In this document: positions 1 to 64,000 of the stretch, one piece after another | How positions within the stretch are numbered: the stretch's first letter is position 1 | Layout: each line of letters starts with the position of its first letter | From: Methanoregula formicica SMSP | GTDB taxonomy: Archaea; Halobacteriota; Methanomicrobia; Methanomicrobiales; Methanospirillaceae | Direction: 5' to 3' | Length of the DNA: 64,000 nucleotides | Assembly: GCF_000327485.1 (NCBI RefSeq) | Contig: NC_019943.1 | Location: 186,001 to 250,000, forward strand | Translations under genes and position numbers: made by a program | Notes under the pieces: model-generated | Databases searched by the model: none | Seen by the model: only the letters and a program-made list of their open reading frames with translations | What the model was told of the DNA's origin: nothing

Positions 1-148
1 CACTAGGCATAGCATCTGGGGAAATATCACTGTTTGTTTTACCCACCGGATATCAGTATGCGGATCCCCCCGGGGGACAGCGTGAAAATCATTTGAAGGG
101 CAGATCCGGGCTAAAATCCCTAATACTTGTACACGAATAGTTATTGTT

Positions 149-1120
149 ATGTCCAACCTCACCGTCGCAATCCTCGCCCCCCCGGATTATGCCAAGGATC
201 TGGGTAAGAAGGGGACGGCAAGTGACATCACCTTCTATAATCTTAAAAAAGGCGATGCAACGGTCACGTTCATCGAACCGACCCGGTATCCTGAGAAACT
301 GTCCTCTCTCTTCTATGCAGTCTCCCTGTCGGACCGCATCATCCTCGTGGTCGATGAGATCAATGCAGCGTTTGGAGAATGCGTGCTGATGCTCCAGTCC
401 GCTGGTAAATCGACCGGGTGGCTGATCCTCAAGAACTATATCTCACCCGACCAGATCGCCCCGCTCATCAAGGGCACGGTGCTTGAGCACTACGAGCTCC
501 TCGAAGAGGACATGGTCGGGATCCGGGAAAAGATGCTTGAGATTTCGGTGAAGCAGACCGCCCACCAGAAGAGCCACGAAGGCGCCGGAAAGGGCATCGT
601 GCCGGTGGACGCCCATTTCAATGTCAAGGGTGTCGGCGTTGTTGTCCTCGGCTCTGTTGCGCAGGGCAGCATTAAAAAACACGACATGCTCCGCGTCCTC
701 CCCACGGATAAGACCGCCCAGATCCGCTCGATCCAGAAGCACGATGACGATGCCGAGTCAGCAGTGACCGGTGACCGCGTAGGACTGGCCCTGAAGAACA
801 TTGAGTCAGAGGACCTTGACCGCGGCTTTGTGCTCACCACAGATCCGGCCGTGCAGCATGCAAACACAGTGACCGGTAGGGCCCAGCTGGTGAAGTACTG
901 GCCTGCCCCGCTCAAGGAGGGCATGGTACTGTATGCCGGACACTGGATGCAGTTCCTCCCGACACGGCTGGAGAAAACTGTTGTTGAAGGCGACTGGCGG
1001 ATGCCGACTTTGACCCTCACGATGGAAAAGGATCTGGTCTATCTCCCTGGTGCCCGGATTGTGCTCCATTATCTGGAAGGCGGCAAGCTCCGGGTTGTCG
1101 GCTCGATGATTATCCAATAA
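149..1120 (+). CDS. SelB/EF-Tu-like protein lacking GTPase motifs
   Basis: The 323-residue protein resembles archaeal SelB/EF-Tu relatives. Residues 150-230 fit a translation-factor beta-barrel (domain 2), with a stretch around residues 160-185 (KGVGVVVLGSV) like the SelB/eIF2-gamma pattern, followed by a second barrel to the C-terminus. The N-terminal third should be a GTPase domain, but I see no GHVDHGK P-loop, no DxPGH and no NKxD motif, so GTP hydrolysis is unlikely. Such degenerate SelB-like proteins occur in methanogens that do not use selenocysteine; their role is not established. The ATG at 149 is the first start in frame after an AT-rich stretch. A poly-T tract follows the stop, so the gene is probably monocistronic. 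Confidence 0.75.
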   Translation: MSNLTVAILAPPDYAKDLGKKGTASDITFYNLKKGDATVTFIEPTRYPEKLSSLFYAVSLSDRIILVVDEINAAFGECVLMLQSAGKSTGWLILKNYISPDQIAPLIKGTVLEHYELLEEDMVGIREKMLEISVKQTAHQKSHEGAGKGIVPVDAHFNVKGVGVVVLGSVAQGSIKKHDMLRVLPTDKTAQIRSIQKHDDDAESAVTGDRVGLALKNIESEDLDRGFVLTTDPAVQHANTVTGRAQLVKYWPAPLKEGMVLYAGHWMQFLPTRLEKTVVEGDWRMPTLTLTMEKDLVYLPGARIVLHYLEGGKLRVVGSMIIQ

Positions 1121-1136
1121 TACCCCGTTTTTTTAA
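1121..1136 (+). terminator. poly-T terminator after the SelB-like gene
   Basis: Seven consecutive T residues (1128-1134) lie eight bases after the stop codon. This is the usual form of archaeal intrinsic termination signals. Confidence 0.5.
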
Positions 1137-1417
1137 CGATCTGGAAAACAATCACTATCAGGGTTTGATCGATCAGGATTGTTTTTCGATTCGATAGATC
1201 TGTGACCTGAAGGGTGAGGGGAATTCCCGTGATTGTTTTAAATCACGATCCCGATCGCGATGAATTTTTTCAGGTAATGTCTGGCTGAAAACCAGCCTCC
1301 CTTTTTCTCCAGGTACTGGGTCTGCTGTTTTCTTGTGCGGGCATGATACCGGTATCGCTTCCTGCCGGTCGCCAATTACCTTATCACTCAAAACGATCAT
1401 CAGTACAAGCGAGAACA

Positions 1418-1987
1418 ATGCTGGAAGGAATCATTGGTTGGATTATCCCGGGCATCATTGTCCTGCTCATCATCGGACTCATCCTCTGGATTGTGAGCAT
1501 CTACAACCGGTTTGTCAGCCTGAAGAACTCATCCGAGGCAACACTTGGCCAGATCCGGGTTGCCATGAAGAAGCGGCTCGACATGATTGACCAGCTGCTC
1601 GGCGCTGTCAAGAGCTATGCGAAGTTCGAGAAGGAGACACTCGAACGCGTCACCGCCATGCGGGCGAGCGTTGCAACAGCCGGCCCCGGCGACCTGAACA
1701 AGGTCGAGGCGGAATCCCGTTCCATCTTCGGCCGCCTCCTTGCGGTTGCCGAGAACTATCCCGACCTCAAGACCTCGACCACCGTGACAAGCCTCATGGA
1801 CTCGGTCAAGGGCCTGGAGGAGGAGATCGCCCGGCAGCGCTACACCTTCAACAACATTTCGCAGGAGTTCAACACGATGATGGACACTATCCCCTCGAAT
1901 TTCGTAGCAAAGATGATGCACCTTGTCAAGCTCGAATATCTCCAGTTCGAGGAAGCCATAAAGACCCCGCCGAAGATCGAGTTCTGA
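1418..1987 (+). CDS. lemA: LemA family membrane protein
   Basis: The 189-residue protein has one N-terminal transmembrane segment (about residues 5-28) followed by a long helical domain with the LemA pattern: YNRFVSLKN, then [14 protein letters not shown], and an FNNISQEFN stretch near the end. LemA proteins are membrane-anchored helical bundles of unclear function. I chose the ATG at 1418 rather than the upstream ATG at 1343 because it puts the membrane segment at the N-terminus, as in the family. The DUF2207 gene starts 13 nt after the stop. LemA and DUF2207 genes are often paired, so the two probably form an operon and act together at the membrane. Confidence 0.88.
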
Positions 1988-2000
1988 CCGGGTAATTCCT

Positions 2001-3824
2001 GTGAGCGAGACACGACAACTGGGGCTGGTTGTCGGGGCAGGGCTTGCCCTTGGCATCATCGCCCTCATCCTCGTATTCATCCTCCCCCCACTCTTTGAAG
2101 GGGACCTCTCAGTCACCTCCTACGAAGCAGTCCTTTCCAACGACGGGACACTCTCCGAGCAGTACACGTATCACGTTGGTACCAGCGGAGAGTACCGGAT
2201 GCTTTACCGTATCTGGGATGCCCCTCTCACCCTTACTGACAGCGTGGAGCCGTTTATCCGTTTCGTGGCTATGGAACCCGCTTCAGGGACAACCGGGTAT
2301 ATCCGTGACTCAAAGGGAACGGTAACCCTGTACGGGACATCTGCCAGTGAGTCATCCCGCAGCCGGCTGGAGGGCCTCGCAGAGTACAACGAGGTGGGGA
2401 TCTACAATCCATCGTACTTCACTGCCAGCGAGTATCCTGCACGGTACTCGTACGTTCTCAGTCCCCCACTCGAGTATGATGCGTCTGCAACACACCTCAA
2501 CCTGAAGCTGGCCGGCACAACACACATCCCGTATCGCAGCGTGAACATCATGGTCCCGGCGGCAGGGATCGACACGGTCTACGCCTATCCCCCCTCCCTT
2601 GAGGTTCGTAAAGCGGACGACAGCTATGTCATCACCGGAAGCCTTGCAGCAGACGAGATCCTGGCCGTCGAGATGCTTGGCACACAAGAGGCCTTCAGCA
2701 GGATCAAGGGATTCAGGTCAGAAATCCCCAACGTGAAAGAGAGTACCGCTTCAGGGGCATTCTGGTATAACCTCCAGTACTATGCCTCATGGCTCCTGAA
2801 CGCCCTCAGCATGGTTGCAGTCATCCTTGTCCCCCTCCTGCTGATCGTGATATACCACAGGTACGGCAGGGAGAAGGAGTTCACGGTGCCTGCCTACCTG
2901 AGTACTATGCCGCGGACGAACCTGAAGCCTTGGCAGGTGAACCTTATCTTTAAAAATGATGCCACAGATTTTGACGCGGACGGGTACTATGCCACCCTGC
3001 TCGACCTCCACCGGAGGAAGAATATCACCATTACGGAAACCGACAAAGGCAAAGGAATCCAGATACGCGTCCTGTCCAAGAGCGGCACGGATACGTACGA
3101 GCAGCGCGTCATTGCGTTTCTCAACACCCTTGCCGAAGACGGGATTGTTGACACGATGCGGATTACAGGGCTGACAAAACGGGCGGAGACTGAACGGAGC
3201 GCCGAGGAGACTGCGCTCCGGTACCAGCGCTCTCTTTCCGATGTGACCAGCCGGGTGGATACCTCGCTCTCCGGCGAGTACATCGTGGATGGCAGGGACC
3301 ATGTTGTCCCCCTCCTATTCGGGGCGTTCGTTATGCTCGGGATAACCATTATCCTCCTTCTTGTCACGCCCATGCTGTCGTATATCCTCCTTCCCACCCT
3401 GGCGCTCTGGATCGTTGTCGTTGTCCAGGCAGTGATTGCCTTTGCGGCCCCGACAACCCTCTTCGGGCACTGGAAGGACGACCATTACAGCGACAAGCTG
3501 GAGTGGGACGCCTTTACCCGGTTCCTCTCCAACATGGCAATGATCCAAAAGTACGCACCCGCCGACCTCCCGATGTGGGGCGAGTGGCTCGTGTATGGCA
3601 CGGCTCTTGGCGTTGGTGAGAAGGTCGAAGCCGCGATGAAGGCCCTCAACATCAATATCCCCGAGACGGGAGTGCCGCTCGGGGTCATGGGCATGACCCA
3701 TGCCTTTGTCCCGCTCTCAACGTTCTCGCCGCCCAGCCAACGCAGCTCGGGTAGCGGGGGATTTGGCGGAGGCGGTTTTGGTGGCGGTGGAGGGTTTGGC
3801 GGCGGAGGTGCCGGGGGCCGCTGA
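2001..3824 (+). CDS. DUF2207 membrane protein with Gly-rich tail
   Basis: The 607-residue protein has an N-terminal hydrophobic segment (about 8-30), an extracytoplasmic beta-rich DUF2207 domain (about 35-245), a transmembrane helix (about 255-285), a cytoplasmic region, two or three further hydrophobic segments (about 435-488), and a C-terminal tail of SGGFGGGGFGGG type from about residue 577. This is the YciQ/DUF2207 architecture, including the glycine-rich end. Translation starts at a GTG 13 nt after the lemA stop. The biochemical role is unknown; pairing with LemA suggests a shared envelope function. Confidence 0.85.
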   Translation: MSETRQLGLVVGAGLALGIIALILVFILPPLFEGDLSVTSYEAVLSNDGTLSEQYTYHVGTSGEYRMLYRIWDAPLTLTDSVEPFIRFVAMEPASGTTGYIRDSKGTVTLYGTSASESSRSRLEGLAEYNEVGIYNPSYFTASEYPARYSYVLSPPLEYDASATHLNLKLAGTTHIPYRSVNIMVPAAGIDTVYAYPPSLEVRKADDSYVITGSLAADEILAVEMLGTQEAFSRIKGFRSEIPNVKESTASGAFWYNLQYYASWLLNALSMVAVILVPLLLIVIYHRYGREKEFTVPAYLSTMPRTNLKPWQVNLIFKNDATDFDADGYYATLLDLHRRKNITITETDKGKGIQIRVLSKSGTDTYEQRVIAFLNTLAEDGIVDTMRITGLTKRAETERSAEETALRYQRSLSDVTSRVDTSLSGEYIVDGRDHVVPLLFGAFVMLGITIILLLVTPMLSYILLPTLALWIVVVVQAVIAFAAPTTLFGHWKDDHYSDKLEWDAFTRFLSNMAMIQKYAPADLPMWGEWLVYGTALGVGEKVEAAMKALNINIPETGVPLGVMGMTHAFVPLSTFSPPSQRSSGSGGFGGGGFGGGGGFGGGGAGGR

Positions 3825-3880
3825 CCCCCCCCTCCTGCCGGCGACGTGCTGTGCCGGGCACATTTTTCCTGCCGTATATG

Positions 3881-3889
3881 ATATAAACC
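3881..3889 (+). promoter_or_regulatory. TATA box for the PPC-domain gene
   Basis: ATATAAACC lies about 40-50 bases before the ATG at 3930. The spacing fits an archaeal promoter with a short 5' leader. Confidence 0.45.
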
Positions 3890-3929
3890 GGGGCACACCA
3901 TATCAATACCAGATATCGGATCTGATGAT

Positions 3930-4514
3930 ATGCAATACACGGAAGGTCAGATCGGCCGGATCTTTGTCGTGAGAATCGACGACGGGGAAGACCTGTTAGC
4001 CTATCTCCGCCAATTCATTGCGGACAAGGGTATCCAGGCCGGTTCGATAGTCTTCCTTGGTGCCCTGATGGACGGGAAGATGGTGACCGGGCCCGAGAAG
4101 CCGGTCATCCCGCCCGACCCGCATTATGTCTTTTTTGAGGGAGGCTGGGAAGTCTTTGGCGTCGGGACCATCTACCCGGGGGAAATCGGCCCCTATATCC
4201 ACTGTCATGCATCCGTGGGCCGCGCCGGCCATGCCCTGACCGGCTGCCTGCGTGAACGAGCTGTCACGTACCTTATTGTCGAGGCCGTCATCTACGAGAT
4301 CACCGGCCTCTCTGCCCGGCGCGAGTTCGACCAAAAGATGCAGCTCCACCTCCCGGTCTTAAAAGACCCCGCCGCAAAGGACAATGGGCAAGCGACCCTG
4401 CCCGGGGAGGAAGGGGAGCCGGCAACACCAAGCGGGAAGAACAACGGGGAGAGCGAGCTGCCGGGCGGTCTTGCCGAGATCATCCGCGATCTTACCAAGA
4501 AACCGCCGGTGTAA
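3930..4514 (+). CDS. PPC/DUF296 domain protein with acidic/Gly-rich tail
   Basis: Residues 1-140 form a PPC (plants and prokaryotes conserved, DUF296) domain. It begins with an RIFVVRIDDGEDLLAYL strand-helix and carries the His cluster HCHASVGRAGH that binds a metal in this family. Prokaryotic members are small trimeric proteins of unknown function, sometimes described as DNA-binding because of the plant AT-hook relatives; no AT-hook is visible here. Residues 145-190 are a low-complexity extension rich in Gly, Glu, Pro and Asn, longer than the usual single-domain form. The gene lies between DUF2207 and ygiQ on the same strand but has its own TATA-like element. Confidence 0.82.
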   Translation: MQYTEGQIGRIFVVRIDDGEDLLAYLRQFIADKGIQAGSIVFLGALMDGKMVTGPEKPVIPPDPHYVFFEGGWEVFGVGTIYPGEIGPYIHCHASVGRAGHALTGCLRERAVTYLIVEAVIYEITGLSARREFDQKMQLHLPVLKDPAAKDNGQATLPGEEGEPATPSGKNNGESELPGGLAEIIRDLTKKPPV

Positions 4515-4553
4515 TCCACCCATGCCCATCCGGCCAGTGCAACCACGCTCTTT

Positions 4554-6398
4554 ATGATCCCGCAGCCACATTTTCTCCCGATGTCCCGGGAAGAAGGAAA
4601 GCGGCTTGGCATTGACCGGTTCGACATTATTCTCATCACGGGCGATGCATATGTTGACCACCCGTCATTCGGGACCGCACTTATCGGGCGGACGCTGTGG
4701 GACGCCGGTTTCTCGGTCGGGATCATCGCCCAGCCCGACTGGAAGTCCGATGCGGATTTCACCCGGCTTGGGACTCCCCGCCTCTTCTTTGGCCTCTCTT
4801 CCGGCAATGTCGACACAATGGTGAACAACTTCACCCCGAACCGGAAGCGGAGGAGCGATGATGTCTATTCACCGGGCGGGGTCCCGAAGCGTCCGGACCG
4901 GGCCGTTATTGTCTATGCCAATAAGGTGCGGCAGCTCTTCCCCGGTATTCCTGTTGTTCTTGGCGGGATCGAGGCGAGCCTCCGCCGATTCGCGCATTAC
5001 GACTACTGGCAGGACCGGGTGCGGCAGGGGATTCTTGCTGATGCCCCTGCCGATATCCTTGCGTTCGGGATGGCCGAGCGGCAGATGGTGGAGATTGCCC
5101 GCAGGCTCGGTGCCGGCGAATCCGTGAAAGCCCTTCGCGATATACGGGGAACTGCTTATACCATGGAACTTGCCGAATGGAGAAGCAGCCCCCCGTCAGG
5201 GATCGTGGAGATCCCCGGCTTCTCCGAGGTCTCCGGGAGCAGGCAGGCCTATGCCCGGGCATTCGCCCTCCATTATGCCGAACAGGACCCGGTGCGGGGG
5301 AGGGCCGTTGCCCAGCCCCACCCGAAGACGGTCATCATCCAGAATCCCCCTGCCCTGCCGATGGGCACACCGGAACTTGACCACATTTACGAGCTTCCCT
5401 TTTCCCGCGAGGCTCACCCATCCTACAAGCAGCCTGTCCCGGCACTCGAGCCGGTCCGGTTCTCGGTGGCAAGCCATCGTGGATGTTTTGGCGCCTGCTC
5501 GTTCTGTGCCCTCACACATCACCAGGGACGGATTGTCCAGTGCCGGAGCAGAGAATCCCTGGTGCGGGAGGTAACCCGGATGACGAAGATACCGGGATTC
5601 AAAGGCATTGTTCAGGATGTCGGGGGCCCGACGGCAAACATGTACGGCATGTACTGCGATCTCTGGGAGAAGGCAGGGGCCTGCCGGGACAAACAGTGCG
5701 GCCCGGCCTGCCGGACCCTCCATGCAAGCCATGCAGCCCAGTGCGATCTCCTGATGGCTCTCAGAAACATTCCCGCCGTTCGGAAAGTCTTCATCAGCTC
5801 TGGTATCCGCTACGATCTCGTGGAGGCAGATCTGGGGGAGTACCTTGGACTGATTTGCGACCACCATGTCTCCGGTCACCTGAAAGTGGCTCCGGAACAT
5901 ATCTCGCCTTCCGTGACGAAATTGATGAACAAACCCCCGCAGGAAGTCTTTGATCGGTTCCGCAAACAGTTTGCACACCTGCAGGAAGGAAAAGCAAAGA
6001 AGCAGTACCTTGTCCCCTATTTTATGTCCGGTCATCCGGGATGCACCGTCCGTGATATGGTCAGGCTGGCCGAGTATATCCGGGACAACAATCTCTATAC
6101 CGAGCAGGTACAGGACTTCACCCCGACTCCGATGAGCGTCTCGACATGCATGTATTATACCGGGCTTGATCCGTTCACCGGAAAGCCCGTGCACGTGGCA
6201 AAGGGAAGGGAGAAACAGGTTCAGCGTGCCCTGCTCCAGTACCGCGAACCGCGGAACCGCGGACTGGTCGTCGAAGGGCTGGTGGCAGCAGGACGCAAAG
6301 ACCTTATCGGCAGCGGTCAGGAGTGCCTGGTCCGGGAGAACACCGGTTATTCCTCAGGAAGTTTGGGGAAGAACCGCAAATCAGCAAAAAAGAAATAA
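4554..6398 (+). CDS. ygiQ: YgiQ family radical SAM protein
   Basis: The 614-residue protein matches the YgiQ family over its whole length: the N-terminal FLPMSREEGKRLGIDRFDII segment, a cobalamin-binding-like region with VVLGGIEASLRR, a radical SAM cluster motif CFGACSFC near residue 310, and the C-terminal DUF3362-like region with YFMSGHPGCT and FTPTPMS. The CxxxCxxC cysteines would bind a 4Fe-4S cluster for SAM cleavage. The substrate is unknown. The C-terminus is a Lys-rich tail. The ATG at 4554 lies 39 nt after the PPC gene; another ATG at 4581 is possible. The gene ends 24 nt before the convergent sugar-nucleotide gene. Confidence 0.92.
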   Translation: MIPQPHFLPMSREEGKRLGIDRFDIILITGDAYVDHPSFGTALIGRTLWDAGFSVGIIAQPDWKSDADFTRLGTPRLFFGLSSGNVDTMVNNFTPNRKRRSDDVYSPGGVPKRPDRAVIVYANKVRQLFPGIPVVLGGIEASLRRFAHYDYWQDRVRQGILADAPADILAFGMAERQMVEIARRLGAGESVKALRDIRGTAYTMELAEWRSSPPSGIVEIPGFSEVSGSRQAYARAFALHYAEQDPVRGRAVAQPHPKTVIIQNPPALPMGTPELDHIYELPFSREAHPSYKQPVPALEPVRFSVASHRGCFGACSFCALTHHQGRIVQCRSRESLVREVTRMTKIPGFKGIVQDVGGPTANMYGMYCDLWEKAGACRDKQCGPACRTLHASHAAQCDLLMALRNIPAVRKVFISSGIRYDLVEADLGEYLGLICDHHVSGHLKVAPEHISPSVTKLMNKPPQEVFDRFRKQFAHLQEGKAKKQYLVPYFMSGHPGCTVRDMVRLAEYIRDNNLYTEQVQDFTPTPMSVSTCMYYTGLDPFTGKPVHVAKGREKQVQRALLQYREPRNRGLVVEGLVAAGRKDLIGSGQECLVRENTGYSSGSLGKNRKSAKKK

Positions 6399-6422
6399 CC
6401 TGATCGTCTCAAGGCAGTTCTG

Positions 6423-7772
6423 TCATTTCCTGCCGTATTCATCATCGAACCGGACGATATCGTCCTCTTCGAGATAGTCGCCGAGCTGGACCTCGATGAC
6501 CTCAAGGGGGATGAGGCCGGGGTTCTTCAGCCGGTGTTTCATTCCGCTGTGGACATAGGTGCTCTCCCCCTTCCGCAACAGCTTTTTCTCGCCGTTCAGC
6601 TCGATCTCGGCAGTCCCGTTCACCACGACCCAGTGCTCGCTCCGGTGATGGTGGAGCTGGAGGGAGAGCCGCTCCCCGGCCCTGACGGTCACCCGCTTGA
6701 TCTTGTACATCGCGCCCTCCTCGAGGACCGTGTACGAGCCCCACGGGCGGTGTACCTGGCGATGGAACTGCGTCACCGGGTCATTCTTCTGGTTGAGCCG
6801 CGTGACTAGATCCTTGACCTGTTCTGCCTGTCGGTTATGGCAGACTAGGAGGGCATCGGTAGTGTCCACAACGATGAGATCGCTCACCCCGATCAGGCCG
6901 ACGTGTTTGCCCGGCGCATGCACGTAATTGTTCCGGGCGGCGAGGTACTCGGCTTCCCCGACATTTCCATCACGGCCATGCTGTTCTGTCTCGTACAGGG
7001 CCCTGAATGTACCGAGATCATTCCACTCCGCTTCGAGCGGCACCACGGCAACCTTCTTTGAGTGTTCCAGCAGCCCGTAATCGATGGAGATGGCGTCAAG
7101 CGATCCATAGTCCGGATCCTCCCCCCCGCCCAGAGCCCCGGAGAGCCCGGGCTGGTATTTTTTGAGTTCGGCAAAGAAACAGTCTGTCGAGAGGAGGAAG
7201 ATCCCGCTGTTCCAGAGATAGTTCCGCTTGACATACTCCTTTGCAGTTTTCTCATCAGGTTTCTCTTTGAACTGGTCGACAACATTTCCCAGGGGGAGTT
7301 TTTTCCCTTGCTTGATATACCCGTACCCGGTATGGGGAGAAGTCGGTTTGACGCCAAAGGTGACAAGGTATTTTTTTGCCACTGGATCAGCTGCACGGAT
7401 CTGGTCGAGGGCGGCCTCACCCAGGATGTGATCGCTCGGGAACACCGCGGCTGTTGCGTGGGGATAGGCCTCCCGGATACGCTGCAATGCCCACCCGATA
7501 GCGGGCAGAGTGTTTTTGCCTTCCGGTTCAACAAGCAAGCGGGAATCGTTAAGGGTGTACCCAAGTTCCTCTACCTGGTTACGGACAAGGTACTGGTGGA
7601 TATCGTTTGTCACAACCCAGATGTTTTCCGGTCCCGAGAGCCGGACCGCCCGCTCATACGTCTTCTGGAAGAGCGAGGGGCCGCCAAGCTGGATGAACTG
7701 CTTGGGGTAGTATTCCCGGGAGAGCGGCCAGAGTCGTGTCCCGACACCGCCGGCAAGGATGATGGATTTCAT
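6423..7772 (-). CDS. manC: mannose-1-phosphate guanylyltransferase / mannose-6-phosphate isomerase
   Basis: The 449-residue protein has an N-terminal nucleotidyltransferase domain (MKSIILAGGVGTRLWPLSR, residues 1-18, the NTP-binding loop) and a C-terminal cupin (from about residue 335) starting RPWGSYTVLEEG with a QLHHHRSEHWVVV metal-binding stretch. This is the bifunctional AlgA/ManC type, making GDP-mannose from fructose-6-phosphate via mannose-6-phosphate and mannose-1-phosphate. GDP-mannose feeds surface glycans and N-glycosylation (compare AglB in this window). I chose the ATG at 7772 because it starts directly at the family motif; an upstream ATG at 7808 would add 12 residues. asnB lies 79 nt upstream on the same strand. 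Confidence 0.92.
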   Translation of the reverse strand: MKSIILAGGVGTRLWPLSREYYPKQFIQLGGPSLFQKTYERAVRLSGPENIWVVTNDIHQYLVRNQVEELGYTLNDSRLLVEPEGKNTLPAIGWALQRIREAYPHATAAVFPSDHILGEAALDQIRAADPVAKKYLVTFGVKPTSPHTGYGYIKQGKKLPLGNVVDQFKEKPDEKTAKEYVKRNYLWNSGIFLLSTDCFFAELKKYQPGLSGALGGGEDPDYGSLDAISIDYGLLEHSKKVAVVPLEAEWNDLGTFRALYETEQHGRDGNVGEAEYLAARNNYVHAPGKHVGLIGVSDLIVVDTTDALLVCHNRQAEQVKDLVTRLNQKNDPVTQFHRQVHRPWGSYTVLEEGAMYKIKRVTVRAGERLSLQLHHHRSEHWVVVNGTAEIELNGEKKLLRKGESTYVHSGMKHRLKNPGLIPLEVIEVQLGDYLEEDDIVRFDDEYGRK

Positions 7773-7851
7773 GGGACGCCTGAAGAGAATCCGGAATGAA
7801 TCCGGCATCCACCGGAACTCCGGAACTCGTTATATATCTGTCGGGAAATGA

Positions 7852-9753
7852 TCATTTATAGGATTCGCTCTCTTTCTGCACCAGGGAAAAGCCCGGCATC
7901 CTCTCCTGAGACCTTATACGGCTGTTTGTTGCCAAGGCAGGGCGCTGGTCAAAGAATTTTTGGAGCCACAACTCGGTGTTGACGATCCGCCAGATCTCGG
8001 GGGAGTAGGGGGACTTTCCCTCAAGGAACGCGAGGTAATCCCGGATCACCGCGCCGGCATCCCAGTACGGCCGCATCCGGAAGGTGTCTTGAGAAAGGAC
8101 CTGCAGGATGAACGGGCGGAGATCCTCTTTCATCCAGACCTCCTCCGGTGTCACAAACCCCATCTTGTCCATCCGGCAGCGGATCGATTCCGGAACAATT
8201 CCTTTGATGGCATGGCGGAGGCAGGTCTTCGTGATTCCGTGCCGGATCTTCTGGTTCAGCGGCAGGGCTGCGACATATTCCACGAACCGGTAATCGAGGA
8301 AGGGCACGCGTGACTCGATCGAGAATGCCATCGAGTTCCGGTCCTCGTAATGGAGGAGCGAGGGCAGATTGGTTGCGGTGAGTTCGCGGTGGAGTACATG
8401 GTCAAGGCTGCCGTTATATCGCAGGATACTCTCCGCCTTGCAGGTCAGGAGACCCCGGCGTGCTTTCCGCTCGCGGAGCTGACCCAGCGCGGAACGGAAG
8501 AACCCCCGGTGACGGCTCATGCTGCCGGCCAGTTCCTGTACTGCCGTCAGCCACCGGAACGAGCGGAGGAGCGTTGCCAGATACGTTCCCTGGTACGCGA
8601 TATACCCGGCAAGGAGCTCGTCTGCGCCCTGACCGTCAAGGACGACTTTCACGTTCTTTTGTGCAAGCCGCATCACGCAGTACTGCGCATAGATGGAGAG
8701 GGAGCCAAACGGCTCGTCCTGAACCCAGACCAGGTGATCGATGTCGTCCCAGAGCTGTCCGGCCGAAGGTTCGACCCGGTGGGCATCGACCCCGGTTGCC
8801 TGCACGATCTCGTCAATATAGCGGCTCTCGTCAAACCTCCTGTCAGTGAAGACCGCGGAGAAGGTCTTCTGCCGGGAACCGACGCTTGCCGGGGCGTCCT
8901 TCCTGATGATGTCGTTGATGAGCGCGGTTAATGTCGAGGAGTCGATCCCCCCCGAGAGGCAGGTCCCGACCGCCACATCGCTCCGGAGGTGGATCCGGGT
9001 TGCATCGTGGAGGAGATCGAGAAGCCGGGACACGGCCCCGGTTTCCGCAGCTTGAGAATGCACCGCAGGACTGACCTTCACATCCCAGTACCGGACCGGC
9101 TGCTTTGGTCCGTCTGCATCCACGACCAGATAATGAGCCGGCAGGATCTGGGAGATGCCGTCGAACATGGTCCGGGCCGAGTGGTCGAGCACGCCCCACG
9201 CCAGAAAGGTACCAAGCATCAGGTCATCGGGTTTTCTCCCGGCATCCGGGTGGGAGAGTAGGGCCTTGATCTCGGACGCGAACAAAAAGGACCCTCCCGC
9301 CTGCGTGTAATAGAACGGCTTGATGCCGAGCCGGTCCCGGGCACAGAAGAGCTGTTTCCTGTTCCCGTCCCAGAGGGCGAAGGCCCACATGCCGTTGAAC
9401 CGCGAAAGGCATCCTTCGCCCCACTCCTCATAGGCGTGCAGGATGACCTCGGTGTCGGAATGCGAGTGGAAATGGTGGCCTTTTTGCAGCAGCTCTTCGC
9501 GGAGCTCCACGAAATTGTAGATCTCGCCGTTGAATACAAGCCAGAGCGTCCCGTCCTCGTTTGACATCGGCTGGAGCCCCTCGTCTGTGAGGTCGATGAT
9601 GGCAAGGCGGCGGTGGACAAGGCCTGTGCTGTCGCAGATCTTCATCCCCTGCCCGTCGGGCCCCCGGTGGGCGAGCCGTTCGGCCATTGCAGCGAGAAGG
9701 TCACTATCCGGGGCCTTCCCGTCCAGACAGTACTGGCCTGCAATCCCGCACAT
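7852..9753 (-). CDS. asnB: asparagine synthase (glutamine-hydrolysing)
   Basis: Starting at 9753 the protein begins MCGIAGQ, so Cys2 becomes the N-terminal nucleophile of the class II glutaminase after Met removal. Further motifs are RLAHRGPDGQG, NGEIYNFVELREEL, and the synthetase PP-loop CLSGGIDSSTL. Length is 633 residues, normal for the family. The upstream in-frame Met (9876) is rejected because it would bury the nucleophile. AsnB-type enzymes make asparagine from aspartate, but paralogues near surface-sugar genes can amidate other substrates; the neighbouring ManC gene makes a role in exopolysaccharide or glycan synthesis possible. A hairpin repeat lies upstream of the start. Confidence 0.9.
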   Translation of the reverse strand: MCGIAGQYCLDGKAPDSDLLAAMAERLAHRGPDGQGMKICDSTGLVHRRLAIIDLTDEGLQPMSNEDGTLWLVFNGEIYNFVELREELLQKGHHFHSHSDTEVILHAYEEWGEGCLSRFNGMWAFALWDGNRKQLFCARDRLGIKPFYYTQAGGSFLFASEIKALLSHPDAGRKPDDLMLGTFLAWGVLDHSARTMFDGISQILPAHYLVVDADGPKQPVRYWDVKVSPAVHSQAAETGAVSRLLDLLHDATRIHLRSDVAVGTCLSGGIDSSTLTALINDIIRKDAPASVGSRQKTFSAVFTDRRFDESRYIDEIVQATGVDAHRVEPSAGQLWDDIDHLVWVQDEPFGSLSIYAQYCVMRLAQKNVKVVLDGQGADELLAGYIAYQGTYLATLLRSFRWLTAVQELAGSMSRHRGFFRSALGQLRERKARRGLLTCKAESILRYNGSLDHVLHRELTATNLPSLLHYEDRNSMAFSIESRVPFLDYRFVEYVAALPLNQKIRHGITKTCLRHAIKGIVPESIRCRMDKMGFVTPEEVWMKEDLRPFILQVLSQDTFRMRPYWDAGAVIRDYLAFLEGKSPYSPEIWRIVNTELWLQKFFDQRPALATNSRIRSQERMPGFSLVQKESESYK

Positions 9754-9810
9754 TATGGTAAAGGTGGGTACCGTGGGATAATAAGTGTATGAGCAGGCAG
9801 ATGTGACGGT

Positions 9811-9870
9811 TCGAAGATTTTCCTGATGGAAAATCTTCTCTTCCTCCTGGTTCTTCGAACCAGTCGGATC
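9811..9870 (+). repeat. modular hairpin repeat, solo copy (R1)
   Basis: Two adjacent hairpins. The first has a perfect 11-bp stem (9813-9823 with 9828-9838) around the loop TGAT. The second pairs 9847-9853 with 9857-9863 around TTC. They are joined by TTCCTC-type pyrimidine sequence and followed by TCGGATCC. The same order of parts occurs near 11.1, 54.6 and 55.8 kb. The element sits in the 179-nt gap between the divergent asnB and acetyltransferase genes. Confidence 0.75.
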
Positions 9871-9932
9871 CCGCACGCTGATATAGTATCGTGTTCAAGG
9901 ACTGTCCGGTAAGATGATCAGAGGCAGCAGTC

Positions 9933-10385
9933 ATGACGGTTGAAGTCCGGGAACTCAAACCTGAAGAATTCTTTCTGGCTGAAAAGCTTTGGGAGGAGTA
10001 CCGGGACCAGAAAGCAGACAAGGTACGTGAACGTATTTTCGGGATTTTCGAAGATGGTCGGCTTGCTGCGACTGCACGGCATACCCTCCACCCGGATGGC
10101 GTGGAGATGGATTGTGTCTTTGCGTCGGAAAAGTACCGGGGGAAAGGATATGCACGGGTGGCTGTCGAGGCACTGCTGAAGGCATGCGCATCAGAGGAGA
10201 TATTCATCCATTCAACGCTGGTCCTCATCCCGTTCTACAAGAAGCTGGGATTTGTGCCCATCCCTGAGGATGATCTCCCGCGGACGATCCGGGAGCGATT
10301 CCTGTTCTGTTTCGGGGAGATGGCTGGCTGTAATGTCTGTCCTATGGTTCGGGTTAAACAGCCGGAGGCAGCGACTACGCCATGA
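9933..10385 (+). CDS. GNAT family N-acetyltransferase
   Basis: The 150-residue protein has the GNAT fold pattern: MTVEVRELKPEEFFLAEKLW at the N-terminus, a central beta strand with MDCVFASEKYRGKGYARVAVEAL where R/G-x-x-G-x-A (RGKGYA) is the acetyl-CoA pyrophosphate loop, and FYKKLGFVPI near residue 85, the common end of the fold. The last 30 residues contain a CGEMAGCNVCP-like cysteine pair that is not part of the core fold. The substrate cannot be read from the sequence. It is divergent from asnB and probably transcribed alone. Confidence 0.85.
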   Translation: MTVEVRELKPEEFFLAEKLWEEYRDQKADKVRERIFGIFEDGRLAATARHTLHPDGVEMDCVFASEKYRGKGYARVAVEALLKACASEEIFIHSTLVLIPFYKKLGFVPIPEDDLPRTIRERFLFCFGEMAGCNVCPMVRVKQPEAATTP

Positions 10386-10805
10386 TTACAGGTGATATTC
10401 CGGTCTTGGACTGACATATGAGCTATTTCTGGAAGGGTGGTATGATGGATGTGACGCCTCTCATCACCACGCCCACTTTCGAAACAGTTGCGGCATCGTC
10501 CGCAGTCAGGGGTGAGGTGCAGACATATAAACGATTTCTCACCGAGTACCTCCCGCTTTTTTAGGTCAACCTGAACCACGAATTGGCCCGTTTGGGTTAA
10601 TTTCAAGGGATATGCGTATGCACTGAGTGGTGGAGAGTACCAAGACTCCCCGGAAGAAAGGGGGGATCCGGGGGCGGGTTCAACAGAGTTCATTTCTGCC
10701 TCCGATTGGCCTTTATCCGGACCTGACCAGTAAGGTCTGCCTGATTTTTTTTGAGCAGGGTCTGGTTGATTGTTACGCACTAATCTCAGCGCACAGGAGC
10801 TCAGC
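10386..10805. other. intergenic region without a supported gene
   Basis: No reading frame here looks coding on either strand. It contains an AT-rich stretch with ACATATAAACG near 10525 that could be a TATA element, a C-T-rich block, and a T8 run near 10745. No tRNA-like cloverleaf or known RNA was recognised. Confidence 0.4.
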
Positions 10806-10904
10806 TTGTTCAAGAATGGATATCACGGCTTTTGGTTGCTTGTCCTGGGGATAGTTGTATTTTATCAGGATCCGCTTGCAGACCCCGCCGGGTACCGGAC
10901 CTGA
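10806..10904 (+). pseudogene. upstream fragment of a small membrane protein, ended by in-frame TGA
   Basis: A TTG at 10806 is preceded at good spacing by AGGAG (10795-10799). It opens a frame with an aromatic, hydrophobic segment (GFWLLVLGIVVFYQDP) that ends at TGA 10902-10904. The following membrane ORF, whose ATG is at 10926, is in exactly the same frame. The simplest reading is one ancestral gene cut by a nonsense mutation. A short upstream ORF followed by a separate downstream start is the alternative. Confidence 0.45.
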
Positions 10905-10925
10905 TTCAGTCTCAGCGAGGTCTTC

Positions 10926-11297
10926 ATGGCCTGCCTCCTTGCAGGGACCATCGCGGTTCCTGTCGGGATCTGGTTTGCCGGGCGGACGGAACTCCCTCTA
11001 GCCTTCATCGGTGCGGGCATCCTGTTCCTGCCGCTCTTCATATTCCTGCCCCGGCTCGTCCGGTACGCCATGAAGGTGGACACGGACGCGGCTTCGAAGA
11101 ATTCTTGCGAATTCTTCTCATCCTCGAATTGCGCTTCGCGCAGTTCTTCGGATCTGGACGCGTTCGGCAAGAACGAGCAGACAAAGAAGGTCTTCTGGAC
11201 CCTCTTTCTTGCCACCGCCGGCCTTGTGCTGGCGCAGGTGCTCGACCCGGTGACAGCGCAGAAACTGGCGGAGATCCTTGCGGGGCTTGTCCCGTGA
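10926..11297 (+). CDS. small hydrophobic protein of unknown function
   Basis: The 123-residue frame has two closely spaced hydrophobic segments near the N-terminus (MACLLAGTIAVPVGIWFAG and AFIGAGILFLPLFIFLP) and a third near the C-terminus (VFWTLFLATAGLVLAQVL). Between them lies a Ser/Asn/Cys-rich low-complexity stretch (about residues 57-76) encoded by a copy of the hairpin repeat. GAGGT lies four bases before the ATG and could drive translation. Whether it is a live gene, or the 3' part of a gene broken by TGA at 10902, is uncertain. Confidence 0.5.
   Translation: MACLLAGTIAVPVGIWFAGRTELPLAFIGAGILFLPLFIFLPRLVRYAMKVDTDAASKNSCEFFSSSNCASRSSSDLDAFGKNEQTKKVFWTLFLATAGLVLAQVLDPVTAQKLAEILAGLVP
11093..11155 (+). 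repeat. hairpin repeat inside a reading frame (R2)
   Basis: A perfect 9-bp stem (11096-11104 with 11109-11117, loop TTGC) is followed by TTCTCATCCTC, a second imperfect hairpin with loop TTCG, and then TTCGGATC. This is the same part order as at 9811-9870. It lies within the 10926-11297 frame and keeps that frame open. Confidence 0.6.
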
Positions 11298-11482
11298 GGT
11301 TGTGATGCAAAACGAATAAACAGGCCGGGGATTCATCCCCCTGCCTGATAATAATCAAGGCATTTTCAAAAGAGAAGGTTATTCCATTTCCCTCTCCCCA
11401 TCCTGCACTATGGCATTCCGGCACGATGCCACTCAGTGATGTCCGTGTCGTTTCCCGATGCTACTGCGCTCTTACTCCCCAC

Positions 11483-12808
11483 TTAGGGAGAAGAAAAGAG
11501 GTTCAGGGATGGGATACCCGTATTCATATTCCCGAGGGTAATCTTGTATTCAAAGTTCTGGGTATTTTTTGGCGTTACGGAGAGCTGCCAGACTCCGGGC
11601 TTGCCCTCAACAGTATATATCACGGTGTACTGGACACTGGCCTCATGGTAGGTGGCTTCCTCCGATGAGGGTGATACAACCGGATCGCCATCAAGGTTGA
11701 CGGATCCCCGGATAATCTTCTGGACCGGCCTGGCAGTCACGATCCCGTCGGGACCGGTGATCGTGGTCTCGAACGAGGGTTCGCGGATGGTGCTGGTTGC
11801 GATTGGGGCGGAATATCCTGAATAGCCCGAAGTGAGTTCTATGGAGACCGGTTCTGCTGCGTCCAGCGTGAACTGTTTCACATATGATGCTGTGGGCTGT
11901 TTCCAGATATTGAAGTTCAGCGATACCCGGCCCTCTCCCTGCATAAGAGACGGATCATCGATACCGAGGTCAATATACCCGTTCGAATAGCCTGTTGCGG
12001 TTGTGGGAACCTTCATGATAATTTCAAGAGTGCCGGTCGAGCCGGGCGGGATCGAAGAGGGTGCGATCAGCTGGAACGAGTCGGCAGTCAGGCCGGGTTC
12101 CGTGACACCGTATGGACCATACGAGATGAAACTGTCGCTGCTGATTTTCGGGGCCAGCTGAACGGACGACGCCCCGGTATTCTTGATCTCAGCCGTATAC
12201 CGGTATTCTTTTCCTGCCTCAACCTGATCGGAGATATACTGGGGGGATATCTGGATTACCGGAGGTACGATGACATTCACGTTGAAATTCATCTGGTGGA
12301 TATAGTTCGGGTAGGGTGTCGGGTAGGCCGAAGGGTATTCCTCGTCTGTAAAGACCAGGTTGGCGTTATATGGCCCCCGGGAAGCATCCGACGGAGCCGA
12401 TACCTTCATGATGAATTTTATGCTCTCACCGGCAGGTACATCCGCGGAAGCCGGGGTGACGGTAATCCAGGAAGGATCCAGTTCATAGGGAATGTTGTAC
12501 GGCTGCAGTGTGATTTTGGGCGTGAGCGTCACGGTTTTGCTATCCCGGTTCCTGACCGTGATGGTCATGTCTTTGGATTCCCCGGGTTTGAGGGCGAACT
12601 GCGTATATGCTGGGTTGATCTCCAGTTTCGTGTAGTTGCCTGCAGGAAAAGATATGGTTGCCGGTGTGGGTGCCGGTATGGGTATCGCCGTCACTACCTG
12701 CATAACTGCACCGGAATTGCCTGTCTGGTCCTCTGCTGCGCAAGCAGCCGGTGTAAGAAAAAGCAGGACCGCGGCTGCAATGATGATCGATATGCTGAAT
12801 GATCTCAT
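11483..12808 (-). CDS. secreted surface protein with NEW3-like Ig domains
   Basis: The 441-residue protein has a Sec signal peptide (MRSFSISIIIAAAVLLFLTP, cleavage probably after ACA) and two or three beta-sandwich repeats of the NPCBM-associated NEW3 / COG1470 kind, with phrases such as LKPGESKDMTITVRN, PAGESIKFIMKVSAPSD and IPPGSTGTLEIIMKVP. Thr/Pro-rich linkers follow the signal. No C-terminal anchor is visible, so it may be released or bound to the S-layer. AGGAG lies about five bases before the ATG at 12808. A strongly AT-rich promoter-like region sits about 120 nt upstream. Confidence 0.75.
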   Translation of the reverse strand: MRSFSISIIIAAAVLLFLTPAACAAEDQTGNSGAVMQVVTAIPIPAPTPATISFPAGNYTKLEINPAYTQFALKPGESKDMTITVRNRDSKTVTLTPKITLQPYNIPYELDPSWITVTPASADVPAGESIKFIMKVSAPSDASRGPYNANLVFTDEEYPSAYPTPYPNYIHQMNFNVNVIVPPVIQISPQYISDQVEAGKEYRYTAEIKNTGASSVQLAPKISSDSFISYGPYGVTEPGLTADSFQLIAPSSIPPGSTGTLEIIMKVPTTATGYSNGYIDLGIDDPSLMQGEGRVSLNFNIWKQPTASYVKQFTLDAAEPVSIELTSGYSGYSAPIATSTIREPSFETTITGPDGIVTARPVQKIIRGSVNLDGDPVVSPSSEEATYHEASVQYTVIYTVEGKPGVWQLSVTPKNTQNFEYKITLGNMNTGIPSLNLFSSP

Positions 12809-13087
12809 GAAAAACTCCTGTAGTTCGTGAGCGCCGGGGTGGCTCTGATAACCAGGGTATTCACCCCGTTGCTGATTGGCAATAGCTGTTCCGGTTCAGA
12901 GATTTACGTCTGAAATGAACACCTATAATACAATATTTTTTTATATTATATGTGCCATTCGAAATGAAATTTTAGCCAGATCATTGTTTCATAACCCGTC
13001 ATTTGGCATCCCTGACCCGACAAAGACACCGATGGGACGTGTCTCTGAAATTGCGGCGCTCGGGATTGGCAGTGTTGTCTTCCTTGT
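12809..13087 (-). promoter_or_regulatory. upstream region of the NEW3-type gene
   Basis: There is no gene here. A 40-base AT-rich tract (about 12925-12960) includes the core ATAATATAAAAAAA when read on the minus strand and is the best TATA candidate for the surface-protein gene, leaving a leader of roughly 100 nt. AGGAG at 12814-12818 (complement) is its ribosome binding site. Confidence 0.4.
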
Positions 13088-13136
13088 CTCCAAAAAAAGA
13101 GCAATTTCCCGTTTTTATTCCCTGACCAAAGGCTAT
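13088..13136 (-). terminator. terminator of the MCR-maturation operon
   Basis: Read on the minus strand, the sequence after the last gene of the operon reaches a run of seven T residues (complement of 13092-13098) about 40 nt after the stop. Confidence 0.45.
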
Positions 13137-13634
13137 TTATGTTTCCCCCGACTTCTGTTTCTTTCCAGAGGCTGTTTTCTCTTTCTTCCCCCCGCCCACA
13201 CCCTTCACCTCGCACGGCACGCACCGTTCGAGCTTCTCGTCAACGATACGATACGCGTTCGCGAGCACGGATGAGTTGGAGATCATGCCGGACAAGAGGA
13301 TGACTTCGAGGATCTCCTCGCGGGTGGCCCCCATCTTGATCGCCGCCTGCATGTGGTAACCGGTACAGTGCGGGCACTTCAAGGCCGCACCCACGGCCAT
13401 GCTGATCAGCTCCACGTACTTCGGGTCGAGCGGGCTGGTCTCCGCAACGGTCCCCTTGTACAGCAGGTGGGAGATGAGTACCTCAGGGCGCTCGCCCATC
13501 CTCCGGAAGATGAGCGGGACTTTCCCGTACTCCTCTTCGATGACCTTCATCCATTCTTCCGCGGTTACGTCTGCGCCCTGGGCAACAATCCGCGCAAGCT
13601 TCTCCTCAAATGTCTCTTTCGATGACTTTCCCAT
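13137..13634 (-). CDS. AhpD-like / carboxymuconolactone decarboxylase family protein
   Basis: The 165-residue protein has a CMD/AhpD domain with the redox motif CPHCTGYH (Cys87, Cys90, His94) and the helix MQAAIKMGATREEILEV. AhpD-type proteins are thiol-disulfide enzymes. The last 25 residues are Lys/Gly-rich and disordered-looking, with another Cys pair (CVPC). It is the last gene of the operon that encodes Mmp7, 17, 15, 5, 6, 3 and component A2, 14 nt after Mmp7. A role in thiol redox control of MCR activation is inferred only from that position. Confidence 0.82.
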   Translation of the reverse strand: MGKSSKETFEEKLARIVAQGADVTAEEWMKVIEEEYGKVPLIFRRMGERPEVLISHLLYKGTVAETSPLDPKYVELISMAVGAALKCPHCTGYHMQAAIKMGATREEILEVILLSGMISNSSVLANAYRIVDEKLERCVPCEVKGVGGGKKEKTASGKKQKSGET

Positions 13635-13648
13635 GCCAGTACCTCGTT

Positions 13649-14587
13649 TCAGACCGCAATGTTCGTCTCCGAGAACGGGAGCACCCTCACGATGATATAA
13701 TCCCTCATCCGCGAGGGAAGGACCTCTGCCACTTCCCCGAGCATAATCCCATCTTCGATTGTCACCTTCTTCACCTTCTCTGCGAACGTGTCGTAGGGAA
13801 GCTTAACCCGGAGCCCTGCCATCTGGACGGTCAGCGGGGTCGGGGAGGTCACATGCAGGATCTCGGGAATCTGCTCCCGAATCAATCCCATGAGCCGGGC
13901 CGGGTAGACCGAGAGGGGATCCTTGGCAATCTCTTCCCGCTTCTTCTCAAGCACGCGGGTGATCTCGGCTATGATCTCGTCCAGCTTCGCAAGCTCATCG
14001 GCCTCCTTTGTCCGCCGCATGAACCGGCCCACGTTGCCCACGTACCCGTCTACCGGCGGACTGATGATCCGCTCCAGAACTTCCTTGTCCGGGCCGCCGC
14101 AGAGCACGATCGGCACCTCGATCCCGCGCCGGAGCGTGGGCATCTTGTACTCGATGCAGGTCTCGAAGTTGCCCATGAGGTAGACCGCGATGTCGTGCTC
14201 GTTGATCACGTCGCGTTCCTCATCGTTCAGGCCGGCGATCCGCTTCCCCGGCCCCCGAGCCAGGCTGACCATATTGCTCTTGGCCCCGAGCCTGCGGACA
14301 TACTCAGCGATATCACAGGAAGGATGGGGGAGGTGATGGATCTCAAGGCTCATGCTCACGATGGCGATCTCGGTGCCGACAAGGGGCGAGTCCGTAACCT
14401 CTCCAAAAAGTGGCCGCGAGATCTGCCGGATCAGCTCGATGTCCTCGCGGGGCACAAAGCACTGGAGGACAACTTCCTGTGCGATGATGTGCTTCTGGAC
14501 AATGTAGCCGCCTAGGTCCTCGATCAGATCGACGACGATGTCGTGCTGGTAGATGCCGCCCTTGTAGGTGACGGGGACGAGCGTCAT
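13649..14587 (-). CDS. mmp7: methanogenesis marker protein 7
   Basis: The 312-residue protein matches the methanogenesis marker 7 family, found in methanogens and MCR-containing relatives. It has SMSLEIHHLPHPSCDIAEYV, VYLMGNFETCI and VLCGGPDKE stretches; Cys residues near positions 91 and 142 could bind metal. Mmp7 has been reported with Mmp17, Mmp3, McrC and component A2 in ATP-dependent activation preparations of methyl-coenzyme M reductase. It shares a 4-nt ATGA overlap with the upstream Mmp17 gene, which suggests translational coupling. Confidence 0.92.
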   Translation of the reverse strand: MTLVPVTYKGGIYQHDIVVDLIEDLGGYIVQKHIIAQEVVLQCFVPREDIELIRQISRPLFGEVTDSPLVGTEIAIVSMSLEIHHLPHPSCDIAEYVRRLGAKSNMVSLARGPGKRIAGLNDEERDVINEHDIAVYLMGNFETCIEYKMPTLRRGIEVPIVLCGGPDKEVLERIISPPVDGYVGNVGRFMRRTKEADELAKLDEIIAEITRVLEKKREEIAKDPLSVYPARLMGLIREQIPEILHVTSPTPLTVQMAGLRVKLPYDTFAEKVKKVTIEDGIMLGEVAEVLPSRMRDYIIVRVLPFSETNIAV

Positions 14588-15168
14588 GGCGGCACCTCGC
14601 CCATCAGCTTGAACTTTTCAGCAACCAGAGTCCCAATGTCCTCGGCCAGCGTGTTCTCGCTTGCCACGAATTTGAATTTCGTACCGGTGAAGACCTCGCT
14701 TCGGAGCCGGAAGCCCTCGGGGGCGATGCACCGGAGGGCGTAAATGAGATCCTTGTGGAGCGACTCGCTCGGGTCGGCCACCACGATCTCTTCGATCTCC
14801 TGGGGGGTAGCAGGAACATTGTACAGGATTACGGTGAAACGGTCAGGCTGCTCGACCTTCTCCTTGCCAAAGCGCTCCCAGAGGATCTTCAGCATCGGGG
14901 CCATGTAGGTCTCTTCCGAGATGACGAGCGTGATCTTCGTCTCCATCGGGTTCACATTGGCGAAGTCCCCGATCCGGACCCGTGTCGAGATCTTCTTTAA
15001 GGTCCCGACGGCAACGAAGACCGGCACCTTCGGGTCGATATAGATATGGAGCTTGTCGATGACTTTCATCAGGTTGTGGTCGAGCAGGACGTCGTTTGCG
15101 ATCTGCGTGTAGTATTCCGCCCCCAGTGCCTCGGGGCATTCGACTTCGAAATGTTCTATGGCCTGCAT
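14584..15168 (-). CDS. mmp17: methanogenesis marker protein 17
   Basis: The 194-residue protein matches marker family 17: MQAIEHFEVECPEALGAEYY at the N-terminus, an IYIDPKVPVFVAVGTLKK strand pair, and a RIGDFANVNPMETK region. No catalytic motif is obvious. It is thought to be a structural partner of Mmp7 in the MCR activation machinery. The start lies one base after the Mmp15 stop and the end overlaps Mmp7, so it is embedded in a coupled operon. Confidence 0.92.
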   Translation of the reverse strand: MQAIEHFEVECPEALGAEYYTQIANDVLLDHNLMKVIDKLHIYIDPKVPVFVAVGTLKKISTRVRIGDFANVNPMETKITLVISEETYMAPMLKILWERFGKEKVEQPDRFTVILYNVPATPQEIEEIVVADPSESLHKDLIYALRCIAPEGFRLRSEVFTGTKFKFVASENTLAEDIGTLVAEKFKLMGEVPP

Positions 15169-15169
15169 C

Positions 15170-16408
15170 TCAACGTTCCCTGATAAACCCGGAAGCCAGC
15201 AGTGCCGATCCTACGGAGCCGATATACTGCGAATGGTGCGGGACAACCACCTTTGTCTGGAGGAGTTCGCCCATCGCGTGGACGAGCCCCTCGATCAGGG
15301 ACGTGCCCCCGACCATGATGACCGGTTCCTTGATGTCCACTTCCTGCAGCTGCTGCTCGAAGACCTGCTCGGCCACGCTGTGGCAGGCAGCGGCGGCAAC
15401 ATCCTCGCGGGTTGACCCGGCAGCAAGGGCGTTCACCAGGCTCTGGGTGCCAAAGACGATACAGTAGCTGTTCATCGGCACCCGGCCGCCGAATCCTTTC
15501 ATGGCGAGCGGGCCAAGCTCGGTGATCTCGACCCCGAGGCGTTTCGCTGTCATCTCGAGGAACCGGCCGCTTGCTCCGGCGCAGATGCCGCCCATGGTGA
15601 AGGTGCCCGGGATCCCGTCCATCACGGCGATGGCCTTGTTGTCCATGCCGCCGATATCGATGACCGTGGCAGGGCCGTGCTGTTTGTCCGCGAGGTAGAC
15701 TGCTCCCTTCGAGTTGACGGTCAGCTCTTCCTGGATGAGGTCGGCGTTGAGGTCCTTCCCTACGAGAAACCGCCCGTACCCGGTGGTGCCAATTGCCTCG
15801 ATCTCCTTCATTGTGACACCGGCCTCGGCAAGGGCGGAATCGACCACGGAACGGGCGCTCTTCAGCACTTCCGTTGTGGGAGTCCATCCCGTGCCGACAA
15901 TTCTGTTGTCCTTCATGACCACAGCCTTTGTTGTGGACGAGCCTGAGTCAACGCCAAGGGTGATCCCCTGCTGGGTCTCCCGGGCAAGGAGCGCCCGCCG
16001 ACGCGCGATGGTGGTCAGGGCCTCCATCCTTGTAAGGAGCGTGCCGGCAGTTGTCCGCTCGGTGAACGAATAGCTGACAACCGGGAGCTTCGAGTGCTCG
16101 TGGATGTAGCGCCGGAGTTCGTTCCGCACGATAGCGGCCTCGGCGCACCGGAAGCACGTTGCGATGAAGACAGCGTCAGCGTCCACCCTGCCCTCGACCA
16201 GGGCCTTTGCCCGGGCAATGGCAAGCTTCAGGTCGGGGCTCCGGACATCGAGCCCGAACGTGTCAAAATCCCGCTTGATGTCCTTTAAGGCAACGTCCGG
16301 GAAGAATACCTCGCCGTTCACTTCCTTTGCGGCAGCATCGATCTCGTGCTGGACACCGGAGTAATCGGGGCCGCAGGAGAGCTGGGCGATCCGTACCGGG
16401 GGGGTCAT
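15170..16408 (-). CDS. mmp15: methanogenesis marker protein 15 (BadF/BcrD-type ATPase)
   Basis: The 412-residue protein has an N-terminal domain with a CFRC pair (Cys85, Cys88) and a C-terminal ASKHA ATPase of the 2-hydroxyacyl-CoA dehydratase activator type: phosphate loops [14 protein letters not shown] (151-164) and [12 protein letters not shown] (249-260), and cysteines Cys276 ([11 protein letters not shown]) and Cys316 (MNSYCIVFG) at the positions that hold the subunit-bridging 4Fe-4S cluster in dehydratase activators. By family analogy it is an ATP-driven low-potential electron donor. In this operon the likely target is reductive activation of MCR (Ni(II) to Ni(I)); that target is an inference. 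Start and stop are within 4 nt of its neighbours. Confidence 0.92.
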
Positions 16409-16851
16409 TTCTTACCTCCCAAGTCATTCAGGAAGCGCCTGATAGCTGCCACGAATTTCACGCCCTCCTCCTCGTTCTTCGGGTAGTCGAGGTCGAGCTT
16501 CGGGATGTCCTTCTGCCGGAGAAGGAACTTGATGAGCTCGTTCGTGCGGGCGCAGCCCATGCAGCCAAACGCGAGATCGGCATCGTTGATGATGATCGCG
16601 GCCTCACACTCCTCGATCATGGGGCCGTAGAGCGCCATCCGCCCCCGGACACCGGCCGGGACCTCGACGGCTGCCCATTTCAGGCCCTTCTTGGGCTCTT
16701 CGGGTGTGATCTGGAGGGGCGGGGACTCGAGTCCTGCGGTCTGGATGCGTTCGCGGACGGCAACGGCCGACGAGAGCGGTGTGTGGCCGTGCCGGGAGAC
16801 GAGGTCAGAGAGGATCAGGCTTGTTGCGGGATAGATGAATACTTTTGCCAT
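16405..16851 (-). CDS. mmp5: methanogenesis marker protein 5
   Basis: The 148-residue protein matches marker family 5: [18 protein letters not shown] at the N-terminus and the CMGCARTNE motif with Cys97 and Cys100, followed by a short helical end. The CxxC suggests metal or cluster binding. The function is not established beyond its strict presence in methanogens. It overlaps Mmp15 by 4 nt and follows Mmp6 by 2 nt. Confidence 0.9.
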
Positions 16852-16853
16852 TG

Positions 16854-17312
16854 TCAGGACTCCTGTGCATCGATCAGTTTCTTCAGCGTGACGACATCCA
16901 GTGCCGGTTTGTCGAGCGGGTCTTTCGGTGCCGGGACGGTTGCGGCATCGCGTTTCTGCAGTTCTTCAAGGCCGTGCGAGACATAGGGGATGACAGTCAT
17001 CTCGTACTCCATGCCATTGTAGCCGGGCCGGGCCCCCCCGAGGTTTGCCCGGCAGCGCCGGGAATCGCCCGGCGGGAATCCCCGGTCCTTGACAAAGATA
17101 TGGCTCGGGTCCATCTTCCGGAGCTCGGAAACGATCCGGTCCACCTCTTCCTCCTTCCCGTTCACGACGAGTCCAAAACAGGTCTCCTTGATCATCACGC
17201 CTTTCGAGATCTCGTACCCCCGGAGGGCAAGGTCCGTGGGCGTGACCTCAAACGACTCCACCACAACGTATTTCGTTACAGTGCCGACATGGGTCGGAGT
17301 ATAGTCTGTCAC
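16854..17312 (-). CDS. mmp6: methanogenesis marker protein 6
   Basis: The 152-residue protein matches marker family 6. It has a predicted alpha/beta core with GVMIKETCFGLVVNG, VSELRKMDPSHIFVKDRG and FPPGDSRRCRANLGGARPG, giving two conserved-looking cysteines. No enzyme motif is recognisable. The start overlaps the Mmp3 stop by 4 nt, which suggests coupled expression and perhaps a joint complex. Confidence 0.9.
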   Translation of the reverse strand: MTDYTPTHVGTVTKYVVVESFEVTPTDLALRGYEISKGVMIKETCFGLVVNGKEEEVDRIVSELRKMDPSHIFVKDRGFPPGDSRRCRANLGGARPGYNGMEYEMTVIPYVSHGLEELQKRDAATVPAPKDPLDKPALDVVTLKKLIDAQES

Positions 17313-18838
17313 CGCTTCACCTCCCTGATATACACAGTCTCCCGCTCCTTGACTTTTTTCAGTTTCTCGGTATCGATCACGCGCCCGATGATGTTCGTCC
17401 CCTCGAAGGGTTCCGACGTTGGCCCAAACTCCCGGTTGGCTGACAGGCGGACGCCGACAAGCCCGGCACCCTTCCGGCCGTCGTTCGTTATCGCGAGCGC
17501 ATTGGCCGGCGACTCGTCCACCGGCTGGTTCTCCGGGTTGATCCTGATACCGGGAGCGATTGCCGGTTTGAAGAGGACCACGTCGTCGAACTTGAAGAAG
17601 ACTGGCATCATGCCGGCGTCGTGATCTTTGAGACCGGTGAATTTCCGGAAGACTTCGCAGCTCACCGGGGCTGCGGCATCATCGAGCTCGATATCGATGA
17701 CCTTGTCCACCGGCGCTGTTGTCACCGTGGCGAGTCTCTCGTTTAAGACATCGAGCGTTGTGCCGGGCTCCTGCGAGACGATGATCCGGTCGTCTCCCTC
17801 TTTGTCGGTTTTCAGCGTGAAACCGGCTGCTGCAGCGATCTCCTTTGCCTTTGCAAGCGGCCGCCCGAGAAGGCTGATCCGCTCCGGCCGGACCATGACC
17901 TGGAGCACATCGTGCTCTTTTGCCAGTTTTACCAGCTCGATGCCGGAGACTACCTGACCGGCCATATTGTGGGCCGGGCTTGTCGGGGAATCCATCCGGT
18001 AGATGAACATTCCTCCGGCTGATTTGCCGGCATTGCGAATTGTGACAGCTCCCTCTCTCCGCGGCCTCCGGTACTCCTTCTGAAGTTCGTCCGGCCCGGC
18101 AAGGTGCGGGTCGAGGATATGGGTCGAAGCAGCCCGGCCCACGAAGAACTTTCCGTGCTGGAGGGTGACGAGCATGTGCTCTACGCTGGCCGCAGCTTCC
18201 GTTGTGATCGTGTCGGGGGCGTACCCTTGGGCAACGATCCCGACCCTCGTTACTACTTGCATGCCGTCTTCGAGAACCAGTTTCGGGTCGGTCGTAGTGA
18301 AGGAACGGCTGGTGTCTGCCCAGCTGATGACCGGTTCGATCTTCATGATCCGGTCGCCCGTGGAAAACCGGTCGAGTACTCCGCGCCCGCTGACAACCTT
18401 GCCGAGCACACCACCTTCCTCGTCCGCCCCGTGGTCGGCCGAATGCCGGGTCTTCGCAAAGATCAGGTACGACCGTTCCGGTTCGTACCCTCCGCAACCG
18501 AGGATGACATCACCCCTCTCATAAACGCGGGGCTTGCGGAGCGGGCGGATGGAGGACGGGAACGGGCCGAATGCCGCAGCATACCGGTCGCTCCAGTGGA
18601 GTGAAAGTTTAGGGAGAATATCCGGGGATTCGAGGCCGATGCCACCGGTACCCCCGAGTTCAATGGTAATCTCACCTGCAGTAGTGGAAATGGCAAGGAT
18701 TGCAGTCTTCCTCTGCTCCTGCGTTGCCGGGCGGATGATACCCACTACGCAGTCCGGGGGGTGTTCGGAGAGGATGGCCTTCAGCGTGCTCCCTTTGGCC
18801 AGATCCATCTTCCTGCCATCAAGATGGATGGTGATCAT
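17309..18838 (-). CDS. mmp3: methanogenesis marker protein 3 (UPF0288)
   Basis: The 509-residue protein matches the UPF0288 / marker 3 family. The N-terminus (MITIHLDGRKMDLAKGSTLKAIL) looks like a small beta-grasp domain. The middle has a cyclophilin-like beta-barrel region with GCGGYEPERSYLIFAKTRHSAD and a VSGRGVLDRF stretch, and the end has NDGRKGAGLVGVRLSAN. Mmp3 has been found in the MCR activation fraction A3a. The ATG at 18838 is 8 nt after the component A2 gene. A peptidyl-prolyl isomerase-like scaffold role is often suggested; no catalytic proof can be read here. Confidence 0.92.
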   Translation of the reverse strand: MITIHLDGRKMDLAKGSTLKAILSEHPPDCVVGIIRPATQEQRKTAILAISTTAGEITIELGGTGGIGLESPDILPKLSLHWSDRYAAAFGPFPSSIRPLRKPRVYERGDVILGCGGYEPERSYLIFAKTRHSADHGADEEGGVLGKVVSGRGVLDRFSTGDRIMKIEPVISWADTSRSFTTTDPKLVLEDGMQVVTRVGIVAQGYAPDTITTEAAASVEHMLVTLQHGKFFVGRAASTHILDPHLAGPDELQKEYRRPRREGAVTIRNAGKSAGGMFIYRMDSPTSPAHNMAGQVVSGIELVKLAKEHDVLQVMVRPERISLLGRPLAKAKEIAAAAGFTLKTDKEGDDRIIVSQEPGTTLDVLNERLATVTTAPVDKVIDIELDDAAAPVSCEVFRKFTGLKDHDAGMMPVFFKFDDVVLFKPAIAPGIRINPENQPVDESPANALAITNDGRKGAGLVGVRLSANREFGPTSEPFEGTNIIGRVIDTEKLKKVKERETVYIREVKR

Positions 18839-18846
18839 GGGACACC

Positions 18847-20460
18847 TTATGCCTTGGGCTGGCCCATGACCTTCTTCTCTTCCTCAGTAAGGGCCGCAAG
18901 GACCTCGTTCGTCTTGCCGATCTGGACGATCTTGCCGCCCCGCATCAGGGCAAGCCGGTCGCAGATGTCCCGTACGAAGTCCATGTCGTGGGAGACCACG
19001 ATGAACGTCTCGTCCATCTCCTCGCGGGAGTGCATGATGGAGTGCTTGACATCGACCTTGGTGATCGGATCCATGGTGCCCGTGGGCTCATCGAGGATAA
19101 CGATCCGGGGCTCACGGATAAGTACCTGCGCCAGCGCCACCCGGTGCCGCTCTCCCTCGGAAAGCTGGCCGGGCATCCGGTCCAGGATCTCCTTGCTCTT
19201 ATCCTCGGTGAATCCGGCCATTTTCAAGGTAACGAGTGCCTTCCTCATTGCCAGCTCCTTGGGGAATTCAAGGCCGATCGCATCGGTGAGGTTGTCAAGC
19301 ACAGTCCGGTGGGGGAAGAGGTCGTACTCCTGGTGGAGGAGGCCGATGTAGCCGGTTGCCCTCCCGCGCTGGTCGATGCCGGGCTTGGTCATGTCGATCC
19401 ATTCGTCGCCGATACGGACATTGATCTCGCCGCTTGTCGGCTCGATTAAGCCCGCCATGATTCCCGAGAGTGTGGTCTTACCGGCCCCGCTCTTACCAAT
19501 GATGCCGAAGATCTCCTTCGCTGCCACCTCAAACGTGACGCCATTGACTGCTTTAACCACGCCCCGGTCCACTGAGATATACCGCTTCACGAGATCGCGA
19601 GCCACAACGATGTTGTCGCCGAGTTCCGTTTCATCGAACTTCTCGGTATCATCATAGCCTTTCATGAATTCGGTGATAACCTCTTTCGGAGCACCGATCT
19701 TAGCAATTTTCCCATCGACAAGAAGGATGGCACGGTCGGCAACATCCTCAATGACCTGGGAGAAGTGGGAGGTAACCACGATACCCATATTGTTGTTTTT
19801 CGCAGCATCATTGAGCATGGCGTGGACGATTTTCGCAGTACCCGGGTCAAGCGTACCGGTAGGCTCATCGGCAAAGAGCATGACCGGCTCCTTGGCCAGC
19901 TGCCGGGCGAGCACGACACGCTGCTTCTCCCCGCCCGAGAGATCACGGGCGATATGCATCATGCGGTGGGAGAGCTTTACCTGATCGATGAGGTCTGCCG
20001 CCCGGTTGATGGCTTTCTCGGGTGGGTAACCGATGTCATCAAGGGCGTGAAGGACGTTCTCGATGACACGGTCATCCCCGTACAGGGCAAAGGTACGCTG
20101 GAACATGATCGCGGTCCGCCGCATCACGCGCCGCTTGAGATTCTCGTTCCTCTCCTCCCAGAGATCAACATCCAGCGGCTCGAGTTTTCCCGCGCAATGG
20201 GGGCAGGCCTTCCCCGCAGAGCTGCCGACATCCATATGCTCGCATGATGGACAGGCCGCCATGTGATAAATGATCTTCCCGCTGGTCGGCGGCTGCTCGA
20301 CCCCGCGGATGAGGTGCATCAGGACCGTCTTACCGGCCCCGCTCCTGCCGATAATCCCGAGGATCTCTCCCTCGCCAATCTCAAAGGAGATATTCTTGAG
20401 AACCCTGTTACCATCAAAATCCATGCAGAGGTTCTCAACCGTGATCAATGGAGCCTTCAT
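18847..20460 (-). CDS. atwA: methyl-coenzyme M reductase activation ATPase, component A2
   Basis: The 537-residue protein has tandem ABC ATPase domains without membrane segments. Domain 1: Walker A GRSGAGKT (38-45), a zinc-ribbon insertion with Cys70, Cys73, Cys86 and Cys89, signature LSGGEKQRV, Walker B VMLFADEPTG. Domain 2: Walker A GKSGAGKT, signature LSEGERHRV (Ser-Glu in place of Ser-Gly), Walker B IVILDEPTG. This is component A2 (AtwA), the ATP-binding factor needed to bring MCR to its active Ni(I) state. The Cys insertion is typical of A2. It lies directly upstream of the marker genes. Confidence 0.96.
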   Translation of the reverse strand: MKAPLITVENLCMDFDGNRVLKNISFEIGEGEILGIIGRSGAGKTVLMHLIRGVEQPPTSGKIIYHMAACPSCEHMDVGSSAGKACPHCAGKLEPLDVDLWEERNENLKRRVMRRTAIMFQRTFALYGDDRVIENVLHALDDIGYPPEKAINRAADLIDQVKLSHRMMHIARDLSGGEKQRVVLARQLAKEPVMLFADEPTGTLDPGTAKIVHAMLNDAAKNNNMGIVVTSHFSQVIEDVADRAILLVDGKIAKIGAPKEVITEFMKGYDDTEKFDETELGDNIVVARDLVKRYISVDRGVVKAVNGVTFEVAAKEIFGIIGKSGAGKTTLSGIMAGLIEPTSGEINVRIGDEWIDMTKPGIDQRGRATGYIGLLHQEYDLFPHRTVLDNLTDAIGLEFPKELAMRKALVTLKMAGFTEDKSKEILDRMPGQLSEGERHRVALAQVLIREPRIVILDEPTGTMDPITKVDVKHSIMHSREEMDETFIVVSHDMDFVRDICDRLALMRGGKIVQIGKTNEVLAALTEEEKKVMGQPKA

Positions 20461-20495
20461 AGTACCCTTGTATCTAATGTAGCACAGGTCGCATA

Positions 20496-21353
20496 TTACC
20501 TTTTATATGATACACCGCTGCCGTCACGATCGCAAATTTTCCCCCCGGCAAGGAGATTCTCCACGATCTTCCTGACTTCGCTGACATTTTTCACCACGTA
20601 ATCCGCTTCCTTGAACAGCTCCTCGGGGCGATCGCCCGGCTGTTCAATGGTCAGGATGGCGATATCGGCATTCCGCAGGGCAAAGAGGTCATTGATCCCA
20701 TCACCCACCATGAGGACCTTGTCGTACTCCTGGCGGAGATCATGGACGATCTGTGCCTTGATCGAGGGTGTGGCAACCCCGTACACCCGGTCACGGGGGA
20801 TGCCGAAATGGTCGGCCATCCTCTCAAGCTTGGTTACCCGGTCCCCGGACGCAATGAACGTGGGAATGCCCATGCGGTGAAGGGCTGTGATGGTCTCCTT
20901 TGCGCCGGGGAACGGCCAGCCTCCGGCAGTAATGGCGAACTCGACTGCCCGGTGCGCCATGTTGATGATCGCCCCGCTGTTGAGGGTGACCATCTCCTCC
21001 GCTTTGCATACGGACCAGACGTTCCGGATGCACTCCTGGAGGTCGCCTGCAAGAGCCCGGTGATCGGTATACAGTACGTCACCGATGTCCTCGGCAGTCA
21101 GGATCTTCCGGGTGCAGCTGACCCCAAAGCCGATATGCCGGTCGATCAGGTACTCGGACAGGAGCGTATCCGGAGGAACGGTCATCAGATCCTTGGAATG
21201 GACGGGGAGGACGATGAGCACACGGTCAGGAGAACTGAACGTCAGGGTGGTGGTCTCGATCCCCGGGAGCAGTTTCCTGTTGCAGATGTCCTTTGCAACG
21301 CGATAGGTAGAGAGGAGTGTTCCGGCACTGTCAAAGACAACGGCGACAGACAT
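20496..21353 (-). CDS. HAD superfamily hydrolase, soluble P-type-ATPase-like
   Basis: The 285-residue protein begins MSVAVVFDSAGT: Asp8 is the expected nucleophile, but the second acidic position of DxDxT is Ala, as in P-type ATPases (DKTGT) rather than typical phosphatases. Later motifs are FIASGD (motif II), a Lys in the middle, and VMVGDGINDLFALRNADIAI (motif III/IV). It resembles the soluble P-type-like HAD proteins of archaea. I chose the ATG at 21353 rather than 21368 because it starts at the Rossmann strand. It is the first gene of the run leading into component A2 (35-nt gap), so it may be part of the MCR-maturation operon; its substrate is unknown. Confidence 0.85.
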   Translation of the reverse strand: MSVAVVFDSAGTLLSTYRVAKDICNRKLLPGIETTTLTFSSPDRVLIVLPVHSKDLMTVPPDTLLSEYLIDRHIGFGVSCTRKILTAEDIGDVLYTDHRALAGDLQECIRNVWSVCKAEEMVTLNSGAIINMAHRAVEFAITAGGWPFPGAKETITALHRMGIPTFIASGDRVTKLERMADHFGIPRDRVYGVATPSIKAQIVHDLRQEYDKVLMVGDGINDLFALRNADIAILTIEQPGDRPEELFKEADYVVKNVSEVRKIVENLLAGGKICDRDGSGVSYKR

Positions 21354-21410
21354 GGTGGCACCCGGCAATAACTCTTTGTAGTTCCCTGATAGATCGGATC
21401 AGTGAAGCTG

Positions 21411-22376
21411 ATGACCGTACCTGAAACCGCTGAGAAGATAAAGAGCATGGAGATCCGGGGTGCCGGCAGGATCGCCCGGACGGCAGCCGAAGCCTTAAGG
21501 GATCATGCTCTCTCCCTGGCTGCCCCGGACACTGCAGCGTTCAAAAAGGAGATGGAACAAGCCGCAGCGCTGCTCGTCTCGACGCGGCCCACTGCCGTAT
21601 CGCTCCCGAATGCCGTCCATTATGTCATGGCCGGCCTTGACCCGTCCGTGAACGTGGACGAGGCAAGGAACGGGGTTATCCACCGCGCCGAACAGTTCAT
21701 CCAGTCCTCGCAGCATGCGGTGGAACGGATCGCCGGGTTCGGTGCCCGTCATATCCGGGATGGCGACGTGATCCTCACGCACTGCAACTCGGAGGTCGCC
21801 CTCGGCTGCATGATCGAGGCCCGCCGGCAGGGCAAGGAGATCGAGGTCTTTGCAACGGAAGTCCGGCCCCGGAACCAGGGGCACATCACGATCCGAACCC
21901 TGAACGATGCAGGGATCAAAACAAACTTCATCGTCGATTCGGCGGTACGGTCATTTATCAACAATGTCAATCTCGTCATTGTCGGGGCGGACGCAGTGAC
22001 GGTGAATGGGGCAGTGGTCAACAAGATCGGGACCTCTCAGGTGGCCCATACCGCTGCCGAGGCGAGGGTGAACGTGATCGTTGCCGCTGAGACCTACAAG
22101 TTCGCACCCCGGACCGTTGTCGGGGAACTGATTGAGATCGAGGAACGACCCCCCAACGAAGTCCTGCCTGACGAGATCGCACGGACGCTGCCGAACGTGA
22201 CGGTCCGCAACCCGGCATTCGATGTCACCCCGCCGGAATATATCGACCTCATCGTCACCGAACAGGGGGCCATCCCGCCGCAGATGGCCTACGTGATTAT
22301 CCGCGAGTATCTCGGGTGGGAGATCGGGGAATTTAACCCGGGCGGTGGTTCCCCAGCGGGTTTCAACGGGGAATAA
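21411..22376 (+). CDS. e2b2: ribose-1,5-bisphosphate isomerase
   Basis: The 321-residue protein belongs to the eIF2B-alpha/MtnA-related isomerases and matches archaeal ribose-1,5-bisphosphate isomerase: an N-terminal helical domain, GDVILTHCNSEVAL with the catalytic Cys, FATEVRPRNQGH, VIVGADAVTVNGAVVNKIGT with the catalytic Asp, and a C-terminal VRNPAFDVTPPEYID. It converts ribose-1,5-bisphosphate to ribulose-1,5-bisphosphate in the archaeal AMP-salvage route feeding form III Rubisco; neither Rubisco nor AMP phosphorylase is in this window. Start choice is between GTG 21402 and ATG 21411; I took the ATG. It diverges from the HAD gene. Confidence 0.9.
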   Translation: MTVPETAEKIKSMEIRGAGRIARTAAEALRDHALSLAAPDTAAFKKEMEQAAALLVSTRPTAVSLPNAVHYVMAGLDPSVNVDEARNGVIHRAEQFIQSSQHAVERIAGFGARHIRDGDVILTHCNSEVALGCMIEARRQGKEIEVFATEVRPRNQGHITIRTLNDAGIKTNFIVDSAVRSFINNVNLVIVGADAVTVNGAVVNKIGTSQVAHTAAEARVNVIVAAETYKFAPRTVVGELIEIEERPPNEVLPDEIARTLPNVTVRNPAFDVTPPEYIDLIVTEQGAIPPQMAYVIIREYLGWEIGEFNPGGGSPAGFNGE

Positions 22377-22537
22377 TTGCTATCGGCAGGGAAGAGGAAA
22401 ACCGTATATGGCTACCGGTCACCGGACCGTCAGTTTCATATAATTCTCCGGCAGGGTATTCCACTCATCACTGTTTTTCTCTCATCTCTCCCCCGACCAT
22501 CTCAAAGGATAAGTTTCTGGAAAGATTATCTATACGC

Positions 22538-23887
22538 ATGCAGGGATCAAAACCCATACAAAAGACAGTTCCTTTTTCCAAGCTCCAGATTGAGAAGCTG
22601 GAGAAGGAATACCCCACGCCGTTCCATATCTACGATGAAGAGGCGATCCGTGCCGGATCGCGACGGTTATACAAGGCATTCTCGTGGGTAACAACGACAG
22701 ACGGGAAAGCGGGCGGATTCAAGAACTACTTCGCGGTCAAGGCCCTCCCCAACCCGTACATCCTTCGTCTCCTGTACGAGGAGGGTATGGGAGCAGACTG
22801 CAGCTCGCTCCCCGAGCTCCTGCTGGCCGATGCTGTCGGGATCAAAGGAGAGGAGATTATGTTCACCTCCAATGATACGCCGGCAGAAGAGTTCATCCAG
22901 GCAAAAAAACTGGGGGCAATCATCAACATCGACGATATTACCCACCTTGACTTCCTGGAGAAGACCGCGGGGATCCCCAAGCTTCTCTGTTTCCGCTACA
23001 ACCCCGGGGACGACTACAGCCACGGCAACCCGATCATCGGCAATCCGAGTGAAGCGAAATACGGGCTCACGCACGATCAGATCCTCAGGGCATACACAAC
23101 CGCACAGCAGAAAGGTGCAACCCGTTTCGGCCTGCACGCTATGATCGTTTCCAACCAGCGCGATGAGGAGATTCTTGCCGATGCAGCCCGGCTGCTCTTC
23201 AGCCTCGCCGTCGAGATCCATGAGAAAACCGGCATCCGGGTGGAGTTCATCAACCTTGGCGGGGGTATCGGCATCCCCTATTCTCCTGTCGATCACCAGG
23301 TGGACATTGAGGACTATGCACGCAGGGTGCACGGGCACTATAAGGAGATCATTGTCAAGAACGGTCTTGCGCCAATACGCATCGTCATGGAAAGCGGAAG
23401 GGCGGTGACCGGACCGTACGGCTACCTGGTCTCCCGTGTACGCCACGTTGCGAAGAAGCATCGCGATTATGTCGGGCTGGACGCGTGCATGGCAAACCTG
23501 ATGCGTCCCGCCCTCTATGGCGCTTATCACCATATTACGGTGCTGGGAAAAGAGGACCGTCCCCTGGACCACGTGTACGATGTGACCGGCAGCCTCTGCG
23601 AAAACAACGACAAGTTCGCAGTCCAGAGGATCCTTCCCGAGATCAGCTCAGGGGACCTCATGGTTATCCACGACACGGGAGCGCATGGCTACGCGATGGG
23701 GTTCAACTACAACGGCAAGCTCCGGTCTGCCGAGTTCCTGATGCAGAACGGTGGTACATTCAAACTGATCCGGAGAGCAGAGACCGCAAACGATTATTTT
23801 GCCACCCTGGACTTTGAAGGATCGGACTTCTCCGGCCTTGCACGGAACAAGGCAACCTCCCCTCCCCAGGTAGGGAACAAAAAATAA
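22538..23887 (+). CDS. lysA: diaminopimelate decarboxylase
   Basis: The 449-residue fold-type III PLP enzyme has the Schiff-base Lys68 in NYFAVKALPNP, the phosphate-binding FINLGGGIGIPY, MESGRAVTGPYG, and a C-terminal VTGSLCENNDKFAV with the catalytic Cys plus DTGAHGYAMGFNYNG. It decarboxylates meso-diaminopimelate to lysine, the last lysine-synthesis step. The neighbouring dapF (131 nt downstream, same strand) would supply meso-DAP. About 160 nt upstream are non-coding, with no clear regulatory structure. Confidence 0.94.
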   Translation: MQGSKPIQKTVPFSKLQIEKLEKEYPTPFHIYDEEAIRAGSRRLYKAFSWVTTTDGKAGGFKNYFAVKALPNPYILRLLYEEGMGADCSSLPELLLADAVGIKGEEIMFTSNDTPAEEFIQAKKLGAIINIDDITHLDFLEKTAGIPKLLCFRYNPGDDYSHGNPIIGNPSEAKYGLTHDQILRAYTTAQQKGATRFGLHAMIVSNQRDEEILADAARLLFSLAVEIHEKTGIRVEFINLGGGIGIPYSPVDHQVDIEDYARRVHGHYKEIIVKNGLAPIRIVMESGRAVTGPYGYLVSRVRHVAKKHRDYVGLDACMANLMRPALYGAYHHITVLGKEDRPLDHVYDVTGSLCENNDKFAVQRILPEISSGDLMVIHDTGAHGYAMGFNYNGKLRSAEFLMQNGGTFKLIRRAETANDYFATLDFEGSDFSGLARNKATSPPQVGNKK

Positions 23888-24018
23888 TATGATACGGTGC
23901 AGGAATATCCCTGCGATACCGTTTTTTACTATTCCGCAATAGTGCCAACCGATGCCTTTATGGAATGGCACAACTCTCCAGAACAGTACGCAACAGCCGG
24001 GTATGGCAGGGGTTCCGC

Positions 24019-24840
24019 ATGGAAATTCATTTCAGCAAACTGTACGAGAACGGCAATGATTTCATCGTTATCGATGAGCGGGAGCATACCGTTATTCCCG
24101 ATGACATGAAAGGGCAGTTCGCAGCAATTTACTGCGACCGGCGCTTCGGTATCGGGGCTGACGGGGTGATCTTTCTCTCAAAATCGGAGAAAAACGATCT
24201 CCGGATGCGTCTTCTCCAGCCCAACGAGAGCGAGGCTGAAATATACGGAAATGGTATCCGCTGCCTTGCCAAGTACGCGTTCGATGCCGGGTACGTGAAG
24301 GAGACCTGTACCGTGGAGACTCTCGCCGGCGAAATAGCAATTTCAATGGGGTACAAAGAGGACACATTTGCTGCAACCATCACTATGACACCGCCAAAAT
24401 TCGACAGGAACGATATTCCTGCCACCGGTTCGGGAGAGTACAATGAGACCATCGAAGGCTACGAAGTCCATGCCGTGAACACGGGTGTCCCGCATGCTGT
24501 CATCATCGTTGACGCCGTTGATGCTGTTGATCTCGGGTCGATAGCCCCGAAGATCTGCCACCACGCCAGTTTCCCGAAAGGTGCGAATGTAAACTTTGTC
24601 GAGCGGACCGGCCCAGACAGCATCCGGATCCGGACATTCGAGCGGGGCGTGGAAGATGAGACCCTGTCATGCGGGACTGGCGCAACGGCTTCAGCAGCCG
24701 TAGTCCACAAACTGGGACTTGCCGGTGATGTCGTGGATGTCGAGACAAAGGGAGGGCCGCTGACGATCTCCCTGAACGATGGCGGGGCGAAGATGGAAGG
24801 CCCGGCTACAACGGTCTTTGCCGGCAGGATTATCTTCTGA
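24019..24840 (+). CDS. dapF: diaminopimelate epimerase-like protein; first catalytic Cys apparently Tyr
   Basis: The 273-residue protein is clearly DapF-like: KLYENGNDFIVID at the N-terminus, NESEAEIYGNGIRC, and FERGVEDETLSCGTGA near the end. DapF uses two cysteines as acid/base pair. The second is present (Cys218 in SCGTGA), but the first, normally in the CGNG motif, reads Tyr76 (codon 24244-24246) in IYGNG. A cysteine six residues later (Cys82) is the usual second cysteine of that segment, not the catalytic one. Normal racemisation chemistry would need both. The ATG at 24019 matches the family start; the upstream Met at 23965 adds unrelated residues. It lies downstream of lysA, consistent with lysine synthesis. 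Confidence 0.88.
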   Translation: MEIHFSKLYENGNDFIVIDEREHTVIPDDMKGQFAAIYCDRRFGIGADGVIFLSKSEKNDLRMRLLQPNESEAEIYGNGIRCLAKYAFDAGYVKETCTVETLAGEIAISMGYKEDTFAATITMTPPKFDRNDIPATGSGEYNETIEGYEVHAVNTGVPHAVIIVDAVDAVDLGSIAPKICHHASFPKGANVNFVERTGPDSIRIRTFERGVEDETLSCGTGATASAAVVHKLGLAGDVVDVETKGGPLTISLNDGGAKMEGPATTVFAGRIIF

Positions 24841-24864
24841 TCCCGTTCTATCGTTAATCGTACT

Positions 24865-25953
24865 TCAACCGAACAGGGCAAGGGTTGCCTGGCGCGGGGT
24901 TCCTTCAAAGGCCAGGTACGGCATAGCCCGCTTCAGGCAGGCCGCGTCCATATCCAGATCATCAGGACCACGGATCCATCGATCCTCCCGTGATGCAATG
25001 ATGGTGCGTGCGGTGGTTGGACCGATACCCGGGACCCGGATCAGATCAGCGAAAGAGGCTGAGTTCAGGTCAACCGGATCGCTGCCGCGGGCAAGGAGTG
25101 CTTTCGGGTCGTCATTGGGGAGAATCCCGTTGTCGTCCAGGAGAGGGAGAAGTTCCTTTCGTGAAAAGCCGTATTCCCGTATGAGGCTGTCGACCTGGTA
25201 CCAGCGTCGCGGTCGCCACGCAGGTGTGCTTTCATGGGAGGAAAGCCGGGTCTTTGGCAGGGAATGGAAACCGGAATAATAGATCCGCGACGGGTGCATC
25301 TGCCCGTAGAGCGAGGAAATGCAATCGAAGATCTCCCTGTCGGTTTCCCCCGCGGCCCCAATAACGAGCTGTGTCATGAAACGTCCCGGAGCAGCATCGG
25401 CGATCCAGCCGATCCGCTTGATGATATCGTTCGCATAGTCCTTGATCCCCGACAGGAACCGGAGCCGGCTCTCCCCGGTTGTCTCGACATTGAGGCTGAT
25501 GCAGTCCGCAAGCCGTGCAGCCTCACGGATGTCATCACGGCTCGCCCCGGGAAGGACCTTCAGGTGCAGGTACCCCGGGTAACCCCGGCCTCTGAGGATC
25601 CTGGCCGTCTCGATGAGCCCGTCCATCACGTCATCGGTGTCGTGTGGCACTCCGGAACTCAGAAAGAGCCCTCCGGTAAGGTTGTTCCGGTACTGTTCGT
25701 GGACGATCTCTGCCAGCTCATGGGGCGCAAACGAGTGGTGCGAACGGTCGAGACGGACCGAACAGTAGGCGCAGTCATACGAACAGCTGCCATGGAGGAG
25801 CACCTTGAGCAGCCGGTTGCACCCGGCTGCGTGCGGGTTGCGGGTGATGCAGATCTCTGTCGAGAGCTGCTGCATACACTCCCCGGGAACACAGATGTCA
25901 TACTGGCTTTGTGATGTCAGCCGGGCCAGCTTTCCTCCGCATCCGGTCATCAC
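24865..25953 (-). CDS. radical SAM protein with helix-hairpin-helix domain
   Basis: The 362-residue protein has a radical SAM cluster motif CSYDCAYC (residues about 57-64), a TIM-barrel middle with LNVETTGESRL and FMTQLVIGAAGET, and a C-terminal HhH DNA-binding motif (ADLIRVPGIGPTTARTI). This is the family called putative DNA modification/repair radical SAM protein, usually paired with a uracil-DNA-glycosylase-like (DUF4130-type) partner gene. I see no such partner next to it here. The biochemical activity is unknown. A second ATG directly after the first (25950) is an equally good start. Confidence 0.88.
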   Translation of the reverse strand: MMTGCGGKLARLTSQSQYDICVPGECMQQLSTEICITRNPHAAGCNRLLKVLLHGSCSYDCAYCSVRLDRSHHSFAPHELAEIVHEQYRNNLTGGLFLSSGVPHDTDDVMDGLIETARILRGRGYPGYLHLKVLPGASRDDIREAARLADCISLNVETTGESRLRFLSGIKDYANDIIKRIGWIADAAPGRFMTQLVIGAAGETDREIFDCISSLYGQMHPSRIYYSGFHSLPKTRLSSHESTPAWRPRRWYQVDSLIREYGFSRKELLPLLDDNGILPNDDPKALLARGSDPVDLNSASFADLIRVPGIGPTTARTIIASREDRWIRGPDDLDMDAACLKRAMPYLAFEGTPRQATLALFG

Positions 25954-26060
25954 TCCAGCTCTGATGGGGACTGGTTAATAAGTACAGGGTTCGGGGGGCG
26001 AAAGTGGGACGACGGTATCGTCCCCTTGCCGTAAAAGAGGTTCCTGTCTGCTCAGGGGTC

Positions 26061-35716: not shown

Positions 35717-37258
35717 ATGTCCAATGTTACCACTCTCCTGGATGCAAAGAGCGTTCCCGAAGCCAAGGCTGCACTCATCTGCCCGTCGCGGAACGAGACG
35801 TACAGCTACAAGATGTTACGGGACGAGATGAACCGGGTCGGCGCAGGCCTCCGCTCGCTCGGGATCAGGAAAAGCGACCGGGTCTGCATCTACCTTGACA
35901 GTTCCCCCGAATACCTGATCAGCTACTTTGCGATCTGGAGGATTGGTGCTGTTGCAGTACCGACTAATATCGTTTATCGCGGGGAAGAGCTCCTGCATGT
36001 CCTGAATGATGCCGGTGCAATCGCGGTCATCACGGACCGGCAGGATGCCCCGGTCATTGCCGGGATACGGAAGAACGCACCCAACCTTGTCCATGTCATC
36101 TGTATCGGGGGAGCCTGCGATGGCACGGTTGCCTGGGAGTCATTCCCCCCCGCCCCCGCGAACATGCGGGCCGAGAACTGCTCGACAGAGGATATCTGCC
36201 ATATCCAGTACACAGCCGGGACAACCGGAAGGCCGAAAGGTGCGATGCTCACGCATGGCAACTGGATGACTGCACTCGATACGGAACGGGACGCGCTCCG
36301 GCTCCGCCCGGTTGATACCTACCTTGGCATCTATCCCATGGGGCATGTCGGGCTCTCGTGGGGTCTTTCGGTGATACGGGCCGGCGGCACCTATGTCATG
36401 ATGGAGCGGTTCGATCTCGAACGGTATCTCTCTCTTGCGTCATTGTACGAGGTGACGATTCTTGCCGGCATGCCCCCGGTCATCCATTCGCTCGTCCATG
36501 CAGCGCCCGGGACCGAGGAGCGGCTCCGCCATGCCCGCGTGATGATCTCAGGGGGCGGGGGGCTCCTCCCCTCTGTCTGGGAAGCATTTGACAAGCGCTA
36601 CCATATCCCGGTTGCAAACTCCTACGGGCTCTCCGAGACGATTGTCATCGGTTCCGGGACAACAACGCTGCCCGAGTATCCCCACCTTACCAAGAATTTT
36701 ACGAGTGTCGGCGTCGCGGTCGGGTACACGGAGATCAAGATCGTGGATACGGGTGATCCGGAGAAAGAACTGCCGCACGGCGAGAGCGGGGAGATCGCCC
36801 TTCGCGGGCCTGCCGTTGCGAAGGGGTACTGGAACCTGCCCGATGCTACAAGGGATGTGTTCCGGCCGGACGGCTGGTTCCTGACCGGCGACATCGGAAA
36901 CCTGGACGCAGACGGGATCCTCTGCATCACCGACCGGAAAAAGGACATGATCATCATGTCGGGCTGGAAGATTTACCCGACTGAGGTAGAGAACGTGATC
37001 GTCCGTCACCCGGCCGTTGCGGATGTCGCGGTCTTCGGTGTACCGGATGAACGGAAAGGGGAGTTTGCGGTTGCAGCAGTTGTTCTCCGGCCCGGGATGA
37101 GCCTGGGCCAGGCAGAGTTCGATGTCTTTTGCCGGGAACGCGTGGCAGGGTACAAGGTCCCGCGGAAACTGCTGATCGTTGAATCGCTCCCGCGGGTCCA
37201 CGGCTGGAAACTCCTGAGGAGGGACCTCCGGCAAAAGTTCGGCGGATCGGGCGTATAA
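35717..37258 (+). CDS. AMP-forming acyl-CoA synthetase / ligase
   Basis: The 513-residue ANL-superfamily enzyme has the AMP-binding P-loop YTAGTTGRPKGAM, NSYGLSET (A5), TGDIGNLDADG (A7) and DRKKDMIIMSGWKIYPTEVE (A8 hinge), and the catalytic Lys region near the C-terminus (GWKLLRRDLR). It activates a carboxylic acid with ATP and transfers it to CoA. The chain-length specificity cannot be read. The gene is probably monocistronic, with its own TATA element. Syntrophic-type fatty-acid ligases have similar lengths, but a methanogen would more likely use it for lipid or cofactor acyl activation. Confidence 0.9.
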   Translation: MSNVTTLLDAKSVPEAKAALICPSRNETYSYKMLRDEMNRVGAGLRSLGIRKSDRVCIYLDSSPEYLISYFAIWRIGAVAVPTNIVYRGEELLHVLNDAGAIAVITDRQDAPVIAGIRKNAPNLVHVICIGGACDGTVAWESFPPAPANMRAENCSTEDICHIQYTAGTTGRPKGAMLTHGNWMTALDTERDALRLRPVDTYLGIYPMGHVGLSWGLSVIRAGGTYVMMERFDLERYLSLASLYEVTILAGMPPVIHSLVHAAPGTEERLRHARVMISGGGGLLPSVWEAFDKRYHIPVANSYGLSETIVIGSGTTTLPEYPHLTKNFTSVGVAVGYTEIKIVDTGDPEKELPHGESGEIALRGPAVAKGYWNLPDATRDVFRPDGWFLTGDIGNLDADGILCITDRKKDMIIMSGWKIYPTEVENVIVRHPAVADVAVFGVPDERKGEFAVAAVVLRPGMSLGQAEFDVFCRERVAGYKVPRKLLIVESLPRVHGWKLLRRDLRQKFGGSGV

Positions 37259-37304
37259 TCCGATTTGGCGTGATATTCTGCGACAAAACGCCCCGAAAGC
37301 CCAC

Positions 37305-37315
37305 AAACTTTTTAA
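37305..37315 (+). promoter_or_regulatory. TATA-like element upstream of the KaiC-like gene
   Basis: AAACTTTTTAA lies about 25-30 nt before the GTG at 37340 and 37-47 nt before the ATG at 37352. The distance suggests a very short leader or a leaderless message. Confidence 0.35.
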
Positions 37316-37351
37316 CCAGCAATTCAATAATACTGTCCGGTGCAACCCCCG

Positions 37352-37987
37352 ATGGCAGCCCCGACTGACACGAGAAGCCGTATCCAGGATATTGCCATTA
37401 CCGGAAGGTCGAAGAAGCGGACAACCGGCATTGTCGGCCTGAACCTGCTCCTAGACGGCGGCTTTCCCGAGGGGACTCTTGTCATGATCTACGGTACGCC
37501 GGTTGCCGGGCTCGACCTTGCCGCCCTCCAGTTCTGGAAGGCCGAGGGCGGGGAGGAAGGTACGTACTTCATGAACGATGGCGATGTTGACATCGACATG
37601 ATTGATGCAGCCGATCTTCATCCCGAGATGTACCTGCCGCAGATGGCGGGAGGCCGGATCGTGGTGGATTCGCTTTCAGCTATCATCCTGAAGTACGGGA
37701 TTGACGTGGCGCTCAAGTTCCTCAGGCTCGCCCGCGAGGATATGAAGAAACGCGGGGCAAACCTGATGTTCATTGTTTTTACCGGCATCCACTCGCCCAT
37801 GGAGATGACCCGGCTGATGCGTGCAGCCGATGTGGTCATCGAGTTCCGGAACAGCGTCCAGCAGGCGGAGATCGAGCGGACACTTGCAGTCCAGAAGATC
37901 CGGGACGCGGCAGCCCCCCAGCGGCTCCTGCCGTTCATCATCACCGATAAGGGTATCGAGGCCTCGACCACGTCAAGAGTGGTGTGA
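37352..37987 (+). CDS. KaiC/RAD55-like protein with degenerate P-loop
   Basis: The 211-residue protein has the KaiC/RecA-core pattern: TTGIVGLNLLLDGGFPEGTLVMIYG, then a Walker B-like strand GGRIVVDSLSAII and a later ADVVIEFRNS. The Walker A loop reads GTPVAGLDLA where GxxxxGK(S/T) is expected, so the catalytic Lys and Ser/Thr are missing and ATP hydrolysis is doubtful. It is also shorter than active KaiC-type ATPases. GTG 37340 is an alternative start. Such inactive RecA-fold proteins are common in Methanomicrobiales and may act as regulators. Confidence 0.8.
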   Translation: MAAPTDTRSRIQDIAITGRSKKRTTGIVGLNLLLDGGFPEGTLVMIYGTPVAGLDLAALQFWKAEGGEEGTYFMNDGDVDIDMIDAADLHPEMYLPQMAGGRIVVDSLSAIILKYGIDVALKFLRLAREDMKKRGANLMFIVFTGIHSPMEMTRLMRAADVVIEFRNSVQQAEIERTLAVQKIRDAAAPQRLLPFIITDKGIEASTTSRVV

Positions 37988-38010
37988 GGATAAACCGGTA
38001 TCCCGGGCAT

Positions 38011-38020
38011 TCTTTTTTTA
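38011..38020 (+). terminator. poly-T terminator
   Basis: A seven-T run (38013-38019), 26 nt after the KaiC-like stop, between two convergent genes. Confidence 0.45.
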
Positions 38021-38030
38021 GGAAAAAGGG

Positions 38031-38510
38031 TTATCCCATTCTCACCGGAAACGGGTAGTTCTGGTCGATCACGGTATACTGATCGCCAGATGTCATTACG
38101 AGTACAACAATTACCCGGTCGGTACCAAGCGTCCCCATCTGCGTGATGCTGGTGCCTACCACCGGATTGTCCCGGAACTGCTGTTCCGTAACACAGTCCG
38201 ATCGGATCATCGTCACCGTCATCCGCTGTACCATACCGTTCCCAAGGCCGCCATCAAACCGTACCGTGATGGTCGGTTCGTCGGTGATCGTGTTCCGGTC
38301 TACCGTGATACTGACATCTTCGTACGCCGGGAGTGTCTGCCGGGGACCGGGCGTCAGCGAGCAGGCGGTTGCTGAGGTTAGGGGCAGGGGTGTTACGATG
38401 GTCTGGGATGTAGCGGGAGTCGTGCTGTCTGCGGATGGGTGAATGCAGCCGGCAAAGACCAGGAAAAGAACGACAAGAACGGGAAGGGCAAACCGATAGC
38501 GAGCTTGCAT
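38031..38510 (-). CDS. small lipoprotein of unknown function
   Basis: From the ATG at 38510 the protein has 159 residues. It starts with a lipoprotein signal, MQARYRFALPVLVVLFLVF followed by AGC with the lipidated Cys at about 22, then a Thr/Pro/Ser-rich linker and a beta-rich domain containing SITVDRNTITDEPTITVRFDGG. The upstream in-frame extension to 38609 is rejected because it precedes the signal peptide. It probably sits on the outer face of the cell membrane. It follows the MetE-core gene on the same strand with a 62-nt gap; a functional link is not evident. Confidence 0.75.
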   Translation of the reverse strand: MQARYRFALPVLVVLFLVFAGCIHPSADSTTPATSQTIVTPLPLTSATACSLTPGPRQTLPAYEDVSITVDRNTITDEPTITVRFDGGLGNGMVQRMTVTMIRSDCVTEQQFRDNPVVGTSITQMGTLGTDRVIVVLVMTSGDQYTVIDQNYPFPVRMG

Positions 38511-38572
38511 GACAGATAATCCCACCCTGAAATGGTTAAGTTTTATGCGAGAACCGGAAGGTACCAGGAACG

Positions 38573-39478
38573 TCAGAGCGCCAGCCGCACTTCCTTTGCA
38601 GCTTCGCACATGTTCTTGAGCTTCCAGTAGGCAGCTTCGCGGGTCCGCATCCGCATACCGCAGTCGGGATCGATGAGAAGGATCTTCGGGTCGAAATATT
38701 CAACGGCCTTCTCGATCCGTTTCCGGATCTCCGGCACGGTCTCGACCGTATCGGTTGTCGAGTCCACGCAGCCGTACCCGAGCATCTTGCCGGTCAGGTC
38801 CCGGCGCGAGAGGATGTCGAGGTTTGCCTGGTTCTTCGAGAACTCGAAGTCAAAGACACCCACGTTGTATTTCAGGATCTCGTCGATAACATTGGCGATG
38901 TTCCCGCAGACATGCATGCAGACCGGGATCCGCACGGACGATGCGATCATCTCCACGGCCTGCTTTCCGGTAGCAAGGTCGGCGACACCGGTCGAGAGGA
39001 TCGGCTCATCGATCTGGAGCACCGCAGCCCCGGCTGCCTCGAGGCTCCGGGCCTCGACAACAAGCGCAGCGGCAAGGTCGAGTGCCAGTTCTTCCTTGTT
39101 CCGGTACATCGGGGTGCTGATATGGAGGCCGTGGGCGAGCGTTGACGGGCCGGTAACGATCCCCTTTACTTTCGGGAACTTCGAGATCGCGTATTTGGTA
39201 TCCGTCACGGTGATCGCGGAAGCAGCAGGCTGGATCTTCCCGACAACTTCCTGCCCCTTAATGCCCGGAAGCTTGCCCGCAAACGCACCGATCATGTCGC
39301 CCCGGACCTGACCGTCAGAGATGATATCGATGCCGGCCCCTATCATGTCGGTAACGGCCGTCTCGACGGCACTACCCAGCGGGTCGAAGAGGCTCTTGAA
39401 GCCGCCTGCCTTGACCACCGGATAACTGCCAACAACCGTGGTTGCGAGCACTTTGTTGATGAAATATGCCTTGGACAT
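38573..39478 (-). CDS. core-MetE type methionine synthase (cobalamin-independent fold)
   Basis: The 301-residue protein corresponds to the C-terminal catalytic barrel of MetE only. Zinc ligands are visible: His189 and Cys191 in MHVCGN, Glu212 in FDFEFSK and Cys273 in DPDCGMR. It begins with TTVVGSYPV, as in short archaeal homologues. In methanogens such short enzymes transfer a methyl group to homocysteine from methylcobalamin or a corrinoid protein, rather than from polyglutamyl folate, which needs the missing N-terminal domain. The physiological methyl donor in this organism is not known. Confidence 0.9.
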   Translation of the reverse strand: MSKAYFINKVLATTVVGSYPVVKAGGFKSLFDPLGSAVETAVTDMIGAGIDIISDGQVRGDMIGAFAGKLPGIKGQEVVGKIQPAASAITVTDTKYAISKFPKVKGIVTGPSTLAHGLHISTPMYRNKEELALDLAAALVVEARSLEAAGAAVLQIDEPILSTGVADLATGKQAVEMIASSVRIPVCMHVCGNIANVIDEILKYNVGVFDFEFSKNQANLDILSRRDLTGKMLGYGCVDSTTDTVETVPEIRKRIEKAVEYFDPKILLIDPDCGMRMRTREAAYWKLKNMCEAAKEVRLAL

Positions 39479-39541
39479 GGGAAACGGCTCCGATCGTACA
39501 GATCGATTGACCCGGAAGGAAAAATAGTTCGTGGTCGGGTG

Positions 39542-40834
39542 TTACGGCACGAGCCGGTGCATGTCCCGGGGGAAGAGAACCGCCTCGCGCACGTTAGAGA
39601 GCCCGAGCATGGTCATGACCAGCCGATCGGCTCCAAGACCCCAGCCAGCATGGGGGGGTATGCCGTACCGGAACGGCTTGAGGTAGAACTCGAAGCTCTC
39701 GGGATTGAGACCCTTCTGTTTGATCTGCTGCACGAGCCGGTCATACCGGTGCTCACGCTGGGCGCCGCTCGAGAGCTCCATCCGCGGGTGCATCATGTCG
39801 AACGCCTTACAGATCGAGGGGTCGTTCTCGTACTGCATGGCATAATAGGGCCGGATCTCGGATGGCCAGTCAACAATGAAATAGTGACCGCCCATCTCGG
39901 CACCGATCGCCCGTTCTGCTGCCGGGCTGATGTCGTCGCCGTACTTGATCGGCTCTTCGATTCCCTTCTTTGCAATCTCGATGGCCTCCGCGTACGGGAG
40001 CCGGGGGAAACCGGCCTTCGGGACAGCAAAGTCCTCGACACCGATGTTGGCGATCTGGGCGCTGCAGGTCTTCTCTACGTACCCGTAGGTGTGGATGATG
40101 AGGTTCTCAAGGATGCGCATGACCTCGAGATGGTCGGCAAACGAGACCTCGATATCGATCGAGGTAGCCTCGTTGAGGTGCTTTGTCGTTGCATGCTCCT
40201 CGGCACGGAAGATCGGGCCAATCTCGTACACCTTCTCGCAACCTGCTGCCATCATCATCTGCTTGTAGAGCTGCGGGCTCTGGTTGAGGAAGGCCTCCTT
40301 GTCGAAGTAGGCGATCGGGAAGAGCTCGGTGCCTCCTTCTGTTGCCGCCGCCACGATCTTGGGCGTGGTTATGGCGGTGAATCCTGCGTCGTGGAGGAAC
40401 TGGTTGATTGCATAGCACGCAGCGCTTCGGATCTCGAAGACCGCAGCAACACGGGGCCGCCGCACGTCGAGGAACCGTGCATCGAGCCGGGTGTCGAGCT
40501 CGGCCGGGACCTTCTCGGAGACATCGAGCGGGAGGGGGGTTTCGGCAAGGCTGATGATCTCGATCGATTCCGGGACAAGCTCGCGGCCGCCGGGCGCCTT
40601 GTCGATGGCCTTGACCGGGCCGCTGACCCGGACAACCGATTCCCGGGAGACTGCCTTGACCGCGGCAAGGACCTGTTCGGATACTTTCTTCTTCGGGATG
40701 GTCACCTGGATGATGCCGGTCCGGTCGCGGATCAGCATGAAGGCGAGTCCGCCGAGATCCCTGACCTCGTGGACCCAGCCGGCGATCTCGGCGGAACCGG
40801 ATGCGGGGGTGACCTGTGCAATGGGCGTGCGCAT
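39542..40834 (-). CDS. aspS: aspartyl-tRNA synthetase (archaeal type)
   Basis: The 430-residue class II synthetase has an N-terminal OB-fold anticodon-binding domain (VHEVRDLGGLAFMLIRDRTG) and a catalytic core with IFEIRSAACYAINQFL, YEIGPIFRAEEH (motif 2) and GWGLGADRLVMTMLG (motif 3). The archaeal form lacks the bacterial insertion domain and is often non-discriminating, charging tRNA-Asp and tRNA-Asn; I cannot settle discrimination from sequence alone. ATG 40834 fits the family start; the extra 20 residues of the longer frame are unlikely. It is upstream of the MetE-core gene on the same strand. Confidence 0.95.
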   Translation of the reverse strand: MRTPIAQVTPASGSAEIAGWVHEVRDLGGLAFMLIRDRTGIIQVTIPKKKVSEQVLAAVKAVSRESVVRVSGPVKAIDKAPGGRELVPESIEIISLAETPLPLDVSEKVPAELDTRLDARFLDVRRPRVAAVFEIRSAACYAINQFLHDAGFTAITTPKIVAAATEGGTELFPIAYFDKEAFLNQSPQLYKQMMMAAGCEKVYEIGPIFRAEEHATTKHLNEATSIDIEVSFADHLEVMRILENLIIHTYGYVEKTCSAQIANIGVEDFAVPKAGFPRLPYAEAIEIAKKGIEEPIKYGDDISPAAERAIGAEMGGHYFIVDWPSEIRPYYAMQYENDPSICKAFDMMHPRMELSSGAQREHRYDRLVQQIKQKGLNPESFEFYLKPFRYGIPPHAGWGLGADRLVMTMLGLSNVREAVLFPRDMHRLVP

Positions 40835-41025
40835 CAAAATCCTATAACAATGGGCATCGGGAGGTAATGATGTTATTGTGGGTTCGGGGCTCAATCAGAA
40901 GTCAGGGATGGTTTTTCCTTTTCGTGGGTAACCGGACGCAGGAAACGAGAAGGATCTGCCTGGGATCTGACGAATCTGTCAAAAATCATCTCCTTCTCCT
41001 ATGCCTACCAGTCAAATTCCATAAC

Positions 41026-41058
41026 CCATATATTATTCAAAGAACCCCACTTAGGTGA
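41026..41058 (+). promoter_or_regulatory. TATA box and ribosome binding site of a small membrane protein gene
   Basis: CCATATATTA (41026-41035) is a clear TATA element and AGGTGA (41053-41058) a ribosome binding site six bases before the ATG at 41065. Confidence 0.55.
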
Positions 41059-41064
41059 AGAATC

Positions 41065-41571
41065 ATGACAGAACCAGAAAAATCCAAGGAGCCGCAGGGC
41101 ACGAAGGGCTGGAGTACCGGCACCAAGGCGCTGGTCGGCATCGTTGTACTCATCCTTGTCCTTGCCACGCTTGCGGTCTTTACCCTGACCGTTGTGGTTA
41201 TGGGATCGCTTACCGGGAGTTCTCTCCCCTACACGACGAATTACCGCGTCACCCTGCCGGATGGCGAACCGGTGACGATCGGGAACAGCCGCATCCTTGT
41301 CGCCTCCTATGACAACGAACTGTTCTGTGATGTTGACGGAACAAAGGAGAAACTCGTTGTCGGCCAGCAGCGCGTCATCGGCCCCGGGCACGCAAAGGTA
41401 ACGGTGATGGGTCTCCCGGTCATCGAGACGGATTTCCAGATCACCCTCACCTATCTTGGCTCAACCGGGAAAAATGCGAACTTCGATATGAGTGTCAAAA
41501 CATCGACACAGGTGCCGGAGATGGTGATCCGGCATATCATCCCCTCCAGCATGAATGCCCAGCCGGTATAA
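41065..41571 (+). CDS. membrane-anchored protein of unknown function
   Basis: The 168-residue protein has a charged N-terminus, one transmembrane segment (ALVGIVVLILVLATLAVFTLTVVVMG, about 22-47) and an extracytoplasmic beta-rich domain with NYRVTLPDGEPVTIG and VGQQRVIGPGHAKVTVMG. It is probably N-in, C-out. There is no recognised domain. It has its own TATA box and lies 172 nt before the next small envelope gene, which in turn precedes aglB. Confidence 0.7.
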   Translation: MTEPEKSKEPQGTKGWSTGTKALVGIVVLILVLATLAVFTLTVVVMGSLTGSSLPYTTNYRVTLPDGEPVTIGNSRILVASYDNELFCDVDGTKEKLVVGQQRVIGPGHAKVTVMGLPVIETDFQITLTYLGSTGKNANFDMSVKTSTQVPEMVIRHIIPSSMNAQPV

Positions 41572-41693
41572 TATCTATCCTCTCTTCTTTTTCCGGTTTT
41601 CCCGGTTACGGTACGACCTCGCGGTTAATGACGGCTGACTCTCTCCGCGATGCCCGATTTACTGTATAACGACTGATAACAACGGGAAGATCC

Positions 41694-41704
41694 TAGTATA
41701 AAAC
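41694..41704 (+). promoter_or_regulatory. TATA box upstream of the aglB-adjacent small gene
   Basis: TAGTATAAAAC about 40-50 nt before the ATG at 41744. Confidence 0.5.
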
Positions 41705-41743
41705 CACAAACATAATGCAGGATCCCCTCGCACATTCTCCTTC

Positions 41744-42145
41744 ATGAAAGTAAAGAGACTGCACAATGGGATAAGCAGGCAATTGCCTCTTGTTTTTCTG
41801 TTCGTGTTCCTGGCATTCTCATTCCTGAGTCCGGCAGGGGCAGCCGAACCAGCGAAGGCCGGGCCATTCTTCACACCGGTCGAGATCAATACGACCAATA
41901 CCTCCCTGGATCCGGCTGCCCTTCCCCCGGAGTTCCGGGAAACCCGGGAGCAGGTAGTTGTCAAATCCGAGCTGAACGAGACCGTTCTTGCAGCCCCCAA
42001 AGGGGAGATGGCCGCCGGCCCGCGGTCTATTGGTTTCTCGTTCGATCCCCTGGTGATGGCAGCAGCAGTAATTGCCATCGTGGTTATCGGGGCCGGAATT
42101 CTGTATTACCGGCGGAAAAATTGCGATCAGGAAGAGAAAGTATAA
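41744..42145 (+). CDS. secreted protein with C-terminal membrane anchor
   Basis: The 133-residue protein has a signal peptide (LPLVFLFVFLAFSFLSPAGAA, cleavage probably around residue 34), an extracytoplasmic region with two Asn-X-Thr/Ser sites (NTTNTS, NET), and a C-terminal transmembrane helix (LVMAAAVIAIVVIGAGILYY) followed by a basic stop-transfer tail. It is type I oriented. The N-glycosylation sequons and the 36-nt gap to aglB suggest co-transcription and that the product may be a substrate or partner of the glycosylation machinery; both are inferences. Confidence 0.7.
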   Translation: MKVKRLHNGISRQLPLVFLFVFLAFSFLSPAGAAEPAKAGPFFTPVEINTTNTSLDPAALPPEFRETREQVVVKSELNETVLAAPKGEMAAGPRSIGFSFDPLVMAAAVIAIVVIGAGILYYRRKNCDQEEKV

Positions 42146-42181
42146 TCCTGCAGCACAATCAGTTATCCTGAAGGCAAACCC

Positions 42182-44782
42182 ATGGTTTTTCCCCCGGCAC
42201 TCAAGAAACAACAAGTGCTCATAGCACTGGCAGTCGGTCTCTTTGCACTGTTTGCGCTCTGGCTCCGGCTCGTCCCCCTGCTCTCAATAGGACACAGCGA
42301 CCTCATCAGGATGGTTGCCATGGACGATCCGTTTTACAACCTCCGTCAGACGGAGTCGCTGCTTGCCAACTCCCTGCAGTATGGCTGGTTCGATGCCATG
42401 ACCCACTATCCGTTCGGGACAAGCATCTACTGGGGACCGGTATTCCCGACCATCATCGCCCTCTTCTGCCTGGTAACCGGTTCGGCAACACGCCCGGAGA
42501 TCATCGGCACCGCTCTCCTGGTGACCCCATTGCTTGCGGCTGCCACGGTGGTCCTGATGTACTATGTGGGCAGGGCATTTGGCGACTGGAAGACCGGTGT
42601 TCTGGCATCGGGGTTCTCTGCCATTATTGCCGGGCAGTTCTTCACCGTCTCGATGTATGGTTACATCGACCACCATATTGCCGAAGTGTTCTTCTCAACA
42701 CTCTTCTGCCTGCTGTACACCGGTGCGGTACTGTCGGCGAAAGGTGCAGATATCGATATCCGGGACGTGAAGACCTGGGGGAAAACCGCGGGCCTCGCCG
42801 GTCTTGCCGGGGTCGGATATCTCCTCGGCCTCTTCACTATGCCGACAATGATCCTGTTTGCCCTGATTGTCGGCCTTTTCACGCTCACCCAGTTCGTTGT
42901 TGATGCTTTCCGGAACCGCACCAGCGAGTATCTCGTTGTCATCAACGGGACGGTCTTTCTCACTGCAATAGCCGGGCTCCTGCTGTTCGGGCTGAAAGAC
43001 CCGGGAATGGGTCTCTCAACGTATTCCATCGGGCATATCTACGCGTATCTCACCCTGATCGTCGGAACAGGAGTGTTGTACGGTCTTGCCTGGCTCCTCA
43101 AAGGAAAAAACCCGTGGTATTACCCGGCCACCCTTGCGGGGTGCGCATGTCTGGTCCTTGTCCTCCTCTCCCTGCTGTTACCCGAAGTCTTCACCATGTT
43201 CATCAACGCCGTTGAACAGTTCTTCGGGCAGCAGGCGGTTACCGAGACCGTCGAGGAGGCCATGGGCTGGTCGGAGGGTAAAGCCTGGCTGACATACCAT
43301 TACGGTCTCATCCTGTTTGCCGGGGGAGTTCTTGTGATGCTGTACAACAACTGGATCGATGAGCACCCCCATCAGGTCTTTGCCCTTGTCTGGTCGCTGG
43401 TCATGCTCATCTCCACCTGGCAGCATATGCGGTACGAGTATTATCTGGCCATCACCATCGCCCTCATGGCAGCGGTCTGTGTCGCATTCGTTGTGGAAAA
43501 GGGGATGCCGGTGATCTCCCCGTTTGTACGGCGGACCAGATCCGAGCATTCCCCGGCAGTATCCGCCAGCATTGAGAAGGAGAAAGCCGGCAAGGGAAAG
43601 AAGAAATCTTCCCGGGGATCCAAAAAGCGTACCGCAGCACGCTCCGGAACGGACGCGGTCCTGATTGGGCTGGTTATCGCCACCGCTCTTGTTGCGGCCC
43701 TGTTCTGCTATTCTTCCGTTTCCACGAATTACTCGGTCGTCTCTGCCCGGGGGGACAACCTCATCCCCGACTGGCGGGAATCGCTTGATTGGCTGGGGAA
43801 CAACACCCCAGATACGGGTGTCGACTACCTGAAGATATACGATCAGAAGACCTTTGCCTATCCTGAACAGTCGTACGGTGTCATGACCTGGTGGGATTAC
43901 GGCCACATGATCACGTTTATCGCAAAGCGGATCCCGAACGCCAACCCGTTCCAGCAGGGAGTGGCCGGACCCGACGGGGCGGCGGCGTTCTTTGTGTCAA
44001 CATCGGAGTCCGGTGCCAGCAGGATCCTTGACAACCTGCATACGCGCTATGTCATCACCGACAGCCTGATGGATACCGCGAAATTCCCGCCTATGGCAAC
44101 GTGGTACAACTCCTCGGTTAAGGAAAGCCCCTACATGGAATACCTGTACGTCCCCGGAGCCGAAGGGTCCGGCATGGTAGAGGCCCGGCTCATCTATACG
44201 CCCCTGTACTATCACACTATGGTATCGCGCCTCCACAACCTTGACGGCTCCATGGTGCAGCCGGCGCGTATTCTCTATATCGAATATTCCGACCCGGGCA
44301 TCACCGGCCTGTCGTTCCCGCTCATCGTGAATGCAGAAGAGATGGATACCGCGAATGCCACTGAACGAGCCCGGACCTTCAACAGCCAGGCCCGGCCCGG
44401 CTACCATGCAAAGCTGATCAGTGTCTCACTCCTCTCCCCGGCCGATACGGTACCTGCGCTGCAGCACTACCGCCTTGTCCACGAATCTCCTACCAACAGC
44501 CTGGCATCGGATTCTGCTGACCTGAAGTTTGTCAAGACCTTCGAATATGTGAAGGGTGCGCATATCCGGGGAGACGGGATTATTGCGGTACCCCTGATCA
44601 CGAATACCGGCAGGACCTTTACGTATTACCAGGAGAGCACGGACGGGGAATTCATTGTGCCGTATTCGACAACTGGTAACGAGTATGACGTCAGGGCCAC
44701 CGGAAAATACCAGATTATCGCAACCGGCCGGGAATTCGATGTCCCGGAATCGGCAGTCATTGAGGGACTCACCATTCATTAA
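42182..44782 (+). CDS. aglB: dolichyl-phosphooligosaccharide-protein glycotransferase AglB (STT3)
   Basis: The 866-residue protein has many transmembrane segments in the first 500 residues, then a C-terminal soluble domain. Catalytic features: MVAMDDPFYNLRQTES with a first-loop DXD-like site, MYGYIDHHIAEV (second acidic motif), and the WWDYGH motif in VMTWWDYGHMITF. This is the single-subunit archaeal oligosaccharyltransferase that moves a lipid-linked glycan to Asn-X-Ser/Thr of surface proteins. A Lys/Ser-rich linker (about residues 460-485) separates the two parts. It follows a small sequon-containing envelope gene by 36 nt. Confidence 0.95.
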   Translation: MVFPPALKKQQVLIALAVGLFALFALWLRLVPLLSIGHSDLIRMVAMDDPFYNLRQTESLLANSLQYGWFDAMTHYPFGTSIYWGPVFPTIIALFCLVTGSATRPEIIGTALLVTPLLAAATVVLMYYVGRAFGDWKTGVLASGFSAIIAGQFFTVSMYGYIDHHIAEVFFSTLFCLLYTGAVLSAKGADIDIRDVKTWGKTAGLAGLAGVGYLLGLFTMPTMILFALIVGLFTLTQFVVDAFRNRTSEYLVVINGTVFLTAIAGLLLFGLKDPGMGLSTYSIGHIYAYLTLIVGTGVLYGLAWLLKGKNPWYYPATLAGCACLVLVLLSLLLPEVFTMFINAVEQFFGQQAVTETVEEAMGWSEGKAWLTYHYGLILFAGGVLVMLYNNWIDEHPHQVFALVWSLVMLISTWQHMRYEYYLAITIALMAAVCVAFVVEKGMPVISPFVRRTRSEHSPAVSASIEKEKAGKGKKKSSRGSKKRTAARSGTDAVLIGLVIATALVAALFCYSSVSTNYSVVSARGDNLIPDWRESLDWLGNNTPDTGVDYLKIYDQKTFAYPEQSYGVMTWWDYGHMITFIAKRIPNANPFQQGVAGPDGAAAFFVSTSESGASRILDNLHTRYVITDSLMDTAKFPPMATWYNSSVKESPYMEYLYVPGAEGSGMVEARLIYTPLYYHTMVSRLHNLDGSMVQPARILYIEYSDPGITGLSFPLIVNAEEMDTANATERARTFNSQARPGYHAKLISVSLLSPADTVPALQHYRLVHESPTNSLASDSADLKFVKTFEYVKGAHIRGDGIIAVPLITNTGRTFTYYQESTDGEFIVPYSTTGNEYDVRATGKYQIIATGREFDVPESAVIEGLTIH

Positions 44783-44923
44783 CCGGGGTCTGGACAGATC
44801 CCTGCCCCCCTTACCCCCTTTATTGAGAATATGAAACGAGCTCCCGGCCCCTTGCTCTGTATTCTCGCGGATCGCGTTGTCGTGGAAAACAGGACGGGCA
44901 CGGGATTTTTTATACGGTTCTCC

Positions 44924-45604
44924 TTAGTTCTTTCCTTCCGGGCCCGTAACCCTCTCATTACACGATGACTTACGGAGCATCTGGAAAATGATGGACCCCA
45001 CGGCCAGCATCGAGACCCCGATGATCAGGTACACGATGAGGCTGAAGTTCTCTTTGATAATAGGCAGGCCCCCGAAGAAGAATCCAACAAGAGTGAATGC
45101 GAGGACCCAGAGGACCGCTCCAACGATATTGTAGGTGAGGAACCAGCGATAGCTCATTTTGCCCACGCCGGCAAGGAACGGGGCGAAGGTCCGGATAAAG
45201 GGGACGAACCGGGCGATCACGATGGTGATACCGCCATACCGTGCAAAGTATTCACGCGTCTTGTCAAGGTGCTCGGCCCGGACGAAACTGCACTTCATGT
45301 CCAGGACTTTCATGCCGGTTGTGTGCCCGATCCAGTAATTCACGGTGTCCCCGAGGATTGCCGCGGCGAGGAGGACAACGATCAGGACCTCGATGTTGAG
45401 GTAACCGGCCCCGGCGAGGGTTCCTGCAACGAAAAGCAGGGAGTCGCCAGGAAGGTACGGCGTTACCACGAGGCCTGTCTCGCAGAAGATGATGGCAAAC
45501 AGGATCGGGAATGTCCAGAAACCATAACTCTCGATGATCCCCGGAAGGTATTTGTCGATGTGTAACACGAGGTCGAGGAAAACAAACGGCAGATCCATTT
45601 CCAT
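44924..45604 (-). CDS. DedA family membrane protein
   Basis: From the ATG at 45604 the protein has 226 residues, with hydrophobic helices and the DedA/SNARE-associated core: FCETGLVVTPYLPGDSLLFVAG, ILGDTVNYWIGH, and FVRAEHLDKTREYFARYGGITIVIARFVPFIRTFAPFLAGVG interrupted by the usual charged residues. DedA proteins are involved in lipid scrambling and envelope homeostasis. The longer frame to 45655 lacks further family sequence. It is divergent from the ThiN gene by about 50 nt. Confidence 0.9.
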   Translation of the reverse strand: MEMDLPFVFLDLVLHIDKYLPGIIESYGFWTFPILFAIIFCETGLVVTPYLPGDSLLFVAGTLAGAGYLNIEVLIVVLLAAAILGDTVNYWIGHTTGMKVLDMKCSFVRAEHLDKTREYFARYGGITIVIARFVPFIRTFAPFLAGVGKMSYRWFLTYNIVGAVLWVLAFTLVGFFFGGLPIIKENFSLIVYLIIGVSMLAVGSIIFQMLRKSSCNERVTGPEGKN

Positions 45605-45653
45605 TATGTTTGGCCCGGCAGACAATAAATGATCTATTATCTGATTAACGAGC

Positions 45654-46343
45654 ATGCGTTTTCCGGGCAGTGTCCTGCAGGGAGTACAAGGGGGGAAGGG
45701 CCACTATTTTAGGATTGGCTGCCAACGGGTAATGGAGCGTTTGGGGAAGCAGATGGGTATTGACAGCGACGTTGAGATAGAAATGTACGGGCGCATGATG
45801 ATTGCGCTTGGTGCGATCGAGGACTGCCGGGAATTTGCCGCATTTATTCCGGAGGTCCGGACCAATATGGCGTATGCCAGTCCGGGAGCAAAAACCCCTG
45901 CCGATGTGCTGGCAATTGAGGGGCGGATCACGGTTGTCGGAGGGATGCCCCACGCTGCCGGGCGGCCGCGGTTCGGGGCATCGGGCCACCTAGCCCGGTT
46001 TGTTCTGGGGATCATGCAGGATCACCCGGAGATCCGGGTGGCAATCAATTTCTCCTCTCCTCCGGATCTTATCCAGTGGCTTGAGTGGTACTGCAGGCAG
46101 AAGGACTGGCCGTTTGCTGTGATTGACCGGTCTGAAGAGTCCACAGGGGGGCGGAATATCGAGGGGTCAACGATGTCATGGAAAGCTGCAGAAGCGATCA
46201 GGAAAACCGGTGATCGTGCCCCGAAGATCATCTGCGACCGGGGGGATTTCGGGAAGGAGCCAGTCAGCGTGATCGTTGGCCCGGAGCCGATCAGCACGGT
46301 AACGGAACTCCTGTCAATCGTCCGTGAATATTCCCGCCGCTGA
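45654..46343 (+). CDS. ThiN-type thiamine-phosphate synthase domain protein
   Basis: The 229-residue protein carries a ThiN domain from about residue 60 on: REFAAFIPEVRTNMAYASPG, GRITVVGGMPHAAGRPRFGASGHLARFVLG and IRVAINFSS. ThiN condenses hydroxymethylpyrimidine diphosphate with the thiazole phosphate to form thiamine phosphate; in archaea it also occurs fused to ThiD or to a DNA-binding domain (ThiR). Residues 1-55 contain no HTH that I can recognise. ATG 45732 would give a shorter 203-residue protein and is possible. Thi4 follows 125 nt downstream, supporting a thiamine role. Confidence 0.82.
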   Translation: MRFPGSVLQGVQGGKGHYFRIGCQRVMERLGKQMGIDSDVEIEMYGRMMIALGAIEDCREFAAFIPEVRTNMAYASPGAKTPADVLAIEGRITVVGGMPHAAGRPRFGASGHLARFVLGIMQDHPEIRVAINFSSPPDLIQWLEWYCRQKDWPFAVIDRSEESTGGRNIEGSTMSWKAAEAIRKTGDRAPKIICDRGDFGKEPVSVIVGPEPISTVTELLSIVREYSRR

Positions 46344-46412
46344 TGCAGGCTCCCGAAGCTCTAACGACGGGCTGAACCGGAATACCTTACACCTCATCGT
46401 ATTAAACAAATC

Positions 46413-46422
46413 CTTTTTTATA
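46413..46422 (+). promoter_or_regulatory. TATA box of thi4
   Basis: CTTTTTTATA lies about 50 nt upstream of the ATG at 46469 and could also end the ThiN transcript. No TPP riboswitch core was recognised in the 125-nt gap. Confidence 0.45.
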
Positions 46423-46468
46423 GTCTGCACATACACCTTTCCACATCTCAGGAGAGGGATCTGACCTC

Positions 46469-47233
46469 ATGGAACTGGATGAACTCACCATCAGCAGGGC
46501 AATTCTTGCCTCGCAGACGAATGTGCTTATCAATCACTTGGAACTCGATGCTGCGGTGGTTGGTGGCGGGCCGGCCGGGCTTACCTGTGCAGCGCTCATA
46601 GCCGGGCAGGGAAAAAAAGTCGGAGTCATTGAGAAGAAACTCTCGGTTGGCGGCGGGATGTGGGGTGGCGGGATGATGTTCCCCCGGATCGTAGTGCAGG
46701 AAGAAGCACGCCGCCTCCTCGACCTCTTCGGCATCCGGTACACTCCCTTTGAGAGCGGCTATTATGTTGCCCGGTCAGTGGAGGCGGTATCCAAGCTTAC
46801 CGCAGCAGCCTGCGATGCCGGGGTCGAGTTCTTCAACCTCATGTCGGTGGAGGATGTCATGATCAAAGCCGACAAGCGAATCAGCGGGCTGGTCATCAAC
46901 TGGACAGCAGTCGAGATGGGAAAGCTCCATGTCGATCCGCTGGTGATGGGTTCCCGTTATACTGTTGATGCCACCGGTCACGATGCAGTCGTGGCCCGTC
47001 TTGTCGAGAAGAAAGGTGGAGACATCCGGGTGAAAGGCGAAGGTTTTATGTGGGCTGACCGGGCCGAGACAAACATCCTGAACCATACAAAGGAGATATT
47101 CCCCGGACTCGTGGTTGCCGGTATGGCGGCGAATGCGGTTGCCGGCGAGAGCCGGATGGGGCCGGTCTTTGGCGGGATGTTTCTGTCGGGAGAACGTGCA
47201 GCACAGATCGTTCTCCGGGAAATGAAAGCATAA
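46469..47233 (+). CDS. thi4: Thi4 thiazole synthase, sulfide-dependent type
   Basis: The 254-residue FAD/NAD-fold protein has the dinucleotide motif AVVGGGPAGLTCA (29-41), GGGMWGGGMMFPRIVV and GESRMGPVFGGMFLSG. It makes adenosine thiazole carboxylate from NAD and glycine. Eukaryotic Thi4 is a suicide enzyme that donates sulfur from a Cys in a CMDP motif; here the equivalent site reads LHVDP with His154, as in archaeal enzymes that use free sulfide catalytically. ThiN lies upstream, so thiazole formation and coupling are neighbours. The anaerobic, sulfide-rich life of a methanogen fits this form. Confidence 0.94.
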   Translation: MELDELTISRAILASQTNVLINHLELDAAVVGGGPAGLTCAALIAGQGKKVGVIEKKLSVGGGMWGGGMMFPRIVVQEEARRLLDLFGIRYTPFESGYYVARSVEAVSKLTAAACDAGVEFFNLMSVEDVMIKADKRISGLVINWTAVEMGKLHVDPLVMGSRYTVDATGHDAVVARLVEKKGGDIRVKGEGFMWADRAETNILNHTKEIFPGLVVAGMAANAVAGESRMGPVFGGMFLSGERAAQIVLREMKA

Positions 47234-47336
47234 CAATTCCCACTTTATCGCCACGCATTATCACGGTTGCATTTAACGGGATTCCCGTATTGCCTCTCAA
47301 GTGAAACAGTAGTTTTTCCATTCGTAAGAAAAAATG

Positions 47337-47345
47337 ATATTTATA
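47337..47345 (+). promoter_or_regulatory. TATA box upstream of a membrane protein gene
   Basis: GATATTTATAC-type sequence about 32-40 nt before the ATG at 47377. Confidence 0.45.
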
Positions 47346-47376
47346 CAGGGAGACAATAAGGAATAAAGTGGTTTTC

Positions 47377-47964
47377 ATGAAGCATGAGAATGAACCAACG
47401 TATTCCTTTGTCATTCTTACGTTCGTCCTTATCCTCATCGATACCATCCTTGCATGGCTTTCCGTTACGGTGTTTCCAACCGTCGGGGGTGGGGTGATCT
47501 CGTGGGTGTTCATCGCCGTTGCCTTCATGATCCTCTTCACCCTCTGGTTCGGGGGGTACGGTGCGATCGCGGCCTATGTCGGGACCCTTGTCGGTTCAGG
47601 CCTGCTGGTGTCCGAGACCCTTGTCCACAACCCCCTCATCGCGCTCCTCTGGGCTGGTGCCGGCCTGCTCCAGGTCCTCATCCCGCTCGTTGCGGTCAGG
47701 AGTTTTGGGGTAGACCTGACCATGTCCAATCCGCGGGACTATACGTATGTTATTCTCTTTGCCGTCATCATCAACAACCTGGTTGGCGCTGCCTGGGCAG
47801 TCTTGACGCTCTCGCTCATCGAGACCGTATCGTTCACTACGGCATTTACTGCCTGGTTCATCGGCAATGGGGTGATCTGTATCCTGATCGTGCCCCTCTT
47901 CCTCAAACTCTTCACGCAGAGGGTACAGAAGAGCCGTCTGTTTGTAAAGACGTACTGGGATTAA
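47377..47964 (+). CDS. multi-spanning membrane protein, possible ECF-type S component
   Basis: The 195-residue protein has about six hydrophobic segments (starting FVILTFVLILIDTILAWLSV), few charges in the membrane region, and ends in a short basic tail RVQKSRLFVKTYWD. Size and topology fit substrate-binding S components of energy-coupling-factor transporters or small vitamin transporters, but no diagnostic motif is visible. Position after ThiN and Thi4 makes thiamine or precursor uptake a hypothesis. GTG 47368 is an alternative start. It ends at an inverted-repeat terminator shared with the convergent gene. Confidence 0.6.
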   Translation: MKHENEPTYSFVILTFVLILIDTILAWLSVTVFPTVGGGVISWVFIAVAFMILFTLWFGGYGAIAAYVGTLVGSGLLVSETLVHNPLIALLWAGAGLLQVLIPLVAVRSFGVDLTMSNPRDYTYVILFAVIINNLVGAAWAVLTLSLIETVSFTTAFTAWFIGNGVICILIVPLFLKLFTQRVQKSRLFVKTYWD

Positions 47965-47982
47965 TCCTGGTTTTCAGACATC

Positions 47983-48021
47983 GGGGTTCTTCCGCCCCTT
48001 GTTTTTTAGGAAAAGAACCCC
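47983..48021. terminator. inverted-repeat terminator between convergent genes
   Basis: A perfect 9-bp inverted repeat, GGGGTTCTT (47983-47991) and AAGAACCCC (48013-48021), encloses a six-T run (48002-48007). It sits between two genes that end towards each other. Confidence 0.5.
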
Positions 48022-48048
48022 TGTACCAGCAGCAAAAGGGCTCCCCGT

Positions 48049-48411
48049 TCATGCAGAGGGTTCTGCCGGGGACCGTTCCATCTCCCTGAGCAGGATGGGA
48101 ACCCCGACAACGGTTATGAAGAGGAAGAGGCTGATCCAGAGGCGGACGCCCAGGTACAGCAGGAACGCTGCCCAGAGAAGGGCAACGAGGGTAAGGCAGT
48201 AGAAGAGAAAGAGGGGACGGTTCTCCCTGCTGTTCCTTATTTCGATGAACCCGACAACCGGGTTGATTGCTGCAAGCGAAGCGAACAGGAGAATAAACTG
48301 GAACACCTCGCCCCGGTGTAGCAGAAAGACCGCCCAGAGTACGGCAACGAACAGGATCAGGTAGAAGATGATGCGCGTCCTCCGCTCTGGCGTACTCCCC
48401 GACAACGCCAT
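48049..48411 (-). CDS. small four-helix membrane protein
   Basis: The 120-residue protein has four hydrophobic segments arranged as two similar pairs: IIFYLILFVAVLWAVFLLHRG with FQFILLFASLAAINPVVG, and LFLFYCLTLVALLWAAFLLYLG with LWISLFLFITVVGVPIL. The near repetition (LFVAVLWAVFLL versus LVALLWAAFLL) suggests internal duplication. No known domain or catalytic residues. It follows the cupin gene on the same strand with a 75-nt gap. Confidence 0.65.
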   Translation of the reverse strand: MALSGSTPERRTRIIFYLILFVAVLWAVFLLHRGEVFQFILLFASLAAINPVVGFIEIRNSRENRPLFLFYCLTLVALLWAAFLLYLGVRLWISLFLFITVVGVPILLREMERSPAEPSA

Positions 48412-48486
48412 ATGGGTAGGATAGCCCTCCCACTATAAAAAAATAATTCATGGAATGCAATTGCAGGGACCAGCGAGCCCGGGAAA

Positions 48487-48858
48487 TCAGCCGATGAGCC
48501 TCTCATCCGACGCCTGCCACTTGGGGGATACAATGCAGAGGAATACAAGGTCTTCGGTACCGCAATTGCGGATGAACTGGCGGGCCCCCGGGGGGATATA
48601 CACGATCTGCCCTGCCCGTACGGACGCCTGTTCGTCTCCGATATGGATTTCCCCCTTTCCTTCAAGGATATAGTAGAGCTCCACCGACCGGTCCAATACA
48701 TGGGGCAGCGTGGACTCTCCCGCTGGCACAATCGCATGGGCAATGCTGCACCCAAGGCCCGTGGCTTCCGGGACCTTATCGGGATGCAGAAGTTCGCACA
48801 AGAGAGAACGGTCGATCACGCGTTCATGGGAGCTGTCTGCAACACTTCGGATAAGCAT
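48487..48858 (-). CDS. cupin domain protein
   Basis: The 123-residue single-domain cupin has motif 1 around STLPHVLDRSVELYYILEGKG (metal ligands His and Glu) and motif 2 GQIVYIPPGARQFIRN, where the usual His of motif 2 is Gln. It may bind a metal and a small molecule or act as a sugar-phosphate isomerase-like protein; the substrate is unknown. It diverges from the flavoprotein gene (131 nt). The small size and lack of HTH argue against a regulator. Confidence 0.85.
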   Translation of the reverse strand: MLIRSVADSSHERVIDRSLLCELLHPDKVPEATGLGCSIAHAIVPAGESTLPHVLDRSVELYYILEGKGEIHIGDEQASVRAGQIVYIPPGARQFIRNCGTEDLVFLCIVSPKWQASDERLIG

Positions 48859-48989
48859 GGAAATCTCTCTTCAGGATCTTGGGACACGCTGGTATATGGA
48901 GCCGTCGCAGCATTGCCGTGGATAGCTGGCACTGTCCCGTACCGTGCATCTTAATAGCCTCCTGCAGGTATCATTACTGTAGTGGTACT

Positions 48990-49658
48990 ATGAAGATCAT
49001 TGGTATCAATTCCAGCCCGAAAGGCGAGAAGAGCCAGACCCGCCGGCTCGTGATGGCGGTTCTCGAAAGCGCCCGGCAGGCGGGTGCGGACATTACGTTT
49101 GTCGATATCTGTGCTCTGGACATCCACTACTGCACTGCATGCGGAACCTGTTATGCAAAAGGAGAGTGCATCCATGACGACGATTTCCCTGCGCTTCTTG
49201 AAAAGATGTCAGACGCGGACGGGATTGTCCTCGGGTCGCCGAATTATATCAACGCAGTGACTGCCCAGCTCAAGACCATGCTCGACCGGATGGCAGACAC
49301 GGTCCACTGCCAGGCATTTGCCGGCAAGTACGGGTGCGCTGTCTGCACCGCAGGTGGATCCTATGCAAACGAGGTTGCGGATTATATGAACATGGCCCTT
49401 GGCAATTACGGTGCAATGACCGTCGGGAAGGTTGCCGTGCACCTGGGCGCCGATCCGGCTGCCATTACCGGTGCGGAGAAAGAGTCAAAGGCGCTCGGAA
49501 AGAAGCTTGCCGAAGCGATAAAGACAAAGTGGTCCGATCCCGCACAGGAGAAGATTCTCTTTGAACGCAAAGAGTACTTCAAGCGTCTTGTATCCTTTAA
49601 CAAGGACCTCTGGAAGCACGAGTACGATTACTGGAAAGCGGCAGGAGAACTGCCCTGA
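48990..49658 (+). CDS. NADPH-dependent FMN reductase / iron-sulfur flavoprotein
   Basis: From the ATG at 48990 the protein has 222 residues: flavodoxin-like P-loop GINSSPKGEKSQT (FMN phosphate) and the Cys cluster CTACGTCYAKGEC, as in archaeal iron-sulfur flavoproteins where compact cysteines hold a 4Fe-4S cluster. GSPNYINAVTAQLKTMLDR is the typical flavin-edge loop. It probably transfers electrons between ferredoxin, flavin and another partner. The C-terminal 50 residues are helical and charged. The 37-residue upstream extension is rejected because it precedes the flavodoxin strand. Confidence 0.9.
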   Translation: MKIIGINSSPKGEKSQTRRLVMAVLESARQAGADITFVDICALDIHYCTACGTCYAKGECIHDDDFPALLEKMSDADGIVLGSPNYINAVTAQLKTMLDRMADTVHCQAFAGKYGCAVCTAGGSYANEVADYMNMALGNYGAMTVGKVAVHLGADPAAITGAEKESKALGKKLAEAIKTKWSDPAQEKILFERKEYFKRLVSFNKDLWKHEYDYWKAAGELP

Positions 49659-49660
49659 AC

Positions 49661-49667
49661 TTTTTTT
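49661..49667 (+). terminator. poly-T terminator after the flavoprotein gene
   Basis: Seven T residues three bases after the stop codon, before the convergent HEAT-repeat gene. Confidence 0.5.
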
Positions 49668-49738
49668 AAGAAGAGAACACCCGCATAGCACGGACACCCT
49701 GACCGTCTGAACGAACGGAAAAAAGACGGATATTGGTA

Positions 49739-50926
49739 TTATTGAGCGGTCCGCGTCTTGATCATCTCGAGGGCTTCGAACGCTTCTTTCCTGACGGCAA
49801 CGTTGTCGTCCGAGAGGAGCCCGGTCAGGTGGTCGACAGCCTTCTGGTCGCCAATCTCGCCCAGCAGGAGTGCGGCCCGCTTCCGGACATCGCTCTGCTC
49901 GTCCTTTAAGACCATGATAAGGGGCGTTGTTGCCGGCTGGCCGAGCATCCAGAGCGCCTCCATGGCACCGGACCGGATCCGGTTGTCCCCCTCGCGGAAG
50001 ACCTGCATGAGCGGGGCGATTGCCGGCACGCCAAGGGCTGCAAGGGCCCTGACAGCCTCGATCCGGACAGGCCGGATATCGTCTTCGAGGCACTCGATGA
50101 TCTTCGGGATTGCCCGCGTATTGCCGATCTGGCCGAGCGCTTCGATTGCACCCCTACGGATGCCCGGGTTCTGGTCAGCGAGTGCCGCAATCAGCGGGTC
50201 GATGGCCGGCTCCCCGATTGTCACGAGGGCAAGGGATGCCCGCCTGCCAACATCCTCGTTCTGGGCGATGAGTGCACGGATAAGGGGATCGATGGCGGGG
50301 ATCCCCAGAGAGCAGAGGGTCGCCATGACCGCGGTTCGCACCCGCTCCTGCACATCGTTCAGGCTCTCGATCAGGTGCGGGATGCAGCGGGGATCGTTGA
50401 TGCGGCCAAAGGCAACGGCAGCCTCGTACCTGACGCCGGCATCGGTATCCTTCATGGCCTCGACAAGTACCGGGACAGCCCGTTCCTCGCCCATCAACCC
50501 CAGCGCCTGCACAGCGCCCCTGCGGATAAGCGGGTGGGGATTCTTGGCTGCCTGGACAAGGGGACTGACCGAAGGCTCGCCAATCAGCTGGAGAGCCCGG
50601 ATCGTCTCCTGCCGGACATCGTCACTGGGTTCAGCCAGCGCTGCAATCAGCGGGGTGACCGCAGGTGCCCCGATCTTGCCCAGCGTATCGGCGGAGCCCC
50701 TGCGGATGATCCAGTAATCGTCCTGGAGCCCCCGGATCAGTGGTTCAATAAAGGCTTCGCCAAGGTCGCCGACAGACCGGACCGCGGCCCAGCGGGCATC
50801 GAGGTCGCCGTCGGTCAGGGCTTTCAGGAGGTTCTCGGTGCGCTCCTTTTGTGCTCTCAGGCGCGCCTCTTCGCCCTCCTCCGCCCCTGACTTGAACAGG
50901 TTGAGGAATTTTTTCACTACACTCAT
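49739..50926 (-). CDS. HEAT-repeat protein (PBS-lyase type)
   Basis: The 395-residue protein has a short charged N-terminal region (MSVVKKFLNLFKSG) and about twelve HEAT/PBS-lyase repeats of about 31 residues, each with a core like VRRxAAxALGxIG (for example GIRRGAIEALGQIG and DVRKRAALLLGEIG). The solenoid is a protein-protein interaction surface with no catalytic site. Such all-HEAT proteins are frequent in Methanomicrobiales, with diverse partners. I chose ATG 50926 because the longer frame to 51022 precedes the first repeat with unrelated residues. Confidence 0.88.
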   Translation of the reverse strand: MSVVKKFLNLFKSGAEEGEEARLRAQKERTENLLKALTDGDLDARWAAVRSVGDLGEAFIEPLIRGLQDDYWIIRRGSADTLGKIGAPAVTPLIAALAEPSDDVRQETIRALQLIGEPSVSPLVQAAKNPHPLIRRGAVQALGLMGEERAVPVLVEAMKDTDAGVRYEAAVAFGRINDPRCIPHLIESLNDVQERVRTAVMATLCSLGIPAIDPLIRALIAQNEDVGRRASLALVTIGEPAIDPLIAALADQNPGIRRGAIEALGQIGNTRAIPKIIECLEDDIRPVRIEAVRALAALGVPAIAPLMQVFREGDNRIRSGAMEALWMLGQPATTPLIMVLKDEQSDVRKRAALLLGEIGDQKAVDHLTGLLSDDNVAVRKEAFEALEMIKTRTAQ

Positions 50927-51082
50927 AAAACTTCTCCAGACGAATATTAGGTGAAAATGTTCAAATAGGTATCGGGTAAATGTTCTCGCCAGATTGGCGC
51001 AATACTGCCCGATCTCGCCCAAAAACTCTGTTTTTCATTCCTGACCGGGAGCTGAAGAAAAGGGAGGGAGAGGGAGAATGCA

Positions 51083-52012
51083 TCAGGGTTGTCCGGTATA
51101 CCCTACCGTGAACTGGGCAGAGCCCGATGTTGTCTTTGGGACATCGTACGCTTTCATGGTATAGGTGCCGGTCGGCACGGTGTTGTCCAGGGTGTAGGAA
51201 AAGACCCAGTTATCGTTTGCCTGCACCGAGACTGTACCCAGTTTGATCCCACCGGCATAACGGTCAGGACCGTACAGCACAAGCTCGACCTCAGGGGCAT
51301 TGGTGGTACAGAGGCCGGAGAACTTGATCGTGTCTCCCCGGGAAGCAGAGTATGTGCTTGGGACAACACTCACTTCCCCGTTGCCGATAACCTCGAACTC
51401 TGCCTGGGCCAGGGTTTTCTTGTCAGGATCGGTTGCAGTGGCCCGGTACGTACCCGGCAGGAGTTTGGTTCCCGGGTTCCAGACATATGCCCAGTTACCA
51501 AAGGCATCAACGTCTTTTGGAAGGGAAGAACTCCCGGCGGAGTAAATCCCGGTTCCATAGATCGTCACGATAACGCTCTTTGTTCCGGAGGCGGTTCCCG
51601 AGAAGGTGTTTGTCTCCCCCACGATCATCGGGTTCCTGCCTGGCGTGACGGTCAGGATCACCGGTGAGGAAGACGATGCCGCCGGAACCGTTGTTGTGAT
51701 CGCCGGTGTTGTAGTTACGACGGAGGCTGTGGGGATCAGGGCGGCAAAGACATTGTTCCTGCCCGAAGATACGACCATGATCTCAGACCAGCCCTCATAA
51801 CCGGGATACCGGAACTCGATGGCATGGTTCCCGGGCTCCACATCTGTCAGGGAGACCGGTGTGGTTCCCCTGAACTGGGAGTCGAAATAGACCTGGGCGC
51901 CCGTTGGCGACGACGTAAACTGGATTGTCCCCGTTTCTTTGGGGGATTCGTAGACACAACCCGCCAGCAGGACCAAAAAAACCAGCGGCACAATCAGTAG
52001 GTTCCGGATCAA
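51083..52012 (-). CDS. PEGA-domain surface lipoprotein
   Basis: The 309-residue protein has a lipoprotein signal (MIRNLLIVPLVFLVLLAGC), a PEGA domain (about 27-95: GTIQFTSSPTGAQVYFDSQF, PGNHAIEFRYPGYEGW), a Thr/Pro/Ser-rich linker, and two beta-sandwich repeats with ITVTPGRNP- and TYSASRGDTIKFSGLC-type sequence resembling the Ig-like modules of methanogen surface proteins. It is probably membrane-anchored and exposed at the S-layer. No enzymatic motif. It is upstream of, and on the same strand as, the HEAT-repeat gene, but 156 nt apart. Confidence 0.85.
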   Translation of the reverse strand: MIRNLLIVPLVFLVLLAGCVYESPKETGTIQFTSSPTGAQVYFDSQFRGTTPVSLTDVEPGNHAIEFRYPGYEGWSEIMVVSSGRNNVFAALIPTASVVTTTPAITTTVPAASSSSPVILTVTPGRNPMIVGETNTFSGTASGTKSVIVTIYGTGIYSAGSSSLPKDVDAFGNWAYVWNPGTKLLPGTYRATATDPDKKTLAQAEFEVIGNGEVSVVPSTYSASRGDTIKFSGLCTTNAPEVELVLYGPDRYAGGIKLGTVSVQANDNWVFSYTLDNTVPTGTYTMKAYDVPKTTSGSAQFTVGYTGQP

Positions 52013-52107
52013 AGCGATCTTCCCTCTTACGTTAACCGTTATTGCGGAGCGATATATAGATTTGCAAAACGGGCCGCCGGACCACCGCGCAGGGGCAGGA
52101 TTTTGGA

Positions 52108-53010
52108 TCAGGCGGCCGCGATTAGCCGGAGGACCTCGTTTGCGAGGGCCACGCTCTTGTCCTCGTCCGTCATCAGGGTGTCGAAACGCACCGCGTGGCT
52201 GACCTCAACGGGATCGCGGATATCCTGGACAAAGATATCGGTCAGGCCCCCGTAACAGTTGAACGTCCCGATCGCGTTCGGTTCATAGCCGGCTGCCCGC
52301 ATCAGGGCCGCAGCCGGGCCGCTGACCGGCTCGTTGCCGATGAACGGGCTGACCGCGAGGACGATCTTGTTCTGGATCGCTTCTTTGATGCCCCCGCAGG
52401 CAAGGACCGGAGAGATGCTTGTTATTGGGTTGGAGGGGCCAATCACGACTGCATCGCTCGCTTCGATGGCTTCGAGCGCTTCGGGTGTTGCCACCGGCGG
52501 TTCTGCGTAACTCCGCATGACCCCCTGGATCGCGATCTTTCCCCGTGCCCGCACCCAGTATTCCTGGAAATGGATCGGGCCCAGCTCGGTCTTCACCTGC
52601 GTTGTCACTTCCGTGTCAGTCATGGGCAGCACGTTCTCGCGGACACCGTAGCGCTCGCAGAGGAACTTGGTCACATTTGTCAGCCGCATCCCCCCGCGGA
52701 GCATCTCGCCCCGGGCGATGTGGACCGCCCGGTCCTGGTCACCGATGCCGATAAACTCATCGACGCCAAGGCGCATGATCTCGTCGTGGGTGGTGAAGGT
52801 GTCGTTCCGGATCCCCCACCAGGTGTCGGTGTTGAGGATACCGGCAAAGAGGTACATGACCGTGTCAACATCGGGTGAGAGGTGGTTCCCTGAGATCCAG
52901 ATGTCCTCGGCCGTGTTCACGATCACCGAGATCTCGTGCCGGTCCATCACTTGCTGCATGCCCCGCAACAGTTTGGGCGTGCCGGTCCCGCCCGACAGGA
53001 ACGTAATCAT
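52108..53010 (-). CDS. cofD: 2-phospho-L-lactate transferase (coenzyme F420 biosynthesis)
   Basis: The 300-residue protein begins [18 protein letters not shown], the nucleotide-binding loop of CofD, and has [20 protein letters not shown] (metal and substrate site) and [16 protein letters not shown]. CofD joins the lactyl (or phosphoenolpyruvyl) phospho-nucleotide to the Fo deazaflavin to form F420-0. F420 is the central hydride carrier of hydrogenotrophic methanogenesis. The divergent HD-domain gene starts about 40 nt away; they share a short promoter region. Confidence 0.96.
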
Positions 53011-53049
53011 TACTCAATACTTTTATGCGATGTATATGAAGATTCTTTA

Positions 53050-54255
53050 GTGAACGCCAAGATCATCAAGGACCCGGTCCACGGCTACATCGAGATGGAG
53101 GACTATGCGCTCCGGCTGCTCGATTCGCCCGTGCTCCAGCGCCTCCGGTATGTCCGCCAGCTTGGCTTCTCGTTCCTTGTCTATCCCGGGGCAAATCACA
53201 CGCGCTTCGAGCATTCCCTGGGGACCATGTTCCTTGCCGATGTTGCCTGCCGCAGGTTCCAGTTGCCGGAGGACGAGCACCGGCTCGTTGTCTCCGCCGC
53301 ACTCCTCCACGACATCGGCCACGGCCCCTACTCGCATGCGAGCGAGCCGCTGATGGAGCAGTACCTGCACCGGACCCATGATGAGATCCGGCCGGTTATT
53401 GATACAACGACTGCAGGTGTTCTTGCGGAAGCCGGGGTGGACCCGGAGACACTGTCGCAGGTTGTTGAGGGGAAGCATCCCCTCTCCGGTATCATCCACG
53501 GGGACTTCGATGTGGACCGGATGGACTACCTCCTGCGCGATGCCTACTATACCGGCGCGCCCTATGGCACGGTCGACGCCCAGCGCCTCATCCGGCACCT
53601 GATCCGGTACCCGGACGGAACCGTGCTGGACGAGAACGGGGTGAATGCCGCCGAGTCCCTCCTGATCGCCCGGACGCTGATGCGGCCGACCGTCTATTAC
53701 CACCATGTCAGCAGGATCGGAGAGAGCATGTTCCAGCTCGCTGCCCTGGAACACTGTGCCGGCATGGGCGAAGAGGAGATACAGCAGTTCCTGCGCTTTG
53801 ACGATGCAGGCTGCATGCATTCCCTGCGCACTTCAGAAAACCCGGTCTCCCGCGGGATCGCGCTCAGGCTTTACGAACGGCGCCTGTACAAGCGGGCCGT
53901 GTATGCCGGCAGCGACCAGATCAACCCGGCGACCTGGCAGGAGGGGATTACCCTGGAGAAGTCCCGGGACCTTGCAGCACAGATAGCGGAAAAGGCAGGG
54001 ATCCGGGCCGAAGAAGTGCTCGTGGACATCCCCCCCATCCCCCGCGAGATGTCCCTTGGCGTCCGGGTGCAGAGCCGGAATGCCGTCACCAGTTTCGAGG
54101 AGCTCTCGCCCCGGATCCGGACCCTCAACATGACCCGGCGCGAGCAGTGGCGCCTCGGCATCTACACGGTGCCGGAACACCGCGATGCGGTCGGCGATGC
54201 GGCCTGCGAGATCCTGCACATCAAAAAACCGACCCGGCAGGATACGCTGTTTTAG
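53050..54255 (+). CDS. HD-domain phosphohydrolase (SAMHD1/dNTPase-like)
   Basis: From the GTG at 53050 the protein has 401 residues starting VNAKIIKDPVHGYIEMEDY, the normal start of the archaeal family. Metal ligands are in FEHSLG, LLHDIGHGPYSH (HD) and DFDVDRMDYLLRDAYYTG (Asp). The Arg and Tyr after these match dNTP-hydrolase relatives, but the nucleotide specificity cannot be read. The longer upstream frame overlapping cofD is rejected. A basic C-terminal region (TRREQWRLGIYTVPEHRD) ends the protein. It is followed by a large non-coding, repeat-bearing region. Confidence 0.92.
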   Translation: MNAKIIKDPVHGYIEMEDYALRLLDSPVLQRLRYVRQLGFSFLVYPGANHTRFEHSLGTMFLADVACRRFQLPEDEHRLVVSAALLHDIGHGPYSHASEPLMEQYLHRTHDEIRPVIDTTTAGVLAEAGVDPETLSQVVEGKHPLSGIIHGDFDVDRMDYLLRDAYYTGAPYGTVDAQRLIRHLIRYPDGTVLDENGVNAAESLLIARTLMRPTVYYHHVSRIGESMFQLAALEHCAGMGEEEIQQFLRFDDAGCMHSLRTSENPVSRGIALRLYERRLYKRAVYAGSDQINPATWQEGITLEKSRDLAAQIAEKAGIRAEEVLVDIPPIPREMSLGVRVQSRNAVTSFEELSPRIRTLNMTRREQWRLGIYTVPEHRDAVGDAACEILHIKKPTRQDTLF

Positions 54256-54305
54256 GCAGGCTTTGCGGTCTTGGAGAACCGGGCAGGGGGAGGAAACTCC
54301 AGCGT

Positions 54306-54534
54306 ACGTTTGTACCCGTGCGACCCCCTGCATCGCTATTATGCGTGGTCCCACCCACTTGCCGTCGGAATTTTTACTAAAAAGGTGTTTATGAGAAATC
54401 TGACTGAAGGGGGTCGCGTGGGTACAAATTGTTTTTGGGCAGGCTGCCTGCTATGGGAAAACAGGAAAATTATCCCGAAGATGACTTGCTTGTAAGGGCA
54501 GGAACGCTTTGGTTGTGTACCTATGCGACTCCCC
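54306..54534. repeat. triplicated 20-bp motif forming a possible long RNA stem
   Basis: Motif copy A starts at 54308 (TTTGTACCCGTGCGACCCCC), copy B lies inverted at about 54407-54428, copy C is direct and more diverged at about 54512-54534. A and B can pair over 20 positions when transcribed, with two adjacent G-U wobbles and no other mismatch, around a loop of about 77 nt. C could compete with A for B. No ORF covers the region. See findings. Confidence 0.6.
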
Positions 54535-54581
54535 ACCATTGGTGCGGCCCCTCGTCAATTGCTTTGTGATTAACGTCTCTA

Positions 54582-54723
54582 GATCTGATGAACCAGTCGG
54601 AACTCAAAGAACGCTGATGCATTCTTCTCGTCCTCCCAGTCTGATGACTGGTCGGAACCCGAAGTTTCGCGGTTTATCAAACTCGGGAGTGAGAAGAATC
54701 CTTCAGGCCTTATGACCTGTCGG
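54582..54723 (+). repeat. modular hairpin repeat, degenerate copy (R3)
   Basis: It contains AAGAACGC-TGAT-GCATTCTT (54607-54626, one mismatch), a perfect CCAGTC-TGAT-GACTGG (54636-54651), TCGGAAC linkers twice, and a decayed third unit to about 54723 (CAGGCCTTATGACCTG). The order and linkers match the array at 55.8 kb. It ends about 40 nt before a lipoprotein gene. Confidence 0.7.
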
Positions 54724-54761
54724 ATAAACAATAATATCCCAGTCTTCCAACACTCACGCAT

Positions 54762-55238
54762 ATGAAGTATCATGTTCTTGCTGCCTGTATCCTGATGATC
54801 GCTGGTGTCGCGATCGCCGGGTGCACCCAGGGCACGACCACAACACCTGCGTCTACTGGTACGCAGGTGGCGACAGAAACCGCTAGGATTACCCCCCAGG
54901 TTTCGTTCTCTCTTGGCGATCACTATCTACAGGATCCCCAAGGTTACACTTTTCAGACCGAAAAAGATGTCCTCGTGAAAGAATTCAGGGTTGACGATCC
55001 ATCTTGGGGCGTTTACTTTAAAGTCCAGCCATTGAGCGATGATGTGCAGAAATGCTGGTTTTCAATTGATGTAACTGATGTAAATACACAAAAATTAGTA
55101 ATCCATGATGGCTATGGAAAAGACCAGCCCTACGAAAGAGAACAATGGATTGCGATGCATGGGGATGGACCCTACAAATTAACGATGACAGGAAATTGCG
55201 CTAAAGTGTGGGTTACCGCTGCAAAGCGGAATCCGTGA
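54762..55238 (+). CDS. small lipoprotein of unknown function
   Basis: The 158-residue protein has a lipoprotein signal (MKYHVLAACILMIAGVAIAG then Cys21), a Thr-rich linker and a beta-rich domain with DHYLQDPQGYTFQTE, WFSIDVTDVNTQKLVIHDGYG and GPYKLTMTGNCAKVWV. It looks like an extracytoplasmic binding or structural module. Base composition is locally more AT-rich than flanking genes, which may indicate separate ancestry. Hairpin repeats lie on the upstream side and, after the next gene, on the downstream side. The next gene starts 15 nt later, so the two form an operon. Confidence 0.72.
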   Translation: MKYHVLAACILMIAGVAIAGCTQGTTTTPASTGTQVATETARITPQVSFSLGDHYLQDPQGYTFQTEKDVLVKEFRVDDPSWGVYFKVQPLSDDVQKCWFSIDVTDVNTQKLVIHDGYGKDQPYEREQWIAMHGDGPYKLTMTGNCAKVWVTAAKRNP

Positions 55239-55253
55239 AACGGAGATAGTACC

Positions 55254-55727
55254 ATGATTGAAGACTGGATTGTGACAATCTGCGGCGTCATCGTTATTGT
55301 GGCTGCTATCGCGGTTGCAGTACTGAAACTCCGCAGCGCTGAACGAAAGATGCACGAGAGCACCCACAAGTTCAGGGTTTATTCCGATCTCCTCAATGCC
55401 ATTACAGAGCTCAACCTTGCCGGCGGGGATCCATACAAGATGGATGTTGCCAAGAAGAACCTGGCCCTGACGCTGAACCGGCTCAACCTTGTCGGGAGCA
55501 CGGGAGTGCTCCGGAGCACCAACGACCTCCTGGATTTCTTGAACGAGTACAAGGACAAGGATTACGATACCCTCCGGCTCCATAACATCCTCAACAGGCT
55601 CGTGATCGAGGCACGCCGCGATATCAACCCCGAGCATGCCCGGAAAATCGAGGAGTCACAGGTCAGGTTCAGGTTCTTTGCGCCTTCCCGGAACAGGGTG
55701 CCGGTGGTACCTGAGAAGAAGGAGTGA
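55254..55727 (+). CDS. membrane-anchored helical protein of unknown function
   Basis: The 157-residue protein has an N-terminal transmembrane helix (IVTICGVIVIVAAIAVAVL, about 6-24) and a cytosolic helical domain with HESTHKFRVYSDLLNAITEL, VAKKNLALTLNRLNLVGS and NDLLDFLNEYKDKDYDTLRL, followed by a charged end. The helical part resembles small four-helix proteins of the membrane-proximal type, but I recognise no family. It follows the lipoprotein gene by 15 nt and is followed directly by the hairpin array. Confidence 0.65.
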   Translation: MIEDWIVTICGVIVIVAAIAVAVLKLRSAERKMHESTHKFRVYSDLLNAITELNLAGGDPYKMDVAKKNLALTLNRLNLVGSTGVLRSTNDLLDFLNEYKDKDYDTLRLHNILNRLVIEARRDINPEHARKIEESQVRFRFFAPSRNRVPVVPEKKE

Positions 55728-55761
55728 ACCTTTTCCTCAGGGGGCTGGTAGATCTTCCTCT

Positions 55762-56070
55762 TCTCGGGGTCTGATGACCCCTCGGAACTCGAAGAACGCT
55801 GAAGCGTTCTTCTCCTTCTCAAGGTCCTGATGGACCTTTCGGAACTCGAAACATCCTGAAGGATGTTTCTCGACCTCAAGGCCCTGATGGGCCTCTCGGT
55901 TTTCGAAGATTTGCTCTGCAAATCTTCTCGTCTTCCTGGTTCTGATGAATTCGAGACCTTCATGAGAAGGTCGAGAAAGAGAAGAGCTGCAGGCTCTTCG
56001 AACTAGTCGAAAGTCGAAGAACGCTGAAGCGTTCTTCTCTTTCTCAAGGTCCTGATGGACCTTTCGAATC
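55762..56070 (+). repeat. tandem array of TGAA/TGAT hairpins (R4)
   Basis: At least ten clear hairpins and one degenerate one in about 310 nt: stems at 55766-55781, 55791-55812, 55821-55838, 55848-55869, 55879-55894, 55905-55927, 55955-55972, 55981-55999, 56017-56038 and 56046-56063. Two alternating classes are visible: short GC stems with loop TGAT followed by TTCGGAACTCGAAG-type linkers, and longer GAAGA stems with loop TGAA followed by TTCTC-type pyrimidine linkers. Units at 55791 and 56017, and at 55821 and 56046, are identical in stem sequence. Confidence 0.8.
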
Positions 56071-56131
56071 CACAAACTCTTTTTCCCCCGCGCTCTGACA
56101 TTGGTATCACAGGAGAGGCGGTTGTTCTGCT

Positions 56132-56686
56132 ATGAAGAAGGAGATCGTTGTCGGGGTGACGGGGGCGAGCGGGGCTGTCTATGCCCGGCGCCTGCTTGAG
56201 GTGCTCTGCAGGGAAGCGCAGGTACATGTCATTGTCTCGGATGTTGCAGCGAAGATTGCAGCCCATGAAGGTGTGTCGCTTGAGGGATTTTCTGCAACCT
56301 ACCATGACAACGACAAGCTCTTTGCCTCTATAGCGAGCGGCTCGCATAAGTACGACGGGATGGTGATAATCCCCTGCAGCTCCAAGACGCTCTCCGCTGT
56401 TGCCAACGGGTACACGGACAACCTGATTACCCGCACCGCCGATGTCTGCCTCAAGGAGGGACGGAAGTGTATCCTTGTCACCCGCGAGATGCCGCTCTCA
56501 CGGATCCATATCAAGAATATGCTTGCTGCCGAGGAGGCGGGCGCTACCATCATGCCGGCAAGCCCGGGATTCTATCAGCGGCCAAAGACTATCGAAGATC
56601 TCGTGGATATGGTCGTCGCCCGGGTGCTCGATCACCTGGATGTCGAGCATACGCTGAGCGGGCGCTGGGAGGGATACGATGCGTAG
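56132..56686 (+). CDS. ubiX: UbiX-family flavin prenyltransferase
   Basis: The 184-residue flavoprotein has GVTGASGAVYARRLL at the N-terminus (FMN loop), PCSSKTLSAVANGYTDNLITRTADVCLKEGRK and VTREMPLSRIHIKNMLA. It prenylates FMN with dimethylallyl phosphate to give the prenylated FMN cofactor that UbiD-type decarboxylases need. It overlaps the UbiD gene by 8 nt, so enzyme and cofactor maker are coupled. In archaea this pair is used for anhydromevalonate phosphate decarboxylation, which makes isopentenyl phosphate. Confidence 0.95.
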   Translation: MKKEIVVGVTGASGAVYARRLLEVLCREAQVHVIVSDVAAKIAAHEGVSLEGFSATYHDNDKLFASIASGSHKYDGMVIIPCSSKTLSAVANGYTDNLITRTADVCLKEGRKCILVTREMPLSRIHIKNMLAAEEAGATIMPASPGFYQRPKTIEDLVDMVVARVLDHLDVEHTLSGRWEGYDA

Positions 56687-57914
56687 TTTTATTGAGAAGA
56701 TGCGGAAGGCAGGGCTGGTCACTGATGTGAAGGAAGCTGTCTCGCCGGACATGGAAGCGCCGAAGATGGCCGCGAAGACGGACAAGCCCCTCTTCTTCCA
56801 TAACCTTGCCGGCCACAAGGCCGTGATGAACCTGACAGCGAACCGGGCCTCGCTCGCTCTTGCGCTCGGGATAGACGAGGCAACGATGGTGAAGACCCTT
56901 GCGGATGCGCAGTTCAATGGGAACGTCATTGAAGACGGGACCCTGAAGATGCAGAAGCCGGACCTCACGAAGCTTCCGATCATGCACCACTTCCCGAAAG
57001 ATGCCGGGAAGTACCTCACCTCCGCCATCGTCTTCTCGCGCTGGGAGGGTGTCGAAAACGGGTCGATTCACCGGATGCAGGTGCTCGATGACCACCGCGT
57101 TGTTGCGCGGCTCGTCGAGGGCAGGCACACACACGTGATGGTGAAGAAAGCCATTGCGAAAGGCGAAAAACTGCCCGTCGCGATCACCATCGGGACGCAC
57201 CCGGCGGTTACGTTTGCCAGCTGCACAAGAGTGCCGACCGGGAAAGAACTCCCGTACGCCGCGGAGCTGATGGGCGGCACGCTGAAGGTGAAGAAGTGCA
57301 GCAATGGCGTGCTCGTCCCTGAAGCGGAGATCGTGCTTGAAGGATTCATCACGGCCGAGCTCACCGACGAGGGGCCGTTCGTCGATATCACCGGGACATA
57401 CGACCCGATCCGCCGCCAGCACATCATCGAGATCACGGGCATGTACACAAAGCCGGACTTCATTTACCACGGTATCCTGCCCGGTGGCGATGAGCACAAG
57501 ATGCTGATGGGGGCACCCTACGAGCCGAAGATCTACAAGGCAGTTGCCGGGGTCACCGAAGTGAAGGATGTCCTCCTCACGAAAGGGGGCTGCGGGTACC
57601 TTCACGCCGTGATCCAGATCCGGAAGAGCACGCAGGGCGACGGGAAGAATGCGATCATGGCGGCGTTTGCTGCCCACACATCCCTCAAGCATGTCGTTGT
57701 CGTTGACGAGGACATCGACCCGGCCAATCCTCATGAAGTCGAGTACGCCATTGCGACACGGGTCAGCGGGGACCGGGACATCATGGTGATCCAGGGGGTT
57801 CGCGGCTCATCACTCGATCCCTGTCAGCTCGAAGACGGGACGAATGTCAAAGTCGGCGTGGATGCGACCATGGTGCTCGGGCGCGAGGACGAGTTCCGCC
57901 GCGCAACGTGGTGA
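56679..57914 (+). CDS. ubiD: UbiD-family decarboxylase, probable anhydromevalonate phosphate decarboxylase
   Basis: The 411-residue protein has the UbiD fold: IGTHPAVTFASCTRVPTG, VPEAEIVLEGFI containing the catalytic Glu pair, RQHIIEITGMY, and a C-terminal region with GSSLDPCQLEDG. Most UbiD proteins decarboxylate aromatic or acrylic acids; the gene order with UbiX and aconitase X matches the archaeal modified mevalonate pathway, where the substrate is trans-anhydromevalonate 5-phosphate and the product isopentenyl phosphate, needed for archaeal lipids. The function assignment rests mainly on context and family. Confidence 0.88.
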   Translation: MRSFIEKMRKAGLVTDVKEAVSPDMEAPKMAAKTDKPLFFHNLAGHKAVMNLTANRASLALALGIDEATMVKTLADAQFNGNVIEDGTLKMQKPDLTKLPIMHHFPKDAGKYLTSAIVFSRWEGVENGSIHRMQVLDDHRVVARLVEGRHTHVMVKKAIAKGEKLPVAITIGTHPAVTFASCTRVPTGKELPYAAELMGGTLKVKKCSNGVLVPEAEIVLEGFITAELTDEGPFVDITGTYDPIRRQHIIEITGMYTKPDFIYHGILPGGDEHKMLMGAPYEPKIYKAVAGVTEVKDVLLTKGGCGYLHAVIQIRKSTQGDGKNAIMAAFAAHTSLKHVVVVDEDIDPANPHEVEYAIATRVSGDRDIMVIQGVRGSSLDPCQLEDGTNVKVGVDATMVLGREDEFRRATW

Positions 57915-57918
57915 CGCC

Positions 57919-59085
57919 ATGCAGCTCGACCGCGACGACGAACGGATCCTTGCCGGGGAGCAGGGCGAGACGAAGCAGAAGATGCTTGAGCTCATTGTTG
58001 CGCTCGGCAAGGTTTTCGGTGCGGAGCGGCTCGTCCCGATTAAGAGCGCGCAGGTGAGCGGTGCATCCTACAAGACCATCGGCGAGTACGGCCTCCAGTG
58101 GCTTACATCGCTCGATGCAAAGGCAATTGTCCCGGCCGTGCTGAACCCGATCGGCATGCCCCGGGAGCGCTGGGAAGAGATGGGCGTTGATCCGGACTTT
58201 GCCGCAAAGCAGCAGGCCGTTGTTGCTGCCTACGAGCGGCTCGGCATTGCCCTGGAATGCACCTGCACACCCTACTACCTCCGCGAGACATCGTTTGGCG
58301 ACCATCTTGCCTGGTCGGAGTCCTCCGCGGTCAGCTATGCAAACTCGGTGATTGGGGCGAGGACGAACCGGGAAGGAGGTCCCGGTGCCCTTGCCGCGGC
58401 ACTCGTGGGGAAGACGCCCTGTTACGGGCTCCACCTTGAAGAGAAGCGCAAGCCGCAGGTGATCGTCCGGGTCGAGGCAGATACCCGTAACTGGGACATA
58501 TCCCATTACGGGGCGCTCGGGTACCATGCGGGAAAACTCGTGGGCAACCGGATCCCCTTCTTCTCGGGGCTTGAGTCCGCGACTCCCGAACGGCTCAAGG
58601 GGCTCGGGGCGGCGATGGCGGCGACCGGTGCCGTGGCACTGTACCATGTCGAGGGCGTGACTCCCGAGGCAGCGCAGGGACTTTTCGAGCTCTCCGGCCT
58701 TGAGGTGATCAACGTTGAGACAGGAGATGTCGAACGGTTGTTCAAAGAGATCCCGGTGGATGCGGTTGCCGTAGGCTGCCCGCACTGTTCGCCGCTGGAG
58801 CTGGGGGAGATAGCCGGTCTCCTGAAGGGCAAGGTTGTCACCATGCCGTTCTATGTCTTCGCCTCACAGGGCGTGATTGATCGGAACCAGAAGACCGTGG
58901 ACCAGATTGAGAAGAGCGGCGCCCGTGTCTTTGCCGACACCTGCATGGTGGTTTCACCGGTGATGGAACAGTACGAGGCGATCATGGTGAACTCGGGAAA
59001 AGCCCTTGCGTACGTGCCGGACATGTGCGCCGCGGTTGCCCGGATCGGCACGATTGCGGAGTGCGTTAAAGTGGCAACGGAGTGA
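57919..59085 (+). CDS. aconitase X large subunit, probable phosphomevalonate dehydratase
   Basis: The 388-residue protein matches the aconitase X catalytic domain: SGASYKTIGEYGLQWL near the start, CTCTPYYLRE and FGDHLAWSESSAVSYANSVIGARTNREGG, and a C-terminal CPHCSP with FADTCMVVSPVME, giving the cluster-binding cysteines. In archaea this subunit with a small partner dehydrates (R)-5-phosphomevalonate to trans-anhydromevalonate 5-phosphate. The preceding UbiX-UbiD pair carries out the next step. The small swivelling subunit is not adjacent. Start ATG 57919 is 4 nt after the UbiD stop. Confidence 0.9.
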   Translation: MQLDRDDERILAGEQGETKQKMLELIVALGKVFGAERLVPIKSAQVSGASYKTIGEYGLQWLTSLDAKAIVPAVLNPIGMPRERWEEMGVDPDFAAKQQAVVAAYERLGIALECTCTPYYLRETSFGDHLAWSESSAVSYANSVIGARTNREGGPGALAAALVGKTPCYGLHLEEKRKPQVIVRVEADTRNWDISHYGALGYHAGKLVGNRIPFFSGLESATPERLKGLGAAMAATGAVALYHVEGVTPEAAQGLFELSGLEVINVETGDVERLFKEIPVDAVAVGCPHCSPLELGEIAGLLKGKVVTMPFYVFASQGVIDRNQKTVDQIEKSGARVFADTCMVVSPVMEQYEAIMVNSGKALAYVPDMCAAVARIGTIAECVKVATE

Positions 59086-59133
59086 TCTTCCCCGTCGGGA
59101 GATCACGGCCACAGATATTTTTAAAATAGTTTC

Positions 59134-59463
59134 TCACCGTACGGCCAGCAGGATCTTCCGGATCTCTTCCACGGCTTCGGGCGAGGGATTCTTTCCCGGC
59201 CGCACACCGTCACCATAAGATAGGATCTTTTTGACCGTTTCCATGTTCATTGTCATGAACGGGATCTTATCCCATACCTTCTGGTCGATCTTGTTCCATG
59301 TGCACTGGAGCAGGTGAGAGAGGAGCATGATCTCAGCTTCCGACAGCAATTTCCAGTCCGCACCGATGCCCTGCTGCATCAGTTTCATCGAACTCTCGAC
59401 CGTCTTCCCGCGGTGGACATGGTACAGGCGCCTTCCCAGCTCTGCCTGGGTAACCTCCGGCAT
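59134..59463 (-). CDS. small helical protein, paralogue of the gene at 59615
   Basis: From the ATG at 59463 the protein has 109 residues, mostly helical, with QAELGRRLYHVHRGKTVESSM and KVWDKIPFMTMNMETVKKIL. It aligns over its length with the divergent 114-residue protein starting at 59615: ELGRR near the N-terminus, a central basic-aromatic Lys/Trp element (KVWDKI against EKWQQY), and a similar length. No known domain was recognised. It is convergent with the aconitase X gene and divergent from its paralogue, with about 150 nt between the two starts. Confidence 0.7.
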   Translation of the reverse strand: MPEVTQAELGRRLYHVHRGKTVESSMKLMQQGIGADWKLLSEAEIMLLSHLLQCTWNKIDQKVWDKIPFMTMNMETVKKILSYGDGVRPGKNPSPEAVEEIRKILLAVR

Positions 59464-59614
59464 ACTCTTTCCTCCAGCCCCGTTTCGGGGATGATGAGTG
59501 AGTCCCGCTGTGCACCCATAAATGTTGCGGATGAATGGCCGGCACAAAACGGTCAGCCCCATGCAAGGGAAAATGCTATAATCCTGGACAGGATAATTCC
59601 CCTGTACGGGAACT

Positions 59615-59959
59615 ATGCCCTCTACCAGTGAAGAAGAGCTGGGCAGGAGACGGTTCCAGCTCCAGAAAGAACAGGCGATCGAGGCTGCGATCGAGAAGAT
59701 ACGCCGCGCCCCTGATGCCGGATGGGCCTCTTTTTCCGGCAGGGACTATACCCGGCTCCGGGAGATCCTTGCCGAGATCTGGATCGGCGTTGACCGCGAG
59801 AAGTGGCAGCAGTACGCGTTCTCCACGCTCACAAAGGAGGATATCCGCGAACTCCTCCTGCTGGGCGGGGCTGCACCGGGCCGCGCCATCCCCCGCGCAA
59901 CCATGGAAGCCATGGATGCGGTCATCTCCCATGCAAAAAACGCAGGAAAAAAAGCGTGA
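59615..59959 (+). CDS. small helical protein, paralogue of the gene at 59134
   Basis: The 114-residue protein has EEELGRRRFQLQKEQAIEAAIEKI at the N-terminus, VDREKWQQYAFSTLTKEDIREL in the middle and a basic end (ISHAKNAGKKA). It shares the ELGRR start and the overall helical pattern with the 59134-59463 product, consistent with a duplicated pair pointing away from each other. The ATP synthase operon begins 103 nt downstream on the same strand; the atpK gene has its own TATA box, so joint transcription is possible but not required. Confidence 0.65.
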   Translation: MPSTSEEELGRRRFQLQKEQAIEAAIEKIRRAPDAGWASFSGRDYTRLREILAEIWIGVDREKWQQYAFSTLTKEDIRELLLLGGAAPGRAIPRATMEAMDAVISHAKNAGKKA

Positions 59960-60016
59960 CACGTCGTGCAGGCCCGGGAGTACTCCCCCGGTCTGCCCTG
60001 AAAACGCCCAATAACC

Positions 60017-60056
60017 TTATTATAGCTGGACTCTGTAGGTTCTATCATTAGGAGGT
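60017..60056 (+). promoter_or_regulatory. TATA box and strong ribosome binding site of atpK
   Basis: TTATTATAG (about 60017-60026) is a TATA-like element; AGGAGGT at 60050-60056 is a full-strength Shine-Dalgarno sequence six bases before the ATG at 60063. The strong site fits a protein needed in many copies per complex. Confidence 0.55.
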
Positions 60057-60062
60057 AACGAG

Positions 60063-60281
60063 ATGGTTGGTTGGGAAGTCCCCATCGGTGCTGCCATCGC
60101 ATTCTCCTTTGGTGCGATTGGTACAGGTTGGGCGCAGTCACGCATCGGAGCAGCCGGCGCCGGTGCGATTGCTGAGAAGCCGGAGACCGCCGGAACTATC
60201 ATCATCCTGGAGGCAATCCCCGAGACCCTGGTCATTCTCGGGTTCGTTGTCGCTTCCATGATCATCCTGATGGTGAAGTGA
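60063..60281 (+). CDS. atpK: A-type ATP synthase subunit K (rotor c-type)
   Basis: The 72-residue protein is a single hairpin of two transmembrane helices (about 8-30 and 43-70) with a polar loop AEKPE between them. The ion-binding carboxylate in helix 2 is probably Glu54 (PET in EAIPETLVIL), with Gln25 in helix 1 (WAQSR) as a further polar site. This is the simple 8-kDa form of the archaeal rotor subunit. Whether it carries H+ or Na+ cannot be decided with confidence. It is the first gene of an atpKECFA run; atpH and atpI, usually upstream, are absent here. Confidence 0.92.
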   Translation: MVGWEVPIGAAIAFSFGAIGTGWAQSRIGAAGAGAIAEKPETAGTIIILEAIPETLVILGFVVASMIILMVK

Positions 60282-60434
60282 CTCACGCAGACGAATCGGC
60301 TCCGGTGCGGGAAGCCCCGTGAGCAGTGCGTTCCCAAAAAAATCCTTATCACCCCTTTCCCGGGCCGGGAACCCCGGGAGAGACCGGGCTGGCACCCCGC
60401 CCTGCCGGAGCAGGCATGAGAGGACGGTGATGCC
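60282..60434 (+). other. 153-nt spacer between atpK and atpE
   Basis: This is the only large gap in the otherwise tightly packed operon. It contains CTCACG (60282) matched by CGTGAG (about 60317), an A7 run near 60336, and GC-rich inverted repeats (CCCGGGCCGGGAACCCCGGG region, about 60358-60377). It could end or attenuate transcription, so that more atpK mRNA than downstream message is made. Confidence 0.35.
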
Positions 60435-61019
60435 GTGGCCTATGATAATCTTTTGAAATCCGTGGAGGAAAGTGCAGAAGCAAGGGAGCGGGAGCTCCTG
60501 CAAAAGGCAGAACAGCAGGCGGAAGCGATCCGGGCTGAGGCAAGGAAGCGGGCCGAGGAGATCCAGCAGGCTACGATCCGCGATGCAGAACGGTCTGTGG
60601 CAATCGAGCGCAACAAGCAGCTCTACCTGGCAAAGGGAGAGACCAAGGAAAAATCCCTCCGGGGCCGGGAGAAGATCTTCCTCTCCGCCTTTGCAGAGGC
60701 AGAGAGACGGTTGTCCGGGCTCCGGCAGGACAAGCAGTACCCTGCCATCTTCGAACGGCTCGCACGGGAGACGGTGAGTGCTGTGGGAACAAATCCGTTT
60801 GTCCTTCACGTTGACAAACGCGACCTGGATCTCTGCAGGACAACGCTTGCAGCCATAGGTATCCGTTGCGAGGTCATCCCTGACATCGAGTGCGCCGGCG
60901 GCCTTGTTGCAGCATCACCGGACGGCCTTGTCACCATCGCCAACACGGTTGAGTCGCGCATCGAGCGGATCCGGGAGCACAAGCGGCTTGCGATCTACAA
61001 AATCCTTTCCGGAGGCTGA
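60435..61019 (+). CDS. atpE: A-type ATP synthase subunit E (peripheral stalk)
   Basis: The 194-residue protein starts at a GTG and is strongly helical in the first half (SVEESAEARERELLQKAEQQ, then alternating Ala/Glu/Lys/Arg), as the long coiled-coil of subunit E, followed by a globular end with IECAGGLVAASPDGLVTIANT and VESRIERIREHKRLAIYK. It forms the peripheral stalk with subunit H. It is co-transcribed with atpC (start one base after its stop). Confidence 0.92.
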   Translation: MAYDNLLKSVEESAEARERELLQKAEQQAEAIRAEARKRAEEIQQATIRDAERSVAIERNKQLYLAKGETKEKSLRGREKIFLSAFAEAERRLSGLRQDKQYPAIFERLARETVSAVGTNPFVLHVDKRDLDLCRTTLAAIGIRCEVIPDIECAGGLVAASPDGLVTIANTVESRIERIREHKRLAIYKILSGG

Positions 61020-61020
61020 G

Positions 61021-62094
61021 ATGGACTGGGGGTATATCAACGCCCGGATCCGGGGAATGAAGAGCCGGCTCCTCGACCACCGGACGCTTGACAACCTTAT
61101 CCTGCAGCCGGACATGGACTCGCTGATAGCCGAGCTCGAGAAGACCGCGTACCGCGAGGACCTCATCGAGGCAAAAGGGAAGTACACGGGAGTCACTGCT
61201 GTTGAATATGCCCTCCGGAACAACTTTGTCCGGACGTTCCGGAAGGTCCTCGACTTCTCGAAGGAGAAAGAGGCGCGGCTCTATATCAGCATCTTCCTGC
61301 ACCGCTGGGATGTGCAGAACATCAAGACAATCCTCCGCGGAAAGAACATCCACGTGACGAACGAGGAGATTGTGGACTGTCTTGTTCCCGTTGGCGAACT
61401 GGACGAAGCAACCCTCACCGAGCTTGTCCGGCAACCGGACGTAAAGGCGGTGATCGATCTCCTTGCAACATGGGACATCCGCTGGGCCCGGCCGCTCACA
61501 ACGGCATTTCCGGAGTTTGCAAAGAGCGGGGATCTCGGGATGCTGGAGTGTGCGCTCGACCGGTTCTACTACAACGACGCGCTCCAGGCAGTCTCTGCAA
61601 AAGGGGCAAACAACGCGAAGATCCGCCAGGTGCTCTCGCTTGAGGTCGATGTGGTGAATATCAAGACAATCCTCCGGATGGTGAGGGACCGGATCGCACC
61701 CGAGGATGCACAGAAGTTCCTGCTCGAAGGAGGTCAGGCATTGGATGAGAAGATGATCGCCCGGGTCCTTGTCCTTCCCACGATCGCGGAGGCTGCGGCT
61801 ATGCTCTCCACAACCTGGTACCCCACGTTACATCCCACGCGCTACCGGTTCCTGGCAACGATCCCGGAGGATGTGCTCCGGGCCCAGAAGATCTCCGTTA
61901 TCGAGAAACAGCTGGAGCGGCACCTGGTACGGGAGGGTGTCGACTCATTCCTTGGCGACCCGCTGAGCGTGGCGTCCCTCATCGGGTACTTCTGGGCCAA
62001 GTACAACGAGATAACGAATATCCGGATCATCTCGCGCTGCAAGACGGCCGACTTCCCGGTCGAGAACCTCCGGGAGGAGCTTGTCTATGTTTAA
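61021..62094 (+). CDS. atpC: A-type ATP synthase subunit C (AC39-type)
   Basis: The 357-residue protein is the helical, funnel-shaped subunit that links the central axle to the K ring. It contains YINARIRGMKSRLLDHRTLDNLI, the repeated VVNIKTILR / VQNIKTILRGKN pattern of the family, and the C-terminal FWAKYNEITNIRIISRCK. ATG 61021 follows the atpE stop by one base; the longer frame to 60904 is a shadow within atpE. The end overlaps atpF by 8 nt. Confidence 0.93.
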   Translation: MDWGYINARIRGMKSRLLDHRTLDNLILQPDMDSLIAELEKTAYREDLIEAKGKYTGVTAVEYALRNNFVRTFRKVLDFSKEKEARLYISIFLHRWDVQNIKTILRGKNIHVTNEEIVDCLVPVGELDEATLTELVRQPDVKAVIDLLATWDIRWARPLTTAFPEFAKSGDLGMLECALDRFYYNDALQAVSAKGANNAKIRQVLSLEVDVVNIKTILRMVRDRIAPEDAQKFLLEGGQALDEKMIARVLVLPTIAEAAAMLSTTWYPTLHPTRYRFLATIPEDVLRAQKISVIEKQLERHLVREGVDSFLGDPLSVASLIGYFWAKYNEITNIRIISRCKTADFPVENLREELVYV

Positions 62095-62407
62095 GCTGGT
62101 CATCGTGACGGACAGCGACCGGGCATCGGGGTTCCGGCTCGCGGGAGCAGAGGTATACGAGGCGGACGGCATGGAGGAGGCCCGGGCTGCAATCCCTCCC
62201 CTCCTCCACAAGGACGACATCGGGATCGTTGCAGTAAATGAGGAGTACATGCTCGGGCTTGACGAGAAGCTGATGGACCGGATCGAGAAGATGCACCGCC
62301 CGCTCATCATCCCAATCCCCTCAAAGAAGAAGGAAGTGGACCGGCGGACGTATATCGAGCGGCTCCTCAGAAAAGCGATCGGGTACAACATCGTGCTGAA
62401 GAGGTGA
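62087..62407 (+). CDS. atpF: A-type ATP synthase subunit F
   Basis: The 106-residue protein has the Rossmann-like subunit F fold: [19 protein letters not shown] at the start, [13 protein letters not shown] in the middle and [22 protein letters not shown] at the end. It belongs to the rotating central axle. The ATG at 62087 overlaps the end of atpC, suggesting translational coupling. Confidence 0.93.
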
Positions 62408-62411
62408 TGGT

Positions 62412-64000
62412 ATGATATCGGGGACAATTTCACGGATCTCGGGCCCGGTGATCGTGGCAAAGGGCATGAAGGGGTCCAAGATGTACGACGTGGTGAAGGT
62501 CGGGGCCGAGGCCCTCCGCGGCGAGATCATCCGGCTCGAGGGTGACGAGGCAGTTATCCAGGTATACGAGGACACGACCGGCCTGACGCTGGGCGAGGCC
62601 GTGGAGAACACGGAGACGCCGCTCTCGGTGGAGCTGGGCCCGGGCCTCCTCTCCTCCATCTACGATGGCGTCCAGCGCCCGCTGCCGGTCTTGAAAGAGA
62701 TGAGCGGCGATTTCATCGGCCGCGGCATCACCGCACCGGGGCTTGACCGTAAGAAGAAGTGGGAGTTCTCGCCTTCCGTGAAGAAAGGCGACAAGCTCGG
62801 GCCCGGGGACATCATCGGCACGGTACGAGAGTTCCAGTTCGAGCACCGCATCCTCGTTCCCCCGAAAGTCGCAGGCACCGTCACGGAGATCCGGTCCGGA
62901 CCGTTCACGGTCGAAGAAATCGTCTGCGTTCTCGACAACGCGACAAAACTCAGCATGATGCATACCTGGCCGGTCCGGATCCCCCGGCCGCACACAAAGA
63001 AGCTCGACCCCCTCCTGCCCCTCATCACCGGACAGCGGGTCTTCGATTGTATGTTCCCGGTCACGAAGGGCGGCACCGCGATGATCCCGGGCGGTTTTGG
63101 TACGGGCAAAACGGTCTCGGAGCAGACACTTGCGAAATGGTCGGACACACAGGTCGTAGTCTACATCGGCTGCGGCGAGCGGGGCAACGAGATGACGGAC
63201 GTGCTCGCGGAATTCCCCGAGCTCGTGGACCCGCGTACACAACTCCCACTCATCCAGCGGACGATCCTGATCGCCAACACCTCCAATATGCCGGTGGCCG
63301 CCCGCGAGGCCTCGATCTACACGGGCATCACCATTGCGGAATACTTCCGGGACATGGGGTATGACGTGGCGCTGCTGGCCGATTCGACCTCACGCTGGGG
63401 CGAGGCGCTGCGTGAAGTCTCGGGCCGGCTCGAAGAGATGCCGGGCGAGGAAGGCTATCCTGCCTACCTCGCCACCCGGCTCTCGGCCTTCTACGAGCGG
63501 GCGGGACGGGTCATCTGCCTCGGGAGCAGGGAGGGGGCAGAGCGGACCGGTTCGGTCACGGTCGTTGGAGCAGTCTCACCGCCCGGCGGGGACTTCTCGG
63601 AACCGATCACGCAGAACACCCTTCGGGTTGTGGGAACATTCTGGGCGCTTGACACAAACCTCGCCTACCGCCGGCACTTCCCGTCCGTGAACTGGATCAA
63701 GAGCTACAGCCTCTACCTTGACTGCATCGCGGAGTGGTACGACAGGTCCATTGCCCACGACTGGCGGGAGCTCCGGGAGCAGGCAATGTACCTGCTCCAG
63801 AAGGAAGTCGAGCTGCAGGAGATTGTCCAGCTCGTTGGCCCCGATGCCCTGCCCGACAGCGAGAAAGCAATCCTCGAGGTGACACGGATGATCCGCGAAG
63901 ATTTCCTCCAGCAGAGCGCGTACAGCGACACCGACTCGTTCTGTCCCGTGGAGAAACAGTACATGATGCTGAAGGTGATCATGACCTACTACGAGCAGGT
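62412..64000 (+). CDS. atpA: A-type ATP synthase catalytic subunit A (3' end outside window)
   Basis: The frame is open to the window edge (529 complete codons of an expected about 580). It contains the N-terminal barrel, the A-subunit-specific non-homologous insert (about residues 115-190), the P-loop GGFGTGKT (227-234), [23 protein letters not shown] and [22 protein letters not shown]. The P-loop has Gly and Thr at positions where many A-type subunits have GPFGSGKT. It follows atpF by 4 nt. Subunits B and D would be expected downstream. Confidence 0.95.

Follow-up and report, generated by a model that had tools for sequence, protein, structure and literature searches.

In the window analysed here, a 64,000-nucleotide stretch of the Methanoregula formicica genome, a gene for a diaminopimelate (DAP) decarboxylase (lysA) lies between e2b2 and a gene for a DAP epimerase (dapF) (Table 1). 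The predicted DapF is full-length, has no internal stop and scores well over the curated TIGR00652 cut-off (242.4 vs 114.65 bits). As the preliminary description of this DNA had pointed out, the first of the two catalytic cysteines is replaced by tyrosine, and the second (Cys218) and the ERG motif (residues 208-210) are retained. Alignment with solved DapFs places Tyr76 under the cysteine of the CGNG motif. No other cysteine takes this position; Cys82, in the sequence GIRC, is the usual neighbouring cysteine and no substitute. A search for a second dapF gene yielded a single copy only in the 2.82-Mb single-contig genome. Tyrosine at this site is not typical of the order: cysteine is present in each of the 24 aligned DapFs whose genomes were not seen to carry the LysA type described below, and tyrosine is confined to a few congeners. 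The earlier view that the usual two-thiol reaction is compromised and that a different lysine route was worth seeking was judged right.

Table 1. Features of the lysA-dapF locus, with positions counted along the window.
Feature	Position	Strand	Evidence
e2b2, ribose 1,5-bisphosphate isomerase family	21402..22376	+	TIGR00511, 451 bits
lysA of foreign type, 449 aa, proposed LL-DAP decarboxylase	22538..23887	+	TIGR01048, 296.3 bits
lysA codon 202, Met replacing His of the HIGS motif	23141..23143	+	Met in 99% of 115 new-type LysAs
lysA codon 383, His replacing Tyr of the GAYG motif	23684..23686	+	His in 100% of new-type LysAs
dapF-like gene, 273 aa	24019..24840	+	TIGR00652, 242.4 bits; PF01678, 179.7 bits
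dapF codon 76, TAC (Tyr) at the first catalytic Cys of CGNG	24244..24246	+	sequence; alignment with solved DapFs; congeners
dapF codon 218, TGC (Cys), second catalytic thiol, retained	24670..24672	+	sequence; alignment

The adjacent lysA, previously described as intact, does have a complete open frame, but the native lysA of this lineage is a different gene. Its product falls marginally under the TIGR01048 cut-off of 297.9 bits (other members of its clade score on either side), compared with 487.1 bits for the native-type LysA, and is only about 31-36% identical to the classical LysA of the order. We found this new type in nine Methanoregula genomes (G000, which is M. formicica, and G006, G008, G013, G014, G019, G020, G241 and G324), the congeners' proteins being 84-92% identical to that in the window. 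The gene precedes dapF, and in every contig that extends far enough it is flanked on the opposite side by e2b2. In G011 and G005, e2b2 and dapF are directly adjacent; e2b2 is the ancestral upstream neighbour of dapF and marks the site at which lysA was inserted. No other gene was gained at the Methanoregula dapF locus. In most Methanoregula and elsewhere in the order, classical LysA is encoded directly behind dapL (dapL-lysA-RPA-radA), and this native gene is absent between dapL and RPA in all three genomes checked (G000, G006 and G014). Comparison of the window's lysA with its orthologues in G006, G008 and G324 revealed fewer synonymous differences between species than in the flanking e2b2 and radB (e.g., pS of 0.37 vs 0.59-0.62 for G006-G324), which suggests that the insertion moved between Methanoregula species after their split. 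A second, distant LysA-like decarboxylase is encoded elsewhere in the M. formicica genome (G000:C1:1072571-1073698; 166.9 bits to TIGR01048) and has counterparts in many relatives with classical LysA.

Within Methanoregula, abnormal or missing DapF occurs only in genomes with the new LysA. Codon 76 is also TAC in G014 and G008 (DapFs 86 and 71% identical to that of M. formicica, respectively) and is GAC (Asp) in G241. In the DapF of G019, the substrate-binding Asn, His159 and the Glu of ERG are no longer present; in that of G020, the motifs are degenerate (CGNAICC and ERD). No dapF and no detectable remnant of it were found in G006 and the single-contig G324, where the gene that comes next adjoins lysA directly. 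The partial G013 DapF is normal at CGNG in its first 190 residues, and G013 is the only one of the nine genomes without a demonstrated defect. We scored changes at 96 columns that are invariant in 24 comparison DapFs from the order. The six full-length DapFs of new-LysA genomes have 4-13 changes (5 in the window, 11 in G014) vs 0-4 in other Methanoregula in a leave-one-out count (Mann-Whitney p about 1e-4, kinship ignored). The dN/dS ratio of dapF between M. formicica and G014, both with Tyr76, is about 0.10, twice that of control genes and far from 1. A plain pseudogene is unsupported, given the open frame and this ratio; the Tyr76 protein may still be folded and have a use, or the loss of constraint may be recent. 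Tyr76 is apparently one of several ways in which Methanoregula is losing DapF, and the genus would represent a replacement caught in progress, with close relatives at different stages.

The association extends beyond the genus. Across the 296 genomes of the phylum that were scanned, LysA matches were two-peaked (E of about 1e-170 or less, or about 1e-67 or more). DapF is absent from 47 of the 50 genomes with the new LysA and damaged in the remaining three; where the new LysA is lacking, 226 of 246 genomes have DapF and 20 do not (Fisher p about 1e-34, kinship ignored). For example, all 46 Methanosarcinaceae genomes with the new type lack DapF and all four with classical LysA have it. About 14 genomes of the scan, probably haloarchaea (families f13, f17, f20 and f27; they include G106, G194, G258, G263, G275 and G279), lack a DapF match, and their LysA homologues are all distant.

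Spirochaetia behave similarly. The new type occurs in 82 of 118 genomes, with no PF01678 match in 61, a weak match in 7 and a match over the cut-off in 14; three of these 14 DapFs keep both motifs intact. All five Spirochaetia with classical LysA have intact DapF. Full-length DapF-like frames that lack the catalytic motifs (AGNA, SYDA, LGDA, SLFA and others in their place) persist in Spirochaetia with the new LysA (loci L199, L246, L247, L250-L255 and L261-L263).

The new LysA clade is widespread, with members in Negativicutes, Bacteroidota, Spirochaetales, DPANN archaea, Methanosarcinaceae and others. In a broad sample of 50 carriers, 27 have no DapF, although some single metagenome-assembled genomes (MAGs), that of Sterolibacterium for example, may be incomplete or wrongly binned. 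The new type is the sole LysA in 25 of these 27; Ktedonobacter and a Brocadiia MAG also encode the classical form. The DapF-positive carriers in this sample are bacteria, most of which would need meso-DAP for peptidoglycan. Some Bacteroidota with the new LysA (Prolixibacteraceae and Marinilabiliaceae) have a DapF-like gene with serine in place of each catalytic cysteine (SGNG and ASGSSS; L147:7101-7949, L173:7035-7880, L160:6980-7816, L122:4638-5471 and L191:1495-2340). It adjoins lysA in several loci and is the sole DapF-like gene in the four genomes searched.

The LysA tree joins Methanoregula first to a Micrarchaeon and next to Spirochaetales; Methanosarcinaceae group with Chloroflexota and Woesearchaeota. 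These separate placements point to two acquisitions of the new LysA, by Methanoregula and by Methanosarcinaceae, with the same outcome. As the comparative numbers share ancestry, the case for co-loss is based on recurrence of the pattern across separate lineages rather than on the p-values.

We then considered the active site of the new LysA. The PLP-binding Lys68 and Cys354-Glu355 are conserved in the window protein. Classical LysAs (n = 28) invariably have the His of HIGS and the Tyr of GAYG, as do the five distinct solved classical LysAs that were aligned; both positions, which contact PLP in this fold of ornithine and DAP decarboxylases, are altered in the new type (Table 1). The new clade also has CENND where the classical enzyme has CE(S/T)GD.

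The remainder of the lysine pathway reaches LL-DAP. The M. formicica DapL is over the equivalog cut-off, and DapL or a homologue was found in every relative searched, with or without normal DapF. DapL had been proposed as a possible source of meso-DAP; this does not hold, since the product of DapL is LL-DAP and, in the relatives searched, the enzyme or a homologue occurs whatever the state of DapF. A bypass via DAP dehydrogenase (Ddh) was also rejected. No DAP dehydrogenase over the cut-off was found in the 27 DapF-less carriers, and TIGR01921 gave only weak fragments in M. formicica and its relatives. DapF-less genomes encode operons such as asd-lysC-dapB-dapA-dapL-lysA (Micrarchaeota L098) and dapB-dapA-dapL-lysA (spirochaete L174), and those of Woesearchaeota L099 and L105 likewise reach LL-DAP. 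The lysine from which Methanosarcina makes N-epsilon-acetyl-beta-lysine is reported to come from the DAP pathway (PMC9128505), and the M. acetivorans control genome has LysA and no PF01678 match. Thus, these organisms appear to convert LL-DAP to lysine with no DapF.

The sequence comparisons show the substitution, the exchange of lysA, the loss of DapF alongside this LysA in several lineages and the altered PLP pocket; we infer from them that the new LysA acts on LL-DAP and that the Tyr76 DapF is inactive or unneeded. A distinct DAP decarboxylase subfamily entered the lineage and was inserted between e2b2 and dapF, and the meso-specific lysA beside dapL was lost. The incoming enzyme would bind LL-DAP, the DapL product, as a PLP aldimine and decarboxylate an L-centre. 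As the two L-centres of LL-DAP are equivalent, the product would be L-lysine and no epimerisation would be needed. Nor would meso-DAP be required for peptidoglycan, which archaea are not known to have; dapF would thus have become redundant, with the C76Y allele as one stage of its decay. We consider it quite probable that members of the new clade decarboxylate LL-DAP directly and that exchange with the native lysA makes DapF unneeded for lysine. The earlier reasoning that an intact neighbouring lysA implies a need for meso-DAP therefore fails, because this lysA belongs to a foreign subfamily that in archaea is almost confined to genomes without DapF. Evidence that runs counter to our reading comprises the low dN/dS of dapF, the normal CGNG of G013 and the three spirochaetes in which the new LysA coexists with intact DapF motifs.

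Several other explanations were weighed. The new LysA could be bifunctional, epimerising LL-DAP on its own PLP and decarboxylating the D-centre of the resulting meso-DAP. All of the co-occurrence evidence fits this equally well, LysA and alanine racemase share a fold, and the PLP-facing residues are altered; however, two activities would be required in one site, and the sequence gave no hint of a second catalytic base. We regard such an enzyme as unlikely. A similarly low probability attaches to an unlinked epimerase, for example a PLP racemase like DapF2, that replaced DapF and left the new LysA as an ordinary meso-DAP decarboxylase. Although displacement of this kind has been proposed in Staphylococcus and others (PMC9026213), it leaves the tight match between DapF loss and LysA type unexplained. 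Moreover, there is no candidate beside lysA in the DapF-less operons read, no alanine-racemase-like gene was seen among the lysA neighbours read, and lysA is the only gain at the Methanoregula locus.

It is also conceivable that the Tyr76 DapF remains in use. It could act as an epimerase whose base is tyrosine or some other residue, or have a non-catalytic or new role. The open frame and the constraint between the two Tyr76 genomes would agree with this, as would the double-serine gene retained in Bacteroidota and the degenerate frames that persist in Spirochaetia. Such use is difficult to reconcile with Asp at the same site in G241, deletion of the gene in G006 and G324, loss of other active-site residues in G019 and G020, and the many changes at otherwise invariant positions in the G014 copy. 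A different catalytic base or a new role is thus less likely than loss of need, and we rate continued use as quite improbable. A sequencing or assembly error at codon 76, for which a single G-to-A change (TGC to TAC) would suffice, has almost no probability. Separately assembled congeners have TAC in two cases and GAC in one, within otherwise diverged sequence, and the codon is therefore no base-calling slip.

Among these readings we favour, on balance, an epimerase-free DAP pathway (DapA-DapB-DapL-LysA') that operates via a widespread, undescribed LL-DAP decarboxylase, whose arrival in Methanoregula would now be eroding dapF. Its range would take in Methanosarcinaceae, several DPANN archaea and most Spirochaetia sampled. 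The tyrosine in the window thus appears to be the local sign of a variant of the DAP pathway that dispenses with the epimerase by exchange of the decarboxylase. Genome papers hold meso-DAP to be the obligatory lysine precursor of the DAP pathway (e.g., PMC2650404), and dapF is listed as a pathway step even for methanogens (PMC9128505). In the literature searched, whose coverage leaves out most subscription papers, no account of an enzyme of this kind came to light, the phrase "LL-diaminopimelate decarboxylase" had no match and nothing was found on a DapF gap in Methanosarcina. If the proposal is correct, lysine pathway reconstructions of many archaea and spirochaetes would lose their gap and EC 4.1.1.20 would have to be divided according to stereochemistry. 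A family of fold-type III decarboxylases would then provide a natural system for comparing specificity for L- and D-centres.

Compared with known systems, the window DapF resembles solved DapFs (e.g., 2otn, 5ha4 and 9mro; TIGR00652) in its fold, full-length match, second catalytic cysteine, ERG motif and active-site Asn and His, and differs from the standard enzyme in having tyrosine for the first catalytic cysteine. The new LysA shares with the classical meso-DAP enzyme (TIGR01048; solved as 1twi, 2p3e and 2yxx) the two Pfam domains, the PLP lysine, the Cys-Glu motif and a place at the end of the lysine operon. Unlike classical LysA, it has Met202 and His383 and occurs mostly in genomes without DapF. 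The Ddh bypass also yields lysine without DapF, but Ddh is absent from M. formicica and the 27 DapF-less genomes. DapF2, a PLP racemase-like protein, is likewise a non-orthologous answer to a missing DapF that was inferred from gene context (PMC9026213); it is proposed as a separate epimerase, whereas in the genomes described here the decarboxylase itself has been exchanged.
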